This document shows, one piece after another, positions 1 through 64,000 of a stretch of DNA of 64,000 nt. The position numbers and the translations under genes were made by a program. The notes beneath the pieces were generated by a model. The model saw only the letters and a list, made by a program, of their open reading frames with translations, had not been told where the DNA came from and made no database searches. This DNA comes from Lysobacter arenosi. Its GTDB lineage: Bacteria > Pseudomonadota > Gammaproteobacteria > Xanthomonadales > Xanthomonadaceae. The stretch lies in the NCBI RefSeq assembly GCF_016613475.2, contig NZ_CP071517.1, positions 3,596,001 to 3,660,000 on the forward strand, written 5' to 3'. Within the stretch, counting starts at the first letter, position 1, and each line of letters starts with the position of its first letter.

Positions 1-1
1 G

Positions 2-1810
2 TCGGCGTTCCAGGGCGGTTCGGCCGGCGAGATCTACAAGCAGTTCGCCATCACCATCGCCATGGCGATGTTCTTCTCGGCGTTCCTGGCACTGGGCTTC
101 ACCCCGGCGCTGTGCGCGACGCTGCTCAAGCCGACCGCCGACCACCACCGCGACAACTTCGTCTTCCGCAACTTCAACAAGTTGTACGACAAGGTCAGCG
201 GCACCTACATCGGCCACATCGGCGGCGCGATCAAGCACACGCCGCGCTGGATGATGGTGTTCGGCCTGCTGGTGGTGCTGTGCGGCTTCCTGTTCACGCG
301 CATGCCGGGCAGCTTCCTGCCCGAGGAAGACCAGGGCTATGCGATCGCCCTGATCGGCCTGCCGCCGGGCGCGTCGATCACGCGCACCAACGCCGTGCTC
401 GACCAGGTCCGCTCGACCATGCAGAAGCAGGAAGGCTTCGACGGCATCTTCCAGGTCTCCGGCTTCAGCTTCGTCGGCCAGGGTGAGAACGTCGGCATCG
501 CCTTCATCCGCCTCAAGCCTTGGGAAGAGCGCAAGGTCACCGCCAGCGAGTTCATCCAGAACGCCAACATGGCGCTGTATGGCATCCGCGACGCGCAGAT
601 CTTCGTGATCAACCTGCCCACCGTCAGCGGCCTGGGTCAGTTCGGCGGTTTCGACATGTACCTGCAGGATCGCGGCGGCAAGGGCCGTGAGGCGCTGGCC
701 GAGGCGCGCAACACCCTGCTGGGCAAGGCCAATCAGAACCCGGCGCTGACCGCGGTGCGACCGAACCAGCTCGAGGAGGCGCCGCAGCTCAAGCTCGACG
801 TCGATCGTGTGCAGGCGCAGTCGATGGGCCTGTCGGTGTCGGACATCTACAACTCGATCCAGCTGATGCTGGCGCCGGTGTACGTCAACGACTTCGTCGA
901 CTCCGGCCGCGTCAAGCGCGTGACCATGCAGGCCGACGCGCCGTATCGCACCGGTCCGGGTTCGCTGGCCAACTTCTACACGCCCAGCCCCGATGGCGAC
1001 GCCGACGACACCGACCCCAACGGTGCGATGATCCCGTTGTCGAACGTGGTCAAGAGCCACTGGATCACCGCATCGCCGTCGCTGACCCGTTACAACGGTT
1101 ATTCGGCGGTGGAGATCGTCGGTTCGCAGGCACCGGGCCACAGCTCGGGCGAGGCGATGGACGAGATGCAGAAGATCGTCGAGGAGGACCTGCCGGAAGG
1201 CTTCGGTTACGACTGGACGGGCCAGTCGTATCAGGAAATCCTTTCGGGCAACCAGGCGCCGGCGCTGTTGGCGCTGTCGATCCTGGTGGTGTTCCTGTGC
1301 CTGGCGGCGTTGTACGAGAGCTGGTCGGTGCCGGTGGCGGTGCTGCTGGTGGTGCCGCTGGGTGCGCTGGGTGCGGTGCTGTTCTCGCTGCTGCGCGGCC
1401 TGCCCAACGACATCTACTTCAAGATCGGCCTGATCACCGTGATTGGCCTGGCGGCGAAGAACGCGATCCTGATCGTCGAGTTCGCGATCGAGCAGCGCCA
1501 GCACGGCAAGACGCTGCGCGAGGCGACGATCGAGGCGGCGCACCTGCGCTTCCGTCCGATCCTGATGACCTCGTTCGCGTTCATCATGGGCGTGTTCCCG
1601 CTGGCCATCTCCAGCGGCGCCGGCGCCAACTCGCGCCATGCGATCGGCACGGGCGTGATCGGCGGCATGATCTTCGCCACCTTCCTGGGCCTGCTGCTGA
1701 TCCCGGTGTTCTACGTGGCGGTGCGTCGTGTGCTCGGCGACAAGCTCGACGAGAAGCCGGTGCTGGTCCACGACGATGACGAGGAACCGCTGACGCGCCC
1801 GGCGACCTGA
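2..1810 (+). CDS. RND multidrug efflux permease, C-terminal part (5' truncated)
   Basis: This is the inner-membrane proton-driven pump of a tripartite HAE1-type (AcrB/MexB-like) exporter. The frame is already open at base 2 and enters in the middle of the protein, with a TPALCATLLKP motif typical of the end of the first transmembrane bundle. A periplasmic porter/docking region follows, then the second bundle (ALYESWSVP, GLAAKNAILIVEF, RPILMTSFAFIMGV, SRHAIGTGVIGG). About 600 residues are visible, so roughly the first 40 percent lies outside the window. An internal ATG at 62 is not the start, because coding similarity continues upstream of it. A strong hairpin follows the stop directly. The adaptor gene at the other end of the window belongs to a different operon. 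The substrate cannot be told. Confidence 0.95.
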   Translation, partial: SAFQGGSAGEIYKQFAITIAMAMFFSAFLALGFTPALCATLLKPTADHHRDNFVFRNFNKLYDKVSGTYIGHIGGAIKHTPRWMMVFGLLVVLCGFLFTRMPGSFLPEEDQGYAIALIGLPPGASITRTNAVLDQVRSTMQKQEGFDGIFQVSGFSFVGQGENVGIAFIRLKPWEERKVTASEFIQNANMALYGIRDAQIFVINLPTVSGLGQFGGFDMYLQDRGGKGREALAEARNTLLGKANQNPALTAVRPNQLEEAPQLKLDVDRVQAQSMGLSVSDIYNSIQLMLAPVYVNDFVDSGRVKRVTMQADAPYRTGPGSLANFYTPSPDGDADDTDPNGAMIPLSNVVKSHWITASPSLTRYNGYSAVEIVGSQAPGHSSGEAMDEMQKIVEEDLPEGFGYDWTGQSYQEILSGNQAPALLALSILVVFLCLAALYESWSVPVAVLLVVPLGALGAVLFSLLRGLPNDIYFKIGLITVIGLAAKNAILIVEFAIEQRQHGKTLREATIEAAHLRFRPILMTSFAFIMGVFPLAISSGAGANSRHAIGTGVIGGMIFATFLGLLLIPVFYVAVRRVLGDKLDEKPVLVHDDDEEPLTRPAT

Positions 1811-1831
1811 TCGCCGCACGCGTTGCGAATG

Positions 1832-1866
1832 CAAACAGCCCGCCAATCGGCGGGCTGTTTGTTTGC
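1832..1866 (+). terminator. Rho-independent terminator after the RND permease
   Basis: A perfect 13-bp stem (1832-1844 with 1849-1861) closes an AATC loop and is followed by a T-rich stretch. The hairpin plus 7 upstream bases is repeated exactly at 2714-2750. Confidence 0.85.
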
Positions 1867-2033
1867 GGGGCGCGGGTTCGAGCTGCATCGCCATGAGATT
1901 CGTCTCATGCGCTGACGAAGGGGCCAGACGTTGCTGCGAGATTGTCCCATGGCGTGTGGCGCTGACGATCGCCCACGCTATGCGGCTGCGCGTGGCTACG
2001 CGCTGCACATCCCCCACGTAAGGAACACAGCAG

Positions 2034-2666
2034 ATGAAGAAGACCCTGATGGCCCTGGCATTGGTTGCCATTGCCGCTCCGATTGCGTCCCAGGCCAGCG
2101 AGGCCAATGGCATCGGTTACAACTATGCGCAGCTCGACTACGTCTATTCCGACAGCGACGCCTTCGACATGGACGGCGGCACGCTCAGCGGTTCGTATGC
2201 CTTCACCGACAACTTCTTCACGTTCGGCGAGTACGGCAAAGTGAAGGGCGACCACGATGTCAGCGATTTCGTTTTCGAGGGCGGCTTCGACGGCATGAAA
2301 GCCGACGTCAAGGACAGTCACTGGTCGCTGGGTGCCGGCTTCAATGCTTCGATCGGCGACCGCGCCGACTGGGTGACGAAGGTGGCCTACGATCGCCACA
2401 CCGTGAAGGCGTCCGGTTACGGAATGCGCATTCGCGAGCACATCGATGGTGGCTACATCACCACCGGCGTGATGGGTCGCGTCACCGACAAGCTGACCGC
2501 GAATGCCTATCTTGGCTACACCGATTACAACCGTGGTTACGAAGGCAATGCCTTCGCCGACTTCGGCGCGGTGTACGCATTCAACCCGACCTGGGGCCTG
2601 CACGTCGGCGCGGTGCTGAGCGATGCCACCGAAACCTACTCGCTGGGTGTGCGCGCCAGCTTCTGA
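2034..2666 (+). CDS. Ax21-like outer-membrane beta-barrel protein
   Basis: The product has 210 residues. An N-terminal signal peptide (MKKTLMALALVAIAAP, cleavage near SQAS) precedes a chain of alternating aromatic/polar strands such as GYNYAQLDYVY, GSYAFTDNFFTFGEYG and AFADFGAVYAFNPTWGLHVG, ending in an aromatic C-terminus (RASF) expected of a BAM-inserted barrel. Length and layout resemble the Ax21/opacity-like small barrels of Xanthomonas and Stenotrophomonas; this is recall, not a search. AAGGAA lies about 9 bases before the ATG. The gene stands alone between two copies of the same terminator hairpin. It may be a structural or envelope-stress protein; no enzymatic residues are visible. Confidence 0.75.
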   Translation: MKKTLMALALVAIAAPIASQASEANGIGYNYAQLDYVYSDSDAFDMDGGTLSGSYAFTDNFFTFGEYGKVKGDHDVSDFVFEGGFDGMKADVKDSHWSLGAGFNASIGDRADWVTKVAYDRHTVKASGYGMRIREHIDGGYITTGVMGRVTDKLTANAYLGYTDYNRGYEGNAFADFGAVYAFNPTWGLHVGAVLSDATETYSLGVRASF

Positions 2667-2720
2667 TCCGGTTATCAACGGCGACGCCCGGCGACCCGGT
2701 CGCCTGTCCTGTCGCGAATG

Positions 2721-2755
2721 CAAACAGCCCGCCAATCGGCGGGCTGTTTGCTTGT
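2721..2755 (+). terminator. Rho-independent terminator after the Ax21-like gene
   Basis: The 13-bp stem 2721-2733 / 2738-2750 with an AATC loop is identical to the hairpin that ends the upstream permease gene. A short T-rich tail follows. Confidence 0.8.
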
Positions 2756-2782
2756 GAGGGGCGAGCGGGTTGCGCGCAAAAG

Positions 2783-2813
2783 AAAAAACCCGACAGCTTT
2801 CGCTGCCGGGTTT
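2783..2813 (-). terminator. Terminator of the phasin gene
   Basis: Read on the minus strand, AACCCGGCAGC pairs with GCTGTCGGGTT across a four-base loop with one A-C mismatch, followed by a T-rich run (complement of 2781-2788). It lies about 90 bases past the phasin stop. Confidence 0.8.
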
Positions 2814-2901
2814 CAAATCCACCGCCGGGAGGGGTTGGCGGGGAGAGATAAAGGAAATCAGTGACCTTGGAGAGAGGCGGCTGTTTCGTTATCCGAATTA
2901 C

Positions 2902-3300
2902 TTACTTGGCAGCCTTGTTGGCGGCCTTGATGGTGTTGTCGACGCTCGTCTGCACTTCCTTGGCCGAGGTCTCGAACTGGGCCTTGGCCAGCTCGGTGAT
3001 CGCGCCGTGGGTCTTGAGGGTGCGGCCGAACACTTCCTGGCCGGTGCTCACGCTGCGCTCGAGGTTCTCGCGAGCCACCTGCACGCCCTTGGGCAGCAGC
3101 GACTTGGCGGCTTCGAAGTCACGCACTTCGGCGGCTTCGCCGAGGAAGGCGAACGTGGCATTGACGCGGTCTTCGATCGCGGCCAGCTGCAGGCCGATGA
3201 CGGCCTCGGCATTGGCGAGGGCGAGACGGTTCACCTGCGCGGCGGTCTCCGCGAACTGGCGCGTCGCGGCGGCAAATTGCTCGTTGAACGGCTGGTACAT
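2902..3300 (-). CDS. Phasin family protein
   Basis: A 132-residue, almost wholly helical, cysteine-free protein beginning MYQPFNEQFAAATRQFAETA. Phasins coat polyhydroxyalkanoate granules or act as granule-associated/stress proteins through amphipathic helices. Features seen are the N-terminal phasin region with heptad-like Ala/Leu/Phe spacing (about 5-100) and an Ala/Lys-rich tail (KAANKAAK) like that of many PHA-associated proteins. The reading frame is open far upstream on this strand, but 3300 is chosen because family similarity begins at MYQP. The gene is monocistronic with its own terminator. A TGTTGCA/TGCAACA palindrome lies 74 bases upstream. No PHA synthase gene is in this window. Confidence 0.85.
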   Translation of the reverse strand: MYQPFNEQFAAATRQFAETAAQVNRLALANAEAVIGLQLAAIEDRVNATFAFLGEAAEVRDFEAAKSLLPKGVQVARENLERSVSTGQEVFGRTLKTHGAITELAKAQFETSAKEVQTSVDNTIKAANKAAK

Positions 3301-3373
3301 GGTTGACTCCGTTAGGTGGTTGCAATCCGGGGAGAGGGAGTTCGGATTGTGCGGTGCAGCATAAATCCATTCG

Positions 3374-3388
3374 TGTTGCAGTGCAACA
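3374..3388. promoter_or_regulatory. Palindrome, candidate operator of the phasin gene
   Basis: TGTTGCA-G-TGCAACA is a perfect 7-bp inverted repeat between the divergent phasin and patatin genes, with further TGC-rich sequence (gtgcggtgcagca) beside it on the phasin side. PhaR-type regulators of phasin genes bind TGC-rich sites. Assigning this site to such a regulator is inference. Confidence 0.4.
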
Positions 3389-3505
3389 TGGTCGGCAGGC
3401 AGGTTCAGCGGGGGGTTGGGTCTGGCCGACGGGACCGGCTGGCACAATGGCGTCACGCGATCGCCACGTGACTCCGTGTCACCGTCTGAATGCGCCGCAG
3501 CAGGG

Positions 3506-5803
3506 ATGATGGCCTTCCAGGATGACCAGAAGATGATGCGAGACCTCGTGCCCGCCAGTTTCCGCCTCCTGCGCGCCGCATCCCGGCTCGGCCCCGGTCG
3601 GCTGGCCGCCCTGGCCTTGCTGGCGCTGCTCCCGGTTGCCTCGGCCCTGGCCCAGCAGGCCCAGCCGCCCTGCGTCGGCCTGGTCCTGGGCGGCGGCGGT
3701 GCCCGCGGCTCGGCCCATGTCGGCGTCCTCAAGGTTCTCGAGCGCGAACGCATCCCGGTGTGCCGGGTCGCCGGCACCAGCATGGGATCGATTGTTGGTG
3801 GCCTGTACGCCACCGGCTACACCCCGGCCGAAATGGAAACGCTGATCGAGACCATCGACTGGGCCGACATGTTCATCGACGACCCGCCGCGCGCGGGCCA
3901 GCCGATGCGGCGCAAGGACGCCGACTTCCGCTACCTGCTCGACCTGGAGATCGGTTACACCGACGGTCGCGTGGTGCTGCCGGTCGGCATCGTGCAGGGG
4001 CAGAAACTGTTGCTGCTGCTGCGCCGGCTGACCTTGTCGACGTGGAACGTGAAGGACTTCGACCAGTTGCCGATCCCGTTCCGCGCCGTCGCCGCCGACA
4101 TCATCACCGGCGACAAGGTGGTCTTCGAAGATGGCGACCTCGCACTGGCGATCCGCTCGAGCATGTCGGTGCCCGGTGCGTTCGCGCCGGTGCGCATCGA
4201 CAACCGCCTGCTGGTCGACGGCGGCATGGCCGACAACGTGCCGGTCGATGTCGTGCGCAAGATGGGTGCGCAGCGGATGATCGTGGTCGACGTCGGCTCG
4301 CCGCTGCACACCGAGGCGACGCTGACCAACCCTCTGGCGATCATGGACCAGATGATCAGCGCGCTGATGGCGGAGAAAGTGCGCGCGCAGCTGGCCACGC
4401 TGACCGACCAGGACGTGCTGATCCGCCCCGAGCTGGGCGACATCACCGCATCGGAGTTCAATCGCGGCGCAGAGGCGATCGCGATCGGCGAGAAAGCCGC
4501 CGAGGCCGCGTTGCCGCAGTTGCGCGCGATGGCCGTCGACGAAGCCACCTACGCCGCCTACCGCGAGAGCCAGCGGCAACGCAGCTTCGACCCGGGGCTG
4601 GTGCAGTTCCTCGACGTCATCAAGGTCGATTCGCCCTCGGCCAATCGCCAGGTCGAGCGCGCGGTGGCCGAGAACCTCGACAAGCCGTTCGATGTCGACG
4701 AGATCGAGAAGGACCTGGGCACCGCCTACGGCGACGGCCGCTTCCAGCAGATCGACTACCGGTTGACCGAACGCAATGGCGAGATGGGGCTGGAGATCAT
4801 CCCGGTCGACAAACCGTGGCGCGCCTTCGGCAAGCTCGGCTTCCAGCTCGACGACAACTTCAACGGCCGCAACAGCTACATGGTTTCGGCCGAGCTGACG
4901 TTCAACAACATCAACAGCCTCGGCGCCGAGTGGCGCACCGTGGGGCGCCTGGGGCGAATCACCGGCGTGCTGTCGGAGTTCTACCAGCCCTTCGGCCAGA
5001 CCGGCGAGTTCTACCTGAAGCCGTCGCTCGAGCTGCGCAACGAATCACTGCCGCTGTGGGCGAACGGCAACCAGTTGGCGGAGTTCCGCATCAACCGCCG
5101 CGAGGTCGCGCTGGAAGCCGGCTACACGCCGGAGCCGGAATGGCGGGTGTCCGCCCAGCTCATGCGCGGCCGCGACCGCGCTGACCTGCTGATCGGCAAC
5201 CCCAACGATTTCACCGGCGGCAAGGAGGGCTACGCCGGCATCGACTACAACGCCACCTGGGACACGCTGGACAGCATCAACTTCCCGACCCAGGGCACGC
5301 GTGTCAGCGTCGACCTGGAGACCTATTACGACGTGATGGGTGCGGACGTCGAAGGCAACGTCGCCCGCCTCACCGCCGACTGGGCACGCGCGTGGGGCCG
5401 CTACCACCTGCTGTTGGGTGCGCGTTTCAGCAGCGCGCTGGAAGACGACAACTTCTTCCAGACCCAGGGCTTCCTCGGCGGGTTCCTCAACCTGTCGGGG
5501 TTCGACGAGCGCGCGCTGTTCGGCAACCAGACCGCGCTGGCGCGCGCGGTGCTGTACCGGCGCACCGGCAATACCAGTCGCCTGTTCTCGTTGCCGATGT
5601 ATGTCGGCGCCAGCCTGGAAACAGGCAACGCATGGTTCAGCAAGGACCTGGTGGATGCCGACGACCTGATCCTCGCCGGCAGCCTCTTCATCGGCTTCAG
5701 CACGCCGCTGGGGCCGATGTTCCTGGCCTACGGCGGCAACGACGATGGCGAGAGCTCGTGGTACCTGACCTTCGGCTCGCTGCTGCGTCCGACCGTCAAA
5801 TAG
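3506..5803 (+). CDS. Patatin-like phospholipase with outer-membrane barrel (type Vd autotransporter, PlpD-like)
   Basis: The product has 765 residues from the ATG at 3506; ATGs at 3509 and 3533 are alternatives. A signal peptide ends near ASALAQQAQ. The patatin lipase domain (about 55-340) has the oxyanion GGGGARG (62-68), the nucleophile motif GTSMG (Ser82) and the DGG motif (Asp228), so the Ser-Asp dyad is intact. A POTRA-like segment (about 370-430) and a 16-strand-type Omp85/surface-antigen barrel follow to the end (about 435-765). This layout matches Pseudomonas PlpD, in which the barrel exports its own lipase domain. The stop is one base from the stop of convergent queD, and no terminator separates them. 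Confidence 0.92.
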   Translation: MMAFQDDQKMMRDLVPASFRLLRAASRLGPGRLAALALLALLPVASALAQQAQPPCVGLVLGGGGARGSAHVGVLKVLERERIPVCRVAGTSMGSIVGGLYATGYTPAEMETLIETIDWADMFIDDPPRAGQPMRRKDADFRYLLDLEIGYTDGRVVLPVGIVQGQKLLLLLRRLTLSTWNVKDFDQLPIPFRAVAADIITGDKVVFEDGDLALAIRSSMSVPGAFAPVRIDNRLLVDGGMADNVPVDVVRKMGAQRMIVVDVGSPLHTEATLTNPLAIMDQMISALMAEKVRAQLATLTDQDVLIRPELGDITASEFNRGAEAIAIGEKAAEAALPQLRAMAVDEATYAAYRESQRQRSFDPGLVQFLDVIKVDSPSANRQVERAVAENLDKPFDVDEIEKDLGTAYGDGRFQQIDYRLTERNGEMGLEIIPVDKPWRAFGKLGFQLDDNFNGRNSYMVSAELTFNNINSLGAEWRTVGRLGRITGVLSEFYQPFGQTGEFYLKPSLELRNESLPLWANGNQLAEFRINRREVALEAGYTPEPEWRVSAQLMRGRDRADLLIGNPNDFTGGKEGYAGIDYNATWDTLDSINFPTQGTRVSVDLETYYDVMGADVEGNVARLTADWARAWGRYHLLLGARFSSALEDDNFFQTQGFLGGFLNLSGFDERALFGNQTALARAVLYRRTGNTSRLFSLPMYVGASLETGNAWFSKDLVDADDLILAGSLFIGFSTPLGPMFLAYGGNDDGESSWYLTFGSLLRPTVK

Positions 5804-5804
5804 C

Positions 5805-6161
5805 TCAGCTGCCGCGGTAATGGCAGCCGGAGGTGCAGGTCTCGTGCACCACCACTTCCGACAGCAGCGGCAGTGCCGGCTTGAGGTTGTCCCAGATCCA
5901 CACCGCCAGGCGTTCGCTGGTCGGGTTGTCGAGGCCGTCGATGTCGTTGAGGTAATGGTGGTCGAGGCGGTCGTACAGCGGCTGGAAGGCGGCCTTGAGA
6001 TCGCTGAAATCCATGACCCAGCCCAGGTGCGGGTCGATCTCGCCCTCGACGTGGATCTCGATGCGGAAACTGTGCCCGTGCAGGCGCGCGCACTTGTGCC
6101 CCGGGGGCACGTTAGGCAGGCGGTGCGCTGCCTCCAGGGTGAATGCCTTGAAGATCTTCAT
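5805..6161 (-). CDS. queD: 6-carboxy-5,6,7,8-tetrahydropterin synthase
   Basis: QueD converts 7,8-dihydroneopterin triphosphate to 6-carboxytetrahydropterin in queuosine/7-deazaguanine synthesis. The 118-residue protein is of normal length. Visible residues are the zinc ligands His13 (EAAHRL), His28 and His30 (LHGH), the catalytic Cys24 ([10 protein letters not shown]), the DRLDHHYLN segment with the catalytic Asp/His, and the substrate-anchoring Glu107 (VHETCT). The start at 6161 gives the usual [14 protein letters not shown]-terminus. The gene begins 10 bases after the stop of the serine-hydrolase gene on the same strand and is probably cotranscribed with it. Other queuosine genes are not in the window. 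Confidence 0.93.
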
Positions 6162-6171
6162 GCCGCCCAGT

Positions 6172-7302
6172 TTACTCCGGGCGTGGCGGCACCCCGCACT
6201 CACCCTTGCCACCGGCCCTGGCGGCGGCATTGGCGGCGCCGACATAGCGGCCCACCAGCGCCTTGAGCTGGTCGAACTCCTCGCGGCGGGTGACCGCGCC
6301 GGCGATGGTCCGGCCCGACACCGGCTCGCGCACCACCAGCGTGCCCCAGAAGCCGGAATGGCCGGTCGCGGCGACGCCGTCGAACGAGTAGGTCAGCAAG
6401 CCCAGGCGATATGGGCTGTCGGCGGGCAGGCCGACCGGGGACTGCATCAGCGCCAGCGTGGCGCCGTTCCGGAAGACCCGGCCGGCCAGCAGGGCGTCGA
6501 AGAAGGTCGCCATGTCGGCAGGCGTGGCGACGATGCCGCCGCCGCCGAACAGGTCCATCGACGGATCCCAGTCGTAGGTGTCGTCGCCCTCGAAGAACTG
6601 GTGCGCGCGCGTGCGTCCACGTGCCGGTTCGGCGCGTTCCCACCAGGTGTCGGGCAGGCCGCGGCCGCTCAGCGCGAGCTGCGTGCGTACCGCCTTCGGC
6701 AACGGCTGGCCGCTGACGCGCTCGATGATCGTGCCGAGCAGGATGTAGCCGGTGTCGGAGTACGAATACTTCTCGCCGGGTTTGCCGACCGGCTGCGTCC
6801 ACTCGACCAGGTGCGCGACATCCTCCGCCGGCGTCCATTTCGTCGCCGGGTTGGCCTTGACCGCGGCGATGAACTGCGGCGCCTGCGCGTGGTCGGCCAG
6901 GCCCGAGGTGTGGCTGAGCAGCTGGCGCACGGTCATCTCGCCGGGGTTGTAACCGTCGCGCTTGAGCAAATCGATCCATTGCGCGGGCAGGTACTGGTCG
7001 ATCGTCGATTGCAGGTCGAGCTTGCCGGCTTCGTGCAGGCGCAGCGCGGTCGCGGCGACATAGGTCTTGGTCACGCTGGCGATGCGGAAACCTTCGTCGC
7101 CTTTCAACGGTGTTGCCGAAGGAGCCGCCAGCACGCGCGTGTCACGGGCACCACCGGGCGCAAGCGTCGACACGACGATCTGTCCTTTCAGCGCGCCGGC
7201 ATCGAGCGGAGGCAGCGCCTGCGCGAGGCAGGCATCGGCCGCGGCTGCTGTCAGTGCGGTGGAGTACAGAAATGCGGTAACGCCAATCCGGGTCAAGGTC
7301 AT
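6172..7302 (-). CDS. Serine hydrolase of the beta-lactamase / D-alanyl-D-alanine carboxypeptidase fold
   Basis: A 376-residue protein with a signal peptide ([22 protein letters not shown]). It carries the class C beta-lactamase-fold motifs SVTK (Ser76, Lys79), a YxN variant YSD (181-183) in [13 protein letters not shown], and HSG near the C-terminus in place of KTG. Such proteins act in the periplasm as penicillin-binding-like peptidases or esterases, and few are true beta-lactamases, so no resistance role should be assumed. Asp instead of Asn in the YxN box is common in the esterase/peptidase branch. The frame is open further upstream, but the signal peptide sets the start at 7302. It is followed at 10 bases by queD. 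Confidence 0.85.
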
Positions 7303-7538
7303 CGTGGTCAGCACTCGCAGTGGTCGCCGCCATCTTGGCGTGCATTCGTGGCTGCCGACCATGGCATTGGTCACGTCAGCAGCACCGCTGGTGCAACGCG
7401 GTGTCGCATCGAGGCCCGTACACGTGGACCTCGCATCGATGAACCCCACCCCAGCATCAACGCGCGGTTATCGGCGTCTTCACGCAGCGGTACAGGCGCC
7501 GATACGCACACTGGCCGCACATCGAACCGGAGCACTAC

Positions 7539-7889
7539 ATGAGCATGAAGACGAAACTTTCCATGATCGCAGGCGCATCGCTATTGATTGCGGTTGCCAT
7601 GCCGATGCAGCTGATGGCCCAGGACAAGGCCCAGTCAATGGAAGCCGAAGAGGGTGATTCGTCGCAGCCTGCGAGCGACACGTGGATCACCACCAAGGTC
7701 AAGACCGACCTGATGGCCACGGCGGACGTGCCGGGCACGACGATCGATGTCGAGACCGTCAACGGCACCGTCAAACTCGCCGGTACCGTCGACAACAAGG
7801 CGAGCGCCGACAAGGCCGTCGCCGTCGCCAAGAAGATCAAGGGCGTCAAGAGCGTCGATGCCTCCGCGTTGACGGTCGCCAAGAAGTAA
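7539..7889 (+). CDS. Periplasmic BON-domain protein
   Basis: The product has 116 residues. A signal peptide (about 1-28, ending LMAQ) and an acidic linker (EAEEGDSSQPA) precede one BON domain (about 48-116). The domain shows TWITTKVKTDLM, the VNGTVKLAGTV strand pair and the closing AKKIKGVKSVDASALTV. BON domains bind membranes or phospholipid and occur in OsmY-type stress proteins. GGAG six bases upstream supports the ATG at 7539. The gene is single, with a strong terminator. Confidence 0.88.
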   Translation: MSMKTKLSMIAGASLLIAVAMPMQLMAQDKAQSMEAEEGDSSQPASDTWITTKVKTDLMATADVPGTTIDVETVNGTVKLAGTVDNKASADKAVAVAKKIKGVKSVDASALTVAKK

Positions 7890-7907
7890 CCGGCAATCGC
7901 AACGCTG

Positions 7908-7941
7908 CCCCTCTCCCGTGCTGCGCGGGAGAGGGGTTTTG
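7908..7941 (+). terminator. Rho-independent terminator after the BON gene
   Basis: An 11-bp perfect stem (7908-7918 with 7926-7936) and a seven-base loop are followed by TTTTG. Confidence 0.88.
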
Positions 7942-7980
7942 TTTGTTTCATCGCTGGGCGGTCCGCGCGGCCGACGGCGC

Positions 7981-8790
7981 TCAGCTGCGTGACGGCTCGC
8001 TGGTCGACGACGCGACCTTGCCGCGCTCGCGCATGCGCAAGCCGGCGGCTTCCTCACGCGCACCCATGATCATCTCGCTCAGCCACTTGATCAGGATGGC
8101 CGTATAGGCCTTCTGCGCGGGCTTCTCGGTGAAGGCATGATCGGCGCCGTCGACCGTGCGCCGGGTCAGCGAGCGCGCATGCCGGAACGCTTCGGCGTAG
8201 TTGTCGATCACCGCCTCGGGCACGATCTCGTCGTGTTCGGCGGCCACCAACAGTGCGTGCCCGCGATAGTCGGCGCAGGCGCGCAGGGCGCGGTTCTGGT
8301 CCCAGCGCAGCGTGCTGCGGCGATAAGCGCGCAGGTCGGTGTCGACGTGCAGGCGCAGCTTCGGCAGGTCCCAGCCTTCGTCCTTGTAGAGCGCAGGCGA
8401 GCGCAGCGTCAGCCAGTGCACCGGGCGCAGCGCCGTCAGCAGCGCTGCGAGGTAGCCGCCGTAGCTGATGCCGACTACCGCTATGGCCGTGGGGTCGACG
8501 TTGGGTCGCCTGACCAGCCAGTCGTAGGCGGCGAGCAGGTCGGCCAGGTTCTGCGGACGGTTTACGTTCTCCCAATGGCGCGCGGTGCGCTCGTGCCCGC
8601 GCAGGTCGAATGTCAGGCAGACACAACCGATGCCGGCGGCCTCGCGGGCGCGCACCAGGTCGTGCTCCTGGCTGCCGCCCCAGCCGTGCACGAACAGCAC
8701 CCCCGGAAGGCGCGCGGCCGGAGACAGGACGGTGCCGCAGATGCGTTCGTCCTCGACGTCGAGCTCGACGGACTCAAGCCGGATGTCCAT
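7981..8790 (-). CDS. Alpha/beta hydrolase (dienelactone-hydrolase/acyl-esterase like)
   Basis: A 269-residue cytoplasmic alpha/beta hydrolase starting MDIRLESVELDVEDERI. Motifs seen are the oxyanion-side HGWGG (about 35), the nucleophile elbow GISYGG, the acid-loop region AAEHDEIVP and the catalytic His in DGADHAFTE. The substrate is unknown. Its start overlaps the last 17 bases of the DUF3182 gene, so the two are probably translated together. It is the last gene of the minus-strand block. An upstream ATG at 8814 is possible but would deepen the overlap. Confidence 0.85.
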   Translation of the reverse strand: MDIRLESVELDVEDERICGTVLSPAARLPGVLFVHGWGGSQEHDLVRAREAAGIGCVCLTFDLRGHERTARHWENVNRPQNLADLLAAYDWLVRRPNVDPTAIAVVGISYGGYLAALLTALRPVHWLTLRSPALYKDEGWDLPKLRLHVDTDLRAYRRSTLRWDQNRALRACADYRGHALLVAAEHDEIVPEAVIDNYAEAFRHARSLTRRTVDGADHAFTEKPAQKAYTAILIKWLSEMIMGAREEAAGLRMRERGKVASSTSEPSRS

Positions 8791-9976
8791 GGCGCTCGCT
8801 GTCGTGCGTTGCATCGCCGATGGGGGCGCTGCATGCCGGCGCATCGTCGGCTTCGACGATGGCGTACTTGGTGATCGACCCGACCACCGGGTCCTCGCCG
8901 CGGAACGAGACCTCGGCACCGGCAGGCACGTCGATCAGGTCGTAAACCTCGCACGAGGAAACGCAGATCCGTTTCCGGCCGGGATCCTCGTCGAACGCCC
9001 GTAAGGCCAGCACTTCTGCCGGCGATGCCCCGCCGAAACGCCACGACTGCTCCAGCACGCCGCAGCGGACTTCGCCGGCACCGTCTTCGCCATGGACGAT
9101 GTCGTAGTTGCGGCGCGACGCGAAGAACTGCGGCCAGGCACGGCTGACTTCGCGGTCGTAGCCGACAGACGCGGCGATGGCACGACGTTCGCGCTCGTCG
9201 ACGGCGGCCCGCAGCAGGTCATCGAGACCGCCGCGCAGGCAACGCAGCGTCGAACCACCATAAACCTCGTGCCCGGCATGGTTGCGCGTTGTCCGCTGCG
9301 TGCCGCTGTAGGCCAGGGATATCGTGCCGACCATCAGCACGCCGACGCTGTAGGTGGTCGCCGTCGCCAGGTTCAGTTCGAGCACCAGGCCGGCCTCGCC
9401 GATGGCAGCGGCATCGAGGCTGTCGATTGCCGCGTCAAGCTCCTGCGCGGTGGCGACGACGCGCTGGCCAGAGCCGCCGATGCCGTGCCCGGGCTTGCTG
9501 CGGATGGGCATGCCGGAGGCCAGCAGGGAACGACCCGCGCGCCGTGCGTCGTCCAGGTTGAACACCGTCACCCCCGGCAGCACGGACGGCGCCAGCGCAT
9601 CGCCGAGCGCAGGCGACCAGCCATCGGGGAGATCGCGCGCGCCTTCCGGCGCCGGATGCGTGATCGACTTGGTCGCCACGAACGGGTGGGGCACCACGCC
9701 ACCGAACAGATCCGCAGGGCCGTGGATGCCGAAGCGTTCGGCTTCGGCGGTCAGCAGCGTCCGGTCGGGTACGAAATAGACAGGCCCGTCGAACGCGCTG
9801 TCGACAACGTACTCGCCTCCGAAGCCCAAACGGAGGGCCGTTGCCAGATGCTGCGCGGCCCACTGCCGCGTGGCCTTTTCGTGAATGCCGCGCTTGCGGG
9901 TGAGGATCAGGTCGAGCACTTGGCCACGGTGCGCCTGACCACGGTTGCGTTCTCCCCGACCGATCGCGCCGGCCAT
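8774..9976 (-). CDS. DUF3182 family protein (ATP-grasp-like)
   Basis: A 400-residue cytoplasmic protein. I assign it to DUF3182 from memory of the family's length and layout. The central part resembles an ATP-grasp enzyme: a lysine in RSKPGHGIGGSGQRVVA (about 180, loop-like), an acidic strand (AGLVLELNLATATTYSVG) and an RNYD segment. No substrate is known for the family. ATG 9976 lies 6 bases after the stop of the small upstream gene; TTG 9982 is an alternative. Its 3' end overlaps the hydrolase. Its place between a small conserved protein and a hydrolase suggests a small-molecule ligase/hydrolase pair; this is inference. Confidence 0.75.
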   Translation of the reverse strand: MAGAIGRGERNRGQAHRGQVLDLILTRKRGIHEKATRQWAAQHLATALRLGFGGEYVVDSAFDGPVYFVPDRTLLTAEAERFGIHGPADLFGGVVPHPFVATKSITHPAPEGARDLPDGWSPALGDALAPSVLPGVTVFNLDDARRAGRSLLASGMPIRSKPGHGIGGSGQRVVATAQELDAAIDSLDAAAIGEAGLVLELNLATATTYSVGVLMVGTISLAYSGTQRTTRNHAGHEVYGGSTLRCLRGGLDDLLRAAVDERERRAIAASVGYDREVSRAWPQFFASRRNYDIVHGEDGAGEVRCGVLEQSWRFGGASPAEVLALRAFDEDPGRKRICVSSCEVYDLIDVPAGAEVSFRGEDPVVGSITKYAIVEADDAPACSAPIGDATHDSERHGHPA

Positions 9977-9982
9977 CTCCAA

Positions 9983-10294
<312 letters not shown>

Positions 10295-11491
10295 TCAGTG
10301 CCAGGCGCTGCCAACCTGGATGTAGAACGTTTCATCCTCCGGGCCCCATGCGTAATCGATGCCCGTGTAGAGGCCGAGCTGGCGAGCGATCAGGTAGCGC
10401 ACGCCGGTGCCCTTGGCGACTTCGCTCTGGCCATCACCGAAGCTGTTGTGCCGGCCCCAGGTGCGACCTGCGCCGGCGAATGCGATCAGCGCCCAGCGCG
10501 GCGTCATGTTCCAGCGCAGCTCGGTCTCCAGTGTCGCCGCGCGCGTGTCCTGGTAGCGGGCCGAGCCGATACCGCGCAGGTCGATGTAGGGCAGCCGGTA
10601 GAACGGGATGTCGCCGTTGGCCCAGCGCACGTCGGCTCGGCCACCCAGGACGAAGCGATCTCCGCCAGAAGACAGGCGGCCAAAGGGCAGGTAGCCGAAG
10701 GCATGGCCGCGGTAGCTCTGGAAGTCGTTGTCGCTGCCGATCAGATCATCGTAGAAGTTGCCTTCGATCATCCCCAACCAGCCGTTGTTGGGCGTGAACG
10801 TGTTGTCGCGGTCGTCGAACTCCAGCGACAGGCCCAGGCCGGAGCTTCGCTCACTGAGTTCCTTCGGGTTGAACCGGTCGCTGTCGGACTCGACATCGAA
10901 TCCGATGTCCAGGTCCATGTAGATCCACGCCAGGCCCACGAACAGGTCCTGCTTGCCCAGGCGCTTGAACACCTGCTGCAACGACATGATGCCGTCCATG
11001 TTGTAGCCGATCTGCTGCGGCGGCAGGAACCGCCCGGGCGTATAGAAGTCCAGGTTGATGTCGGTCTTGGCGACGCCGCCGCGGTAACGCCAGCGGTCGT
11101 CGTCGAAGTGCAGGATCGCGCCGGCACCGTAGGCCTGGCTGCCATTGGAGGTGCGCATGGCACCGAAGCCGTAGATGTCGGGCGCAACCATCTTCTTGCG
11201 TCCGTCGTCATCGGTGCGCGTGGTTGCGCCTGCTGGCTTGTGGAAGAAGGTCAACGCAATGCCACCACCCGTACCGACGGCGGGGTCGGTGATGATGATC
11301 GGCACGGGCAGGAAGCCCTTGTGCTCGAGCAGCCAGCGCGACATGTCGAATTTGCTGTCGGCGGGGTCCTGCAGCAGTTCGCGGAATCCGTCCTTGGCCG
11401 GCGCGTCCGTCGTCACTTCGTCTGCGGCATCCACGGGTGTCGACATCACCATCGCCATCGACAGGCCAAACCCCACCAGCAATGCCTTCAT
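10295..11491 (-). CDS. BamA/TamA-type outer-membrane barrel protein (surface antigen, without POTRA)
   Basis: A 398-residue protein with a signal peptide (MKALLVGFGLSMAMVMSTPVDA). An N-terminal segment with DPAVGTGGGIALTFF is typical of the start of bacterial surface-antigen barrels. Regular beta strands follow (GLGLSLEFDDRDNTFTPNNG, RFVLGGRADVRWANGDIPFY), and the YIQVGSAWH end carries a terminal aromatic. POTRA domains are absent, so it is not BamA itself. The DDRDNTFTPNNGW motif is diagnostic of Omp85-type barrels. It ends the five-gene exported-protein series; the 31-base gap from the upstream gene supports cotranscription. It may be a porin-like partner of the secreted proteins upstream. 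Confidence 0.83.
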   Translation of the reverse strand: MKALLVGFGLSMAMVMSTPVDAADEVTTDAPAKDGFRELLQDPADSKFDMSRWLLEHKGFLPVPIIITDPAVGTGGGIALTFFHKPAGATTRTDDDGRKKMVAPDIYGFGAMRTSNGSQAYGAGAILHFDDDRWRYRGGVAKTDINLDFYTPGRFLPPQQIGYNMDGIMSLQQVFKRLGKQDLFVGLAWIYMDLDIGFDVESDSDRFNPKELSERSSGLGLSLEFDDRDNTFTPNNGWLGMIEGNFYDDLIGSDNDFQSYRGHAFGYLPFGRLSSGGDRFVLGGRADVRWANGDIPFYRLPYIDLRGIGSARYQDTRAATLETELRWNMTPRWALIAFAGAGRTWGRHNSFGDGQSEVAKGTGVRYLIARQLGLYTGIDYAWGPEDETFYIQVGSAWH

Positions 11492-11522
11492 CCGTTGTCC
11501 CTGGATTGTTTGCGAAGTCGGC

Positions 11523-12476
11523 TCAGAACGTGATGCTCGCCGAGAGCATGAACGGGTCACCCTTGAGCCGGTTCTCGACATCGAACTCCTTCAGCCAGCG
11601 CGCCGAGAATTCGACCTGGCCGCCGTCCCACTTCTTCGCGTAGGTGGCGATCGGTCCGAGCGCGAGCGAGTGGCCCTTGAAGCCGTCCAGACGGTCGGCG
11701 AGCGCACTGTCATCGTCTTCGATCTGTTCGATCCAGCCACCGACACCGCCGATGCCCCAACCGTTGCCGAAGCGCTTGACCAGCAGCGAGTCGACGCGGA
11801 ACACCGCGCCGTTCTGGTAGTCGGTGGCTTCGTTCTCGGTGTAGATGTCGACCGCGGTCGTGGTGCTCCACTCCAGCGTGCCCTTCTGGAACAGCTGGGT
11901 GTAGCCGACCGTCGGCGAGAAGGTCCAGTTGTTGAGGCTGGGATTGGCCAGGCGCCCGGCTTCGTAGTCGCCGGTCGGCGCGTAGATGTACAGCGACAGC
12001 GAGACGTGGCGAAGCTGGTCGATGTGGTAGCTGGCGATCACCGGCGCGAAGAATGCGTCGAACAGCCCGCTGTCGCTGTCGCTGCGGGTGCCGGTGATCG
12101 GTCCCAGGCGCACGTCGGCATCGGCTTCGACATCGATGAAGGGAATCGTCGCCATCGAGGCGAAGTTCCAGCGGCCCTCACCGGTGTCCCAGATGTACAG
12201 GCCGGTGAGGGTGAGCATGTCGAAGGTGCCGGTCAGGCCGACCGACGTGACGCCGCCGATCGGAATCTCGCGCTCACCGCCGATGTCGCCGGAGTAGTGC
12301 GCGTAGCCGATCTGCATGTTCCAGCCCGGCGTGGGCGGGATCAGGCCCGAGTAGGACGCCGCCTGCAGGCCGGTGATCGGGCGTCCGACCGCGCCTTCGG
12401 TTGCGCATGCCGGCGCGAAGATGGCAGCGGCGCTGACGGCCGCTGCAAGGATGGATCCACGAATCGTTTTGTTCAT
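11523..12476 (-). CDS. Outer-membrane transporter of the MetA-pathway / SphA-like family
   Basis: A 317-residue protein with a signal peptide (MNKTIRGSILAAAVSAAAIFAPACA) that contains a possible lipobox-like APAC. The body is a barrel with strands such as TSVGLTGTFDMLTLTGLYIW, WTFSPTVGYTQLFQKGTLEW and GWGIGGVGGWIEQ, and a final SASITF. Pattern and length fit the Phenol_MetA_deg family of presumed hydrophobic-substrate channels. Substrate unknown. It starts 22 bases after the GPW-repeat gene's stop and precedes the BamA-like gene, which puts two different barrels side by side in one operon. Confidence 0.8.
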   Translation of the reverse strand: MNKTIRGSILAAAVSAAAIFAPACATEGAVGRPITGLQAASYSGLIPPTPGWNMQIGYAHYSGDIGGEREIPIGGVTSVGLTGTFDMLTLTGLYIWDTGEGRWNFASMATIPFIDVEADADVRLGPITGTRSDSDSGLFDAFFAPVIASYHIDQLRHVSLSLYIYAPTGDYEAGRLANPSLNNWTFSPTVGYTQLFQKGTLEWSTTTAVDIYTENEATDYQNGAVFRVDSLLVKRFGNGWGIGGVGGWIEQIEDDDSALADRLDGFKGHSLALGPIATYAKKWDGGQVEFSARWLKEFDVENRLKGDPFMLSASITF

Positions 12477-12498
12477 TCAGGCCCCCCGGCCGTTGTTG

Positions 12499-15090
12499 TC
12501 AGCGTCGCCGGAACCCGCCGCCGCCCATGCGACCGCCACCCATGCTGGGACGGAAGCCGCCGACCGGCCGGTTGTAACCACCGGCCGGACGGTTGTAGCC
12601 GCCAGCGGGCCGGTTGTAGTTGCCGCCGGAACCCATGTTCGACGGTCGCCCGCCGTAGCTGCCGCCGGTGATGCGCTCGTTGCCGCGGTCGCGCGCCATG
12701 CGTTCGCTGTCGAGTTGGCGGGTTTCACCGCCCAGGTTCCTCGACGAATCCGGACGCGTGACCTGGCTCCAGCCGTTCTCGTCGTGCTTGTAGACGTTGC
12801 CATCCTTGCCGGCGTAGACGTTGTCGTTGATGTTGACCACGCCACCGCGACTGAGCTCGCCGGAGTCGGCGTTGTAGTGGAAACCGCCCGCGCCCTTGGC
12901 ATCGACGCGATCGCCCTGGCTGTTGAACGCGCCGCCACCGGCTGCGCCATTGGGTCCGGCCACTGCGCCACCGGCACTTTGCGTCACACGTCCGGTGTTG
13001 GTGTTGACCGTGGTGCGGCTGCCGCCTGCTGCGGCCTGGCCGGTGTACGGATTGACCGCGACTCCGCCGCCGCCGGCGACGACGCGACCGGTCTGCGGGT
13101 TGTAACGGATGCCCTGCGCGCCAGCGCGCGTGGTGCCGGTATAGATGTTGGTGTTGACGCCGGCGCGGCCGACGCCGCGACCGCCGGTGGCTTCGTTGTA
13201 GTAACCGCCGCGGCCAGCGCGACCGACATTGCCGGTCCACGGATCGGCCCAGGCGGCTGCAGTGCCGCGAACGGCGGCATTGCCCCAGTGGCCATAGACA
13301 TTCCACGCGGCCGCGCCACCGCCCCAGTAGCCCCAGCCATAGCCCGGGCCGTACCACGGGCCCCACCAGGGGCTGTAGGGACCGTACCAGCCGCCGTACC
13401 AGCCCCAGCCGTAGCCGAACGTCCAGCCGACCCAGGCGTTCCAGCCGAAGTACACGCCCATGCCGTAGGTCGCCGGGCAGCCGTACCAGTACGCGCCGAC
13501 CCACGGGTCGCAGGCGTAGCCGGTGCCATAGACGACCACGTTGTCGGTCACTACCGTGCCGTAATAGCCCGGCGTGTAACCGACGTACACCTCGTCGTCG
13601 CTGCTGCCGTACACGCGCACGTAGGTGACGTAATGCAGCGGCGAGCTGGTCGGGATCGAATAGATCTCCGCCGGCACGCTGGTTGCCACCGTCCACGGAC
13701 CGGTCGCCGAGCTGGCGTTGAACCAGATGCCCTTGTCGACCGCGTAGAAACTGTTGGCCGCGACCTTGATCACCGGCACTGCGGTGTTGTGCGCGTACTG
13801 CAGCGTGGTGCCGCCGATCGAGACGAACTGCGGCGCGCCGTCGTACTGCACGTTGAGCTTGGCTTCGTTGCGCTTGACCGTCGCGTTCTGCGGGATGTCG
13901 TTGGCGATCAGCGCCTCGCGCGATTCAGGCGTGTTCGGTATCGAGGCCAGCACGCCGCTCTTCGGGCTGTCCGGCGGAATCTTCGCGAACTCGGCCGGCA
14001 GGCTCGACGGCGGCACGTAGCGCCACGGTCCCTTGCTGGTCGCGGCAGTGAACCAGCGGCCCGACACGAGCACGTACCAGGCATTGTCGGCGGCGCCGTC
14101 GAGGATCACGTCGGCGCCGGTGTTGTCGATGTAGCTCAGTTTCGTGCCAGGGATGGCGAGGAACTGCGGCTCGCCCTGCACCGAGATCAGCTCCGACGGG
14201 TGGGTGCGCACGTATATGTCGGGCGCCCTGCCAGAAGCGAAGTCCTGCTTGAGCGCATCGGGCGGATTGTCGAACGTGTCGACGTCCTTGCCTGCCTTCG
14301 CCATCGCCTGCGTCAGCGCCGCATCGACGCTGGCAGCCGCGGTCCACGGGCCGCTCAGCGCGGGTGCCGTCGACCAGTGCCCGGCGACGTTGGTGTAGTA
14401 CTTGCCGCCTTGCTGCAACAGCAGCGAGCGGGTGTTGATCACCCGTTGCACGCCCGACACGCCGCTGGGCTTGAGCACCGGATTGCCGTCGACCAGCAGC
14501 AGCACCGCCGGCGTGGTGCTGAAGATGATGTCGGGCGGGTCGTTCTTCACCGGCAGCGACGGCGGCATCTTCGCGTCGACCTCGGCTATGGCCATTGCCG
14601 ACTCGAGCATGTCCAGCGACAAGGTCAGGGTCGACTTGGTCTTCAGTTGCTGCCGTGCCAGCTGCAGGTACTGGTCCTGCTTGGCCGTCGCGGTCGGGAA
14701 GCTCGCCGACGGCAGCTGCAGGTCGGTCAGCACCACCGCGCGCGCTTCCTTGTCGATCTCGGTGCGCGCCTGGAACTGCACCACGCCGTAGTCGAACGAC
14801 GGCTCCGATTTGCCGTCCTTGCCGGTGTGGACGCCCGACTTCACCGCCATCACGAAGCGGCCCTTGAGCTGGTTGCCTTCCCAGCTGTCGTACTGCGGCT
14901 GGTGCACGCTGAAGCTGGTGCCCTGCACGGTGAAGTCACGCGGGAACGGACGTGCGTCGATGTTCGCCGCCGCTGACGTGCCGGTCGACGATGTCCCTTG
15001 CGCGACCACCTGCGGTACACCGAACAAGGCCGACCCGGCGAGCATGGCGATGGCCAGGCTCAGGACCGGCACGATGGGATTGATGCGCAT
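12499..15090 (-). CDS. Large secreted GPW-repeat, Gly/Tyr/Trp-rich protein
   Basis: An 863-residue protein. A signal peptide (about 1-30) comes first. A mixed alpha/beta region (about 45-500) contains three spaced copies of a motif like YxxxxGxWxxAxxxxGPW: GHWSTAPALSGPW, GRWFTAATSKGPW and GIWFNASSATGPW. A very Trp/Tyr/Gly-rich stretch follows (about 525-600), then Gly/Asn/Arg repeats and three tandem GGYNRPAGG-type units at the C-terminus. I recall similar proteins labelled carbohydrate-binding family V/XII, but no glycan-binding site is proven here. The low-complexity C-terminal half suggests a surface or extracellular matrix role. It is the third of five exported-protein genes. Confidence 0.8.
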   Translation of the reverse strand: MRINPIVPVLSLAIAMLAGSALFGVPQVVAQGTSSTGTSAAANIDARPFPRDFTVQGTSFSVHQPQYDSWEGNQLKGRFVMAVKSGVHTGKDGKSEPSFDYGVVQFQARTEIDKEARAVVLTDLQLPSASFPTATAKQDQYLQLARQQLKTKSTLTLSLDMLESAMAIAEVDAKMPPSLPVKNDPPDIIFSTTPAVLLLVDGNPVLKPSGVSGVQRVINTRSLLLQQGGKYYTNVAGHWSTAPALSGPWTAAASVDAALTQAMAKAGKDVDTFDNPPDALKQDFASGRAPDIYVRTHPSELISVQGEPQFLAIPGTKLSYIDNTGADVILDGAADNAWYVLVSGRWFTAATSKGPWRYVPPSSLPAEFAKIPPDSPKSGVLASIPNTPESREALIANDIPQNATVKRNEAKLNVQYDGAPQFVSIGGTTLQYAHNTAVPVIKVAANSFYAVDKGIWFNASSATGPWTVATSVPAEIYSIPTSSPLHYVTYVRVYGSSDDEVYVGYTPGYYGTVVTDNVVVYGTGYACDPWVGAYWYGCPATYGMGVYFGWNAWVGWTFGYGWGWYGGWYGPYSPWWGPWYGPGYGWGYWGGGAAAWNVYGHWGNAAVRGTAAAWADPWTGNVGRAGRGGYYNEATGGRGVGRAGVNTNIYTGTTRAGAQGIRYNPQTGRVVAGGGGVAVNPYTGQAAAGGSRTTVNTNTGRVTQSAGGAVAGPNGAAGGGAFNSQGDRVDAKGAGGFHYNADSGELSRGGVVNINDNVYAGKDGNVYKHDENGWSQVTRPDSSRNLGGETRQLDSERMARDRGNERITGGSYGGRPSNMGSGGNYNRPAGGYNRPAGGYNRPVGGFRPSMGGGRMGGGGFRRR

Positions 15091-15169
15091 GGGTGGCCTC
15101 TATGCAGTGAAACCGTACGGTTTGTAGCGGGGCGCGCTTTCACGCGCGCCGGATGGGTTGCCGCCCGGC

Positions 15170-15721
15170 TCAGCCGGGCGGATTGACGACGACGTACTGC
15201 ACGGTGGTGCCCGCGTACTGCGGTTCGTACCAGGTGCTTCCGCACTGCTGGTAGGCGACGCCGTTGACCACGGAGGTCACGCAGCTGGGCGGCACCGAGT
15301 AGACGATCGATCCGATCACCGCCGAGGTCACCGCCACGGCCGTGGTGACTGCGGCGGCGGTCGCGATCGGATGGTCGTCCCAGCCGTGGTTCCAGCCGTT
15401 GTCGACATCGATGTCGATGTCGTTGTGGATGTTCACGTCGCGGTTGATGTTGGTATTGCGATTGACGTTGGTGTTGCGATTGACGTTGTGGTTGACGTTG
15501 GCGTTGCGGTTGACATTGGCATTGCCGCCACGGTTCGCGTTCGCCGCGCGGGCACCGCCGCCACCGCCGCCGCGCGGTGCCGAAGCGTGGTTGACGCTGG
15601 TGCGCGCGCCGCCACGGGCGTGCGGTCCGGCTTCGACATCGAAGCTGACTGACATCAGCGCGGTGGTACCGGCAAACAGCCCAAGACCGATACCGAGCAA
15701 GGTGAGGTTGCGGATGCTCAT
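15170..15721 (-). CDS. Exported Asn-repeat protein of unknown function
   Basis: A 183-residue protein with an N-terminal hydrophobic segment (LTLLGIGLGLFAGTTALMSV). A Gly/Ala/Arg linker follows, then a run of Asn-x-Asn units (NVNRNANVNHNVNRNTNVNR and onward, about 70-105), a DIDIDVD acidic end, a hydrophobic helix (AAAVTTAVAVTSAVIGSIVY) and a conserved-looking tail with a Cys pair (PPSCVTSVVNGVAYQQC). The Cys tail is shared by many uncharacterised small exported proteins. Its ATG overlaps the DUF2092 stop as ATGA, which implies translational coupling. The repeat could be adhesive or a beta-solenoid-like spacer; this is inference. Confidence 0.75.
   Translation of the reverse strand: MSIRNLTLLGIGLGLFAGTTALMSVSFDVEAGPHARGGARTSVNHASAPRGGGGGGARAANANRGGNANVNRNANVNHNVNRNTNVNRNTNINRDVNIHNDIDIDVDNGWNHGWDDHPIATAAAVTTAVAVTSAVIGSIVYSVPPSCVTSVVNGVAYQQCGSTWYEPQYAGTTVQYVVVNPPG
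15425..15530 (-). repeat. Short degenerate repeats coding for Asn-x-Asn units
   Basis: On the minus strand, near-repeats of AAC-x-x-x-AAC spaced 6-12 bases encode the Asn/Arg/Val array. The copies differ at third positions, so the protein pattern rather than the DNA appears to be kept. Confidence 0.75.
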
Positions 15722-16518
15722 GGCGACTTCTCCTCTACGGCGACCACGTCGACCGCGACCATCTGGATGCGGTGGGAGTCCTTCGGCGGAGTGAAGGTGA
15801 AGGCGCTGTCCTTGAGTCCGGCGGCGGTATTCCAGGTCAGCGTGGAGGCGTACTGCGGCTGTGCCGGGTCATCGGTGGTGGTGATGACCAGGCGGCGCGG
15901 CAGCGGCTTGGGACCAGCCTCGATCCAGACCTGCCAGTCGACACCTTCCTGGCGGAAGGCGTACTGGTCGGTGACCGTGCCGTCGATGCGGGCCGGGCCG
16001 ATCCGTGCCGCCGACTTCAGTGCCGACGTCGGGGCCTGGTCGGTCCCCCACAGGAACAGGTCGGCCAGCGGCATCTCGATGCCGTACGTCGATTCGACCG
16101 TGCCCAGCAGTTCGCGGATCGTCGGCGGCGCATCGACGGTGGCGTAGTACTTCGCCTTCGGGCCATAGACGGTCAGCGACTTGCCGTCGTAGAACATCTG
16201 CCGCTCCTTGCGATCGCTGTGCAGGTCAAGCTGCAATTTGTCGGGTGCTCGCACCTTGTAGTCGAGGGTGCCCGGGAACTGCAGTTTCTGACCGTCCTCC
16301 ATCACCAGCTCGATGGTGGTGTCGGCATGCACGGTGAAGTCCTTCAAGGAGCGCAGGTACTTGCCCATCTTCTCCAGCGCGGCAACGGCCTCTGGCTGCA
16401 CTGCCGGCGCAGCGGCGGGCGCGGCTGCCGGCGGGTCGGCCTTGGGCGGGGCGGCGGCCATGGCCAACGGCGCGGCGAGCGCCAGGCACAGACCTGTGAT
16501 CAACGCGGGGTGACGCAT
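15718..16518 (-). CDS. DUF2092 family periplasmic protein
   Basis: A 266-residue protein with a signal peptide (MRHPALITGLCLALAAPLAMA) and a Pro/Ala linker. The DUF2092 domain (about 45-265) resembles LolA/LolB-type or outer-membrane lipoprotein-sorting folds: paired strands DFTVHADTTIELVMEDGQKL, DYKVRAPDKLQLDL, MFYDGKSLTVYGPK and RRLVITTTDD. AGGAG before the ATG at 16518 fixes the start; an upstream ATG lacks one. It is the first gene of the exported-protein operon and overlaps the next gene by four bases. A lipid- or peptide-binding carrier role is plausible from the fold but not shown. Confidence 0.82.
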   Translation of the reverse strand: MRHPALITGLCLALAAPLAMAAAPPKADPPAAAPAAAPAVQPEAVAALEKMGKYLRSLKDFTVHADTTIELVMEDGQKLQFPGTLDYKVRAPDKLQLDLHSDRKERQMFYDGKSLTVYGPKAKYYATVDAPPTIRELLGTVESTYGIEMPLADLFLWGTDQAPTSALKSAARIGPARIDGTVTDQYAFRQEGVDWQVWIEAGPKPLPRRLVITTTDDPAQPQYASTLTWNTAAGLKDSAFTFTPPKDSHRIQMVAVDVVAVEEKSP

Positions 16519-17008
16519 GTCGTTCTCCTGGAATGGGACGGCCACGGGCCGCCTTCGTGCGTGCCTGCGCAGCGGGATCGCGCGGGCACCGGTACGGTCA
16601 CGGGGCCTTGGCCACGGCGGGCGCTGCGCAAAGCGACAATGCTGTCACCACCTCCAGTGCAATGCCTGGAGTCGCTGGGCGGGTGTGGTGTCGTGGGGCG
16701 GTCATTCCATCGTCCTTTAGTGAGTGCGCAGCTGCTGCGTTGCCGCGCCTGCGCACGCCATGGCTGCTCGAGCAGACGGCTCACGTCGGCGGTGAACTTT
16801 CCTTGCGCGCCTACTGAGGCGGATGAATCATTGCTGGTACATTTCTGCCCGCGAAGCGTGAAAAGGCCGTGATGGCATCACGCGGCAGTGGTTGTGGCAA
16901 AACAGCGGCACGGCAAGTGCGCTGCGGCCATTCATGGTTGCGTCGCGGGCGACCAGTGAACGGGGTCCAGTCGTTGCCTGCAATCAACGTAAGGGGGCGA
17001 AACCGATC
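16519..17008. other. Divergent intergenic region, about 490 bases
   Basis: It lies between the DUF2092-led operon (minus) and the DUF1275 gene (plus) and presumably holds both promoters. I see no convincing coding frame, terminator or operator palindrome. Some open frames are present on both strands but show no protein-like composition. Confidence 0.5.
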
Positions 17009-17689
17009 GTGATTACCAGGTTGCCCGGGTGGGTGTGGACAGGTGCGTGGGTGCTGTCGTTCATCGCCGGAATCATCAACGTCGTCGGCCTGCTCGGCTT
17101 CGGCCACCAGGCCATCACGCATCTGACAGGCACCACGTCCCTGCTCGGCGCCGCGATTGCCGATGGTGATCCGCGAGGTGCGGTCCATTTCGGTGTCATG
17201 ATCCTGGCGTTCGTGCTGGGCTGCGCATTGAGCGGGTTCATCGTGCAGGACAGCGCGCTGAAGCTCGGGCGAAGATACGGCGTCGCGCTGCTGATCGAGT
17301 CGGGCCTGCTGTTCGCCGCGGTGCATCTGCTCGGCCATCGCAGTGCGCTTGGCATGTATGCCGCGGCAACCGCCTGCGGCCTGCAGAATGCGCTGGTCAG
17401 TACCTACAGCGGTTCGGTCGTGCGCACGACGCATGTCTCGGGGATGTTCACCGACCTGGGCATCTCCCTTGGGCATGTCGTGCGCGGGCTGGCCGTCGAT
17501 GCACGCAGGCTGCGCCTGTGCGTGCTCGTCATCTCCGGGTTCCTCTGCGGAGGCGTCGTCGGCGCCCTGGTGTTCCGCGCATTCGACTACGCAGCACTGC
17601 TGGTTCCGGCATGCCTGACGGCCGCGGCGGCGCTGTCATACGTCGTCTACCGCTCGCGCCACGCTGGAGCGCCCCAGGCAGGACCGTGA
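17009..17689 (+). CDS. DUF1275 (YoaK-like) membrane protein
   Basis: A 226-residue integral membrane protein with six or so hydrophobic segments (WVLSFIAGIINVVGLLGF, FGVMILAFVLGCALSGFIV, YGVALLIESGLLFAAVHLLG and three more). The family signature region HLTGTTSLLGAAIADGD lies near residue 35, and the internal GLQNALVSTYSGSVVRTTH motif is the strongest YoaK/DUF1275 marker. The function of the family is unknown. The start is uncertain: GTG 17009 follows AAGGGGG and gives a normal length, while ATG 16934 would add 25 residues without similarity. The gene is single. Confidence 0.82.
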   Translation: MITRLPGWVWTGAWVLSFIAGIINVVGLLGFGHQAITHLTGTTSLLGAAIADGDPRGAVHFGVMILAFVLGCALSGFIVQDSALKLGRRYGVALLIESGLLFAAVHLLGHRSALGMYAAATACGLQNALVSTYSGSVVRTTHVSGMFTDLGISLGHVVRGLAVDARRLRLCVLVISGFLCGGVVGALVFRAFDYAALLVPACLTAAAALSYVVYRSRHAGAPQAGP

Positions 17690-17696
17690 AAACAAA

Positions 17697-17719
17697 AAAC
17701 CCCGCGCGAGGCGGGGTTT
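17697..17719 (-). terminator. Terminator shared by tRNA-Met and the DUF1275 gene
   Basis: CCCCGC (17700-17705) pairs with GCGGGG (17711-17716). On the minus strand a T-run follows, suited to ending the tRNA transcript. On the plus strand it lies 8 bases past the DUF1275 stop with a short T tract. Confidence 0.75.
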
Positions 17720-17733
17720 CTTGCAGTACCGAG

Positions 17734-17810
17734 TGGTGGCTATGGGTGGACTCGAACCACCGACCCCAGCATTATGAGTGCTGTGCTCTAACCGGCTGAG
17801 CTACATAGCC
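17734..17810 (-). tRNA. tRNA-Met (anticodon CAT)
   Basis: 77 nt including an encoded CCA end (17734-17736). The acceptor stem GGCTATG (17804-17810 on the minus strand) pairs with CATAGCC (17738-17744). The anticodon loop carries CAT (ACTCATAAT) and the T-arm reads GGTGG-TTCGAGT-CCACC. It has a standard paired acceptor end, unlike an initiator tRNA with an unpaired first base, so it is the elongator Met tRNA, or Ile2 if the C is lysidinylated. D-arm and T-arm are normal. Confidence 0.95.
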
Positions 17811-17957
17811 ACGCGGTGAACCGCGAATTATTCATGCCGAGGGGGTCCGCGTCAATCGTCTTTTGACGAGTCGCCCCAAGCCGCCGGCTTTGCAGACCTT
17901 GTCGTCACGGCGTACGGCATGGCAGAGTCGGACACAGTGAATTCAGGAGTCCGCATC

Positions 17958-18563
17958 GTGATCGATCCGGACGGCTACCGACCCAACGTCGGCATTGTAC
18001 TGATGCACCCCGACGGACGCCTGTTCTGGGCGCGACGAGTGCATCGCGACGGCTGGCAATTCCCGCAGGGCGGGATGAACAGCGACGAGACGCCGCTGGA
18101 GGCCATGTATCGCGAGTTGCGCGAGGAAACCGGCCTGCTCCCCGAGCACGTCGAGGTCCTGGGCGCGACTCCCGGCTGGCTGCGCTACCGGCTGCCGCAG
18201 CGGGCGATCCGCCGCCACGACCGCCTGGTCTGCATCGGCCAGAAGCAGGTCTGGTTCCTGCTGCGCCTGACCGGCCAGGAGTCGGACCTGCGCCTGGACC
18301 TGACCGACAAGCCCGAATTCGACAACTGGCGCTGGGTCGACTTCTGGTACCCGGTGGCCCATGTGGTGATGTTCAAGCGCGGGGTCTACGCCCGCGCGCT
18401 CAACCACCTGGCCCCGGTCGCCCGCCAGGTGGCCGGCCCCCAGGCCGTGCCGGCGCCGGGCCCGGAGTTCCATTGCCAAGACCCCCGCAGCCAGCCCCGC
18501 AACCGCCAGAGGGCGCGCTGGAGGGGTCCCGGCGGGGCTGAACCGGGGCAGGGCTCGCGTTAA
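17958..18563 (+). CDS. rppH: RNA pyrophosphohydrolase (Nudix)
   Basis: RppH removes pyrophosphate from 5'-triphosphorylated mRNA and starts 5'-end-dependent decay. The product has 201 residues from GTG 17958, preceded by AGGAG, and gives the family N-terminus (M)[14 protein letters not shown]. The Nudix box runs G38 to L60 ([20 protein letters not shown]...) with the metal-binding REEXEE-type core intact. QVWFLLRL and [13 protein letters not shown] are RppH-specific. The C-terminal tail after about 160 is basic and low in complexity. The divergent tRNA lies upstream. It is a monocistronic housekeeping gene. Confidence 0.94.
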
Positions 18564-18587
18564 TGACAATCACTGCCCGTATTTATT

Positions 18588-18606
18588 GACAATCATTCTC
18601 ATTCAT
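18588..18606. promoter_or_regulatory. Fur-box-like site before bfd/bfr
   Basis: GACAATCATTCTCATTCAT matches the 19-base Fur consensus at 12 positions and keeps the CATTNTCATT-type core. A second half-site, ATGACAATCAC, lies 20 bases upstream. It sits directly before the bacterioferritin-associated ferredoxin gene, which fits iron control. Confidence 0.65.
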
Positions 18607-18612
18607 GGCGAA

Positions 18613-18861
18613 ATGGTTCCCGCAGCCGAACCGGCTGTCAGCCAGAACCAAACCGCCGTGTACGTCTGCATCTGCAATGGGGTTACCGATCACGACATCC
18701 GCCAGGCCGCTGACGCGGGCTGCAGCAGCGTGACCGAACTGACCATGCGAACCGGCGCCGGCGCCAACTGCGGCAGCTGCCTGGACATGGCCGGCTCGAT
18801 GCTCGAAGCCGCCCGTGCGGTCCGCGAGTTGCCCTTTGCAGTGATGCAGCAAGCCGCCTGA
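18613..18861 (+). CDS. bfd: Bacterioferritin-associated ferredoxin
   Basis: Bfd carries a [2Fe-2S] cluster and donates electrons to bacterioferritin so that stored iron is released. The 82-residue product has the cluster ligands Cys19 and Cys21 (VCIC) and Cys53 and Cys56 (CGSC), with the BFD helix pair ITDHDIRQAADAG-like in between. The start is uncertain. ATG 18613 is used here, but GTG 18658 would begin at the conserved VYVCICNGVTD and may be the true start, since neither has a good ribosome site. The upstream TTG at 18586 overlaps the Fur box and is unlikely. The bacterioferritin gene follows 135 bases later. Confidence 0.85.
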   Translation: MVPAAEPAVSQNQTAVYVCICNGVTDHDIRQAADAGCSSVTELTMRTGAGANCGSCLDMAGSMLEAARAVRELPFAVMQQAA

Positions 18862-18996
18862 CGCGGCACCGCGGACCAGGGTCCGCAAGCCCCAATCGCC
18901 ACTGATTCCTGCTCGCGGATGCACTCGATTCGCGTTCCGTCACGTCGTTCGTGAACGGGGTAGAGTCCGGTCATTGCACGCACAAGGAGCCGGGCC

Positions 18997-19467
18997 ATGA
19001 AGGGCGACGCCAAGGTCATCGAATATCTCAATAAGGCGCTCTATAACGAGCTGACCGCGATCAACCAGTACTTCCTGCACGCCAAGATGCTGAAGAACTG
19101 GGGCCTGAAGGAACTCGCCGACCACGAGTACCACGAGTCGATCGACGAGATGAAGCACGCGGACAAGTTGTCCGAGCGCATCCTCTTCCTCGATGGCCTG
19201 CCGAACTTCCAGGCGCTGGGCAAGTTGCGCATCGGCGAGAACCCGCGCGAAGTGCTGGCCTGCGATCTCGCGCTCGAGCTCGAGGCCCTGCCGATGCTGC
19301 GCGAGGCGATCAAGTACTGCGAGACGGTGGGCGATTACGTCAGCCGCAAGCTGTTCGCCGACATCCTCGATTCCGAGGAAGAACACGTCGACTGGATCGA
19401 GACCCAGCTGTCGCTGATCGAGCGCCTGGGCGAGCAGAACTACCTGCTGACCAAGATCGAGGAGTGA
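18997..19467 (+). CDS. bfr: Bacterioferritin
   Basis: A 156-residue, heme-binding, 24-mer iron-storage protein. All ferroxidase ligands are present at the E. coli positions: Glu18, Glu51, His54, Glu94, Glu127 and His130. The heme-ligating Met52 is also present. AAGGAG lies 8 bases before the ATG. It stands with bfd, its electron donor, probably under the same Fur-type control. A strong terminator follows 34 bases after the stop. Confidence 0.97.
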
Positions 19468-19501
19468 GTCGGGCGGCACGCGCCGACTTCCTCCAAAGAC
19501 G

Positions 19502-19530
19502 AACGCCGCCGGATCTCCGGCGGCGTTTTT
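19502..19530 (+). terminator. Rho-independent terminator after bfr
   Basis: An 11-bp perfect stem (19502-19512 with 19517-19527), an ATCT loop and a T-run. Confidence 0.9.
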
Positions 19531-19620
19531 CGTTGTGTGGCCCCTTCTAGGAGCGTCTGCTTTGAGAAGCTTCCTATGTCGAGCGGTGGCGATGTCCGCT
19601 AGCTTTGCCGGATGCAACCT

Positions 19621-20202
19621 TCACACCGGACCGGGCCGTGGCGCACGGCGGAACAGCGTCCGCCACACCCACCACAGCAGCAGTGCCAGCACCACGCTGA
19701 CCAGCACGACCAGCGACAGGGCGATCCAGGGATGGGCGAACACCAGAGCCAGTCCGCCGACGGTGGCAACGTCTTCGGTGATCGAGGCGGTCCAGTTGCT
19801 GACCGGTTCCGGCGACGTATTGAGCAGGGCGCGCGAACCTGCCTTGAGCACGTGGCTGGTCAGCGCCACGCCTGCGCCCGCCGCCAGTGCGCCGGCGCCG
19901 AGCTGGCCGTCGGGGGAGAGCGTCGCCGCCGCCAGGAAGGCGCCGGCCGGAACGCGCAAGAGGGTATGCAGCAGGTCCCAGCCCGAGTCGACGCCCGGGA
20001 TCTTGTCGGCGAAGAACTCCGCCGCCGCCAGCACGCCCGATACGCCCAGCACCCAGGGCGAGGCGGTGACTTCGAGGGCCTGTGGCAGGTCGAGCCAGCC
20101 GAAAAAGCCGGCCAGGCCGACTCCGAACACGGTCAGGTAGACCCGGATGCCGGCGAGCCAGGCCAGGACTACACCAATTGCGAACAGGTGCGCATCCGTC
20201 AC
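19621..20202 (-). CDS. DUF4126 family membrane protein
   Basis: A 193-residue protein with hydrophobic helices (HLFAIGVVLAWLAGIRVYLTV, VLGVSGVLAAAEFFADKIPGV, GALAAGAGVALTSHVLKAGSR, PWIALSLVVLVSVVLALLLWW). The AEFFADKIPGVDSGWD stretch is the DUF4126 hallmark. Function unknown. GTG 20202 is chosen because GAGG lies eight bases upstream and the N-terminus then leads straight into the first helix. The open frame continues upstream without similarity. It is divergent from the DUF6776 gene at 20274 across 71 bases. Confidence 0.83.
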   Translation of the reverse strand: MTDAHLFAIGVVLAWLAGIRVYLTVFGVGLAGFFGWLDLPQALEVTASPWVLGVSGVLAAAEFFADKIPGVDSGWDLLHTLLRVPAGAFLAAATLSPDGQLGAGALAAGAGVALTSHVLKAGSRALLNTSPEPVSNWTASITEDVATVGGLALVFAHPWIALSLVVLVSVVLALLLWWVWRTLFRRAPRPGPV

Positions 20203-20273
20203 GGCTTTTACCTCGCTAGACTGTGGTTCGAGTATAGGGGCAGGGGATCCGGTGGCGCAGGCCATCGGCACGC

Positions 20274-21023
20274 ATGCTGATGAACAAGCCGCCGCGCAAG
20301 GCGCCACCGCCGCGCTTCACCATTGTCCAGCAGCGCCCTGACCGGCGCCCGCTGATCGTCAGCGTGCTGGTCGTGGCGTGGCTGGCCTCGTTGACCGTTG
20401 CCTGGCTCGGCGCCGAACGCCGCGCCGCACCGCGCCTGCCGGAACTGACCGCCCAGCTCGACGCCGCCCGCGTGCAGCTCGATCACTGGCGTGACAAGGC
20501 CGAGACGCTGGAGCAGCGCGAAGCGACCCTGACCCGTTCGGACCAGATCAGCCGAGTCGCCAACAAGCAGGTGCAGAGCGAGCTGGCCGAACGCGAGGAA
20601 GAGATTTCCGACCTGCGCTCCAACATCGCCTTCTACGAACGCCTGGTCGGCGCCACCGGACAGGCAAAAGGCCTGAGCGTGCATTCGGCGCAGTTCACGC
20701 CGGAGACCGGCGGAACCTGGCGCTACCAGATCGTGCTGACGCAGAACCTCAACAAGGGCGCGATCAGCCGCGGCAAACTGCGCTTCAACGTCGAAGGCGT
20801 ACGCGACGGCAAGCTCACCTCGATCGGCTGGAACGAGCTGCACCAGCGCAACGACTGGCCGGCGCAGGACTACTCGTTCCGCTACTTCCAGCAGCTCGGC
20901 GGCAGCGTCATGCTGCCGGCCGGCTTCACCCCGCAGCGGGTGCGGGTGTCGCTGCAGAACGGCGACGTCGCCATCGAACAGAGCCTGGGCTGGAGCCATG
21001 GCGGCACGATTGCCAGCCTCTGA
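20274..21023 (+). CDS. DUF6776 family bitopic membrane protein, paralogue A
   Basis: A 249-residue protein with a basic Pro-rich cytoplasmic tail (about 1-25), one transmembrane helix (PLIVSVLVVAWLASLTVAWL, about 26-46), a periplasmic coiled coil (about 50-125, ending EREEEISDLRSNIAFYERLVG) and a beta-rich domain (about 130-249) with TQNLNKGAISRGKLRF and YSFRYFQQLGG. The layout resembles PilO-like inner-membrane proteins, but no function is known. It is clearly homologous to the gene at 21574. The two bracket a bactofilin gene with 77- and 53-base gaps, so they are likely one operon. The start could be ATG 20274 or 20280. Confidence 0.8.
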   Translation: MLMNKPPRKAPPPRFTIVQQRPDRRPLIVSVLVVAWLASLTVAWLGAERRAAPRLPELTAQLDAARVQLDHWRDKAETLEQREATLTRSDQISRVANKQVQSELAEREEEISDLRSNIAFYERLVGATGQAKGLSVHSAQFTPETGGTWRYQIVLTQNLNKGAISRGKLRFNVEGVRDGKLTSIGWNELHQRNDWPAQDYSFRYFQQLGGSVMLPAGFTPQRVRVSLQNGDVAIEQSLGWSHGGTIASL

Positions 21024-21100
21024 GCCCCAGCCTCCCAGCAAGATCCACACATGGCAGCAACGGTCCGCTGGCGCGGGCCAACAACCGGAAGCAATGACTG

Positions 21101-21520
21101 ATGTTCAAGAACAAGACGGCCGCGCACGATGGCCAGGTCGACACCCTGATCGGGCCGCAGGTGGTGATCCGCGGTGACCTGCATTTCAGCGGCGGGCTGT
21201 ATGTCGAAGGCCGGATCCTCGGCAAGGTGATCGCCCAGGAAGGCCAGAAGGCGACGCTGACGCTGGCCGAACAGGGCAGCATCGAGGGCGAGGTCCGCGC
21301 GCCGGTGGTGGTGATCAACGGCCAGCTCAGCGGCGATGTGTATGCCAGCGAGCGCGTCGAGCTGGCGGCCAAGGCCCGCGTCCAGGGCAACGTCCACTAC
21401 CAGGTCGTCGAAATGCTGGCCGGATCGGTCCTGACCGGCCGCCTGATCCATGCCGAGGCCCATGCCGAAGCCCGCGCCATGGCTGAAGGCCATCTGGACG
21501 CCCACGCCGCTTTGGGCTGA
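21101..21520 (+). CDS. Bactofilin family cytoskeletal protein
   Basis: A 139-residue polymer-forming protein. A short N-terminal tail (MFKNKTAAHDGQVDT) precedes a right-handed beta-helix built from short turns (TLIGPQVVIRGDLHFSGGLY, EGRILGKVIAQ, EGSIEGEVRAPVVVINGQLS, RVELAAKARVQGNVHY), then an Ala/His/Glu-rich tail. Bactofilins make nucleotide-independent filaments that position cell-wall enzymes or shape-determining factors. Many bind the membrane by an N-terminal segment, and the partner here may be the flanking DUF6776 membrane proteins. No peptidoglycan hydrolase (M23/LmdC type), the usual bactofilin partner, is adjacent. Confidence 0.92.
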   Translation: MFKNKTAAHDGQVDTLIGPQVVIRGDLHFSGGLYVEGRILGKVIAQEGQKATLTLAEQGSIEGEVRAPVVVINGQLSGDVYASERVELAAKARVQGNVHYQVVEMLAGSVLTGRLIHAEAHAEARAMAEGHLDAHAALG

Positions 21521-21573
21521 CCGTCACAGTCAGGCGCGGTAGGCTGGTCGCCGGCATTCCCGTGGCGACCGGC

Positions 21574-22389
21574 ATGACCCAACCCGTTCCCGAGGCTCCT
21601 CAAGCACCCCAGGCTCCCCAGGCCACCGAGCCTGGCGAACCCGCCGAGGCTGCCGCAGCGGAGGCGGCGCCGGCGTGGCCGGTCATGCAGGTGCAGACGC
21701 GCTGGGTGACCATCGCCGGCCTGGCGCTGATCCTCGCGCTCGGATTTGGCGGCTGGGGCCTGTACCGGGTGTTCTCGCCCGATCCGGGCGACCCGCGCGT
21801 GGTGCTGGAAAACAGCCAGCGCGCCGCCCGCGGCCAGCAGACGCAAATCGACCAGTTGCAGCAGCGCGTCTCGACCCTGACCCGTTCCGACCAGATCAGC
21901 CGCGAGGCGAACCGCGACCTGCAGAGCACCCTGGCCGAGCGCGATGAAGAGGTCGCCGCACTGCGGGCCGACGTCGCCTTTTACGAGCGCCTCGTCGGCA
22001 GCACCGCGCAGCGTCGCGGCCTGGCAGTGCATGCCCTGCGGCTGCAGCCGCAGAACGACACCGCCTGGCACTTCACCACCACCCTGACCCAGAACCTCAA
22101 CCGCGGTGCGGTCAGCACCGGCGAGCTGAGCCTCACCATCGAGGGCACGCGCGCCGGCAAGTTGCAGAAGCTGGCCTGGGGCGAGCTGCGCCAGCAACCG
22201 GGCGCGACCGGTGTGCCGTACTCGTTCAAGTACTTCCAGCAGGTCGAAGGCGATGTGTTCCTGCCTGCGGACTTCACCCCGGTGCGGGTGAGCGTGCGCC
22301 TGGCGCCGAAATCCGGCGCCGCGATCGAGCAGTCGTTCACCTGGGCAGATGCCATCCGCGACATCGCGCCTGCGACCGCGACGGAGTGA
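21574..22389 (+). CDS. DUF6776 family bitopic membrane protein, paralogue B
   Basis: A 271-residue protein. It has an acidic/Pro/Ala-rich cytoplasmic tail (MTQPVPEAPQAPQAPQ...), a transmembrane helix (about 46-66, VTIAGLALILALGFGGWGLY), a coiled coil and a C-terminal beta-rich domain like paralogue A. Shared blocks include LTRSDQISR, the AFYERLVG end of the coiled coil, LTQNLN-GA-S-G-L and the YSF-YFQQ stretch. The N-terminal tails are opposite in charge (basic in A, acidic in B). ATG 21574 is preferred to GTG 21562. It follows the bactofilin by 53 bases, and erpA starts 87 bases later. Confidence 0.8.
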   Translation: MTQPVPEAPQAPQAPQATEPGEPAEAAAAEAAPAWPVMQVQTRWVTIAGLALILALGFGGWGLYRVFSPDPGDPRVVLENSQRAARGQQTQIDQLQQRVSTLTRSDQISREANRDLQSTLAERDEEVAALRADVAFYERLVGSTAQRRGLAVHALRLQPQNDTAWHFTTTLTQNLNRGAVSTGELSLTIEGTRAGKLQKLAWGELRQQPGATGVPYSFKYFQQVEGDVFLPADFTPVRVSVRLAPKSGAAIEQSFTWADAIRDIAPATATE

Positions 22390-22476
22390 CCGCCAGGCCC
22401 TCCGATACGCGTGCGGAACGCATCCAACCGCCCGTGAGGCTTTGAACACGACCGCCGCGCCCCCCATCCTGATCGC

Positions 22477-22854
22477 ATGGAAACGTTCATCCCCACGCTC
22501 GCGACGCCGGATTACCAGTCGCTCGATCGCCCGCTGCAGTTCACTTCCGCGGCCGCCAGCAAGGTCCGCGAACTGATCGCCGAAGAAGGCAACGCTGCCC
22601 TCAAGCTGCGCGTCTACATCCAGGGCGGCGGTTGTTCGGGGTTCCAGTACGGCTTCGAGTTCGACGATCAGCAGGGCGAGGACGACCTGGCCGTGCACAC
22701 CGACGGCGTCACCCTGCTGGTCGACCCGCTGAGCCTGCAGTACCTGATGGGCGCGCAGGTCGACTACACCGAAAGCCTGCATGGCGCGCAGTTCGTGATC
22801 CGCAATCCGAACGCGAAGACCACCTGCGGCTGCGGCTCGTCGTTCGCGGTGTGA
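22477..22854 (+). CDS. erpA: Iron-sulfur cluster insertion protein
   Basis: An A-type carrier that passes [4Fe-4S] or [2Fe-2S] clusters to apo-proteins (IspG/H and respiratory enzymes in E. coli). The 125-residue product has the three cluster cysteines Cys53 (GGGCSG), Cys117 and Cys119 (TCGCGSSF). The N-terminal extension and the [22 protein letters not shown] block fit ErpA better than IscA. Its stop overlaps the GTG of nudC as GTGTGA, with four bases shared, so the two are coupled. The promoter may lie in the 87 bases upstream. Confidence 0.93.
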
Positions 22855-23808
22855 GTATCGAACCGGCACCTTTCGCCTTCGTCGAGGCGGGCGTCGATTC
22901 CGCCTGCCGTGCCGCCCTCGACCGCGCTGATCGCCTGCGCGACGACCCCGATGCATTGAAGGCGTCCTTGGCCACGGGCGCGCGTGGTGGTGCTCGACGA
23001 ACGTGGCGATGCCTATGCCGACGACGACGGCCGCTTGCTGGCGCCATACGGCGAGCAGATCAGCGAAGGCCCCGGTGGCATCGGCGCGGCCGTGTTCCTC
23101 GGTCTGGACGCGCAAGGCGGTGCCTGGTTCGCACTGGAAGGTGCATTGACGTCATTCGTGGCGCCGCGCCGGGTCGACCTGCGCAGCGCCGCCGGACTGT
23201 GGCCCGGTTTCGAAGCCAGCGTTTTCGCCCAGGCGCGCGCGCTGCAGCATTGGCGCAGTCGCCATCGCCATTGCGGCGTATGCGGTGGCGTGGTCGCGCT
23301 GTCGCGCGCCGGCTGGCAAGGCCGCTGCGAGCAATGCGGCGCCGAACATTACCCGCGTACCGACCCGGCCGTGATCGTCGCGGTCAGCGACGGTGCGCGA
23401 TTGTTGCTCGGCCGGCAGAAGTCCTGGCCGGCACGGCGTTACTCGGTGATCGCCGGGTTCGTCGAGCCGGGTGAATCGCTCGAGCAGACCGTCGCGCGCG
23501 AAGTGCTCGAGGAAACTGGCGTGCGCGTGCGCACGTGCCGGTACCTGGCGTCGCAGCCATGGCCATTCCCGGGCGCGTTGATGCTCGGCTTCAGTGCACA
23601 GGCCGAAAGCGACGAGCCGCAGGTCGGCGACGAGCTCGAGGAAGCGCGCTGGTTCACGCGCGAGGAAGTACTCGCGGCGCGTGCCCGCGGCGAATGGGGC
23701 GGTGACCGCGACGATGGCCAGGGCGCAGTGCTGTCGCCCGGCATCTCGATCTCGCGATGGCTGATCGAGCAGTGGCTGCAGGCCGGCGAAGCCACGCCGG
23801 AACGTTGA
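22851..23808 (+). pseudogene. nudC: NAD(+)/deNADding pyrophosphatase, frameshifted
   Basis: NudC hydrolyses NAD(H) to NMN(H) and AMP and removes NAD caps from RNA. Reading begins at GTG 22851 in one frame ([20 protein letters not shown]...RDDPDALKASLAT). It must change frame at about 22976-22978 to continue as ARVVVLDERGDAYADDDG to the stop at 23808. Removing one G from the GGG there restores a 318-residue protein. Downstream parts are intact: the zinc site CGVCGG / CEQCGAEHYPRTDP, the Nudix box GFVEPGESLEQTVAREVLEE and the NudC-specific SQPWPFP. The gene is thus either broken or, more likely, affected by a one-base sequence error. An isolated start at GTG 22984-22990 would lose the N-terminal domain. 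Confidence 0.88.
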
Positions 23809-23934
23809 TTCCACTGTCTTGCGAGCGTCACGAAGCCTGGAAAGGTGACCGCTGCCTCGACCATGACAGCCATTGGCGGATGATCCTAGAATCGACCGGT
23901 TAGCCGCTGTCGCGATGCCTGGAGAGCCTGAGCA

Positions 23935-24882
23935 ATGTCCGCAACCCTGATCGCCGTTGTCGTCGCGCTCGTGCTCGGCCATCTGGCGCAGTCGCTGGCG
24001 GCCTCGGTGCGCGACTACAGCTGGTATCGCAACTGGCTGCGCTGGCTCGATGCGCGCCTGTCGACGAACGATTTCTGGCGCGGGCGCTGGGGCCTGGTGA
24101 TCGCGCTGGTGCCGCCGCTGCTCGCGGTCGGCCTGTTCCAGCTTGCCCTGCACGAACCGCTGTGGGGATTGGCCGGCCTGGCGTTCGCCATTGCCGTGCT
24201 GTTCTACGCATGGGGTCCACGCGACCTCGACCTGGACGTGGAAGCGATTGCCGGCGCAGGCGACCCGGTTTCGCGCCGCGCCGCCGCATCGCGTCTGTGG
24301 CCGGAAGGCGAGATGCCGGCGACGCTCGATGGGGCATCGCTGATCGAAGCGGTATTCCGCAACGCCCAGCAGCGCTGGTTTGGCGTGTTGTTCTGGTTCC
24401 TCCTGCTCGGGCCGGTCGGCGCGCTGCTGTACCGCTTCACGGTACTGGCCGCGCAGGGCGAGGCTTCCGCCGAACTGCCCGTGGAGACTCGCCTTGGTGC
24501 GCGCAAGCTGCTGGCCCTGCTCGACTGGCCGGTGGCGCAGCTGATGACGCTGTCGCTGGCGCTGGTTGGCAACTTCGACACCGTGCTCGGTGCATGGCGT
24601 GAAGCCGGCGGTGCGTCGTTCGATCTCGACCGGCCGTTCCTCGGCGCGGTGGCGCGTGCCAGCGTGAAGTGCGAGCTGGCAGAGGAGGCCGCAGATTACG
24701 CCAGCGACAACGGCGGCAGCGTCGAGGTGGGCGAGGGCGGCGTGCCGGCATTGCCGGCGATACCGCCGGCCTGGTCGGCCGAACTGCCGGAACTGCGCGA
24801 TGCGATGAGCCTGGTCTGGCGCAGCCTGCTGGTCTGGCTGGCGGTGCTGGCGCTGTTCGTGATCGCCGGCTGGGTCAGCTGA
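23935..24882 (+). CDS. ampE: AmpE-type regulatory membrane protein
   Basis: A 315-residue inner-membrane protein with helices near residues 3-25, 52-90, 140-165 and 290-312. Typical AmpE/CobD-like blocks are DYSWYRNWLRWLD, YAWGPRDLDLDVEA, FRNAQQRWFGVLFWFLLLGPVGALLYR and LDWPVAQLMTLSLALVGNF. AmpE was described as a signal protein linked to AmpD and beta-lactamase induction, with a probable transmembrane sensor role. No ampD or ampC is adjacent here. The start ATG 23935 gives a normal N-terminus. It is convergent with the CD225 gene, with 31 bases between the stops. Confidence 0.85.
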   Translation: MSATLIAVVVALVLGHLAQSLAASVRDYSWYRNWLRWLDARLSTNDFWRGRWGLVIALVPPLLAVGLFQLALHEPLWGLAGLAFAIAVLFYAWGPRDLDLDVEAIAGAGDPVSRRAAASRLWPEGEMPATLDGASLIEAVFRNAQQRWFGVLFWFLLLGPVGALLYRFTVLAAQGEASAELPVETRLGARKLLALLDWPVAQLMTLSLALVGNFDTVLGAWREAGGASFDLDRPFLGAVARASVKCELAEEAADYASDNGGSVEVGEGGVPALPAIPPAWSAELPELRDAMSLVWRSLLVWLAVLALFVIAGWVS

Positions 24883-24913
24883 GGTTTCTGCAGTCCGCGG
24901 CTGGCGTCCTTCG

Positions 24914-25258
24914 TCAGCCGTGCAGCTGGATGCGCTCGAGTTCTTCCATGATCTGCTGGTACTTCGCCCAGCCGCCGCTGTAGAAGAACAGCGCGACCAC
25001 GCACAAGCCCAGGATGATCAGGACCGTGGTGATCCAGCACCATACCTTGGCGCTGCGCGAGGCTTCGCCGGCACCGGCGTCGTCACCGGCATTGAGTTTG
25101 CGGTTGACCTGCGCGCCATAGACGATCGCGACGATGCCCGAGATCGTGCCGAGGATGCAGAAGACCAGCATCGAGGCGATCGTGATCCCGATCGCCCACG
25201 GCAGGTGACTGGGCAACGCGGGCGGCGACTGGGGCGTTGCCGGTGGCAGCGTGCTCAT
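24914..25258 (-). CDS. CD225/dispanin family small membrane protein
   Basis: A 114-residue protein. A Pro-rich cytoplasmic N-terminus (LPPATPQSPPALPSHLP) is followed by two hydrophobic helices, about 22-48 (IGITIASMLVFCILGTISG...YGAQVNRKL) and 74-96 (CWITTVLIILGLCVVALFFY). The VYGAQVNRKLNAGDDAGA loop with a small-residue/Ser/Ala helix (EASRSAKVW) is the CD225/dispanin signature, including the usual KVWCW. Such bacterial proteins have unknown roles. The frame is open further upstream, but the start at 25258 gives the family N-terminus. Confidence 0.8.
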   Translation of the reverse strand: MSTLPPATPQSPPALPSHLPWAIGITIASMLVFCILGTISGIVAIVYGAQVNRKLNAGDDAGAGEASRSAKVWCWITTVLIILGLCVVALFFYSGGWAKYQQIMEELERIQLHG

Positions 25259-25338
25259 TGGCGGCCCTGCGAGCGTGGTCAGGGCCGATCCTAGGCAGTC
25301 GCCTGTCGTTGTGGCGTGGTGACTGCCGCGCCAATGCC

Positions 25339-27225
25339 TCAGGCCGCGTCGCCGCGCAGCTCGCGCACCCGCGCCTCCAGCATCGGTGCATCGGCCACGG
25401 CACCGTCGATGGGAGCCTCGGCGATCACCTCCACCGGCGCGCGGAACCGGCGCGGCACCCGCATCCGGCCCAGGCGTCCGTCGCGGCGACTCCACATGCT
25501 CGTCCACATGTTGCGCAGGGCCATCGGCACCACCGGCACCGGGCGCCGCTCGAGGATGCGCTCAACGCCGGACTTGAACGGTGCGATCGCGCCATCGCGG
25601 GTCAGCCCGCCTTCCGGGAAGATGCCGACGATTTCGCCCTCCGCCAGCGCCGCGTCGATCTCGTCGAACGCGCGCTGCATCAGTTCCGGATCCTCCTTGG
25701 CGCCGGCAATCGGAATGGCCTTGGCGGTGCGGAAGATCCAGCTCATCACCGGAATGTTGAAGATCTTGTAGTACATGACGAAGCGCACCGGCCGCGGGAT
25801 GCTCGCGGCCAGGATCAGCGCGTCCATGTAGCTGACGTGGTTGCACACGATCAGCGCCGCGCCTTCGTCGGGCACGTGCTTCTCCACGCCGTGCACGCGC
25901 AGCCGGTAGAGGCCGCGCACGAGCACCCAGCTGAGGAAGCGCATCAGGAATTCGGGCACGATCGTGAAGATGTAGATCGCGACCACGACGTTGGCGATCG
26001 CCAGTGCCAGGAACACCTGCGGGATCGACCAGCCGAGCAGGCGCTGCACGGCGATGCCGAGCCCGGCGGCGAGCACGATGAAGACCGCGTTCTGGATGTT
26101 CATCGCGGCGATCACGCGCGAGACCTCGTCGCGCGGCGTGCGGCTCTGGATCAACGCGAACAGCGGCACGACGAAGAAGCCGGCGAACAGGCCGATGCCG
26201 ACCAGGTCCATGGCGATGCGCCAGCTGCCCGGCTGCGACAGGAAGGCGCCGACGGTGGACACCTGCGCCGGTGCCAGGCCGCTGCGGGCGAAGTACAGGT
26301 CGACCATGAAGGCGCTGATGCCGAATGCGCCCAGCGGCACCAGGCCGATCTCGACCGTGCGCGCCGACAGCTTCTCGCACAGGATCGAACCGACGCCGGT
26401 GCCGATCGAGAACAGCGCCAGGACGAATATGTAGAGCGTGCCGCTGCCGCCGAGGTTGACCTCGGCGTAGGTCGGCAGCTGCGAGGTCAGCACCGTGCCG
26501 ACGAACCAGAACCACGACACGCCGAGGATGGCGTTGCGCACCGCCGGCTGCTTGCGGGCCATGCGCAGGATCGCGACCGACTCGGGAATCGGATTCCAGT
26601 TGATCTTCAGGTCCGGCGCACCGGCTTCGGCGCGCGGGATCGCACGACTGACCAGGTTGCCGGCCACCGCCAGCAGGATGATGGAAGTCGCCGCCACGAT
26701 CGGGCCGTGCGCACCGGCCACGGCGAAGATCAGGCCGCCGAAGATCATGCCGGCGAGGATCGAGATCGACGTGCCCATCTCGACCAGGCCGTTGCCGCCG
26801 GTGAGTTCCTCGGGCTTGAGCACCGACGGCAGGATCGAATACTTCACCGGCCCGAACAGCGTCGATTGCAGGCCCGTGCAGAACAGCGCGACCAGCAGAA
26901 CGACCATGTTCTGGGTCAGGAAGCCGACCGCGGCCAGCGACATGATCGCGATCTCCATCGTCGTGGTGATGCGGATCAGCCGCGACTTCTCCAGCTTCTC
27001 GGCGATCTGCCCGGCGGTGGCCGAGAACAGGAAGTAGGGCAGGATGAACAACGCCGGCGCGAGGTTGGTGTAGAGCGTGCGCTGCTCCGGGCTGATGCCC
27101 AGGAAGAACAGCAGGCCGATGATGGCCTGGCGGTAGACGTTGTCGTTGAAGGCACCAAATGCCTGTGTCGCGAAGAAGGGCAGAAAGCGGCGCTGCCGCA
27201 GCAGCTCGAACTGGTTATGCGCCAT
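25339..27225 (-). CDS. MFS transporter fused to a PlsC-type acyltransferase
   Basis: A 628-residue protein. Residues about 1-420 are a 12-helix LplT-like transporter (FFATQAFGAFNDNVYRQ, LLFFLGISPEQRT, FGPVKYSILPSVLKPEELTGGNGL). About 440-620 is a 1-acyl-glycerol-3-phosphate acyltransferase domain with the HX4D motif NHVSYMD and the FPEGG motif. In enterobacteria, lysophospholipid uptake (LplT) and acyl transfer (Aas) work together. This protein joins the permease to an acyltransferase but lacks the AMP-binding acyl-ACP synthetase half of Aas, so it probably flips and re-acylates lysophospholipids with another acyl donor. The gene is single, with 148 bases upstream. Confidence 0.88.
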   Translation of the reverse strand: MAHNQFELLRQRRFLPFFATQAFGAFNDNVYRQAIIGLLFFLGISPEQRTLYTNLAPALFILPYFLFSATAGQIAEKLEKSRLIRITTTMEIAIMSLAAVGFLTQNMVVLLVALFCTGLQSTLFGPVKYSILPSVLKPEELTGGNGLVEMGTSISILAGMIFGGLIFAVAGAHGPIVAATSIILLAVAGNLVSRAIPRAEAGAPDLKINWNPIPESVAILRMARKQPAVRNAILGVSWFWFVGTVLTSQLPTYAEVNLGGSGTLYIFVLALFSIGTGVGSILCEKLSARTVEIGLVPLGAFGISAFMVDLYFARSGLAPAQVSTVGAFLSQPGSWRIAMDLVGIGLFAGFFVVPLFALIQSRTPRDEVSRVIAAMNIQNAVFIVLAAGLGIAVQRLLGWSIPQVFLALAIANVVVAIYIFTIVPEFLMRFLSWVLVRGLYRLRVHGVEKHVPDEGAALIVCNHVSYMDALILAASIPRPVRFVMYYKIFNIPVMSWIFRTAKAIPIAGAKEDPELMQRAFDEIDAALAEGEIVGIFPEGGLTRDGAIAPFKSGVERILERRPVPVVPMALRNMWTSMWSRRDGRLGRMRVPRRFRAPVEVIAEAPIDGAVADAPMLEARVRELRGDAA

Positions 27226-27373
27226 GCGCTGGGGAGGCCCGGTTGCGATTTGCGCGAGACTAGCAAATGGGCGTGCCAGGCGCAGTGTGAAGGTGACGCA
27301 AAGGCGTCCATTCCGCTCCCAGCCAGCTTCCCCCGCCTACCCTGCGCCGGACACCCTTGCATAAGGAGGCGTC

Positions 27374-27646
27374 ATGACCGCGGACACCAAGACCCCGCTC
27401 GAGCACGTCAACGACACGGTGCTGCAGCTCAAGGAGATGCGTCACTACTCCAAGAACAATGTCGAGCTGCTGACGACGCAATGGCTGCTGTTCGATGGCG
27501 AGCTGTCCAAGCTCAAGAAGGCACAGGCCATCGAGGACCTGATGTCGCGCCAGGCCGAGTTCCACGATGCGCTGGAAGCGGCGATCACCGACCTGGAAGA
27601 GGTTGCGGTGAGCCTGCAGCCGCCTCCGGAAGAGGCGGCGGGTTGA
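27374..27646 (+). CDS. Small hypothetical helical protein
   Basis: A 90-residue hydrophilic protein beginning MTADTKTPLEHVNDTVLQL. It is mostly alpha-helical and probably forms a short coiled coil (about 35-82) with an acidic C-terminal end (PPPEEAAG). There is no signal peptide or cysteine. AAGGAGG six bases before the ATG is a very strong ribosome site, which argues for a real gene. I do not recognise the family. It sits between the acyltransferase fusion (divergent) and purD (convergent). Confidence 0.65.
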   Translation: MTADTKTPLEHVNDTVLQLKEMRHYSKNNVELLTTQWLLFDGELSKLKKAQAIEDLMSRQAEFHDALEAAITDLEEVAVSLQPPPEEAAG

Positions 27647-27682
27647 CCTTGGCTCAGTGAATCGGGCTCAGGTCGGTTCGCG

Positions 27683-28984
27683 TCACGCCGGTTCGAGATC
27701 TGCCGTTTCGCGCTCGATCGCGCGCCAGCCGATGTCGTGGCGATGGAACTCGCCGTGCCAGGAGATGCCGGCGATCTCGGCGTAGGCGCGACGCTGCGCG
27801 GCGAGCACGGTGTCACCGAGTGCGCACACGCACAGCACGCGGCCGCCGGACGTGACGACGTGCTCGCCTTCGATCCTGGTGCCGGCGTGGAAGACCTTGG
27901 TGTCGTCCAGGTCGGGCGTGTCCCATGCACCGATCACGTCGCCGACGCGCGGCGTGCCGGGATAGCCTTCGGCCGCCATCACCACGCCCAGCGACGGGCG
28001 CGGATCCCACTTCGCCGAGACTTCGTGCAGGCGTTCGTCGATCGCGGCCTCGACCAGATCGAGCAGGTCCGACTCCAGGCGCAGCATGATCGGCTGCGTT
28101 TCCGGATCGCCGAAGCGCACGTTGAACTCGATCACCTTCGGTGCGCCGGACTTGTCGATCATCAGGCCGGCATAGAGGAAACCGGTGAACGGCACACCGT
28201 CGCTGGCCATGCCGCGCACGGTCGGCTCGACCACCTCGCGCATGATGCGTGCGTGCACCTCCGGCGTGACCACCGGTGCCGGTGAGTACGCACCCATGCC
28301 GCCCGTGTTGGGGCCGGTGTCGCGGTCGCCGACGCGCTTGTGGTCCTGGCTGGTCGCCATCGGCAGGGCCGTGGTGCCGTCGACCATCGATATGAAGCTC
28401 GCTTCCTCGCCGTCGAGGAACTCCTCGATCACCACTCGCGCACCGGCGGCGCCAAACGCGTAGTCCGAGAGCATGTCGGTGATCGCTGCCTCGGCCTCTG
28501 CCAGGGTCATCGCCACGATCACGCCCTTGCCGGCGGCGAGGCCGTCGGCCTTGATGACGATCGGTGCGCCCTTCTCCTGGATGTAATCGAGGGCTGCGTC
28601 GGCTTCGGTGAACACCGCGTAGTGCGCGGTCGGGATGCCGTGGCGGGCGAGGAAGTGCTTGGCGTACGCCTTGCTGCCTTCCAGCTGTGCAGCCTGCGCG
28701 CTCGGCCCAAAGATGCGCTTGCCGGCGGCGCGGAAGCGGTCGACCACGCCGGCGACCAGCGGGCCTTCCGGGCCGACCACGGTCACTGACACGCCTTCGC
28801 TGTCGACCAGGGCGAGCAGGCCGTCGATGTCTGTCGCGGCGACGTCGACGTTGCGGCATTTCAGCTCGGCCGCGGTGCCAGCATTGCCGGGCGCGACCAG
28901 CACTTCGCCGATGCGCGGCGACTGCGCCAGTTTCCATGCCAGCGCGTGCTCGCGACCACCAGAACCGATTACGAGGACTTTCAT
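27683..28984 (-). CDS. purD: Phosphoribosylamine--glycine ligase
   Basis: PurD joins 5-phosphoribosylamine and glycine with ATP in step 2 of purine synthesis. The 433-residue protein has normal length: [20 protein letters not shown]-terminal domain, ATP-grasp loop [15 protein letters not shown] (about 145-160), the SFISMVDG and [23 protein letters not shown] substrate region, and the metal-binding [11 protein letters not shown]. The open frame extends upstream, but [10 protein letters not shown] fixes the start at 28984. It lies downstream of purH on the same strand, separated by a GNAT gene. Confidence 0.96.
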
Positions 28985-29099
28985 GCGTGCTCCTGGTGTG
29001 CCGCGGCGCGGGACTGCGGATTTTACGGGACGGATGGGGTCCTGTAATGGATCAGAACGTTGTTGTCGCCCGCAATCGGCCTGATCGGCCCGGGCCCCT

Positions 29100-29597
29100 T
29101 TACGGCGCGGTGAAGCTCGCGTGGTACATGACTTCACCTTCGGCGACGCCATCCCCGAACGCCAGCGCCTGGAAGTACTCCGGCGGCACATCGCCGAAGC
29201 GCAGTCCCGGCATGTGGCGGAATCCGAAGCGCTGGTAGTACTCCGGCTCTCCCAGTACCACGCAGCCCAGTGCGCCGCGCTCCGCCAGTTCGCTCAGGCC
29301 GGCGCGGATGAGCGCGCTGCCGACACCGTGCTGCTGGTCCGCCGGCGTCACCGACACCGGACCCAGGCCGTACCAGCGCTCGCTGCCGTTGCCGATGCGC
29401 ACCGGCGAGAACGCCACGTGGCCGGCGATGCGGCCGTCGATGTCGGCCACCAGCGACAGGCTCAGGGCGTTGTCCGCGCGCAGGGCCTCGACGATGCGCT
29501 GTTCAGTCCGGCCCGAGCCCTCCTGGTCGGCGAAGGCAGCGGCGATGACCTGGTTGATGGCCGTGTGGTCGGCCTGCGTCTCGGTTCTTATCCACAT
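29100..29597 (-). CDS. GNAT family N-acetyltransferase (YhbS-like)
   Basis: A 165-residue protein with the acetyl-CoA-binding core: [15 protein letters not shown] (beta 4), [24 protein letters not shown] with a Q/RxxGxG/A-type pyrophosphate loop (QQHGVG), and the YhbS-type tail [17 protein letters not shown]. The substrate is unknown; relatives acetylate small amines or proteins. It is inserted between purH (127 bases upstream, behind a hairpin) and purD (115 bases downstream). Confidence 0.87.
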
Positions 29598-29670
29598 GGC
29601 ACTGTGCGCCTGGTTGTTTGGGTGGAGTGTGCCGCAGCGACGGTTACGACGCGGTCAGGACCCCACAACG

Positions 29671-29698
29671 CATGATCCCGGCTTGCGCCGGGATCATG
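29671..29698. repeat. Intergenic palindrome (REP-like)
   Basis: CATGATCCCGGC-TTGC-GCCGGGATCATG is a perfect 12-bp inverted repeat between purH and the GNAT gene. The TCCCGGC-N4-GCCGGGA core recurs at 35430-35447. No T-run follows, so it looks more like a REP-type element than an intrinsic terminator. Confidence 0.7.
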
Positions 29699-29724
29699 GA
29701 GTGCCGCTTCAGCTAAGCGCTTGC

Positions 29725-31311
29725 TCAGTGGCGGAAATGACGCACGCCGGTGAAGACCATGGCGATGCCGTGCTCGTCGGCGGCGGCGATGACCTCGCCG
29801 TCGCGCATCGAGCCACCGGGCTGGATCACGGCCTTGATGCCGGCCGCGGCCGCAGCGTCGATGCCATCGCGGAACGGGAAGAACGCATCCGACGCCATTA
29901 CCGAACCGGGCACGACCAGCCCGGCCTCCTCGGCCTTGAGTGCGGCGATCTTCGCGCTGACCACGCGGCTCATCTGGCCGGCGCCGATGCCGATGCTGCG
30001 GTGATCCTTCGCGTAGACAATCGCGTTGGACTTGACGAACTTGGCGATGCGCCAGGCGAACAGCAGGTCGTCGAACTGCGCTGCGGTCGGCACCAGCTTG
30101 CTGACGACCTTGAGCTCGTCGCGGGTGACTTCGCGGATGTCGCTGGTCTGCATCAGCAGGCCCGAGCCGACGCGCTTGATGTCGAAATTGTTGCGGCCTT
30201 CGCCGTGCGGAATGCGCAGGACGCGGACGTTGGCCTTCTTGCGGGCGTAGTCGAGCGCGCCATCCTCGTAGTCCGGGGCGATCAGCACCTCGACGAACTG
30301 ACGATCAAGGATGGCCTTGGCAGTGGCCGCGTCGAGCGTGCGGTTGAAGGCGATGATGCCGCCGAACGCGGAGGTCGGATCGGTCGCGTAAGCCAGCTCG
30401 TAGGCATCGCCGCAGGCGACGCCCTGGGCGACGCCGCAGGGATTGGCGTGCTTGACGATCACGCAGGCCGGATGCTCGAACTGGCGCACGCATTCCCACG
30501 CGGCGTCGGCATCGGCGAGGTTGTTGAAGCTCAGTTCCTTGCCCTGCAGCTGGGTGAACGTCGCCAGCGTGCCCGGCACCGGATACAGGTCGCGATAGAA
30601 CGCGCCGTGCTGGTGCGGGTTCTCGCCGTAGCGCAGGTCCATGACCTTGACGAAGTTGCTGTTCTGCTGCGCCGGGAACAGCGCGCGGCTGCCATCGGCC
30701 TGCAATGCCGAGAGGTAGTCGCTGATGCAGGCGTCGTACTGGGCGACGCGGTTGAACGCGGCCACCGACAGGGCGAAGCGCGTGGAGGCGGCGAGTGCGC
30801 CGTCGTTGCCCTGCAGTTCGCTGATGATGCCGGCGTATTGCGCCGGATCGGTGGCGACGGCGACGCGGGCGAAGTTCTTCGCGGCCGAACGCAGCATCGC
30901 CGGGCCACCGATGTCGATGTTCTCGACGATGTCTTCCATGCTGCTGGACGGGTCCGCCGAGACCTTCTCGAACGGATACAGGTTCAGCACCAGCAGGTCG
31001 ATCGCGCCGATGCCGTGTTCGGCCATCACCGCATCGTCCGTGCCGGCGCGACCGAGCAGGCCGCCGTGCACCAGCGGGTGCAGGGTTTTGACCCGGCCGT
31101 CCATCATTTCCGGGAAACCGGTGACGTCCGAAACGTCCTTGACCGCCAGTCCGGCCTCGCGGATGGCCTTGGCGGTGCCGCCGGTGGACAGCAGCTCCAC
31201 GCCGTGGGCGGCCAACGCCTGGGCAAGGTCGATCAGGCCGGTCTTGTCGGACACGGACAGCAGCGCGCGGCGGATCTTCACCGGCGAGGCGGGCAAACGC
31301 TCGGAAGTCAT
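29725..31311 (-). CDS. purH: Bifunctional AICAR transformylase / IMP cyclohydrolase
   Basis: PurH performs the last two steps to IMP. The 528-residue product has an MGS-like IMP cyclohydrolase domain (about 1-200: [53 protein letters not shown]) and the AICAR formyltransferase domain (about 205-528: [43 protein letters not shown] with the catalytic Lys-His). Fis lies 98 bases upstream and GNAT-purD lie downstream on the same strand. Confidence 0.97.
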
Positions 31312-31409
31312 GTGGGGAGGGGGACGGCGACGGGAGCCGGGAATTATACCGGGACCGGGTCGGTCACCGCCGCAGCGGCGGGTGTCGCGGCCGGAGCCGC
31401 TGCCGCAGG

Positions 31410-31685
31410 TCAGTCGAGGCCGTACTCGCGCAGCTTCTTGCGCAGCGTGGCGCGATGGATGCCGAGCATCGACGCGGCGCGGCTCTGGTTGCCGTCGCAG
31501 TGCTGCAGCACTTCGATGAAAAGCGGGATCTCGAGTTCGCGCAGCGCGATCTCGTAGAGGTTCTCGGTCTCGCTGCCGTCAAGGTCGCCGAGGAAGCGGC
31601 GGATCGACGTCGCGACATGATCGCGCAACGGTACGCGCGGTGCGCTACGTGCGGAGTCGGTTCGGTCGGCGGCTGCGTTCAACAT
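31410..31685 (-). CDS. fis: DNA-binding protein Fis
   Basis: A 91-residue nucleoid protein and growth-phase regulator. The C-terminal helix-turn-helix is [21 protein letters not shown] (about 65-85), and the middle has [19 protein letters not shown]. In most gammaproteobacteria fis follows dusB; here it lies between a DUF3426 gene and purH, the order I recall for Xanthomonadaceae. The N-terminal 25 residues are variable, as usual. Confidence 0.93.
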
Positions 31686-31818
31686 GATCCCCAGGGTGTA
31701 CGCGTTGCTTCGGTGTTTCGCAGGTGCTGCGGCGGTGCCGTCGGTCCGGGCAGGGGAGCCGACGGGAAGCGGAGTCTAGCGCGGGCCTGTCGCAGGCGAC
31801 AATGTGATGGCTCACCCT

Positions 31819-32721
31819 TCATCGGAAGTCGAAGGTAAACGCGACAATTCGCGGCGCCGGTTCGATGACATCCAGCGTCACGGTCGCGCTCTGTCCGGGC
31901 AGCAGGACGTCAGTGGCCTTTTGACCGGGACGGTACTCGCCAGGGGTGAACGCGCGCTGTCCGGCCAAGCGGCCGTCGACATCGGACAGGCCGAGCAGCA
32001 GCGTCGGCCACGGCTGCGGCCAATGCGCGTCGTTGCGGAAACTCGCTTCCACGGCGAGCACGCCGGCGCTGCCGGGTTTGGCCCGCACGTTGCGCTGGAT
32101 CATGGTGAACGCCGCGGGCTCGTGCCAGGGCGGCACGTCGCAGCCGGCGACGGTGCAAAGCGCCGAAACATAGGGGCGCCAGCGTGCATCGGCGGCCAGC
32201 TCGCGGCGCTGTGCCAGCAGCAGTTGCAAGCCCAGCAGCAGTACCAGCCCGGCCAGTGCCGCGTACCAGCGCCAGTGCAGGCGTGCGTTATCAGCGGCGC
32301 GATCGCGACTGGCGAAACTGGGTTCACCCTTGCGCCGCGGACGCGCGCCGCGGCGTTGCCGTCGTGGCGCGGCGGGACGGATCGCGGCGGCCTCGATGGC
32401 CTGTTCGAATGTCGGTGTTGCCGGTTCGCTTTCGGTCGTGTCCGCTGCAGGTGCATCAGCTGCAGGCGCGCCGGCCGCCGGTTGCGCGACGACTGCGTCG
32501 GCTTGCAGCAGCTCGGTCGATTCCTGTGACGGTGTCGCCGTCGTCGGACTGGCGACATCGGCACATTCGACGGCGGGTGCATCGTCCGTCGCGATCACTT
32601 CGTCCGCAATCACGTCGGGTGACTCGACCATGCCGTCGCAACGCGGGCACCGCTGCGGTGCGCGATCGCGTGTGGCGATCAGCGCAACCAGGAATCCGCA
32701 ATGAGGGCACGGGACGAACAT
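31819..32721 (-). CDS. DUF3426 protein with zinc-ribbon N-terminus
   Basis: A 300-residue protein. The N-terminal CxxC...CxxC zinc ribbon (PCPHCGF... RCPRCDG) is followed by a long Ala/Pro/Asp/Glu-rich linker, a basic patch (RRQRRGARPRRKGE), one transmembrane helix (about 152-170) and a periplasmic DUF3426 domain (WRPYVSALCTVAGCDVPPWHEP with two cysteines, then beta strands such as GVLAVEASFRNDAHWPQPWP). The function of the family is unknown. It lies between prmA and fis, an order seen in many beta- and gammaproteobacteria. Confidence 0.85.
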   Translation of the reverse strand: MFVPCPHCGFLVALIATRDRAPQRCPRCDGMVESPDVIADEVIATDDAPAVECADVASPTTATPSQESTELLQADAVVAQPAAGAPAADAPAADTTESEPATPTFEQAIEAAAIRPAAPRRQRRGARPRRKGEPSFASRDRAADNARLHWRWYAALAGLVLLLGLQLLLAQRRELAADARWRPYVSALCTVAGCDVPPWHEPAAFTMIQRNVRAKPGSAGVLAVEASFRNDAHWPQPWPTLLLGLSDVDGRLAGQRAFTPGEYRPGQKATDVLLPGQSATVTLDVIEPAPRIVAFTFDFR

Positions 32722-32863
32722 GGCGTGAGTCGGGTTGAAGCCGGAATGGGTGAGCGGTGAGGCGACGGCACCGGACCGTCAGGCATTGCCCGGCCTTCGG
32801 CCATGCTCGTGCCCGTTGTTCGATCCGGTGAATCCCCGGTCGTATTCAAGCACGTCGACGCGG

Positions 32864-33784
32864 TCAGCGGCGACGTACGCCTGTGACGCGGATCCAGTCT
32901 TCGAGTCGATCGGCCTGCAGCGAGTCGAAATCGGCGGCATAGCGCGCGATCACCTCGTCCTCCTGGCCGGCAAGGATCCCCGACATGGCGATGCGGCCAC
33001 CGGGGGCGACCCGTGCGGCCAGGGTGTCGGCCAGCGCCACCAGGGCCGAGGCGAGAATGTTGGCGACGACAACCGGGTAGGTTGCCGCCGGCTCCTGGTC
33101 GGGCATCCAGGCCTGCAGGCGCTCGCCGACGCCGTTGCGTTCGGCGTTGTCGGCGGTGGCAATCAGGGCCTGCGGGTCGTTGTCGACGCCGATGGCCTGT
33201 GCCGCGCCGAGCTTGAGCGCGGCCAGGGCGAGGATGCCCGAGCCGCAGCCGAAGTCGAGGACGCGGGCGCCGGCCAGCGCGCCCTCGCTGGCGAGCTGGT
33301 CCAGCCACTGCAGGCACAGCGCGGTGGTCGGGTGCGTGCCCGAGCCGAAGGCCAGGCCCGGGTCGAGGCGGACGACTGCTGCATCGGCGGCGTCGGCGCC
33401 GGCGGGAAGGTCATGGTTCCACGGCACGATCCAGGTGCGCGTGCCGAACTGGAGTGGTTCGTACTGGTCCATCCAGGCCCGTTCCCAATCCTGGTCGGCT
33501 ACGTCGCGGAAGCTGGCGCGCGACCAGTCCAGGTCCTCGTCGGCGGCGCTCAGGGCGTACAGCAGCAGCTCCTGCGGCGTACCACCCTCGAACAGGGCCG
33601 TCAGCGTCAACTCGTGCCACAGCGGGGTCTGGCCGACGCCCGGCTCGAAGATCGCCTGCTCGTCCGGGGCGTCTGCGTGCGCGTCGGCGAGGGTGACGGC
33701 CAGGGCACCGACGTTCTCCAGGGCGCGCTCATAGCGCGGTTGCTGGACTTCGGTACAGGGCACGGTGAGTTCGAGGTAAGGCAT
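32864..33784 (-). CDS. prmA: Ribosomal protein L11 methyltransferase
   Basis: PrmA trimethylates several amino groups of L11 with S-adenosylmethionine. The 306-residue product has the N-terminal L11-recognition domain (about 1-95, [10 protein letters not shown]), the linker [16 protein letters not shown] and the SAM fold (about 130-306) with [16 protein letters not shown] and [19 protein letters not shown]. The usual NILA motif is seen as [13 protein letters not shown]. The start at 33784 follows family similarity, although an upstream in-frame ATG exists at 33829. Confidence 0.95.
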
Positions 33785-34000
33785 GGCGGCGGGCGCGATG
33801 GACCGCGCAGGGGCAAGGGGGGCGGCCATGTTGCGGGGTGGGGCGGTCGGCGTAAAGCGAGCAAGTCTGCTCGCCAGCCGGCGGCGAGGCGGCGCGGCTT
33901 GTCCGGCCCGTCGGATTGACCCGCCCGTTCAGTCAGACCGCACGCTGTGGCGGAGTCGCCATGCCCTAGAATGGCCGCCTTATTCGCCGAAACCGGCCAC

Positions 34001-34999
34001 ATGCGGATGTCGGACACGCTGGAAACAGGATTCAGAGGGCGACCCCATGGGGGATCGGGCACGCGTGCGCGCGTCTCGGTCGCCGTGGTGGCGCTGTCGA
34101 TCCTGTTCGTGGCCGGTGCGGCTTGGGTTCGCAGCCATCATTCCAATGCCGGCACGAGCGGCATCCTGAAACTGGGCGCGGTGGACGCAGCGATTGCGGA
34201 GCAGTCCATCGGTGGCGACATGCCGCCTTCGCAGGCGATCTCGGTGGCGCCGGTTGCCAGGCACGTGCCGCAGATCCGCGTCGAGTTCGAAAGTAGCGAC
34301 GACCTGTTTGCGTACATGCAGTCGCTAGAACCAGCGGTGCGCCGGGGCGACGCCGAGGCGAAGTGGATGGTCAGTCGCGTCTACGACTACTGCTCCGGGT
34401 ATGCCATGGCGCCCGCCGCGTTTGCGCGCGACACCCAGGTCATCCGCGAGATGGCGATGCGCGGCTCGCCGGCAATGGCTGCGGCGCGCGAACGTGTCAG
34501 CCACCGTTGCTCCCGGTTCGTGCCGCAGGACGACCTGTCGCCGCGCATGATCGTGGTCAAGCGCACCGAAGCGGCCGAAGCGGGCAGCCTGGCCGCCGAA
34601 GCTTCGCTGCTGGCCACCGGCAAGCCGGTCAAGCAAGGCGAGGACTACGCACGCGACCTCGTGGAGCGAGTGCAGGAATCGAAGGATCCCGATGCCTACT
34701 CGGCGCTGTCGCCGGGCATGGGCATCGCTTCCAGCGGTCGTGTGTCGATGACCGACCAGGTCGCCGGCACCCAGTTCTCCGAACTGGCCTGGCAACTGGC
34801 GGCATGCAGGCTCGGCCTCGACTGCGGGCCGCAGAGTTCGTTGATGACGTCTTACTGCGCCAACGGCGGGATCTGTTCGACAGACCCGTCGCAGGATTTC
34901 ACCAGTTTCGTATACGACGCCGCGATTCCGCGCCAGGGCGTCGATGTGGTCAATGCAATGGTCGACTCGCTGATGCGCGAGAAGAGGAAAGGACAATGA
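34001..34999 (+). CDS. Unrecognised membrane-anchored protein, first gene of a coupled pair
   Basis: A 332-residue protein from ATG 34001; ATG 34007 or 33971 are alternatives and none has a clear ribosome site. A cytoplasmic basic N-terminus and one helix (about 27-45, VSVAVVALSILFVAGAAW) lead to a periplasmic region of mainly helices with five or six cysteines (DYCSGY, SHRCSRF, AACRLGLDCG, TSYCANGGICS). No known domain is recognised; the helix spacing could hide Sel1-like repeats. Its stop overlaps the next ATG (ATGA), so the two are coupled. It is on the opposite strand to accC and prmA, which it separates. Confidence 0.6.
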   Translation: MRMSDTLETGFRGRPHGGSGTRARVSVAVVALSILFVAGAAWVRSHHSNAGTSGILKLGAVDAAIAEQSIGGDMPPSQAISVAPVARHVPQIRVEFESSDDLFAYMQSLEPAVRRGDAEAKWMVSRVYDYCSGYAMAPAAFARDTQVIREMAMRGSPAMAAARERVSHRCSRFVPQDDLSPRMIVVKRTEAAEAGSLAAEASLLATGKPVKQGEDYARDLVERVQESKDPDAYSALSPGMGIASSGRVSMTDQVAGTQFSELAWQLAACRLGLDCGPQSSLMTSYCANGGICSTDPSQDFTSFVYDAAIPRQGVDVVNAMVDSLMREKRKGQ

Positions 35000-35418
35000 T
35001 GAAGCTTGGATTCGGCGACAAGGCGCGCCGGTACTTCTGGGTGCTGCTGTTCGCCACCTATTCGGTGTCGGCGGCTGGCGTGGTGATCGACGTGCTCGGC
35101 GACGAGTACCGGCACCTGTCCCAGGTGGCGGTGACCACGGTGGACGCCGACGAGGACGTGCGCATGTCCGGCGCGGCCCAGGTGGCGGCGGTCTATCGCG
35201 CCAGCAGCGGCGCGCCGTTCTCGACCCTGCCGCCGGGCAGCACGTTCAAGATGGTCTGGCCCGACGGTTCGAGCGAGTACGTGATGATCGTCAGTCCGTC
35301 CTCGAACGTGGGGGTCGAGTCGATTCCCGGCAGCGCGCAGAAGGCGCAGGCATTGGACAAGGGTGCCGTGGACAACGATGCCTCGGCCGATGCCTCCACG
35401 ATCGTGGGCTCGCGCTGA
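34996..35418 (+). CDS. Unrecognised exported or membrane-anchored protein, second gene of the pair
   Basis: A 140-residue protein with an N-terminal signal-anchor (RRYFWVLLFATYSVSAAGVV, about 11-30). A short hydrophilic body contains AGAPFSTLPPGSTF-like and VWPDGSSEYVMIVSP strands, and the tail is rich in Ala, Asp and Ser. There are no cysteines and no recognised domain. It overlaps the upstream gene by ATGA, so the two proteins are probably made together. A bidirectional terminator lies 72 bases downstream. Confidence 0.58.
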   Translation: MMKLGFGDKARRYFWVLLFATYSVSAAGVVIDVLGDEYRHLSQVAVTTVDADEDVRMSGAAQVAAVYRASSGAPFSTLPPGSTFKMVWPDGSSEYVMIVSPSSNVGVESIPGSAQKAQALDKGAVDNDASADASTIVGSR

Positions 35419-35429
35419 CCTGACCGCCA

Positions 35430-35447
35430 TCCCGGCGAACGCCGGGA
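35430..35447. repeat. Intergenic palindrome (REP-like core)
   Basis: TCCCGGC-GAAC-GCCGGGA is the same 7-bp core as in the 29671-29698 palindrome. It lies just after the 34996 gene. Confidence 0.6.
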
Positions 35448-35490
35448 CCCAGGCTGGCCGCCTCTCCGGCCTGGCAAGCATCATCAAATG

Positions 35491-35520
35491 AAAAACGGCG
35501 CCCAGGGGCGCCGTTTTTCT
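35491..35520. terminator. Bidirectional terminator between the 34996 gene and accC
   Basis: AAAAACGGCGCC (35491-35502) pairs perfectly with GGCGCCGTTTTT (35507-35518). T-runs are available on both strands, serving the hypothetical pair and accC. Confidence 0.85.
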
Positions 35521-35540
35521 TTGCCGCGTCGCAGCGCCGA

Positions 35541-36908
<1,368 letters not shown>

Positions 36909-36917
36909 GGGCTGATC

Positions 36918-37388
36918 TCAACCGATGACGAACAGCGGCTGGTCGAACTCGATCGGCTGGCCGTTCTCGACCATCACCTTCAGCACGGTGCCGGCAACGT
37001 CGGCCTCGATCGGGTTGAACATCTTCATGGCTTCGATGATGCCCAAGGTATCGCCGGCCTTGACCGCCTGGCCGACGGTGACGAACGCCGGCTTGTCCGG
37101 CGACGGCGAGCCGTAGAACGTGCCGACCATCGGCGCGCGCACGACATGGCCCTCGGGCAGGTCTGCCTGCGGCTTGGCGTGGCCGCCGGTGGCGGCCTCG
37201 GTCGGGCCGTGCATCGGCATCACCGGCGCATGGGCGACCGGGGCGGCGTGCATGACCGGCGCGGCCACGGCGACGCCGCGCGGCGTGCGGGCCAGGCGGA
37301 CGGACTCTTCGCCTTCCTTGATCTCGATCTCGGCGAGGTTGGACTCCTCGAGCAGGTCGATGAGTTTCTTGATTTTGCGCAGGTCCAT
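36918..37388 (-). CDS. accB: Acetyl-CoA carboxylase, biotin carboxyl carrier protein
   Basis: A 156-residue protein. It has an N-terminal helical region ([20 protein letters not shown]), an Ala/Pro/His linker (about 38-80) and a biotinyl domain with EAMKMF, where Lys122 carries biotin, ending [15 protein letters not shown] lies six bases before the ATG. The frame upstream is open into aroQ because aroQ's own stop has been shifted out of frame. A true AroQ-AccB fusion is unlikely, since AccB starts with its normal N-terminus. Confidence 0.97.
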
Positions 37389-37453
37389 GGTGGGCCTCAG
37401 GGTCGTTGATGGTGGTCGTCCCGGAATACGGGGCGACGGTCTTGAAAGGGAAA

Positions 37454-37893
37454 TCAGGCCCAGGCGCTTGAGCGCGGCGTCGAGGGCGTAGCGGTAGCTG
37501 TCGGCGCCGAAGCCGCAGACCACGCCGACGGCGAGGTCGCTGAAGTAGCTGGTGTGGCGGAACGGTTCGCGCCGGTGCGGGTTGGACAGGTGCACTTCGT
37601 AGAAGGGGATGGCGACTGCCGCCAGCGCGTCGCGGATGGCCACGCTGGTATGGGTGAACGCCGCCGGGTTGATCAGGACCAGCGCCGTGCCGTCCTCGCG
37701 GGCGGCCTGGATGCGGTCGACCAGGACATGCTCGGCATTGGCTTGCAGGCTGTCGTAGGCATGACCGGCCGCTTCGGTGCGCTGGCGCAGGTCGGCGTCG
37801 ATGTCGGCCCAGGGTGGCGTGGCCATACACCTCCGGCTCGCGGCTGCCGAGCAGGTTGAGGTTGGGGCCGTGCAGAACCAACAACTTCGCCAT
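37454..37893 (-). pseudogene. aroQ: Type II 3-dehydroquinate dehydratase, two apparent one-base insertions
   Basis: AroQ dehydrates 3-dehydroquinate in the shikimate pathway. Residues [20 protein letters not shown]... are read from ATG 37893. After GHATL the frame must change at the GGG on the minus strand (37808-37810) to give [17 protein letters not shown]...[17 protein letters not shown]...[15 protein letters not shown]...[18 protein letters not shown]. The frame then has no stop. Removing one G from a second GGGC (about 37459-37461) gives LA-stop at TGA 37454. Both corrections together yield exactly 145 residues, a normal length with the catalytic Tyr, His and Arg blocks complete. As the protein is normally needed, a sequence error is likelier than a true pseudogene. 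Confidence 0.88.
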
Positions 37894-38025
37894 GGCGGAC
37901 CCGCGCTGCTCCCTACGAACTGCCTCAAAGGCGGGCAGTGTGCGCGATGCCGGCCGAGGTGTCCAGACGTTCGCTACCGTATCGACGAAGTTGTCAGGAT
38001 TTAAGCAGTTGTTTGAGTGGTCGCT

Positions 38026-38628
38026 CTAATTTGCGACCCAGTTGTCGATTTCGCCGTGCGCGAACGGGCCGATCTTCTGCTTCAGCAGTCGCCCGTCGGC
38101 GGAAACCAGCACGGTATAGGGCAAAACGCCCTTGGCATTGCCCAGTTGCACACCGGCGTCGCGCGGGCCGGCCTGGTCGAGCAGGATCGGGTAGCGGACC
38201 GGAATGCGCTGCAGGAACGCCCGCACGGAGGCGGCATCATCCAGCGCGATGCCGACCACTTGCGTGCCGTTGGCATCCTGGCTGGCCGCAAAGCGGTCGA
38301 GCTCGGGCATTTCCTCGATGCACGGGCCGCACCAGCTCGCCCAGAGGTTGATCACGATCGGACGGCCGGAATAATCGGCCGGAATCCGCACCGGCGTGCT
38401 GTCGAGTCCCGGCAGCTGAAGGGCCGGAATCGCTTCGCCGCGACGGGCCACCGCCAGGCCGGCCGGAGGGGCCGGCGCGCTGGCATCCATCACCGTCTGC
38501 AAAGCGCGCTGGCCCACTTCGCTGCGCAGCAGCGGCCCGGGACCGTTCGACCAGAGCCCGGCGAGGACGCCGAGCGTGCCGGCGGCCACGGCGACCAGCA
38601 GGATCTTGCTGGTGGCGCTCAGTGCCAT
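38026..38628 (-). CDS. TlpA-type periplasmic thioredoxin
   Basis: A 200-residue membrane-anchored (about 8-25) thiol-disulfide reductase of the TlpA/ResA group. It has the redox motif WCGPC (Cys100, Cys103), followed by the usual VVGIALDD and a cis-Pro loop near VLPYTVLVSADG. Its ATG overlaps the dsbD stop as TGATG, so it is translationally coupled to the electron source DsbD, which very likely reduces it. It may serve cytochrome c maturation or periplasmic cysteine reduction. Confidence 0.92.
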   Translation of the reverse strand: MALSATSKILLVAVAAGTLGVLAGLWSNGPGPLLRSEVGQRALQTVMDASAPAPPAGLAVARRGEAIPALQLPGLDSTPVRIPADYSGRPIVINLWASWCGPCIEEMPELDRFAASQDANGTQVVGIALDDAASVRAFLQRIPVRYPILLDQAGPRDAGVQLGNAKGVLPYTVLVSADGRLLKQKIGPFAHGEIDNWVAN

Positions 38629-41030
38629 CAGCGGCTGGCCTTGCCGATGCGCTCGACGAAGGGAGCGGGCGCTTCGAAGCCGAACAGGCGCAGGTTGCGG
38701 CGCTCGCTGCCATCGACGTAATACAAGGTGGCCGGCGGCCCGATGATGCCCAGCTGCTTCATCAGGGCCTGGTCGACGTCGTCATTGGCGGTGACGTCCG
38801 CCTTGAGCAGGACGAAGCCGGACAGTGCCGCATGCACCGAGGCCTCGGGGAAGGTGTACTTCTCCATCTCCTTGCAGGCCACGCACCAGTCGGCATAGAA
38901 GTCGAGCATGACCGGCTTGCCGGCGGCCTTCGCCGCGCCGACTTCGCGCTCGAGATCGGCCAATGACTTGATCTTGCGGAACGGAAGTTCAGCCGCGTGC
39001 GCAGTGTTGCCACCGCGCAGGCCGGCCAGCGGTTGCAGCGGATCGCTGCCGCCGGCCATCGCGCCGACCAGCTGCGTCGCGCCGACCACGCCCAGCAGCA
39101 GCGCCGTCGTCCAGCCGAGCACGCGCACGCCGTAGCGCTGCGCGGCCTTGATTGCCACCGCGATCGTGGCCGCCGCTGCCAGCAGCAGCACGCCCCACAG
39201 CGCCAGCGTCGCAGCACCGGGCACGACGCGCGACAGCATCCATACCGCCAGGCCGAGGAAGATGAAACCGAACGCGCGCTGCACCGCCACCATCCACGGG
39301 CCGCTGGTAGGCAGCCCCTTGCCGGCGGCGACGCCGAAGGCCAGCAGCGGCACGCCCATGCCCATCGCCAGCAGGAACAGTGCGGCACCGCCGAACACCG
39401 GATCCTGGGTCTGGCCGATATAGAGCACGCCTGCCGCCAGTGGCGGTGCCACGCACGGGCCGACGATCAGCGCCGACAATGCGCCCATCACCGCCACGCC
39501 GGCCCAGGAGCCGCCGCGCTGGTGATCGCTCATCGAGCCGAGCTTGTTGCGCAGGCCGGCCGGCAACTGCAGCTCGTAGAGGCCGAAACTCGACAGCGCC
39601 AACGCCACGAACAGCAGCGCAAACGCACCGATCACCCACGGGTTCTGGAAGGCGATCTGCAGGTTGGCGCCGACCAGGCCGGCAATCACGCCGGCGACGG
39701 TGAACACCAGGGCGCTCGCCAGCACATAGACGAAGGACAGCGCGAATGCGCGACGCGCGCCCAGGCCCGGACCGTGCCCGGCGATCAGCCCGGACAGGAT
39801 CGGGATCATCGGCAGCACGCACGGCGTGAACGAGAGCAGCAGGCCGAAGCCGAAGAAGCTCGCCAGCGCCCACCAGCGGTTGGGACCGGCCAGCGATGCG
39901 GCCAGGCGGCTGTCTTCGGCGAGCTCGCCGGACTTCGTGTCCGCTCTCGACGCTCCGCTTGAAGCATCGGGCTCAACGGCAGGAGCAGCTGAGGCGGCAG
40001 CGCTCTGCTGACTTTCCTTCGAAGGCAGGGCCGGAGCCGGGTCGGGTTGAGCGTCAGCCGCAGCCGCGCCAACCACTCCGGCCGGCAGCGCAACAGAAAC
40101 GGTTCGCGTCATCGGCGGATAGCAGATGCCATCGGTCTGGCATCCCTCGAAGCCTGCGGTCAGTCGCACCGTGGCCGCATCGGCCTTGCTGCGCGTGAGC
40201 GCAACCGGCAATTCGACCTGGTCGAAATAGACCACCACGTTGCCGAAGTGCTCGTCGCGGTGGGCAACGCCCTGCGGCCAGCGCGGCTTGCCCAGCGCGA
40301 TGCCGGCCTTCGTCGCCGCGTCATCCAGGCGCAGCGTGGTCTTGTCGCGATACAGGTAATAGCCCGGCGCCGGAGTGAGGCGCAGCAGCAGCGTGTTGCC
40401 GTCGCCGGCAATCGCTTCGAAGCCGAAGGCCTGCTCTGGTGGCAGCGGCAAGGCATCGGTGGCGCCGGCCTTGCCGGCCAGCAATCCGCCGCCCAGCGGC
40501 ACGGCGCCGCGCGCAGGACCAAAGGCGACCGCCGGTTGCGCAGCTGCCGCACTTGCCTCGGGCAGGGTGACGCTGAGGCTGCGCGTTTGCGGCGGATAGC
40601 AGATGCCGGCGTCGGCGCAGCCCTGGTAACGCACCTTCAGGGTGACCTGGCGTGCGCCGCCCTGGGCCTGGCCCGGCAACACCGCGGTGAGCGCCTGGCG
40701 ATAGGTCTCGACCCGGCCGAAGAACTCGTCCTCGTGCGCCTTGCCCTGCGGCAACTGCAGCGGCTGCGCGGCGAATGCGGCATCGGACTGCACCGCAATG
40801 CGGTGCTTGTACAGGTAGTAGCCGTCGGCGATGCGCCAGTGGATCTCGATCCGGTCGCCGCCGGGCGCCTGTGCGCGCAAGGCGAACGCCTCGTCGACGG
40901 GCAGCAGGTCGTCGGGATTGATCGCGGCATGCGCCGGCGTGGCGACCAGGCCCGACGTGGCCAGTGCCGTTGCGGTGAGGACCAGGGTCAGCAGCGCGCC
41001 GCGGAGGCGAAATTGAATGGATTCAGTCAT
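38628..41030 (-). CDS. dsbD: Thiol:disulfide interchange protein DsbD with duplicated alpha domain
   Basis: DsbD carries electrons from cytoplasmic thioredoxin across the inner membrane to periplasmic acceptors. The 800-residue product has a signal peptide (about 1-35) and two consecutive N-terminal alpha domains, each with the Cys-x5-Cys motif GCADAGICYPP (Cys138/144) and GCQTDGICYPP (Cys297/303). An eight-helix beta domain follows with FTPCVLPM and GPCVAPPL, then a C-terminal thioredoxin (WCVACKE). Standard E. coli DsbD has one alpha domain and about 565 residues, so the second one is an addition. It overlaps cutA by 8 bases upstream and tlpA downstream. Confidence 0.94.
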   Translation of the reverse strand: MTESIQFRLRGALLTLVLTATALATSGLVATPAHAAINPDDLLPVDEAFALRAQAPGGDRIEIHWRIADGYYLYKHRIAVQSDAAFAAQPLQLPQGKAHEDEFFGRVETYRQALTAVLPGQAQGGARQVTLKVRYQGCADAGICYPPQTRSLSVTLPEASAAAAQPAVAFGPARGAVPLGGGLLAGKAGATDALPLPPEQAFGFEAIAGDGNTLLLRLTPAPGYYLYRDKTTLRLDDAATKAGIALGKPRWPQGVAHRDEHFGNVVVYFDQVELPVALTRSKADAATVRLTAGFEGCQTDGICYPPMTRTVSVALPAGVVGAAAADAQPDPAPALPSKESQQSAAASAAPAVEPDASSGASRADTKSGELAEDSRLAASLAGPNRWWALASFFGFGLLLSFTPCVLPMIPILSGLIAGHGPGLGARRAFALSFVYVLASALVFTVAGVIAGLVGANLQIAFQNPWVIGAFALLFVALALSSFGLYELQLPAGLRNKLGSMSDHQRGGSWAGVAVMGALSALIVGPCVAPPLAAGVLYIGQTQDPVFGGAALFLLAMGMGVPLLAFGVAAGKGLPTSGPWMVAVQRAFGFIFLGLAVWMLSRVVPGAATLALWGVLLLAAAATIAVAIKAAQRYGVRVLGWTTALLLGVVGATQLVGAMAGGSDPLQPLAGLRGGNTAHAAELPFRKIKSLADLEREVGAAKAAGKPVMLDFYADWCVACKEMEKYTFPEASVHAALSGFVLLKADVTANDDVDQALMKQLGIIGPPATLYYVDGSERRNLRLFGFEAPAPFVERIGKASR

Positions 41031-41364
41031 CTTTCCGGGTCTGTTCGGCCACCCACTGCAAGTAGGGGGCAAGGCCGCCAACGGCTTCGACCGCGACCGC
41101 CTCGGGCAGTTCATAGGAGTGCAGCGCCTGCAGCCGCGCGATCAGCGCGTCCTGGCGATCGGCGGTGGTCTTGATCAGCAGCAGGACTTCTTCGGCCTGC
41201 TCGATCGCCCCTTGCCAGCGGTATGTCGACGACACCCCGGGCAGGACGTTGACGCACGCGGCCAGGCGCTCGCCGACCAGGGCCCTGGCGATGGCATCGG
41301 CGCTTTGCGGATCGGCGCAGGTACTGAGGACCAGCCGTACGGGCGAGGCGGGGGACGGGGTCAT
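41023..41364 (-). CDS. cutA: Divalent-cation tolerance protein CutA
   Basis: A 113-residue trimeric PII-like protein (RLVLSTCADPQSADAIARALVGERLAACVNV...STYRWQGAIEQAEEVLLLIKT...YELPEAVAVEAVGGLAPYLQWV). CutA is ubiquitous but its exact role is debated; copper tolerance was the first phenotype reported. The start at 41364 gives MTPSPASPVRLVLSTC. The last eight bases overlap the dsbD start, which fits the cutA-dsbD pairing seen in many proteobacteria. Confidence 0.93.
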   Translation of the reverse strand: MTPSPASPVRLVLSTCADPQSADAIARALVGERLAACVNVLPGVSSTYRWQGAIEQAEEVLLLIKTTADRQDALIARLQALHSYELPEAVAVEAVGGLAPYLQWVAEQTRKDD

Positions 41365-41494
41365 GAGGGGCGCAAGTGTAGCCGCCGCCCCGCGGGCGGG
41401 CGAATCGTCCCGCCCGGAACCCGGCCTGCGCAGGCCGGCGGCGGATGACGTAGGCTGCCGGCGCCGGCCTGGTCCGGACGTTCGAGGAGGTTCG

Positions 41495-41983
41495 ATGCCA
41501 CACCGCCATTTCCCGCGGATCACCGCCGTTGCCGCCAGGGCCATCCTCGCCCTGGGGCTGTTTGCCGTGCTGCCGGCTACCGCGGCCACGCAGGCGGCGC
41601 CCGCCTACGGCATCGACGTGCACGCCGCCTGCCGCTTGGCTGCCGGCGCGACGTCGCGCCTGCTGGTGGACCTGAGCTGCGAAAGCGCCATGAGCTGCTG
41701 GGGCGAGCCGGACGCGATGACGCTGATCGACGCCACAACAGGCGAGACGGTGGCCAGCTCGCCGGGTGAGCTGCTTTATGTCGATTCCGGCGGCAATGTG
41801 CTGGCCGATCCGCCGATGCAGGGCACGATCCGCGCGATCTGGGCGGCGGCCATCGCGGCACCGCCGGCGCCGGCGAAGCTGCAACTGGCTGTCGACGGTG
41901 TCGCCGCTACCGCGGCGTTCGAGCCGGCGGCCGAATGCGCGGCATTGCCGGCCGGTGCGGTGAAGCGCCTTTCCGGCGGCTGA
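41495..41983 (+). CDS. Secreted protein of unknown function
   Basis: A 162-residue protein with a signal peptide (about 1-33, AVAARAILALGLFAVLPATA). The compact domain has two disulfide-capable cysteine pairs (HAACRLA, LSCESAMSCWGEPD, AAECAAL) and alternating beta strands. AGGAGG four bases before the ATG marks a strong start. I do not recognise the family. It is convergent with the XRE gene and ends 6 bases from that gene's stop. Confidence 0.68.
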   Translation: MPHRHFPRITAVAARAILALGLFAVLPATAATQAAPAYGIDVHAACRLAAGATSRLLVDLSCESAMSCWGEPDAMTLIDATTGETVASSPGELLYVDSGGNVLADPPMQGTIRAIWAAAIAAPPAPAKLQLAVDGVAATAAFEPAAECAALPAGAVKRLSGG

Positions 41984-41989
41984 TTCGGT

Positions 41990-42391
41990 TTACACGGAAG
42001 CGGGCTTGCCGCGTCCGCGCCCGGTGCGCAGCTGCGCCAGTTGCTCCACGACTTCCACCAGCGGCGCCTTCGAGCGCGTCGGCGCTTCGCGGAACGCGAC
42101 CAGCAGCCTCAGCTCCAGCGGGTCGTCGACGAGCAGCGCGTCCGCGGCCGCGACCGAGTCCAGCGCGGTGTCCGCCGACAGGCTCATCGTGCCGCGGCCG
42201 GTGGCCAGCCATTCGAACTGCACGCCGGTCACCATCGCGATTTCGCGCAGGTGCGCCACGCTTGGATACTTGCCGCGTGCCGCCTCCCAATGGCCGACGG
42301 CGCTGCGTTGCACGCCGACCGCCGCGCCCAGGGCGGCCTGGGACAGGCCGCAATGGCGTCGAGCCAGGCGAATGCGCTGCTGGGGTGTCAT
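41990..42391 (-). CDS. XRE-family helix-turn-helix regulator
   Basis: A 133-residue protein. It has an N-terminal Cro/CI-type HTH (about 5-60: RIRLARRHCGLSQAALGAAVGVQRSAVGHWE, with an AARGKYPSV turn and a TGVQFEWLATG helix) and a C-terminal acidic/Leu-rich region (about 75-130) that may dimerise, ending in a basic RGRGKPASV tail. Its target is unknown. No toxin, phage gene or integrase is adjacent, so it looks like a chromosomal regulator rather than a prophage repressor. Confidence 0.85.
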   Translation of the reverse strand: MTPQQRIRLARRHCGLSQAALGAAVGVQRSAVGHWEAARGKYPSVAHLREIAMVTGVQFEWLATGRGTMSLSADTALDSVAAADALLVDDPLELRLLVAFREAPTRSKAPLVEVVEQLAQLRTGRGRGKPASV

Positions 42392-42499
42392 GTGGCCTCC
42401 GACCTTGGATACCGATATTCACCAGGTGACTGAGATTCACCCAATGCTGTGCGCACTGGGTAGCACTATGCGCCGATTGCAGCAGTGAAGTTCAATAGT

Positions 42500-42709
42500 T
42501 TCAAGCATTCCATGAAGGACGTGATACCGGGAGTCAGCAGGACACCGCTGGTCGAAAAAGCCCGCAGGGACGAAGATTGACCCCTGCCGACAAGGGCGTT
42601 GGTAGTGACAAGGCGTCGGTTCGGGGCCGTGCGCAGGACGCGACGAGCACAGGACAGCCACCTCCGTACCAGAAAGAGCGCGTTCCCTCGGGGCGCGCTC
42701 TTTCTTTTT
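42500..42709 (+). ncRNA. Possible small regulatory RNA (GGA-rich)
   Basis: A terminator without a gene before it implies a non-coding plus-strand transcript. The stretch has several AGGAC/AGGGAC motifs (aaggacg, gcaggac, cagggacg, gcaggacg, acaggacag), the kind of GGA repeat found in CsrA/RsmA-sequestering RNAs, and a GCAGGG...CCCTGC stem. No sequence match to a known RNA was recognised and the 5' end is unknown. Confidence 0.35.
42671..42709 (+). terminator. Strong Rho-independent terminator with no gene before it
   Basis: AGAAAGAGCGCG (42671-42682) pairs perfectly with CGCGCTCTTTCT (42694-42705) and is followed by TTTTG. The minus strand lacks a T-run, so it acts on plus-strand transcripts. 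Confidence 0.88.
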
Positions 42710-42751
42710 GTCGGGTGGACGCTCGCCCAGGACGGCGCTGACGCTTCGGCC

Positions 42752-42780
42752 CTTGAAAGGCCTTCACGCGGACCCAATCT
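42752..42780 (+). promoter_or_regulatory. Sigma-32 (heat-shock) promoter of groES-groEL
   Basis: CTTGAAA (42752-42758) and CCCAATCT (42773-42780) are separated by 14 bases, which matches the RpoH consensus CTTGAAA-N11-16-CCCCATNT with one mismatch in the -10 element. Confidence 0.75.
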
Positions 42781-42821
42781 CCCCCGCTGTCCCGGTTCGC
42801 CGGGTTTCTTCGTCCCTGACA

Positions 42822-42848
42822 TTGGCACTCGTCAGGGTCGACTGCTAA
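42822..42848. promoter_or_regulatory. CIRCE operator (HrcA site) before groES
   Basis: TTGGCACTC-N9-GACTGCTAA matches the CIRCE consensus TTAGCACTC-N9-GAGTGCTAA with one mismatch per arm and the exact nine-base spacer. It lies 42 bases downstream of the sigma-32 -10 element, in the transcribed leader, so HrcA repression is expected in addition to RpoH control. Confidence 0.88.
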
Positions 42849-42909
42849 AATTCAGGCCGTTTTGCTGTCCGTTCAATAACTTACGTAAATCCCTCGGAGA
42901 TTTGTCGCG

Positions 42910-43197
42910 ATGAATATCAAGCCGCTCTACGACCGCGTGGTCATCAAGCGCATGGAAGAAGAAAAGATGTCCGCTGGCGGCATCGTGATTCCGGACTCGG
43001 CCACCGAGAAGCCGATCAAGGGTGAAGTCGTCGCCGTCGGCACCGGCAAGGTCCTCGACAACGGCAACGTCCGCCCGGTTTCGGTCAAGGTCGGCGACAA
43101 GGTCCTGTTCGGCAAGTACAGCGGTACCGAGGTCAAGCTCGACGGCACCGAATACCTGGTGGTCAAGGAAGACGACATCTTCGCCGTGCTCGCCTAA
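42910..43197 (+). CDS. groES: Co-chaperonin GroES
   Basis: A 95-residue, seven-subunit lid of the GroEL folding chamber. It has [20 protein letters not shown], the mobile loop [16 protein letters not shown] (about 22-38) and [22 protein letters not shown]. It is the first gene of the operon with groEL 107 bases downstream. The leader carries both CIRCE and a sigma-32 promoter. CGGAGA precedes the ATG. Confidence 0.98.
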
Positions 43198-43301
43198 GAG
43201 CGCCCGGAGCGGGCAGGGAACGTCGCGCAATGCGCGCTTCCTCCGCCCCTCGTCTTTGTTGATCCAGTTCCACATTCCCCAATTCGCTTTTGAGGTAATA
43301 G

Positions 43302-44942
<1,641 letters not shown>

Positions 44943-44973
44943 GTCCGTCCCTCCAGTTGCCTGCAATACAAGG

Positions 44974-45003
44974 AGCCCCGCAGGAATGCGGGGCTTTTTT
45001 TTT
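44974..45003 (+). terminator. Rho-independent terminator after groEL
   Basis: AGCCCCGCA (44974-44982) pairs with TGCGGGGCT (44987-44995). A GGAA loop and a long T-run follow. Confidence 0.92.
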
Positions 45004-45037
45004 GCGGCCGCCACCCGCGCCGGCTAAGCTCGCGCGC

Positions 45038-45646
45038 ATGCCGACCTCCCTGATCATCGTTGACGACTTCCTCAGCCCACGCGATGCACTGCAGTTGCGT
45101 GAGGTCGGGCTGAAACTGACCTATCCCGAACAGAAGGGCGCGTTTCCCGGGCGCAACTCGCTCGAGCGCATCGAGATCGACGGCCTGGAGCACGGAGTGT
45201 CCAACCTCGTCGGCGAACGCGTGCGGCCGATCTCGCCGCTGCAGTCGCATGCAAAGTTCCGCATGACGCTGGCCGCGGACATAGGCCGCGCGAAAGTGCA
45301 CATCGACCAGGCCTACTGGTCCGGCATCCTCTACCTGAGCCGTCCGGAGGATTGCGTCGGCGGCACGGAGTTCTTCCGCCACCGCCCGACCCACACCGAC
45401 CGCGCGCCACTCGACGACAACGAGATGCGTGCGATGGGTTTCGCGTCGATGGAGCAGATGCACCGCGAGATCATCGAACGCGACAGCACCGACGAGTCGA
45501 AGTGGGAGCTCACCATGCAGGCGCCGATGCGCTTCAACCGGCTGGTGCTGTTGCGGCCGTGGTTGTGGCACACGGCAGGACCCGCATTCGGCGATCGTCT
45601 CGAGAATGGCCGACTGGTCTACCTGATGTTCTTCGCCGCGGCGTAG
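45038..45646 (+). CDS. DUF6445 family protein (2-oxoglutarate/Fe(II)-oxygenase-like)
   Basis: A 202-residue cytoplasmic protein (MPTSLIIVDDFLSPRDALQLREVGLKL). It shows an HID motif (KVHIDQAYWSGILYLS) and a distal His in WLWHTAGPAFGDRLENGRL, with Arg further on. This is the HxD...H metal triad of a double-stranded beta-helix oxygenase such as prolyl-4-hydroxylase. DUF6445 is assigned by recall. The substrate is unknown. ATG 45038 is chosen because the open frame upstream runs back through the groEL terminator. It is a single gene. Confidence 0.72.
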   Translation: MPTSLIIVDDFLSPRDALQLREVGLKLTYPEQKGAFPGRNSLERIEIDGLEHGVSNLVGERVRPISPLQSHAKFRMTLAADIGRAKVHIDQAYWSGILYLSRPEDCVGGTEFFRHRPTHTDRAPLDDNEMRAMGFASMEQMHREIIERDSTDESKWELTMQAPMRFNRLVLLRPWLWHTAGPAFGDRLENGRLVYLMFFAAA

Positions 45647-45932
45647 TCGCGCACGCGAAGCATTCGTCACCGGCAATTTCCATGCCACTTGCCGCGCCCA
45701 TTCATTGGCCGACGGGCATCCGTAAGCGCGTTTGACTCCTTGCGCTATCGCTCGAGCCCCGGGCACGGCGTGAAGCCATTGTGAAATTCCGACGCAGTCA
45801 TCTTGGCTGTGTCGGGAGCGCCAATTCTTGTTGCATTGCCGCGCGCGGAGACGGCCTTTTTCAGGCAACAATGGCACCACAGGGGGCTGTTCCATTTTGC
45901 GTCATCACCTATTTAGAAGAAGGGGATTCGCA

Positions 45933-48539
45933 GTGAAGAAGCCATCCGTACTTGTCGTTACGGCGCTTGCGAGCGCCTGCATGGTCGCGCTCGCAGCACC
46001 GGGTGCCGCCTTGCTTAACCAGGTTTTCCCCGACGAGCCCCTTGCCGAGCCCGAAGCCGGACCGCCGAAGGATGAAACCCCGCAACGCTGGTTCGTCGAA
46101 CTCAGCGCCTCGCCCACCTCCGATGGTGGCTCCGAAGCATCCGTCCAGGCCGAGAAGAAAGCCTTCCGTGATGGCGCACGTGCCGCGCGGATCAACTACC
46201 GCGAGAACTTCGCCTACAGCGATCTGTTCAACGGCCTGTCGATCACCGTAACGCGCAGCCAGCTGAGCACGGTCGCTCGCCTGCCGGGCGTCAAGGCGAT
46301 CTGGCCGGTCGAAGTGATGCAGATGCCAGACCCGATCGCCAACCCGCAGCCCGACCTCTACACCGCGCTGTCGATGACCGGCGCCGACATCGCGCAGAAC
46401 GAACTCGGGCTCGACGGTCGCGGCATCCGCGTGGCAGTGATGGATACCGGCCTGGACATCGACCACCCCGATTTCGGCGGCAACGGCACGAACCACAGCA
46501 CCGCGTTCCCGACCGCGCGCGTGATCAGGGGCTGGGACTTCGTCGGCGATGCCTTCAATGCCGACCCCGCTTCGCCCTCGTACAACCCGGTCGCCACGCC
46601 TGACAACAACCCCGACGACTGCAACGGCCATGGCACGCACGTGGCGGGCATCATCGGCGCCAACGGCGTGGTCAAGGGCGTCGCGCCCAAGGTGAAGTTC
46701 GGTGCCTATCGCGTCTTCGGCTGCGAAGGCTCGACCACCGCCGACATCATGATCGCGGCGATGGAGCGCGCCCACCATGACGGCATGGACGTGCTCAACA
46801 TGAGCATCGGCTCGACCTACCAGTGGCCGGAGTATCCGACCGCGAAGGCCGCCTCGCGCCTGGTCAACAAGGGGATAGTGGTAGTGGCTTCGGCTGGCAA
46901 CAGCGGCGCCACCGGCATGTACTCCACCGGCGCCCCCAGCACCGGCGAGAAGGTCATCTCGGTTGCATCGTTCGACAACATCGCCGCGCGCCAGCGCTAT
47001 TTCACGGCTTCGCCCGATGCGCTGAAGGTCGGCTTCAACCAGGCAACCGGTTCGCCGCTGGCACCCTCGTCGGGCAGCGCACCGCTGGGCCGTGTCGGCA
47101 CGGCGACAACGACAGATGCCGCCTGCGCCGCGTTGCCGGCCGGCAGCCTCACTGGCCAAGTCGCGCTGATCCGTCGCGGTACCTGCTCGTTCTACATCAA
47201 GGCGATCAATGCGCAGAACGCCGGTGCGGTCGGCGCGGTGCTGTACGACAACGTCGTCGCCGCCCCGCTCAACCCGACTGTCGCCGGCACGCCGTCGGTG
47301 AACATCCCGGTGGTGGGCACGACCAAGGCGTTCGGCGATGTGCTCGATGGCCGGCTGGCGAATGGTCCGGTCGAACTGACCTGGACCGGCGCAACCGACT
47401 CGTTCCCGAACGCGGTCGGCGGCTACATTTCAGCGTTCAGTGCCTATGGCCTGTCGCCGGACCTGACGCTCAAGCCTGACATCGGTGCACCGGGCGGTGC
47501 GATCTACTCGACCTATCCGCTCGAGAGCGGTGGCTACGCAACGATCAGCGGCACCTCGATGGCATCGCCGCATGTGGCAGGCGCCGCGGCGCTGTTGCTG
47601 CAGTCGGCGCCGAACACCAATGCCAGGAACGTGGCGGCCATCCTGCAGAACTCCGCCGTGCCCAAGAACTGGTCACTCGGCCCGGCCACGGGCTTGCTCG
47701 ACCATGTGCATCGTCAAGGCGCGGGCATGCTGCGCATCGACGACGCCGTGACGGCCGCGGTCCGGATCAACCCGGGCAAGCTGTCGCTGGGCGAGGGAAC
47801 CAGTGGTCCTACCACGCACGCGATCACGCTGAAGAACACCGGCAAGACCGCCGTGACCTACACGTTGTCCTACGTCAACGCGATCACCACCGGTCCCAAC
47901 ACCTTCACGCCCACGTTCTTCGTGGGTTCGGCCGGCGTGACCTTCTACTCGCCCACCGTGACGGTGCAGAAGAAGCAGAGCGTGACCATCCCGGTGACCA
48001 TCACGCCTGCGGCCGACCAGCCGGGTGGCCAGTACGGCGGCTACGTGGTGTTCACGCCAAACGATGGCAGCCCGGTGCTGCGCGTGCCCTACGCCGGCTA
48101 CATCGGTGATTACCAGCTGCGGCAGGTGCTTGTGCCGACGCCGAATGGATTCCCGTGGCTGGCGAAGTTGAACGCTGGCGTCTTCACCAACCAGCCGGCA
48201 GGTGCGACGTACTCGATGGTCGGCGACGACATCCCGTTCTTCCTCGTCCACCAGGACCACCAGGCCCGCGAGCTGCGGCTGGATGTCTACGAGGCCGGTT
48301 CGGGCAAGCTCTGGTACACCGCGTACAAGGAAGAGTTCCTGGGCCGCAACCAGGCGGCGACGAGCTTCTTCGCCTATTCGTGGGACGGCATCACCACGAA
48401 GAACAGGAACAAGCAGCTGGTCGTGCCCAACGGCAGCTACATCCTGAGGCTGTACGTACTCAAGGCGCTGGGTGATGAAAACAACCCGAACCATTGGGAG
48501 CAGTGGCAGTCGCCGGTGGTGACCATCGCGCGTCCCTGA
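45933..48539 (+). CDS. Secreted subtilisin-like serine protease (S8) with PA domain
   Basis: An 868-residue protein from GTG 45933, after AAGGGG. It has a signal peptide (about 1-24), an I9-type propeptide (about 50-130) and a subtilase domain (about 150-690). The triad is Asp171 (AVMDTGLD), His233 (GHGTHVAG) and Ser542 (GTSMASPHVAG), with oxyanion Asn323 (SAGNSG). A protease-associated PA insert lies at about 355-490. C-terminal beta domains (about 690-868, Fn3-like, ending SPVVTIARP) follow. The layout resembles secreted C5a-peptidase-type subtilases, and Lysobacter species secrete many such proteases. It is a single gene with its own terminator. Confidence 0.93.
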   Translation: MKKPSVLVVTALASACMVALAAPGAALLNQVFPDEPLAEPEAGPPKDETPQRWFVELSASPTSDGGSEASVQAEKKAFRDGARAARINYRENFAYSDLFNGLSITVTRSQLSTVARLPGVKAIWPVEVMQMPDPIANPQPDLYTALSMTGADIAQNELGLDGRGIRVAVMDTGLDIDHPDFGGNGTNHSTAFPTARVIRGWDFVGDAFNADPASPSYNPVATPDNNPDDCNGHGTHVAGIIGANGVVKGVAPKVKFGAYRVFGCEGSTTADIMIAAMERAHHDGMDVLNMSIGSTYQWPEYPTAKAASRLVNKGIVVVASAGNSGATGMYSTGAPSTGEKVISVASFDNIAARQRYFTASPDALKVGFNQATGSPLAPSSGSAPLGRVGTATTTDAACAALPAGSLTGQVALIRRGTCSFYIKAINAQNAGAVGAVLYDNVVAAPLNPTVAGTPSVNIPVVGTTKAFGDVLDGRLANGPVELTWTGATDSFPNAVGGYISAFSAYGLSPDLTLKPDIGAPGGAIYSTYPLESGGYATISGTSMASPHVAGAAALLLQSAPNTNARNVAAILQNSAVPKNWSLGPATGLLDHVHRQGAGMLRIDDAVTAAVRINPGKLSLGEGTSGPTTHAITLKNTGKTAVTYTLSYVNAITTGPNTFTPTFFVGSAGVTFYSPTVTVQKKQSVTIPVTITPAADQPGGQYGGYVVFTPNDGSPVLRVPYAGYIGDYQLRQVLVPTPNGFPWLAKLNAGVFTNQPAGATYSMVGDDIPFFLVHQDHQARELRLDVYEAGSGKLWYTAYKEEFLGRNQAATSFFAYSWDGITTKNRNKQLVVPNGSYILRLYVLKALGDENNPNHWEQWQSPVVTIARP

Positions 48540-48563
48540 CCGGTAGACGAAATGAGGTGAGCC

Positions 48564-48596
48564 AGACCCCGCCGAAAGGCGGGGTCTGTGTTTTTG
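48564..48596 (+). terminator. Rho-independent terminator after the subtilase
   Basis: AGACCCCGCC (48564-48573) pairs with GGCGGGGTCT (48578-48587) around GAAA, followed by a T-rich tail. Confidence 0.9.
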
Positions 48597-48609
48597 TGCG
48601 CTCTGCGCA

Positions 48610-48786
48610 CGCAAGCATCCTCAAATCCCTATTCAGCGAAGGTCTTTTCCACAGCTTCCTAAACCCGCGAGTTCTTTTTTGCAGTGCAGCGTGCAAGCCC
48701 CTAACGGTTCCTTCACGATCGGCCCCGCATCCCGACGTGGGGGAGGGAGCAGGCCCGCAACCGGTTCGACCGGGGCGGGCTTTTTT
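48610..48786 (+). ncRNA. Possible small RNA upstream of glnE
   Basis: A second terminator hairpin follows the protease terminator by about 160 bases with no gene between. The intervening sequence is C-rich in parts (aagcccctaac, ggccccgcatcccgac), as in several Xanthomonas small RNAs with CCCC loops. The 5' end and identity are not known. Confidence 0.33.
48753..48786 (+). terminator. Terminator of a possible small RNA
   Basis: GCCCGC (48753-48758) pairs with GCGGGC (48775-48780), with an inner CCGG-TTCGA-CCGG stem, followed by TTTTTT. Confidence 0.82.
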
Positions 48787-48870
48787 ATTGCCCGGCCTTT
48801 CTTGCCGCGCCTTCTGACCGCCATGGGGCGCTGCTCCAGGCTGCAATGACGCACATGCCATCATCTGCCG

Positions 48871-51678
48871 ATGGACGATGTCGAACCTTTCATTTCGCGC
48901 GCACTCGCGCGCCTGCGCGCCGCGGCACCCGAGGCCTGGCACGCCGCTCCGGCCCTTGATGCCCATCTGATCGCGTTGGCGCGCGCCAGCGACTTCGCTG
49001 TCGAGACCCTGCTGCGCCGGCCGGAACTGCTGCTGCGGCTGGCCGCCGACGTCGATGCGCCAAGTGAACCCGTGCCCGACCTGCAAGCCGGCCACAGCGA
49101 ACAATGGCCCGCCCTGCTGCGGCGCTATCGGGCGTCCGAATCGACCCGCCTGGTCTGGCGCGATGTGCTCGGACTGGACGACGTCGACCAGACGCTTGCC
49201 GGCAGCACGCGCCTTGCAGAGCAATGCCTGCAACTGGGCCTGGCCGCACTGGAGCAGCAGTTCGCGCAGCGCCATGGCGTGGTGCGCGATCGCGAGGGCA
49301 ACCCGCAGCGACTGGTGGTGTTCGGCCTGGGCAAGCTTGGCGGCGAAGAACTCAACTTCAGCTCCGACGTCGACCTGGTCTATGCCTACGAACACGACGG
49401 CGAGTCCGATGGGACGCGCCCGCTCGATGCCGAGCATTACTTCGCCCGCCTCGGCCAGCAGCTGGCAAAACTGCTCGACGAGCTGACGGTCGATGGCTTC
49501 TGCCATCGCGTCGACCTGCGCCTGCGCCCCTACGGCAACGCCGGCCGGGTGGCCTGGTCATTCACCGCGATGGAGCAGTACTTCCAGCGCGAAGGCCGCG
49601 ACTGGGAACGCTATGCCTGGCAGAAGGCGCGGCCGGTGGCCGGCGACTTCGAGGCGGGCGAGCGCTTTCTCGATGGCCTGCGGCCCTTCGTCTACCGCCG
49701 TTATCTCGACTTCGGCGCGCTCGATGGCTTGCGCGCGATGAAGGCTGCCATCAGTGCCGAAGTCGCGCGCAAGGAACTGGCCGACGACATCAAGCGCGGT
49801 CCTGGTGGCATCCGCGAGATCGAGTTCCTGGTGCAGGCGCTGCAGCTGATCTATGGCGGCCGGGAACCGGCCCTGCGTGGCCGCCGCCTGCTGCCGGCGT
49901 TGCAGGCGCTGGTGGAGGCGCGCCAGGTCAGCGAAGAGGCCGCGGCCTTGCTGGCCCAGGCCTACCGGTACCTGCGCCAGCTGGAAAACCGCCTGCAGAT
50001 GCTGCGTGACGCCCAGACCCATGCGCTGCCCGAGGCGCCGGAAGACCGTGCGCGCATCGCGACCGCATTGGCCTACGCCGACTGGGACACGCTGCGTGAT
50101 TCGCTGGATGTGCAGCGCGGTCGCGTCACCGCCGAGTTCGAGGCCCTGCTCGCGCCACGTCGCCGCCGCAATGCCCCCGATGCGCTGACCGCCTACTGGC
50201 GCGCGCTGCCCGACAGCGGCGACAGCGCCGTGCTTGCCGACGCGGGCTTCATCGAGGCCGGCAATGCCGATGCGGTGCTGCGCGATTTCGCCCGCAGCCC
50301 CGGCGTGCGCGGACTGTCCGACAGTGCCCGCGCCCGTCTCGATCGCGTGCTGCCGGCACTGCTGCAGGCCGCGGCGGCGTCGAGCGAACCGATGCTCGCA
50401 CTGAAACGACTGCTGTCATTGCTGCATAACGTCCTGCGCCGCAGCGCCTACCTCGCGCTGCTCGACGAGCAGCCGGCCGCGCTGGCGCGGCTGGTGGAAG
50501 TGGTCAGCCGCAGTGCCCTGCTGGCAGAACGCCTGGCCGCGTATCCGCTGCTGCTCGACGAGCTGCTCGACGCCCGCGTGGCCGGTCCGTTGCCGGGACG
50601 CGAGGCATTGCACGCCGCCTGCTTCGCTGTCGCCCAGGGCGATGACGACGATGCCGAGGCAGTGCTGCAATCCCTCAACGAAGTGCGCCAGGCATTGAGC
50701 TTCCGCATCGCGATGGCGCTGCGCGACGGCCGCCAGAGCGCGGCCGAAAGCGCCCGCCAGCTGGCATGGCTGGCCGATGGCGTGGTGATGCGCGTGTTGC
50801 ACCTGGCCGACCACGAAGTCGCCAGTGCGCACGGTCGCATCGCCGGCGCGCGCTTCGCCGTGCTTGGTTATGGCAGCCTGGGCGGTGAAGAGCTGGGCTT
50901 TGGCTCCGACCTCGACCTGGTGTTCCTGTACGACGCGCCGGGCGGCGAAAGCACGCATTCGGACGGCGCGCGGCCGCTGGAAGCCTCGCGCTGGTTCGCG
51001 CGGCTTGCACAGAAGGTGGTCGCCCTGCTCGGCGCGGTCACCGGTGCCGGCCGCCTGTTCGATGTCGACGTGCGCCTGCGACCGGACGGCGCCAAGGGGC
51101 TGCTCGTCTCGAGCCTGGCCAGTTACCGCGACTACCAGCGCGAGCGTGCCTGGACCTGGGAGCACCAGGCGCTGGTGCGCGCGCGTTTCGTCGCCGGTGA
51201 TGAAACGCTTGGCGCGGCCTTCGAAGACGTGCGGGCGCAAACGCTGGCGCGGCCGCGCGATGCCGCCGCGCTGTGCGGCGATGTGGTGGCGATGCGCCGG
51301 CGCATGCGCGCCGAGCTCGATCGCAGCGATGCCGCCGCCTTCGACCTCAAGCAGGGCGAGGGCGGACTGGTCGACCTCGAGTTCCTGCTGCAGTACGCGG
51401 TATTGGCCGAATCGGTAGAGCACCGCGACTGGCTGCAGCCGCGCAGCACGCCCGAGTTGATCAGGGCGATGGGCGCCGGCGCCTGGTTTGGCGCGGACGA
51501 AACCGACGCGCTGCTGCAGGCGCACACGGTCCTGCTGGAAGCCGGCCTGGCATGCACGCTGGACCGTCGCCCGCGACGGTTGCCGGTCAATGACGCGATC
51601 GGAGCGTCAAGGCGATCGATCAGCGAAGCAGCGCAGCGTCGTGGCCTGCTCTTCGACGGCGAACCAGCCGCCGTGTAG
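48871..51678 (+). CDS. glnE: Glutamine synthetase adenylyltransferase/deadenylylase
   Basis: A 935-residue bifunctional enzyme that adenylylates (C-terminal domain) and deadenylylates (N-terminal domain) glutamine synthetase in response to PII. Each half has a nucleotidyltransferase motif: [20 protein letters not shown] (about 153-172) and [19 protein letters not shown] (about 665-683). A helical linker lies between. It is intact and of normal length. It starts 84 bases after a terminator and is convergent with the ELM1 gene. Confidence 0.97.
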
Positions 51679-51688
51679 GACCTCGCTG

Positions 51689-52669
51689 CTACCAGCGCAG
51701 GCGTGCCTGCACCTGCGCAGCAACTCGCGCGGTTTCGCGCAGCGGCGTTACCGGGTAGGGATCGGGTGCCTGGTCCAGCGGACGGACGCGGCCGCGCTCC
51801 AGCACACTGGCGAGGAAGCGGCGCGGTCGACCGTCGACGCGCTCCACTCCGGCGACGAACACCGGAGCCCACGTGGCCGCAGCCTCGGAGATCATGTTGA
51901 CCGAGTCGGCCGTGCAGACGATGCGGTCGGCCCAGCCGAGCAGGCCCGCATAAGGATTGGCGCCGTCCTCCTCGCCGCGCCAGACCACGCCCGGAAGCGC
52001 CGACAGACGCTCGCGCAGGTGTTGACGCACGGAGGCCGGAGTACGCCGCGATGCGGTTGCCATCAGGCTTCCGCCTTCGCCGCGCACGATCGCTTCCACC
52101 TGCACCAGCACGCTCTCGTACAGGGCATCATCGAAGCGCGCGTGGGCACTCGCGCCACCGAGCAGCAAGGCGGTTCGCGGGCCGGGCAGGGCGGAGAAAC
52201 TGTCGAAGTCGCGGCGCGCTGCTGCCAGCCACAGGTCGTCGACCGGGTGCAGGCTGCCCAGCAGGGAGATCACGTTGTCGCCACGCAGGCGGTCGTGCTC
52301 CGGGGCGATCACCAGATCCCAATGATCGGTGGCGATGCGCGGGTCGAGGATCTGCACCGCGCGTGCGCCGCGCTCGCGCAGCAGGCGCGTGGCCAGCGCC
52401 GCCTGGCGGCCGCAGCCGATGGCCAGCCGCGGCGGCGCGGCCCGGGCGAAATCCTCGCCGAAGGCGCGTCCGGCACCGGGCCATCGGCGCGGCGCCAGCC
52501 ATTGCCATGGCGCCTGCGGCTGCAAGGTCCAGTCCCGGAAAGGCTGCCCCAGCGCGTGGGCCAGCGCGTCGGCCTGGCGACGGTTGCCGGCCTTGGCGTC
52601 GCTGAGCGACCACACCGTGGAGCTGTGCGCGATTGCATTGTTCACGCTGGCGGGCCGCTGTTGTTGCAC
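51689..52669 (-). CDS. ELM1/GtrOC1 family protein
   Basis: A 326-residue protein like the family named after plant mitochondrial fission factor ELM1, probably a glycosyltransferase-type fold. It has [22 protein letters not shown] (N-terminal), [16 protein letters not shown], an [22 protein letters not shown] loop and a C-terminal [24 protein letters not shown]. The last motif is the most typical. In bacteria it often sits near lipopolysaccharide genes, here about 2 kb from the LPS cluster. The start is uncertain: GTG 52669 or GTG 52645. Confidence 0.78.
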
Positions 52670-52778
52670 GATTGTGCTTAATCCGTTCTGGAAGCGTCGG
52701 GTGTTGCGATTGCGCCAGACTCTACACTTTCATACCTCGGCCGCGGGCAGTCCCGCCGGCTTCCACCTGGAGCACCTG

Positions 52779-53381
52779 ATGTCGCACCCGTCCCACGCCG
52801 CCCTGCCTGATGCCGCCCTCGATCAGCTGTTCCGCACCGCCCGCACGCACAACGAGCTTACCGGCGAGGTCAGCGACGAGACCCTGCATCAGCTCTACGA
52901 GCTGGCGAAGTGGGGCCCCACCAGCGCCAACATGTCGCCGCTGCGGCTGGTGTTCGTGAAGTCGGCCGAGGCCAAGGCGCGGCTGGCGCCGGCCCTGGAC
53001 GAGGGCAACTACGCCAAGACCCTGGCCGCGCCTGTCACGGCGATCGTCGGTTTCGACATGGCGTTCTACGAGAAGCTCCCGTACCTGTTCCCGCACACCG
53101 ATGCGCGCTCCTGGTTCGATGGCCGCCCGGCCCACGACCTGGAGGTCATCGCCCTGCGCAATGGCAGCCTGCAGGGCGCCTATGTGCTGATGGCCGCGCG
53201 CGCGCTGGGCCTGGATTGCGGCCCGATGTCGGGCTTCAAGAACGCGCTCGTCGACGAGGCGTTCTTCGCCGGCACCCAGGTCAAGTCCAACTTCCTGATC
53301 AACCTCGGCCATGGCGATCCCGCCAAGCTGTTCGCACGTTCACCGCGGCTGTCGTTCGACGAAGCCGCGCAGATCCTCTGA
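52779..53381 (+). CDS. Nitroreductase family protein (malonic semialdehyde reductase-like)
   Basis: A 200-residue FMN-dependent oxidoreductase. It has [31 protein letters not shown], the typical RutE/HadB segments [21 protein letters not shown] (FMN-binding), [42 protein letters not shown] and [11 protein letters not shown]. RutE reduces malonic semialdehyde to 3-hydroxypropionate in pyrimidine catabolism, but no other rut genes are here, so the substrate may differ. TGGAG precedes the ATG. YceI follows 38 bases later. Confidence 0.87.
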
Positions 53382-53419
53382 ATCCTTTCGTTCGCCCCCT
53401 CCACAAGGAGCTCCACCGC

Positions 53420-54010
53420 ATGTTCAAGCGCATTGCACTGGTTGTCGCCCTCGCCGCCGCCAGCACCGTCGCCGTCGCCGCGCCGGTCACCTACAAGATC
53501 GACCCCAACCACACCGACGTGGTTGCCAGCTGGAGCCATTTCGGCTACTCCAACCCGATCGCCCACTTCGGCGACGTCGATGGCGTCATCGTCTATGACG
53601 CCGACCATGTCGGCGCCTCCAAGGTCGAAGTGACCATCCCGCTGTCGGGCCTGGAAGCCAACGTGCCGGACTTCAACGAGCACCTGCGCAGCGCCGACTT
53701 CTTCGACGCCGAGAAGTACCCGACCATCACCTTCAAGAGCACCAAGGTCGAAGCCGCCGGCGACAAGAAGCTGCGCGTGTTCGGTGACCTGACCCTGCAC
53801 GGCGTGACCAAGGCGGTCGTGCTCGATACGACCATCAACAAGATCGCCGAGCACCCGATCTCCAAGCGCGCCGCGGCCGGCTTCGATGCCACCACCACGA
53901 TCAAGCGCAGCGACTTCGGCGTCGACAAGTACGCGCCCAACGTCAGCGACGCGGTGACCATCCGCATCACGACCGAAGCCAGCGTCCCCAAGCCGGAAGC
54001 CAAGAAGTAA
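53420..54010 (+). CDS. YceI family periplasmic protein
   Basis: A 196-residue protein with a signal peptide (MFKRIALVVALAAASTVAVA) and an eight-stranded lipocalin-like barrel that binds isoprenoid or amphiphilic ligands. It shows TYKIDPNHTDVVASWSHFGYS, FNEHLRSADFFDAEKYPTITF and GDLTLHGVTKAVVLD, with SDFGVDKYAPNVSDAV at the end. AAGGAG lies before the ATG. YceI proteins are often induced by acid or alkaline stress. The pirin gene follows 10 bases later, so the two are probably cotranscribed. Confidence 0.92.
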   Translation: MFKRIALVVALAAASTVAVAAPVTYKIDPNHTDVVASWSHFGYSNPIAHFGDVDGVIVYDADHVGASKVEVTIPLSGLEANVPDFNEHLRSADFFDAEKYPTITFKSTKVEAAGDKKLRVFGDLTLHGVTKAVVLDTTINKIAEHPISKRAAAGFDATTTIKRSDFGVDKYAPNVSDAVTIRITTEASVPKPEAKK

Positions 54011-54020
54011 GCTTGCGGCA

Positions 54021-54728
54021 ATGATCATCGAACGCCCATCCAGTGCCCGCGGCCACGTCCAGGCGGGTTGGCTCGACAGCCGCCACACGTTCTCGTTTGG
54101 CGGTTACTACGACCCGGCCTGGATGGGCTTCGGACCCTTGCGGGTGATCAACGAAGACCGCGTCGATGGCGGCGCGGGCTTCCCGCCACACCGGCACGCC
54201 AACATGGAGATCCTCAGCTACGTGATCTCCGGCGAGCTGGCCCACAAGGACAGCAGCGGCGGCGGTGGCGTGATCGGCGCCGGCGAGCTGCAGTGGATGA
54301 GCGCCGGCCACGGCGTCGAGCACAGCGAGTACAACGGCTCGGCAACGGCGTCGGTGCATTTCCTCCAGATCTGGATCCAGCCCTCGCGGCTGAACCATGA
54401 ACCGGCGTACGCCCAGCGCGCGGCCATCGCCGCCGATGCGCGCGGCTGGACACTGCTGGCCTCCCCGGACGGCCGCGATGGCAGCCTGCCGGTGCGCCAG
54501 GACGCGATCGTGCGCGACGTGCGCCTGGATCGCGGCGAGACCGCCGAGCATCCGCTCGATCCGTCGCGGTTGTACTGGATGCAGGTGGTGGTTGGCAGCA
54601 TCAGCGCCAACGGCCGCCAGCTGCAGGCAGGCGACGCACTGGGTTTCCAGGACGAATCCGGCCCGCTGCGGCTGGAAGGCATCGGCGAAGGCCGCGCCGA
54701 CGTCCTGCTGTTCGACCTGACGCACTGA
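54021..54728 (+). CDS. Pirin family protein
   Basis: A 235-residue bicupin metalloprotein. The N-terminal cupin metal ligands are in FPPHRHANMEILSYVISGELAHKDS and QWMSAGHGVEHSEYN, the pirin hallmark (HxH...E...H). The C-terminal half (about 130-235) is the Pirin_C-like region. Bacterial pirins act as quercetinases or as regulators of redox/pyruvate metabolism. The role here is not shown. It follows YceI. Confidence 0.92.
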   Translation: MIIERPSSARGHVQAGWLDSRHTFSFGGYYDPAWMGFGPLRVINEDRVDGGAGFPPHRHANMEILSYVISGELAHKDSSGGGGVIGAGELQWMSAGHGVEHSEYNGSATASVHFLQIWIQPSRLNHEPAYAQRAAIAADARGWTLLASPDGRDGSLPVRQDAIVRDVRLDRGETAEHPLDPSRLYWMQVVVGSISANGRQLQAGDALGFQDESGPLRLEGIGEGRADVLLFDLTH

Positions 54729-54803
54729 GCCAGGCCTCGTCCTGGGGTGGCCGGGCAGCGGCCTGCTAAACTAGCGGTCCCGCGTCGCCACCTGTCCCGT
54801 CCC

Positions 54804-55001
54804 ATGACCGCAGCCACCGCCCATCCGACCCAGGCCAACGCCGAGAAGCGCTATGTGGTGCATCGCGGCGACCTGCCGCTGAGCTGCCCGCTGCCGTCGA
54901 TGGCGCTGTGGAATTCGCACCCGCGCGTCTATCTTCCGGTCGAGGAAGAGGGCGAGGTGCAGTGCCCGTACTGCGGCTCGCATTTCGTCCTGGAAGACTG
55001 A
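54804..55001 (+). CDS. Small zinc-finger protein (CHCC/NDUFS6-like)
   Basis: A 65-residue protein with Cys and His zinc ligands. The motif is LSCPLPSMALWNSHPRVYLPV plus QCPYCGSHFVL: a Cys and His in the first half and CPYCG in the second. It belongs to the zf-CHCC family, which is often beside glycosyltransferase or LPS genes in Xanthomonadaceae. The role is unknown. It begins an envelope-biosynthesis row, with the glycosyltransferase starting 34 bases later. Confidence 0.82.
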   Translation: MTAATAHPTQANAEKRYVVHRGDLPLSCPLPSMALWNSHPRVYLPVEEEGEVQCPYCGSHFVLED

Positions 55002-55035
55002 CGCTTCAGTCCACGCCCATCCGACGGGACGTGCC

Positions 55036-56163
55036 ATGCGTCGACTGACCGTCGTCCAGCTGCTACCGGCGCTGGAATCTGGCGGCGTCGAACGCTCCAC
55101 GCTCGAGGTCGCGCAGGCGCTGGTCGATGCCGGCCATCGCGCCGTGGTCGTCTCCGCCGGCGGCCGCCTGGTGCCGAGGCTGCAGGCGCTTGGCGCCGAA
55201 CACATCACCCTCGACATCGGCCGCAAGTCGCTGCTGACCCTGCGCCATGTCCGCACGCTGCGCGCGCTGCTTCTGCGCGAAGGCGCCGACATCGTGCATG
55301 CGCGTTCGCGACTGCCGGCCTGGATCGGCGTGCTGGCGCTGCGCGGCATTCCCGCGCCGCAACGTCCGCACCTGGTCACCACCGTCCATGGACTCAATTC
55401 GCCATCGCGCTACAGCGCGGTGATGACGCGTGGCGAGCGGGTGATCTGCGTTTCGCAGACGGTGCGCGATTACGTGCTCCGGCATTATTCCGACACTGAC
55501 GCGGCCAAGCTGCGTGTCATCGAACGAGGCATCGACCCTGCTCAGTTTCCACACGCACCGCTGCCCGACACGGCGGCGCGGGCGTGGGCTGGGTCGCTGC
55601 ATCCGGCGCTGGGCGGGAGCGGTCCGCTGTTGCTGCTGCCGGGTCGCGGTACGCGATTGAAGGGCCATGCCGACGCGCTCGACCTGCTTGCGCGCCTTCG
55701 CGGCGACGGCCTCGATGCGCGGCTGTGGCTGCCCGGTGCGCGCGAAGCCGGCCGCGAGGCCTACATCGCCGAACTCGAGCGCGAGGCGGCCGAGCGTGGC
55801 ATTGCCGGGGCAGTGGCTTTCACGCAAGCAACCGACGCGATCGCCCGCGCCTACGCCGCCAGCGACCTGGTGCTGCAGCTCTCGCGCAAGCCCGAGTCGT
55901 TCGGGCGCACGGTGCTGGAGGCCTTGTCGGTGGGACGGCCGCTGCTGGGCTGGAACCATGGCGGCGTCGGCGAACTGCTGGCGCGCTGGCAGCCCGACGG
56001 CGCGGTCGCACCGTTCGACCTGGGTGCGCTGCATCACAGAGCCTACGAACTCCTTACGCATCCAACGGCGCCAACGGCTAGGATTCCCGATTCGCTGCGC
56101 GCGATGCAGGAGGCCACGCTTGCCGTCTACGCCGAATTCTCCGATGACCGCCGCCGCCGCTGA
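55036..56163 (+). CDS. Glycosyltransferase (GT-B fold, family 4)
   Basis: A 375-residue enzyme that moves a sugar from a nucleotide- or lipid-linked donor onto a glycan, probably the LPS core or O-antigen. The N-terminal domain reads MRRLTVVQLLPALESGGVERSTLEVAQALVDAGH with the GT4-type acceptor loop ALESGGVE. In the C-terminal domain, GPLLLLPGRGTRLKGHADALDLLARL and KPESFGRTVLEALSVGRPLLGWNHGGVGELL form the EX7E-like donor site. It overlaps the O-antigen ligase by 20 bases. The exact sugar is unknown. Confidence 0.9.
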   Translation: MRRLTVVQLLPALESGGVERSTLEVAQALVDAGHRAVVVSAGGRLVPRLQALGAEHITLDIGRKSLLTLRHVRTLRALLLREGADIVHARSRLPAWIGVLALRGIPAPQRPHLVTTVHGLNSPSRYSAVMTRGERVICVSQTVRDYVLRHYSDTDAAKLRVIERGIDPAQFPHAPLPDTAARAWAGSLHPALGGSGPLLLLPGRGTRLKGHADALDLLARLRGDGLDARLWLPGAREAGREAYIAELEREAAERGIAGAVAFTQATDAIARAYAASDLVLQLSRKPESFGRTVLEALSVGRPLLGWNHGGVGELLARWQPDGAVAPFDLGALHHRAYELLTHPTAPTARIPDSLRAMQEATLAVYAEFSDDRRRR

Positions 56164-57451
56164 CACCGGTGGCGCGCCGCGCACGCACGGCTGGCGCTGG
56201 GCGCCGGCCTGGATCCTGACCTACGTCGCCCTGTGGCCGGCACCTGGCTATGCCGAGGGCGTGCTGGTGCTGGGCGCGCTGGCGGCGATCATCCACCTGG
56301 CCATGTCGCGTTTCCGCGGTGGCACGAAGCTGCTGAGCAATCCGGCCTGGGCGCTGACCAGCGTGCTGTTCTTCGCCTACTGGACGCCGGAGCTGGTGTC
56401 GGCGATCGATGCCATCGACCCCGCGCGCGCGCTCCGCGAAGCCGCGGTTGACCTGCGCTACCTGCCGTTCCTGTGGCTGGTCGCGGCGGCCGTGGCCGAG
56501 CCGCGTGGTCGCCGCGTCACCTTCACCGGGCTGGCGGTGATCCTGGCGATCTGGACGGTCGATGCGCTGGTGCAGGCGGCCACCGGCAGCAGTCCGCTGT
56601 TCTCGGGCATCGATGGCATCAAGCATGCGATCAGTGGCCACGGCATGTGCACGCCGCAGGAACTGGCCAGCGTCGACCGCCTCAGTGGCGTGCTGGGGCC
56701 ATGCAACCTCAAGCTCGGCCCGGTGCTGGCGAGCCTGTCGCCATTCCTGCTGTTCGCCGGTGGACGCCGCCTGGGCACGATCGGCTGGCTGCTTGCCGCC
56801 GCCGCGCTCGGCGTCGTGCTGGTGCTGGCCGGCTCGCGTGCCTCGTGGATCACCTTCGCCGTCGCGCTGGCACTGTCGGGCTGGCGCCTGCTGGGCTGGA
56901 AGAAGCTGGCTGCCGTGTTCGTCTTCGGCGCGATCGCCGCCGCCGTGCTGAGCACGACCGTGCCGCAGGTGCGCGAGCGCATCGACCGCACCACGCACGT
57001 GCTGACTGCCGATGTCGAAGGCGTCGACAGTGCCCTGTCCGGGCGCGCCCGGATCTGGAGCGCGGCCATGTGCATGGTGCGCGACCATCCGTTCAACGGC
57101 GTTGGCGCGCGCGGTTTCCGCGAGGCCTTTCCGCATTGCGATCCGGCGCCGGGGCAGACCGCTGCGTGGGGCGGCGGACCGGCGCTGCATGCACACCAGA
57201 TCGTGCTCGAGGTGTTGAGCGAGACCGGACTGTTCGGCCTGCTGATGTGGCTGGCCGGCGTCGCCCTGGCCTGGCGCGCGTGGCGCTTCGCCGACGAGCA
57301 GGCGCGCGAGCGCGCACGTCCGGCGATGTGGGCGCTGGCGGCGACGGTATTCCCGCTCAACACCCACCTGGCGTTCTACTCGACGTTCTGGGGTGGGCTG
57401 ACGCTGTTGCTGGCGGCCTTGTATGCCGGCAGCCTGCTGGCGCGCGAGTAG
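56144..57451 (+). CDS. O-antigen ligase family membrane protein
   Basis: A 435-residue inner-membrane protein with about 11 hydrophobic segments and a large periplasmic loop (about 240-340). The Wzy_C ligase motif GSRASWITFAVALALSG and the loop residues SALSGRARIWSAAMCMVRDHPFNGVGARGFREAFP fit a WaaL/O-antigen ligase or polymerase. It transfers undecaprenyl-linked glycan to lipid A core or similar acceptors in the periplasm. The ATG at 56144 overlaps the glycosyltransferase by 20 bases. It is convergent with lpxL, with 12 bases between the stops. Confidence 0.87.
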   Translation: MTAAAADTGGAPRTHGWRWAPAWILTYVALWPAPGYAEGVLVLGALAAIIHLAMSRFRGGTKLLSNPAWALTSVLFFAYWTPELVSAIDAIDPARALREAAVDLRYLPFLWLVAAAVAEPRGRRVTFTGLAVILAIWTVDALVQAATGSSPLFSGIDGIKHAISGHGMCTPQELASVDRLSGVLGPCNLKLGPVLASLSPFLLFAGGRRLGTIGWLLAAAALGVVLVLAGSRASWITFAVALALSGWRLLGWKKLAAVFVFGAIAAAVLSTTVPQVRERIDRTTHVLTADVEGVDSALSGRARIWSAAMCMVRDHPFNGVGARGFREAFPHCDPAPGQTAAWGGGPALHAHQIVLEVLSETGLFGLLMWLAGVALAWRAWRFADEQARERARPAMWALAATVFPLNTHLAFYSTFWGGLTLLLAALYAGSLLARE

Positions 57452-57463
57452 CGGCCGTTCCTT

Positions 57464-58399
57464 TCAGTCGCGGCGGGCGTAAGGCGAGGTCATGCCCGGG
57501 GGGCGCCGCTTGAAGCGGCGATGGATCCACAGGTACTGGCTGGGTGCTTCGCGCACCATCGCCTCGATCGCGGCATTGACACGGGTGCTGTCGTCGGTGG
57601 CGTCGGCAGACGGAAAGTCGGCCAGTGGCGCACCGATGCGCAGCACGTAGTCGCCGCCTTCGCGGCGGTGGAAGAACGGCACGACCGCGCTGCCGCTCAG
57701 GCGCGCGAACTGGTGTGTGGCGGTGATCGTGGCAGCGGCGACGCCGAAGAACGGCGCGAACACCGTGTCCTTGCCGCGCATGTCCTGGTCCGGCGCGTAC
57801 CACAGGAACCCGCCCTGCTTGAGGTGGCGGATTGCCGGGCGCACTTCCTCGTTGGTGAACATCGCCTTGGCATAGCGCAGGCGGCCACGCTTCACCGCCC
57901 ACTCCATCACCGGACTGCGGTGGCGGCGGTACATGCCGGTCAGCGGCAGGTGGTCGCACATCAGCCGGCCGCACATCTCCAGGGTCATGAAATGGCCCGA
58001 GACCATCAGCACGCCGCGCCCCTGGGCGCGAATGTCGTCGAGCAGCTCCAGGCCCTCGAAGCGCACCGTGCGTCGCATCGGCGTGACCGAACCCCACCAG
58101 GCGCGCGCGAACTCGAACAGGCCGATGCCCAGGTCGCGGAAGCTTTCGCGCAGCAGGACCTCGCGCTCTTCCGGTGACTTCTCCGGGAAGCACAGCGCCA
58201 GGTTGATCCGCGCCGCGCGGCGACGGTCGGCGGCCACCAGCAGGGCCAGTGCACCGATGCCACGACCCAGCCAGCGCTGCAGCACCCACGGAAAGCGGGC
58301 GCCCAGGCACATCACGCCCAGCGCCAGCCACATCGGCCAGTGACGCGGACCGAGCGGCGGGGAGGGCGGCGAAGTGGGGGATTCGATTGCCTTGGCCAT
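57464..58399 (-). CDS. lpxL: Lipid A lauroyl/acyl-transferase
   Basis: A 311-residue inner-membrane enzyme of the LpxL/HtrB family that adds secondary acyl chains to Kdo2-lipid IVA. It has one N-terminal helix (about 22-40) and the catalytic H-x4-E motif HFMTLE (136-141), with WYAPDQDMRGKDTVFAPFFGV and RREGGDYVLRIG further on. Whether it is LpxL, LpxM or another acyl specificity cannot be told. ATG 58399 gives MAKAIES; 58417 is an alternative. It is divergent from waaA across 78 bases. Confidence 0.9.
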   Translation of the reverse strand: MAKAIESPTSPPSPPLGPRHWPMWLALGVMCLGARFPWVLQRWLGRGIGALALLVAADRRRAARINLALCFPEKSPEEREVLLRESFRDLGIGLFEFARAWWGSVTPMRRTVRFEGLELLDDIRAQGRGVLMVSGHFMTLEMCGRLMCDHLPLTGMYRRHRSPVMEWAVKRGRLRYAKAMFTNEEVRPAIRHLKQGGFLWYAPDQDMRGKDTVFAPFFGVAAATITATHQFARLSGSAVVPFFHRREGGDYVLRIGAPLADFPSADATDDSTRVNAAIEAMVREAPSQYLWIHRRFKRRPPGMTSPYARRD

Positions 58400-58477
58400 T
58401 GGGTGGATTCTAGGCAACCCGACGCGATTGGTCTCCCACTCTCCTTTCCCTCATGCACGTTGGTTATCCTAGTCGCG

Positions 58478-59773
58478 ATGTCGACAGACCCTATCGAGCG
58501 CCTGATGCGTGGCCTGTACTCGGTCGCGCTATACCTTTTGGCGCCGATCACCGTTTATCACCTGATATGGCGCGGACTGCGCCAGCCGTCGTATTTCCTG
58601 CGCTGGCAGGAGCGGTACGCCTTCTATGCCGAGCGCCCGGAGCCGCCCACGCTGTGGCTGCACGCGGTGTCGGTGGGCGAGGTCAATGCCGCGGTGCCGC
58701 TGGTCAATGCGCTGCGCCGTACCCGGCCCGACCTGCGCCTGCTGGTCACCACCATCACGCCGACCGGATCGGAGCGGGTGCAATCGCTGTGGGGCAAGAG
58801 CGTTTCCCACGTCTACCTGCCCTATGACCTGCCGGGCGCGGTCGGGCGCTTCCTGGCCAACTACCGGCCGCACGCGGCGCTGATCATGGAAACCGAGCTG
58901 TGGCCGAACCTGCTGTTCGGTTGCCGCGACCATGGCATCCCCGCAGTGATCCTCAATGCCCGCCTGTCGGAGCGTTCGCTGCGCGGGTATCGCGTGCTGG
59001 CGCCGCTGGTGGCGCGCGCGCTGCGCACGGTGCGCACCGTGGCCGCGCAGTCGCATGCCGACGGCGAGCGCTTCGTCCGCCTGGGTGCGCGCGCCGAGCA
59101 GGTGGTCGAAGTCGGCAACCTCAAGTTCGACGTGACCGTGCCGGAGAATCTGGCCGAGTTCGCGGCGCAGTGTCGCCGCCACGCGGGCGCGCGACCGGTC
59201 TGGATCGCGGCCAGCACGCACGAGGACGAGGAGATGGCGGTCATCGCCATACACCGTCGCCTGCGCGCGATCTTCCCCGACTTGCTGCTGCTGTGGGCGC
59301 CTCGCCATCCCGAGCGTTTCCGCATGGTCGCCGACACGGCGCGCACGGCCGGCTGGCAGGTGTCGACGCGTTCGCGCACGCAATGGCCGCAGCCGGACGA
59401 TGCGGTGTTCGTGATCGACACGCTGGGTGAGTTGATGAGTTTCTATGCCTGCGCCGATGTCGCCTTCGTCGGCGGCAGCCTGCAGGCGATCGGTGGCCAC
59501 AACCTGCTCGAGCCGGCGGCGACCGGTACCGCCATCGTCACCGGTCCGCACCTGCACAACTTCGTCGAGATCGCGCAGCGCCTGCAGGATGCCGGTGCGG
59601 TGCGCGTCGTCGACGATGCCGAGGCGGTGCGCGAGGCGCTGGAGGAACTGCTGGCCGATCCGCAGGCACGTGAGCGCATGGCGGCGGCTGGTCGGGCCCT
59701 GGTCGAGACCGGCCGCGGTGCGCTGGCGAGGACGATGGCGCTGCTGCAGCCGCTGTTGCCGCCGGCGCCCTGA
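58478..59773 (+). CDS. waaA: Kdo transferase (3-deoxy-D-manno-octulosonic acid transferase)
   Basis: WaaA (KdtA) attaches Kdo to lipid IVA, the first core sugar step. The 431-residue product has an N-terminal membrane anchor (about 8-30), the acceptor motif LHAVSVGEVNAAVPLVNAL with Glu68 as the likely catalytic base, and the GT-B C-terminal domain (AASTHEDEEMAVI, APRHPERFRMVADTARTAGWQ, FVGGSLQAIGGHNLLEPAATG). In gammaproteobacteria it is normally a mono- or bifunctional enzyme. A bidirectional terminator follows. Confidence 0.95.
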   Translation: MSTDPIERLMRGLYSVALYLLAPITVYHLIWRGLRQPSYFLRWQERYAFYAERPEPPTLWLHAVSVGEVNAAVPLVNALRRTRPDLRLLVTTITPTGSERVQSLWGKSVSHVYLPYDLPGAVGRFLANYRPHAALIMETELWPNLLFGCRDHGIPAVILNARLSERSLRGYRVLAPLVARALRTVRTVAAQSHADGERFVRLGARAEQVVEVGNLKFDVTVPENLAEFAAQCRRHAGARPVWIAASTHEDEEMAVIAIHRRLRAIFPDLLLLWAPRHPERFRMVADTARTAGWQVSTRSRTQWPQPDDAVFVIDTLGELMSFYACADVAFVGGSLQAIGGHNLLEPAATGTAIVTGPHLHNFVEIAQRLQDAGAVRVVDDAEAVREALEELLADPQARERMAAAGRALVETGRGALARTMALLQPLLPPAP

Positions 59774-59784
59774 TCGAAGCAAAA

Positions 59785-59814
59785 AAAAACCGCCGGGAGC
59801 TCCGGCGGTTTTTT
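59785..59814. terminator. Bidirectional terminator between waaA and tolC
   Basis: ACCGCCGG (59789-59796) pairs with CCGGCGGT (59802-59809), with A-run/T-run extensions on both sides. It serves both convergent genes. Confidence 0.92.
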
Positions 59815-59834
59815 GTGCTGCGACCGTTGCCGGC

Positions 59835-61259
59835 TCAGCCCTGGACGTCACCCGGTGCCACGTACGACTCGGTGTCGAGCGTGAGCAGGCGGTTGATGTC
59901 CTGGACGTCGGCGATGTCGAGCGTGCCGGCGGCCTGTTCGAGCAGCAGGCGGTTCTGCAGGTGGTTGTAGCGGGCGCGGGCGTATTCGAGCTGGGCGCGG
60001 AAGAGGTTGTTCTGGTTCTGCAACACGTCCAGCACCGTGCGGGTACCGACTTCCAGGCCGACCTGCGACGCGTCGTATGCGCTCTTGGCCGAAACCAGCG
60101 CCAGGCGGCGGGCTTCGACTTCGCTGACGCTGGCGACCAGGGTCTGGTAGGCGTTGCGCGTATTGCGGATCAGCGCGCGCTTCTGCGACTCGAGCTCGTC
60201 GCTGGCGACGTCGCGGCGGGCCAGCGCCTGGCGCACGCCCGACTGCACCGCGCCGCCGGAGAAGATCGGCACCGACAGCGTCACGCCCACGGCCGGGCCA
60301 TACGAACGGTTGTCGATGTCGCGGGTGATGCCCAGGTCGTGCAGGGTGTTGTCGCCCCAGCCGGTGGAATCGCCGTAGCTGCCGTTGAGGTACAGGCGCG
60401 GCCAGTGGCCGGCGCGTGCGGTCTCGACGTCGGCCTCGGTCGACTGCACCTGCAAGTCCTTGGCACGCAGCGCCGGGTTGTTCTCGATGGCCGTTGCCAC
60501 CCAGCCTTCGGCGTCGCGCGATTCCGGCAGCACCGGCTGGAAGTCCTTCGGCAGGCCCTTGACCCCGCGCACGTCCTTGCCGGTCAGCTCGGTCAGGCCC
60601 TGGTAGGCATCCTCGAGCACGTTGCGGGCCAGGATCGTGTTGGCGCGCGCGCTGTCGTACTGGGCGCGGGCTTCGTGCACGTCGGTGATCGGTGCCAGGC
60701 CGACTTCCAGGCGCTTGGAGGCGTAGTCGAACTGCTTCTTCAGCGCGGTCTCGGCTGCTTCGGCAGCAACCAGCGACTCCAGTGCGATCAGCACGTTGAA
60801 GTAGGCCGCCGAGGTGCGCGTGATCAGGTCGTTGCCGGCTGCCGCGAGCTGGAAGTCGCTGGCTTCGCTCAGCGCCTTCTGGCTCTTGTGGCGGGTGAAG
60901 TTGCCGCGGTCGTAGATCATCTGGCTCAGCCGGACCTCGCTGCTGCGCGTGGTCGTGTCGATCTGGCTGTTGCCGCCGCTGATGGAGCCGTCAGAGCCGA
61001 CCGCGAGGTTGCCGCGGTTGTGGTTTTCCGAGCGGTTGATCGAGGCGCTGCCGTCGATCTGCGGCAGCATCGCCGCGCGGGTCTGCACCGCGCCTTCCTT
61101 GACGGCAAGGCGGCTGGATTCGGAGGCGGACAGTTGCGGGTCGCTGTCGCGCGCCAGCTCGTAGGTCTGCAACAGGTCTTCGGCGGAGGCCGTGGCCGGC
61201 ATCAGGGCCGACAGGCCCATGGCAGTGGCGAGGGCGATTACGAGCGGGCGGCGGATCAT
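59835..61259 (-). CDS. tolC: TolC family outer-membrane efflux protein
   Basis: A 474-residue outer-membrane channel of type I secretion and tripartite efflux systems. It has a signal peptide (MIRRPLVIALATAMGLSALMPATASA), duplicated TolC/OEP domains with coiled-coil helices (LARDSDPQLSASESSRLAVKEG..., LDVLQNQNNLFRAQLEYARARYNHLQNRL) and a barrel segment (SYGPAVGVTLSVPIFSGG). It could serve the RND pumps whose partial genes lie at both window ends. It lies 69 bases downstream of pcm on the same strand. The start at 61259 is set by the signal peptide. Confidence 0.93.
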   Translation of the reverse strand: MIRRPLVIALATAMGLSALMPATASAEDLLQTYELARDSDPQLSASESSRLAVKEGAVQTRAAMLPQIDGSASINRSENHNRGNLAVGSDGSISGGNSQIDTTTRSSEVRLSQMIYDRGNFTRHKSQKALSEASDFQLAAAGNDLITRTSAAYFNVLIALESLVAAEAAETALKKQFDYASKRLEVGLAPITDVHEARAQYDSARANTILARNVLEDAYQGLTELTGKDVRGVKGLPKDFQPVLPESRDAEGWVATAIENNPALRAKDLQVQSTEADVETARAGHWPRLYLNGSYGDSTGWGDNTLHDLGITRDIDNRSYGPAVGVTLSVPIFSGGAVQSGVRQALARRDVASDELESQKRALIRNTRNAYQTLVASVSEVEARRLALVSAKSAYDASQVGLEVGTRTVLDVLQNQNNLFRAQLEYARARYNHLQNRLLLEQAAGTLDIADVQDINRLLTLDTESYVAPGDVQG

Positions 61260-61328
61260 GCGATGTCCTTGTCCGTGTAGCGTTCTAGTTGAACCGTCCG
61301 CATAGGCCATGCAGACGTGTGAGGGTCG

Positions 61329-61985
61329 TCAGAACTTGAATGCCGGGGCGGGGGCCGCACCGGCGAGGTAGGGCAGATCGGTTTCGAACAACGATTGGAT
61401 GCGCGAAGCGTTGACATCGTTGCGCAGCAGCACCGCTTCCATCACCGGCGAGCGGCCGCGCACGACGAACAGTCGGCCGTCCGGCTGCAGCCAGTCGATG
61501 AAGCGCTGCGGGATGACATCCACCGCACCGGTGACGCAGATCGCGCTGAAGCGGCGGTCCGGCGTCCAGGTCATGGCATCGGCGGTGATGACCTGGGCGT
61601 TGTCGACGCCCTGTCGGGCCAGCACGGCGCTGGCGCCGTCGGCGAGGTCGGCATGGCGTTCGATGCTGACGACTTCGCGTGCAAGGCGACCCATGCAGGC
61701 AGTCAGGAAGCCGCTGCCGGTGCCGATCTCGAGCACGTCGTCACCCGGGTCCAGGGCCAGCGCCTGCAGGGTGCGGCCTTCGACCACGGGCTTCATCATC
61801 GACTCGCCATGGGCCAGCGGCAGCGCCAGGTCGGCATAGGCCAGGCGGCTGTGCTCGGCGGGCACGAAGGCCTCGCGCGGCAGCGTCGCCAGCACGTCGA
61901 GCACGCGCGGATCGAGCACGTCCCAGGGACGTACCTGCTGCTCGACCATCAGTTCGCGTGCCTTGATGTAATCCATGGGGTTCAT
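61329..61985 (-). CDS. pcm: Protein-L-isoaspartate O-methyltransferase
   Basis: A 218-residue SAM-dependent enzyme that starts repair of isoaspartyl damage in proteins. It shows MNPMDYIKARELMVEQQVRPWDVLDPRVLDVLATLPREAFVP and the SAM motif DDVLEIGTGSGFLTACMGRLAREVVSIERH. The MxRPW-like MVEQQVRPW motif is typical. It is upstream of tolC on the same strand. A start at 61976 (MDYIKAREL) is equally plausible. Some database entries call this branch a PIMT-like protein of uncertain substrate. Confidence 0.88.
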   Translation of the reverse strand: MNPMDYIKARELMVEQQVRPWDVLDPRVLDVLATLPREAFVPAEHSRLAYADLALPLAHGESMMKPVVEGRTLQALALDPGDDVLEIGTGSGFLTACMGRLAREVVSIERHADLADGASAVLARQGVDNAQVITADAMTWTPDRRFSAICVTGAVDVIPQRFIDWLQPDGRLFVVRGRSPVMEAVLLRNDVNASRIQSLFETDLPYLAGAAPAPAFKF

Positions 61986-62178
61986 CGGGGGGAAATCTCG
62001 CGCGGAAGACCGCGAATTGTACCGGTAATGACCCACCGGGCCGGTGCTGGCGCGGCGCACAGGATGGCCGAGCGGCGAGGTTTGGACTGAGTGCCGGAAG
62101 TAATCAAGACCAGTCACCCTCCCGTCGTCAACGGCCAGATCTGGACAGATCAAGCATGCAAGATGCTCGCATCGGCAA

Positions 62179-62862
62179 TCAACGTGACGCCCGTACCGCA
62201 GGGGCCGGCACCGCCTCGCGCACCGCGTAGGCACGCAGGAACAGATCGACCGATGCGGCAAGGTGCGCTTCGATTTCCTCCTCCGTCGGCGCCGGGCCGC
62301 CGAACACCAGGCAGGCGTGTGGCTCGCCCTTGAGCAGGGCGAAGAACTGTCCGGCCGCGCGCGGCACATCGGCGATATCGAGTTCGCCGGCGCCGATCCG
62401 GCGCTCGAGCAGGGTGGCGAAATCGCCCTGCACCCGCATCGGGCCGGCTTCCCAGAACAGCTTGGGCAGGGCCGAGTGGGCGACCTGCGGGGTGCACAGC
62501 ATGCGATGGCCGGCGACCGCTTCGGGCGAGCTGATCATGGCGTAGAAGGCGCGGGCGATCGTCGCCAGGCGCTCGCGCAACGGCGTCGCCGGGGACGGCT
62601 CGAACAACGATGACGGCAGCGACTGCTCGCAATGCGCCTCGATGGCGGCCGCGAACAGCGCGTCCTTGTCGCCGAAATGGCTGTAGACGGTGAGCTTGGA
62701 GACCCCGGCTTCGGCGGCGATCTGGTCCATGCTGGAGCCGTCGTAGCCGAGCTGAGTAAACATTCTTTTGGCCGCTTCCAATATCGCGGCGCGCTTTCCC
62801 AGATCCTTGGGACGTCCCGGTCCGGTGGACTTCGGGGGGCTGGGCTGGCGTGAAACAGTCAT
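62179..62862 (-). CDS. TetR/AcrR family transcriptional regulator
   Basis: A 227-residue repressor. The N-terminal HTH (about 22-70: KRAAILEAAKRMFTQLGYDGSSMDQIAAEAGVSKLTVYSHFGDKDALF) is followed by a helical ligand-binding domain. It is divergent from the RND adaptor gene across a 77-base AT-rich spacer, the classic layout for TetR control of an efflux operon. The ligand is unknown. Confidence 0.93.
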   Translation of the reverse strand: MTVSRQPSPPKSTGPGRPKDLGKRAAILEAAKRMFTQLGYDGSSMDQIAAEAGVSKLTVYSHFGDKDALFAAAIEAHCEQSLPSSLFEPSPATPLRERLATIARAFYAMISSPEAVAGHRMLCTPQVAHSALPKLFWEAGPMRVQGDFATLLERRIGAGELDIADVPRAAGQFFALLKGEPHACLVFGGPAPTEEEIEAHLAASVDLFLRAYAVREAVPAPAVRASR

Positions 62863-62885
62863 GCGGGAATACTAGACTATTGAGT

Positions 62886-62916
62886 TTGATATTTATACAG
62901 TACTGCCAGGTACAAT
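62886..62916 (+). promoter_or_regulatory. Possible promoter of the RND adaptor gene in the tetR spacer
   Basis: TTGATA (62886-62891) and TACAAT (62911-62916) are sigma-70-like but spaced 19 bases apart, slightly long. The spacer is AT-rich against a GC-rich genome, and short inverted repeats near GTAC-TGCCAG-GTAC may be the TetR operator. Confidence 0.4.
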
Positions 62917-62939
62917 AATTAACCTTGAGGTCACCCGCA

Positions 62940-64000
62940 ATGCGCAGCAGTCCCCCCACCGCTGCCGGACTCGCCCTGGTTGCGATGCTTGGCCTTTCGA
63001 CCCTGGCCCTGGTGGCGTGCAGCAGTGACGCCAAGCCGGAGGAGGAAGCCCGCCCGGTGCTGGTGACCCACCCGGGTGAATCGACCCAGACCGCCACCGC
63101 CTTCGCCGGCGAAGTGCGGGCGCGCGAAGAAAGCCCGCTGTCGTTCCGCGTCGGCGGCAAGCTCATCGAACGCAAGGTCGACGTCGGCGCGCACGTGCGC
63201 AAGGGCGATCTGCTGGCGGTGCTCGACCCGGGCGATCTGCAAGCGCAGGCGCGCGCGGCGCAGGCACAGCTGACCGCCGCGCAGGCCGAACTCAATCGCG
63301 CCAAGGCCGACCAGGCCCGCTTCGCCCGCCTTGCCAACGACCAGCTGGTCAGCCGCTCGACGCTCGACGCACAGAACGCCGCCACGCAGGCGGCGCAGGA
63401 GCAGGTCAACTCGGCCCGCGCCAACCTCGAAGTCGCTCGCAACCAGGCTGCCTATTCGCAACTGCGTGCGCCGGCCGACGGCGTGATCGCAACACGCAGT
63501 GCCGAGGCCGGGCAGGTGGTCGCTGCCGGCCAGGCCGTGTTCTCGCTGGCCGCCGACGGCGTGCGCGAAGTCGCCTTCGCCCTGCCCGAGGGCATCGTGT
63601 CGGAGATCAAGCCGGGCCAGCCGGTGCTGGTGGAGTCGTGGTCGCAGACCGGCAAGCGCTGGCCGGGCCGCATCCGCGAGATCTCGCCTGCTGCCGATCC
63701 CGCTTCTCGCACGTATGCGGCGCGGATCAGCGTCGATGCGCCGGCCGGTGCGCTCGAACTTGGCCAGAGCGCGCGCGTGTACCTGCCGGGCGACGGCCAC
63801 GGTGGCTTGAGCGTGCCGCTTGCAGCGGTGCAGCGCGGTGCCAATGGCAATGCCGTGTTCGTGGTCGACCCGAAGACGTCGACGCTGAAGTTGCAGCCGG
63901 TGCAGACCGGACCGTTCGGCGAGGACCGCGTGCCGATCGTCAGTGGCATTGGCGCGAACGATTGGGTGGTCGCTGCCGGCGGACACCTGCTGCGTGTCGG
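62940..64000 (+). CDS. RND efflux periplasmic adaptor lipoprotein (3' truncated)
   Basis: A membrane fusion protein of a tripartite efflux pump. The 353 residues visible begin MRSSPPTAAGLALVAMLG, with a lipobox LVAC at about 24-27. A barrel/lipoyl half (FAGEVRAREESPLSFRVGGKL, KVDVGAHVRKGDLLAVLDPGD), a coiled-coil hairpin (about 100-165) and the second lipoyl half (YSQLRAPADGVIATRSAEAGQVV) follow. The gene runs off the window at base 64000. TTGAGG lies before the ATG. It is divergent from tetR. The pump gene is expected just outside the window and is not the permease at the left edge. Confidence 0.94.
   Translation, partial: MRSSPPTAAGLALVAMLGLSTLALVACSSDAKPEEEARPVLVTHPGESTQTATAFAGEVRAREESPLSFRVGGKLIERKVDVGAHVRKGDLLAVLDPGDLQAQARAAQAQLTAAQAELNRAKADQARFARLANDQLVSRSTLDAQNAATQAAQEQVNSARANLEVARNQAAYSQLRAPADGVIATRSAEAGQVVAAGQAVFSLAADGVREVAFALPEGIVSEIKPGQPVLVESWSQTGKRWPGRIREISPAADPASRTYAARISVDAPAGALELGQSARVYLPGDGHGGLSVPLAAVQRGANGNAVFVVDPKTSTLKLQPVQTGPFGEDRVPIVSGIGANDWVVAAGGHLLRV

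Follow-up and report, generated by a model that had tools for sequence, protein, structure and literature searches.

What do five adjacent genes do together when a first-pass annotation takes all of them to encode exported or outer-membrane proteins? The genes lie in a 64,000-nucleotide stretch of the Lysobacter arenosi genome (the window), and they are called A to E below. We tentatively favour the reading that they contribute the outer-envelope components to a sulfatase-linked gene set, modular and patchily distributed, that handles an amphipathic ester, whose identity and direction of movement we infer. The features of the locus are as follows.

15718..16518, minus strand: A, DUF2092 protein (266 aa; PF09865) with a hydrophobic N-terminus
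15170..15721, minus strand: B, Asn-rich repeat protein (183 aa), below the Pfam cut-off
12499..15090, minus strand: C, GPW-repeat protein (863 aa), below the Pfam cut-off
14608..14961, minus strand: residues 44-161 of C, N-terminal domain, TULIP-like fold in a predicted model
13501..14544, minus strand: residues 183-530 of C, three GPW modules, placed by models and GPW positions
13261..13485, minus strand: residues 536-610 of C, Gly/Trp/Tyr-rich stretch by composition, with low model confidence
11523..12476, minus strand: D, PF13557 (Phenol_MetA_deg) outer-membrane barrel (317 aa; Pfam)
10295..11491, minus strand: E, Omp85-type barrel without POTRA domains (398 aa; PF01103)
9983..10264, minus strand: 93-residue open reading frame, 30 bases downstream of E
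8774..9982, minus strand: DUF3182 protein (PF11379, E 2.6e-126), the syntenic downstream neighbour

The gene coordinates agree with the placement of five genes on a single strand (minus) between 10295 and 16518, and recomputing the spacing gave the values already reported: an ATGA overlap of A and B, and gaps of 79 (B-C), 22 (C-D) and 31 bases (D-E). A signal peptide or hydrophobic segment had been claimed for every N-terminus; a hydropathy window, which is not a signal-peptide predictor, finds a hydrophobic stretch there in 5/5. As for the proposed operon of exported proteins, the spacing speaks for it, and by that measure A-E are a putative operon, but a sequence scan of the locus found no promoter-like sites (0). 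Terminator-like sites in the same scan numbered 4, compared with 3.7 in shuffled sequences. Whether the unit contains only exported proteins hinges on the end of the transcript, because the same-strand run has no clear stop at E. The 93-residue frame may share a transcript with E; relatives of it occur in 11/12 loci of the genus including the window, mostly 0.5-1.2 kb past the last operon gene, and DUF3182 is present in 9/12, again including the window. Past this frame the same strand carries the DUF3182 gene and then an alpha/beta hydrolase-like gene, named from its sequence.

The identity proposed for the first gene is confirmed, since A matches PF09865 (E 5e-68, 229.1 bits against a cut-off of 21.2). 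A LolA-like fold is claimed for DUF2092 by modelling in PMC4520260; the best LolA match of A among PDB sequences is not significant (phmmer, E 0.55). B has no Pfam or NCBIfam family above cut-off; together with three relatives it resembles DUF6515 weakly, below the Pfam cut-off (E 0.0025-0.025), and its conserved C-terminal stretch, residues 118-182, is 75-77% identical in L008 and L014, two loci described below. D is indeed a MetA-type barrel (PF13557, E 1.5e-47, 163.1 bits against a cut-off of 22). Elsewhere the same family scores 191.8 bits in the partner at L045 and 26.1 against 22 in G, a second barrel, of L007; Pfam matched nothing in the G-like proteins at L045 and at L062.

E had been called a BamA-type barrel. 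Its Omp85 barrel domain is recognised (PF01103, E 3e-7, 30.7 bits against a cut-off of 24), with the match confined to residues 215-397 of 398, but no POTRA domain was found with Pfam or NCBIfam, and the scores fall below the NCBIfam cut-offs (NF047779, 56.5 bits against 200; the BamA model OM_YaeT, 20.8 against 297). Because it has no POTRA domain, E is not nameable as BamA, TamA or TpsB. This absence also argues against the dedicated surface-display or secretion system of the first-pass annotation, in which A would be the carrier, E and D the pores and C the displayed extracellular protein, and which we consider quite unlikely even though the hydrophobic N-termini would suit it. The noNterm Omp85 proteins, which are likewise Omp85 barrels without an N-terminal extension, are suggested to act in membrane-protein biogenesis by Heinz and Lithgow 2014 (PMC4104836); E differs from them in co-occurring with a HAD hydrolase gene and in lying beside sulfatase genes at some loci. 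One patatin-Omp85 relative comes after E in L125, a locus in a genome of the same bacterial family as this one, and the window has another at a distance of 4.5 kb from E. Patatin-Omp85 fusions such as PlpD differ from E, in which Pfam finds no patatin domain. Their proximity favours a rival explanation that we regard as possible but somewhat unlikely, namely that A-E serve periplasmic lipid handling or outer-membrane maintenance, the sulfatase neighbours being a by-product of islands that gather envelope genes. The LolA-like fold claimed for DUF2092 points the same way.

C matches no Pfam or NCBIfam family at E 0.1. The GPW motif recurs at residues 247, 354, 464 and 577, and residues 536-610 consist of Gly, Trp and Tyr to 29, 17 and 15%; this low-complexity stretch would be in keeping with display at the surface. 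Distant relatives are labelled 'carbohydrate-binding family V/XII', 'SH3 domain-containing' or 'LysM'. With respect to the first label (CBM5/12), no CBM profile matches C in Pfam or NCBIfam at E 0.1. An SH3_3 domain in one relative and LysM annotated on another suggest a wall-facing periplasmic place, which counts against display.

A structure search with the predicted fold of the N-terminal domain (residues 44-161) placed YceB, OrfX2, LBP and BPI on top, YceB being the best match. Profile comparison with TULIP families by alignment covered DUF1439 (seven sequences), where the result was not significant (hhalign, 0.8%, E 0.07), and no TULIP family is among the Pfam matches of 21 C members. The domain thus resembles YceB and BPI by predicted structure, not by sequence profile, and this predicted TULIP-like fold is a further point for lipid handling. 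The bacterial TULIP proteins named in Levine 2019 (PMC6791001) are YceB/DUF1439, DUF4403, DUF2140, DUF2993 and P47/OrfX2; compared with these, the domain of C is fused to three GPW modules and the Gly/Tyr/Trp stretch.

Within the genus, the gene order A-B-C-D-(G)-(E) is kept. C occurs in 12/12 genomes and D in the window and 11/11 other loci; A and B adjoin them in 10/12, being missing in G002 and G008. The second barrel G follows D in 7/12 genomes, the window not among them. E is full length in 7/12, which favours the display system; C nevertheless stays where E is absent from the locus (4/12: G005, G006, G010, G011) or a remnant (1/12: G008), which does not. The neighbourhood check therefore has a mixed outcome, as order is conserved in the genus and subsets recur in other genera, but all five genes stand together in only 6/12 genomes. 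These one-by-one losses (A and B in two genomes, E in four plus the remnant, G in five) would fit an ordinary operon whose exported products have no relation to one another beyond common control, for example by envelope stress, as would the fact that no shared mechanism is shown. We nonetheless judge this explanation improbable, as subsets of the families reunite in distant genera and in varied orders (L008, L014, L060, L062, L063, L125).

Outside the genus, the recurring neighbours of the A-E families are a sulfatase, a formylglycine-generating enzyme (FGE), a HAD hydrolase and a DUF4136 lipoprotein. The L125 run reads DUF202-sulfatase-FGE-D-A-B-DUF4136-E, all on the plus strand with gaps of at most 164 bases, and contains neither C nor HAD; its sulfatase (CTAGR), FGE, D, DUF4136 and E were assigned by Pfam, and for DUF202, A and B the assignment comes from tblastn alone. 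L008 (Pseudoxanthomonas) combines three sulfatases, FGE, D, A, B, DUF4136, C, E and HAD, and L014 (Stenotrophomonas) one sulfatase of the CSPTR type, FGE, A, B, DUF4136, C, E, D and G, with no HAD found in that stretch. In Rhizobiaceae, C accompanies a PF13557 barrel, a hydrolase and an arylsulfatase (L045, L097) or a barrel, HAD and FGE (L098, L100). A sulfatase, FGE or HAD thus recurs beside C in both Gamma- and Alphaproteobacteria, against the lipid-handling explanation. These neighbours, with DUF4136, suggest ester handling rather than protein secretion; that the partners which recur are hydrolases instead of secreted substrates counts against the display system.

The association is patchy. 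By tblastn (E 1e-6, covering 30% of the query), a sulfatase, FGE or HAD is found in 9/43 non-genus C loci, E adjoins C in 6/43, a point for display, and 31/43 contain none of the searched partners, a point for lipid handling. At an assumed, unmeasured chance rate of 1.8% per locus, the 9/43 corresponds to P 6e-8, and 5 of about 30 lineages to P 2e-4; both values are descriptive only and post hoc, because the markers were picked from some of the same loci. Several partner queries come from L008, L014, L045, L058, L062, L063, L097 and L098 themselves, closely related entries within the 43 do not count as independent, and flanks are short or one-sided in, for example, L011, L013, L018, L019, L044, L045, L048, L054, L059, L064 and L065. 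The 43 exclude the genus loci, L012 (the same place as L061), the short duplicates within L033-L041, L042/L043 (an interrupted copy) and L020 (a match of 53 residues). Twenty HAD-centred loci, fetched from 39 matches listed, include a sulfatase in 14, D/G-type barrels in 7, FGE in 6, E in 2 and DUF2092 in 1; for E, 20 regions represent 29 matches listed. The five families as one system are thus upheld in recurring together, but not as a fixed five-part machine: G is a frequent sixth gene, C outside the genus mostly lacks the searched partners and the L125 run lacks C.

A sample of 398 Proteobacteria, which includes the present genome (G000), provides a comparison by genome; the C, HAD and E searches are assumed to cover the same genomes, given identical genome labels and genus total (213). 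Presences are lower bounds, because only the best few candidates per genome were scored. C is found in at least 13/398 genomes; HAD occurs in 10/13 genomes with C versus 25/385 without (p 1.8e-9), and in 7/10 genera versus 19/203 (p 1.7e-5). For E, the corresponding figures are 15/21 versus 20/377 (p 2e-13; genera, p 1e-8). This association of both proteins with the HAD gene counts against the sulfatase neighbours being a by-product.

In this genome the enzymes are encoded elsewhere. A DUF202-sulfatase-HAD-FGE cluster lies at 1.397-1.402 Mb of contig C1, and 9/9 genus genomes fetched (own included, of 12) have the same cluster; in L085 the sulfatase (PF00884, E 4e-51) has its CTAGR motif at residue 79, and the FGE matches PF03781 (E 4.9e-87). 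Relatives of A-E sit with a CTAGR sulfatase and FGE, as in formylglycine-dependent sulfatase loci (PF00884 with PF03781), whereas here the envelope genes (3.606-3.613 Mb) are not physically linked to the cluster, being 1.7-2.2 Mb away. Sulfatase loci are known to pair with SusCD or permeases, and are not known to combine with proteins of the DUF2092, PF13557 and POTRA-less Omp85 kinds.

Under the sulfatase-linked reading, the barrels D and E, and G where present, would pass an amphipathic sulfate or phosphate ester across the outer membrane. The LolA-like A and the TULIP-like domain of C would hold it in the periplasm, and the GPW modules and Gly/Tyr/Trp-rich tail of C could keep C attached to the envelope. 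Cleavage of the ester by the sulfatase and HAD hydrolase would follow, presumably in the cytoplasm in this genome, where no signal peptide was seen by eye on the cluster enzymes, and in the periplasm in lineages with exported enzymes. A bolder version, which we hold unlikely, is that C is a further TULIP family and that A-E, joined by the split-off genes for sulfatase, FGE and HAD, make up a trans-envelope route, so far undescribed, through which proteobacteria would take up or export an amphipathic sulfate ester and cleave it, the POTRA-less Omp85 barrel serving a small amphipathic molecule and not a protein.

DUF2092, C, DUF4136, the PF13557 barrels here and POTRA-less Omp85 proteins are without established function, and they gain a first common, testable context in the sulfatase and its activator. 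If the reading is true, barrels of a class regarded as assembling proteins may act on small amphipathic molecules instead, and the label 'carbohydrate-binding family V/XII' would mark candidates for envelope proteins that bind lipid.

The five genes stand on the minus strand as the first-pass annotation had described them, with the first pair overlapping by 4 bases and the later ones set 79, 22 and 31 bases apart, in a single-contig genome of 3.95 Mb in which the window corresponds to G000:C1:3596001-3660000. Pfam places three of the products above cut-off, A in DUF2092, D in PF13557 and E in Omp85, and no Pfam family reaches its cut-off for the small Asn-rich protein B or the GPW-repeat protein C. 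The Omp85 match in E is restricted to residues 215-397, and no POTRA domain was found by Pfam and NCBIfam profile searches; E resembles the 'noNterm' Omp85 type of Heinz and Lithgow (PMC4104836). The closest public relatives of C that were found belong to Lysobacter (L. prati, 95% identity).

Within the genus, C occurs in all 12 genomes and, with the window counted, D adjoins it in every one and A and B are present at the locus in ten. Full-length E is found in seven genomes (in G008 it is reduced to its two ends), and the complete A-E set in six. A second barrel gene, G, follows D in 7 of the 12 (the L007 copy scores 26.1 bits against PF13557, cut-off 22) and is absent at the locus in the window, G005, G006, G007 and G011; the window locus is thus a reduced form of an A-B-C-D-G-E arrangement. 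Both genomes without A and B at the locus, and three others, carry a DUF2092 paralogue elsewhere. These second genes (5/12 genomes; L080-L084) are 32-39% identical to A, and the other markers were not found in the 16 kb fetched around each.

Beyond E, the window contains the following genes.

7981-10264, minus strand: 93-aa ORF, DUF3182 gene and alpha/beta hydrolase-like gene, downstream of the operon
3416-5803, plus strand: patatin and Omp85-barrel gene, PlpD-type as named from sequence, 4.5 kb beyond E

A relative of the 93-aa ORF lies downstream in 11 of the 12 genus genomes, and DUF3182 and the hydrolase are syntenic there in nine. The distance from the operon to these genes is mostly 0.5-1.2 kb in the genus and 30 bases in the window, where the three may share the operon transcript. 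In seven loci of the genus (L002, L005, L007, L010, L071, L075 and L077), relatives of the patatin-Omp85 gene also lie on this side.

Beyond the genus, C turned up in one of 23 further genomes from the same family and in 13 of the 398 Proteobacteria sampled. Searched partners were seen at 12 of 43 such C loci and not found at 31; E was present at 6, D/G-type barrels at 8, and a sulfatase, a formylglycine-generating enzyme (FGE) or a HAD hydrolase (HAD) at 9, the family names coming in part from Pfam, in part from the records' own annotation and otherwise from tblastn. The proposed linkage of the five genes is supported in part: the families recur together, but only half of the genus genomes have the complete set, and at most loci elsewhere C has none of the searched partners. 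Loci without searched partners include L049-L054, L056, L057, L016, L018 and L019, the last with C broken into two reading frames; the L042/L043 copy is disrupted by stops.

Gene content of the clearest C loci outside the genus
L008: three sulfatases, FGE, D, A, B, DUF4136, C, E, HAD
L014: FGE, A, B, DUF4136, C, E, G, D, one CSPTR-type sulfatase
L062/L063: barrel, HAD, DUF4136, E, C
L045/L097: C, barrel, DUF900 hydrolase, arylsulfatase
L098/L100: C, barrel, HAD, FGE
L058: C, HAD, sulfatase

Among 20 HAD-centred stretches, a sulfatase was present in 14, D/G barrels in 7, FGE in 6, E in 2 and DUF2092 in 1; among 20 E-centred stretches, a sulfatase, FGE or HAD was clearly present in three (L125, L127, which coincides with HAD locus L114, and L136). 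C was found in none of either group. L125, from a same-family genome, reads DUF202-sulfatase-FGE-D-A-B-DUF4136-E on a single strand with no gap longer than 164 bases, a run that brings together four of the window's families (A, B, D and E), a CTAGR sulfatase and the enzyme that activates it; a patatin-Omp85 gene (a 33% relative of the window's) directly follows E. Beside this run, at 12998-15313, genes resembling A, B and G form a second, inverted set. Bat/VWA-type genes recur near L097, L098, L100, L109, L113, L115, L118, L119, L121 and L122 and are present in 7 of the 20 HAD-centred stretches (annotated as MoxR, DUF58 and VWA in L097 and as BatD and VWA in L098); they are a possible further partner.

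Across the 398 genomes, C and HAD occur together in 10 (C only 3, HAD only 25, neither 360; p 1.8e-9), E and HAD in 15 (E only 6, HAD only 20, neither 357; p 2.2e-13), and C and E in 6 (C only 7, E only 15, neither 370; p 1.4e-5). After collapse to 213 genera the p values, which ignore kinship deeper than genus, are 1.7e-5, 1e-8 and 1.8e-4, respectively. C and E track the HAD gene of the sulfatase set across genomes, the HAD query having been selected after HAD had been seen beside C.

The source genome encodes four CTAGR-type sulfatases, one of them in a DUF202-sulfatase-HAD-FGE cluster (L085) that recurs in all eight further genomes of the genus in which the region was fetched. Along the contig, 2.2 Mb separate the cluster from the operon; on a circular contig the opposite path would measure 1.7 Mb. 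By eye, no signal peptide was seen in the L085 sulfatase, HAD or FGE or in the other three sulfatases, unlike relatives in L106, L107, L045 and L058, in which one was seen. Any joint work with A-E in this genome must therefore include a crossing of the inner membrane, for which nothing in A-E accounts.

The dedicated surface-display or secretion system first suggested for these genes is not supported. The A-E families are associated among themselves and, at a minority of the C and E loci, also with the sulfatase set. We infer a system in which an amphipathic ester would move through the barrels D, G and E, be held by A and C, and be cleaved by the enzymes of the sulfatase set.
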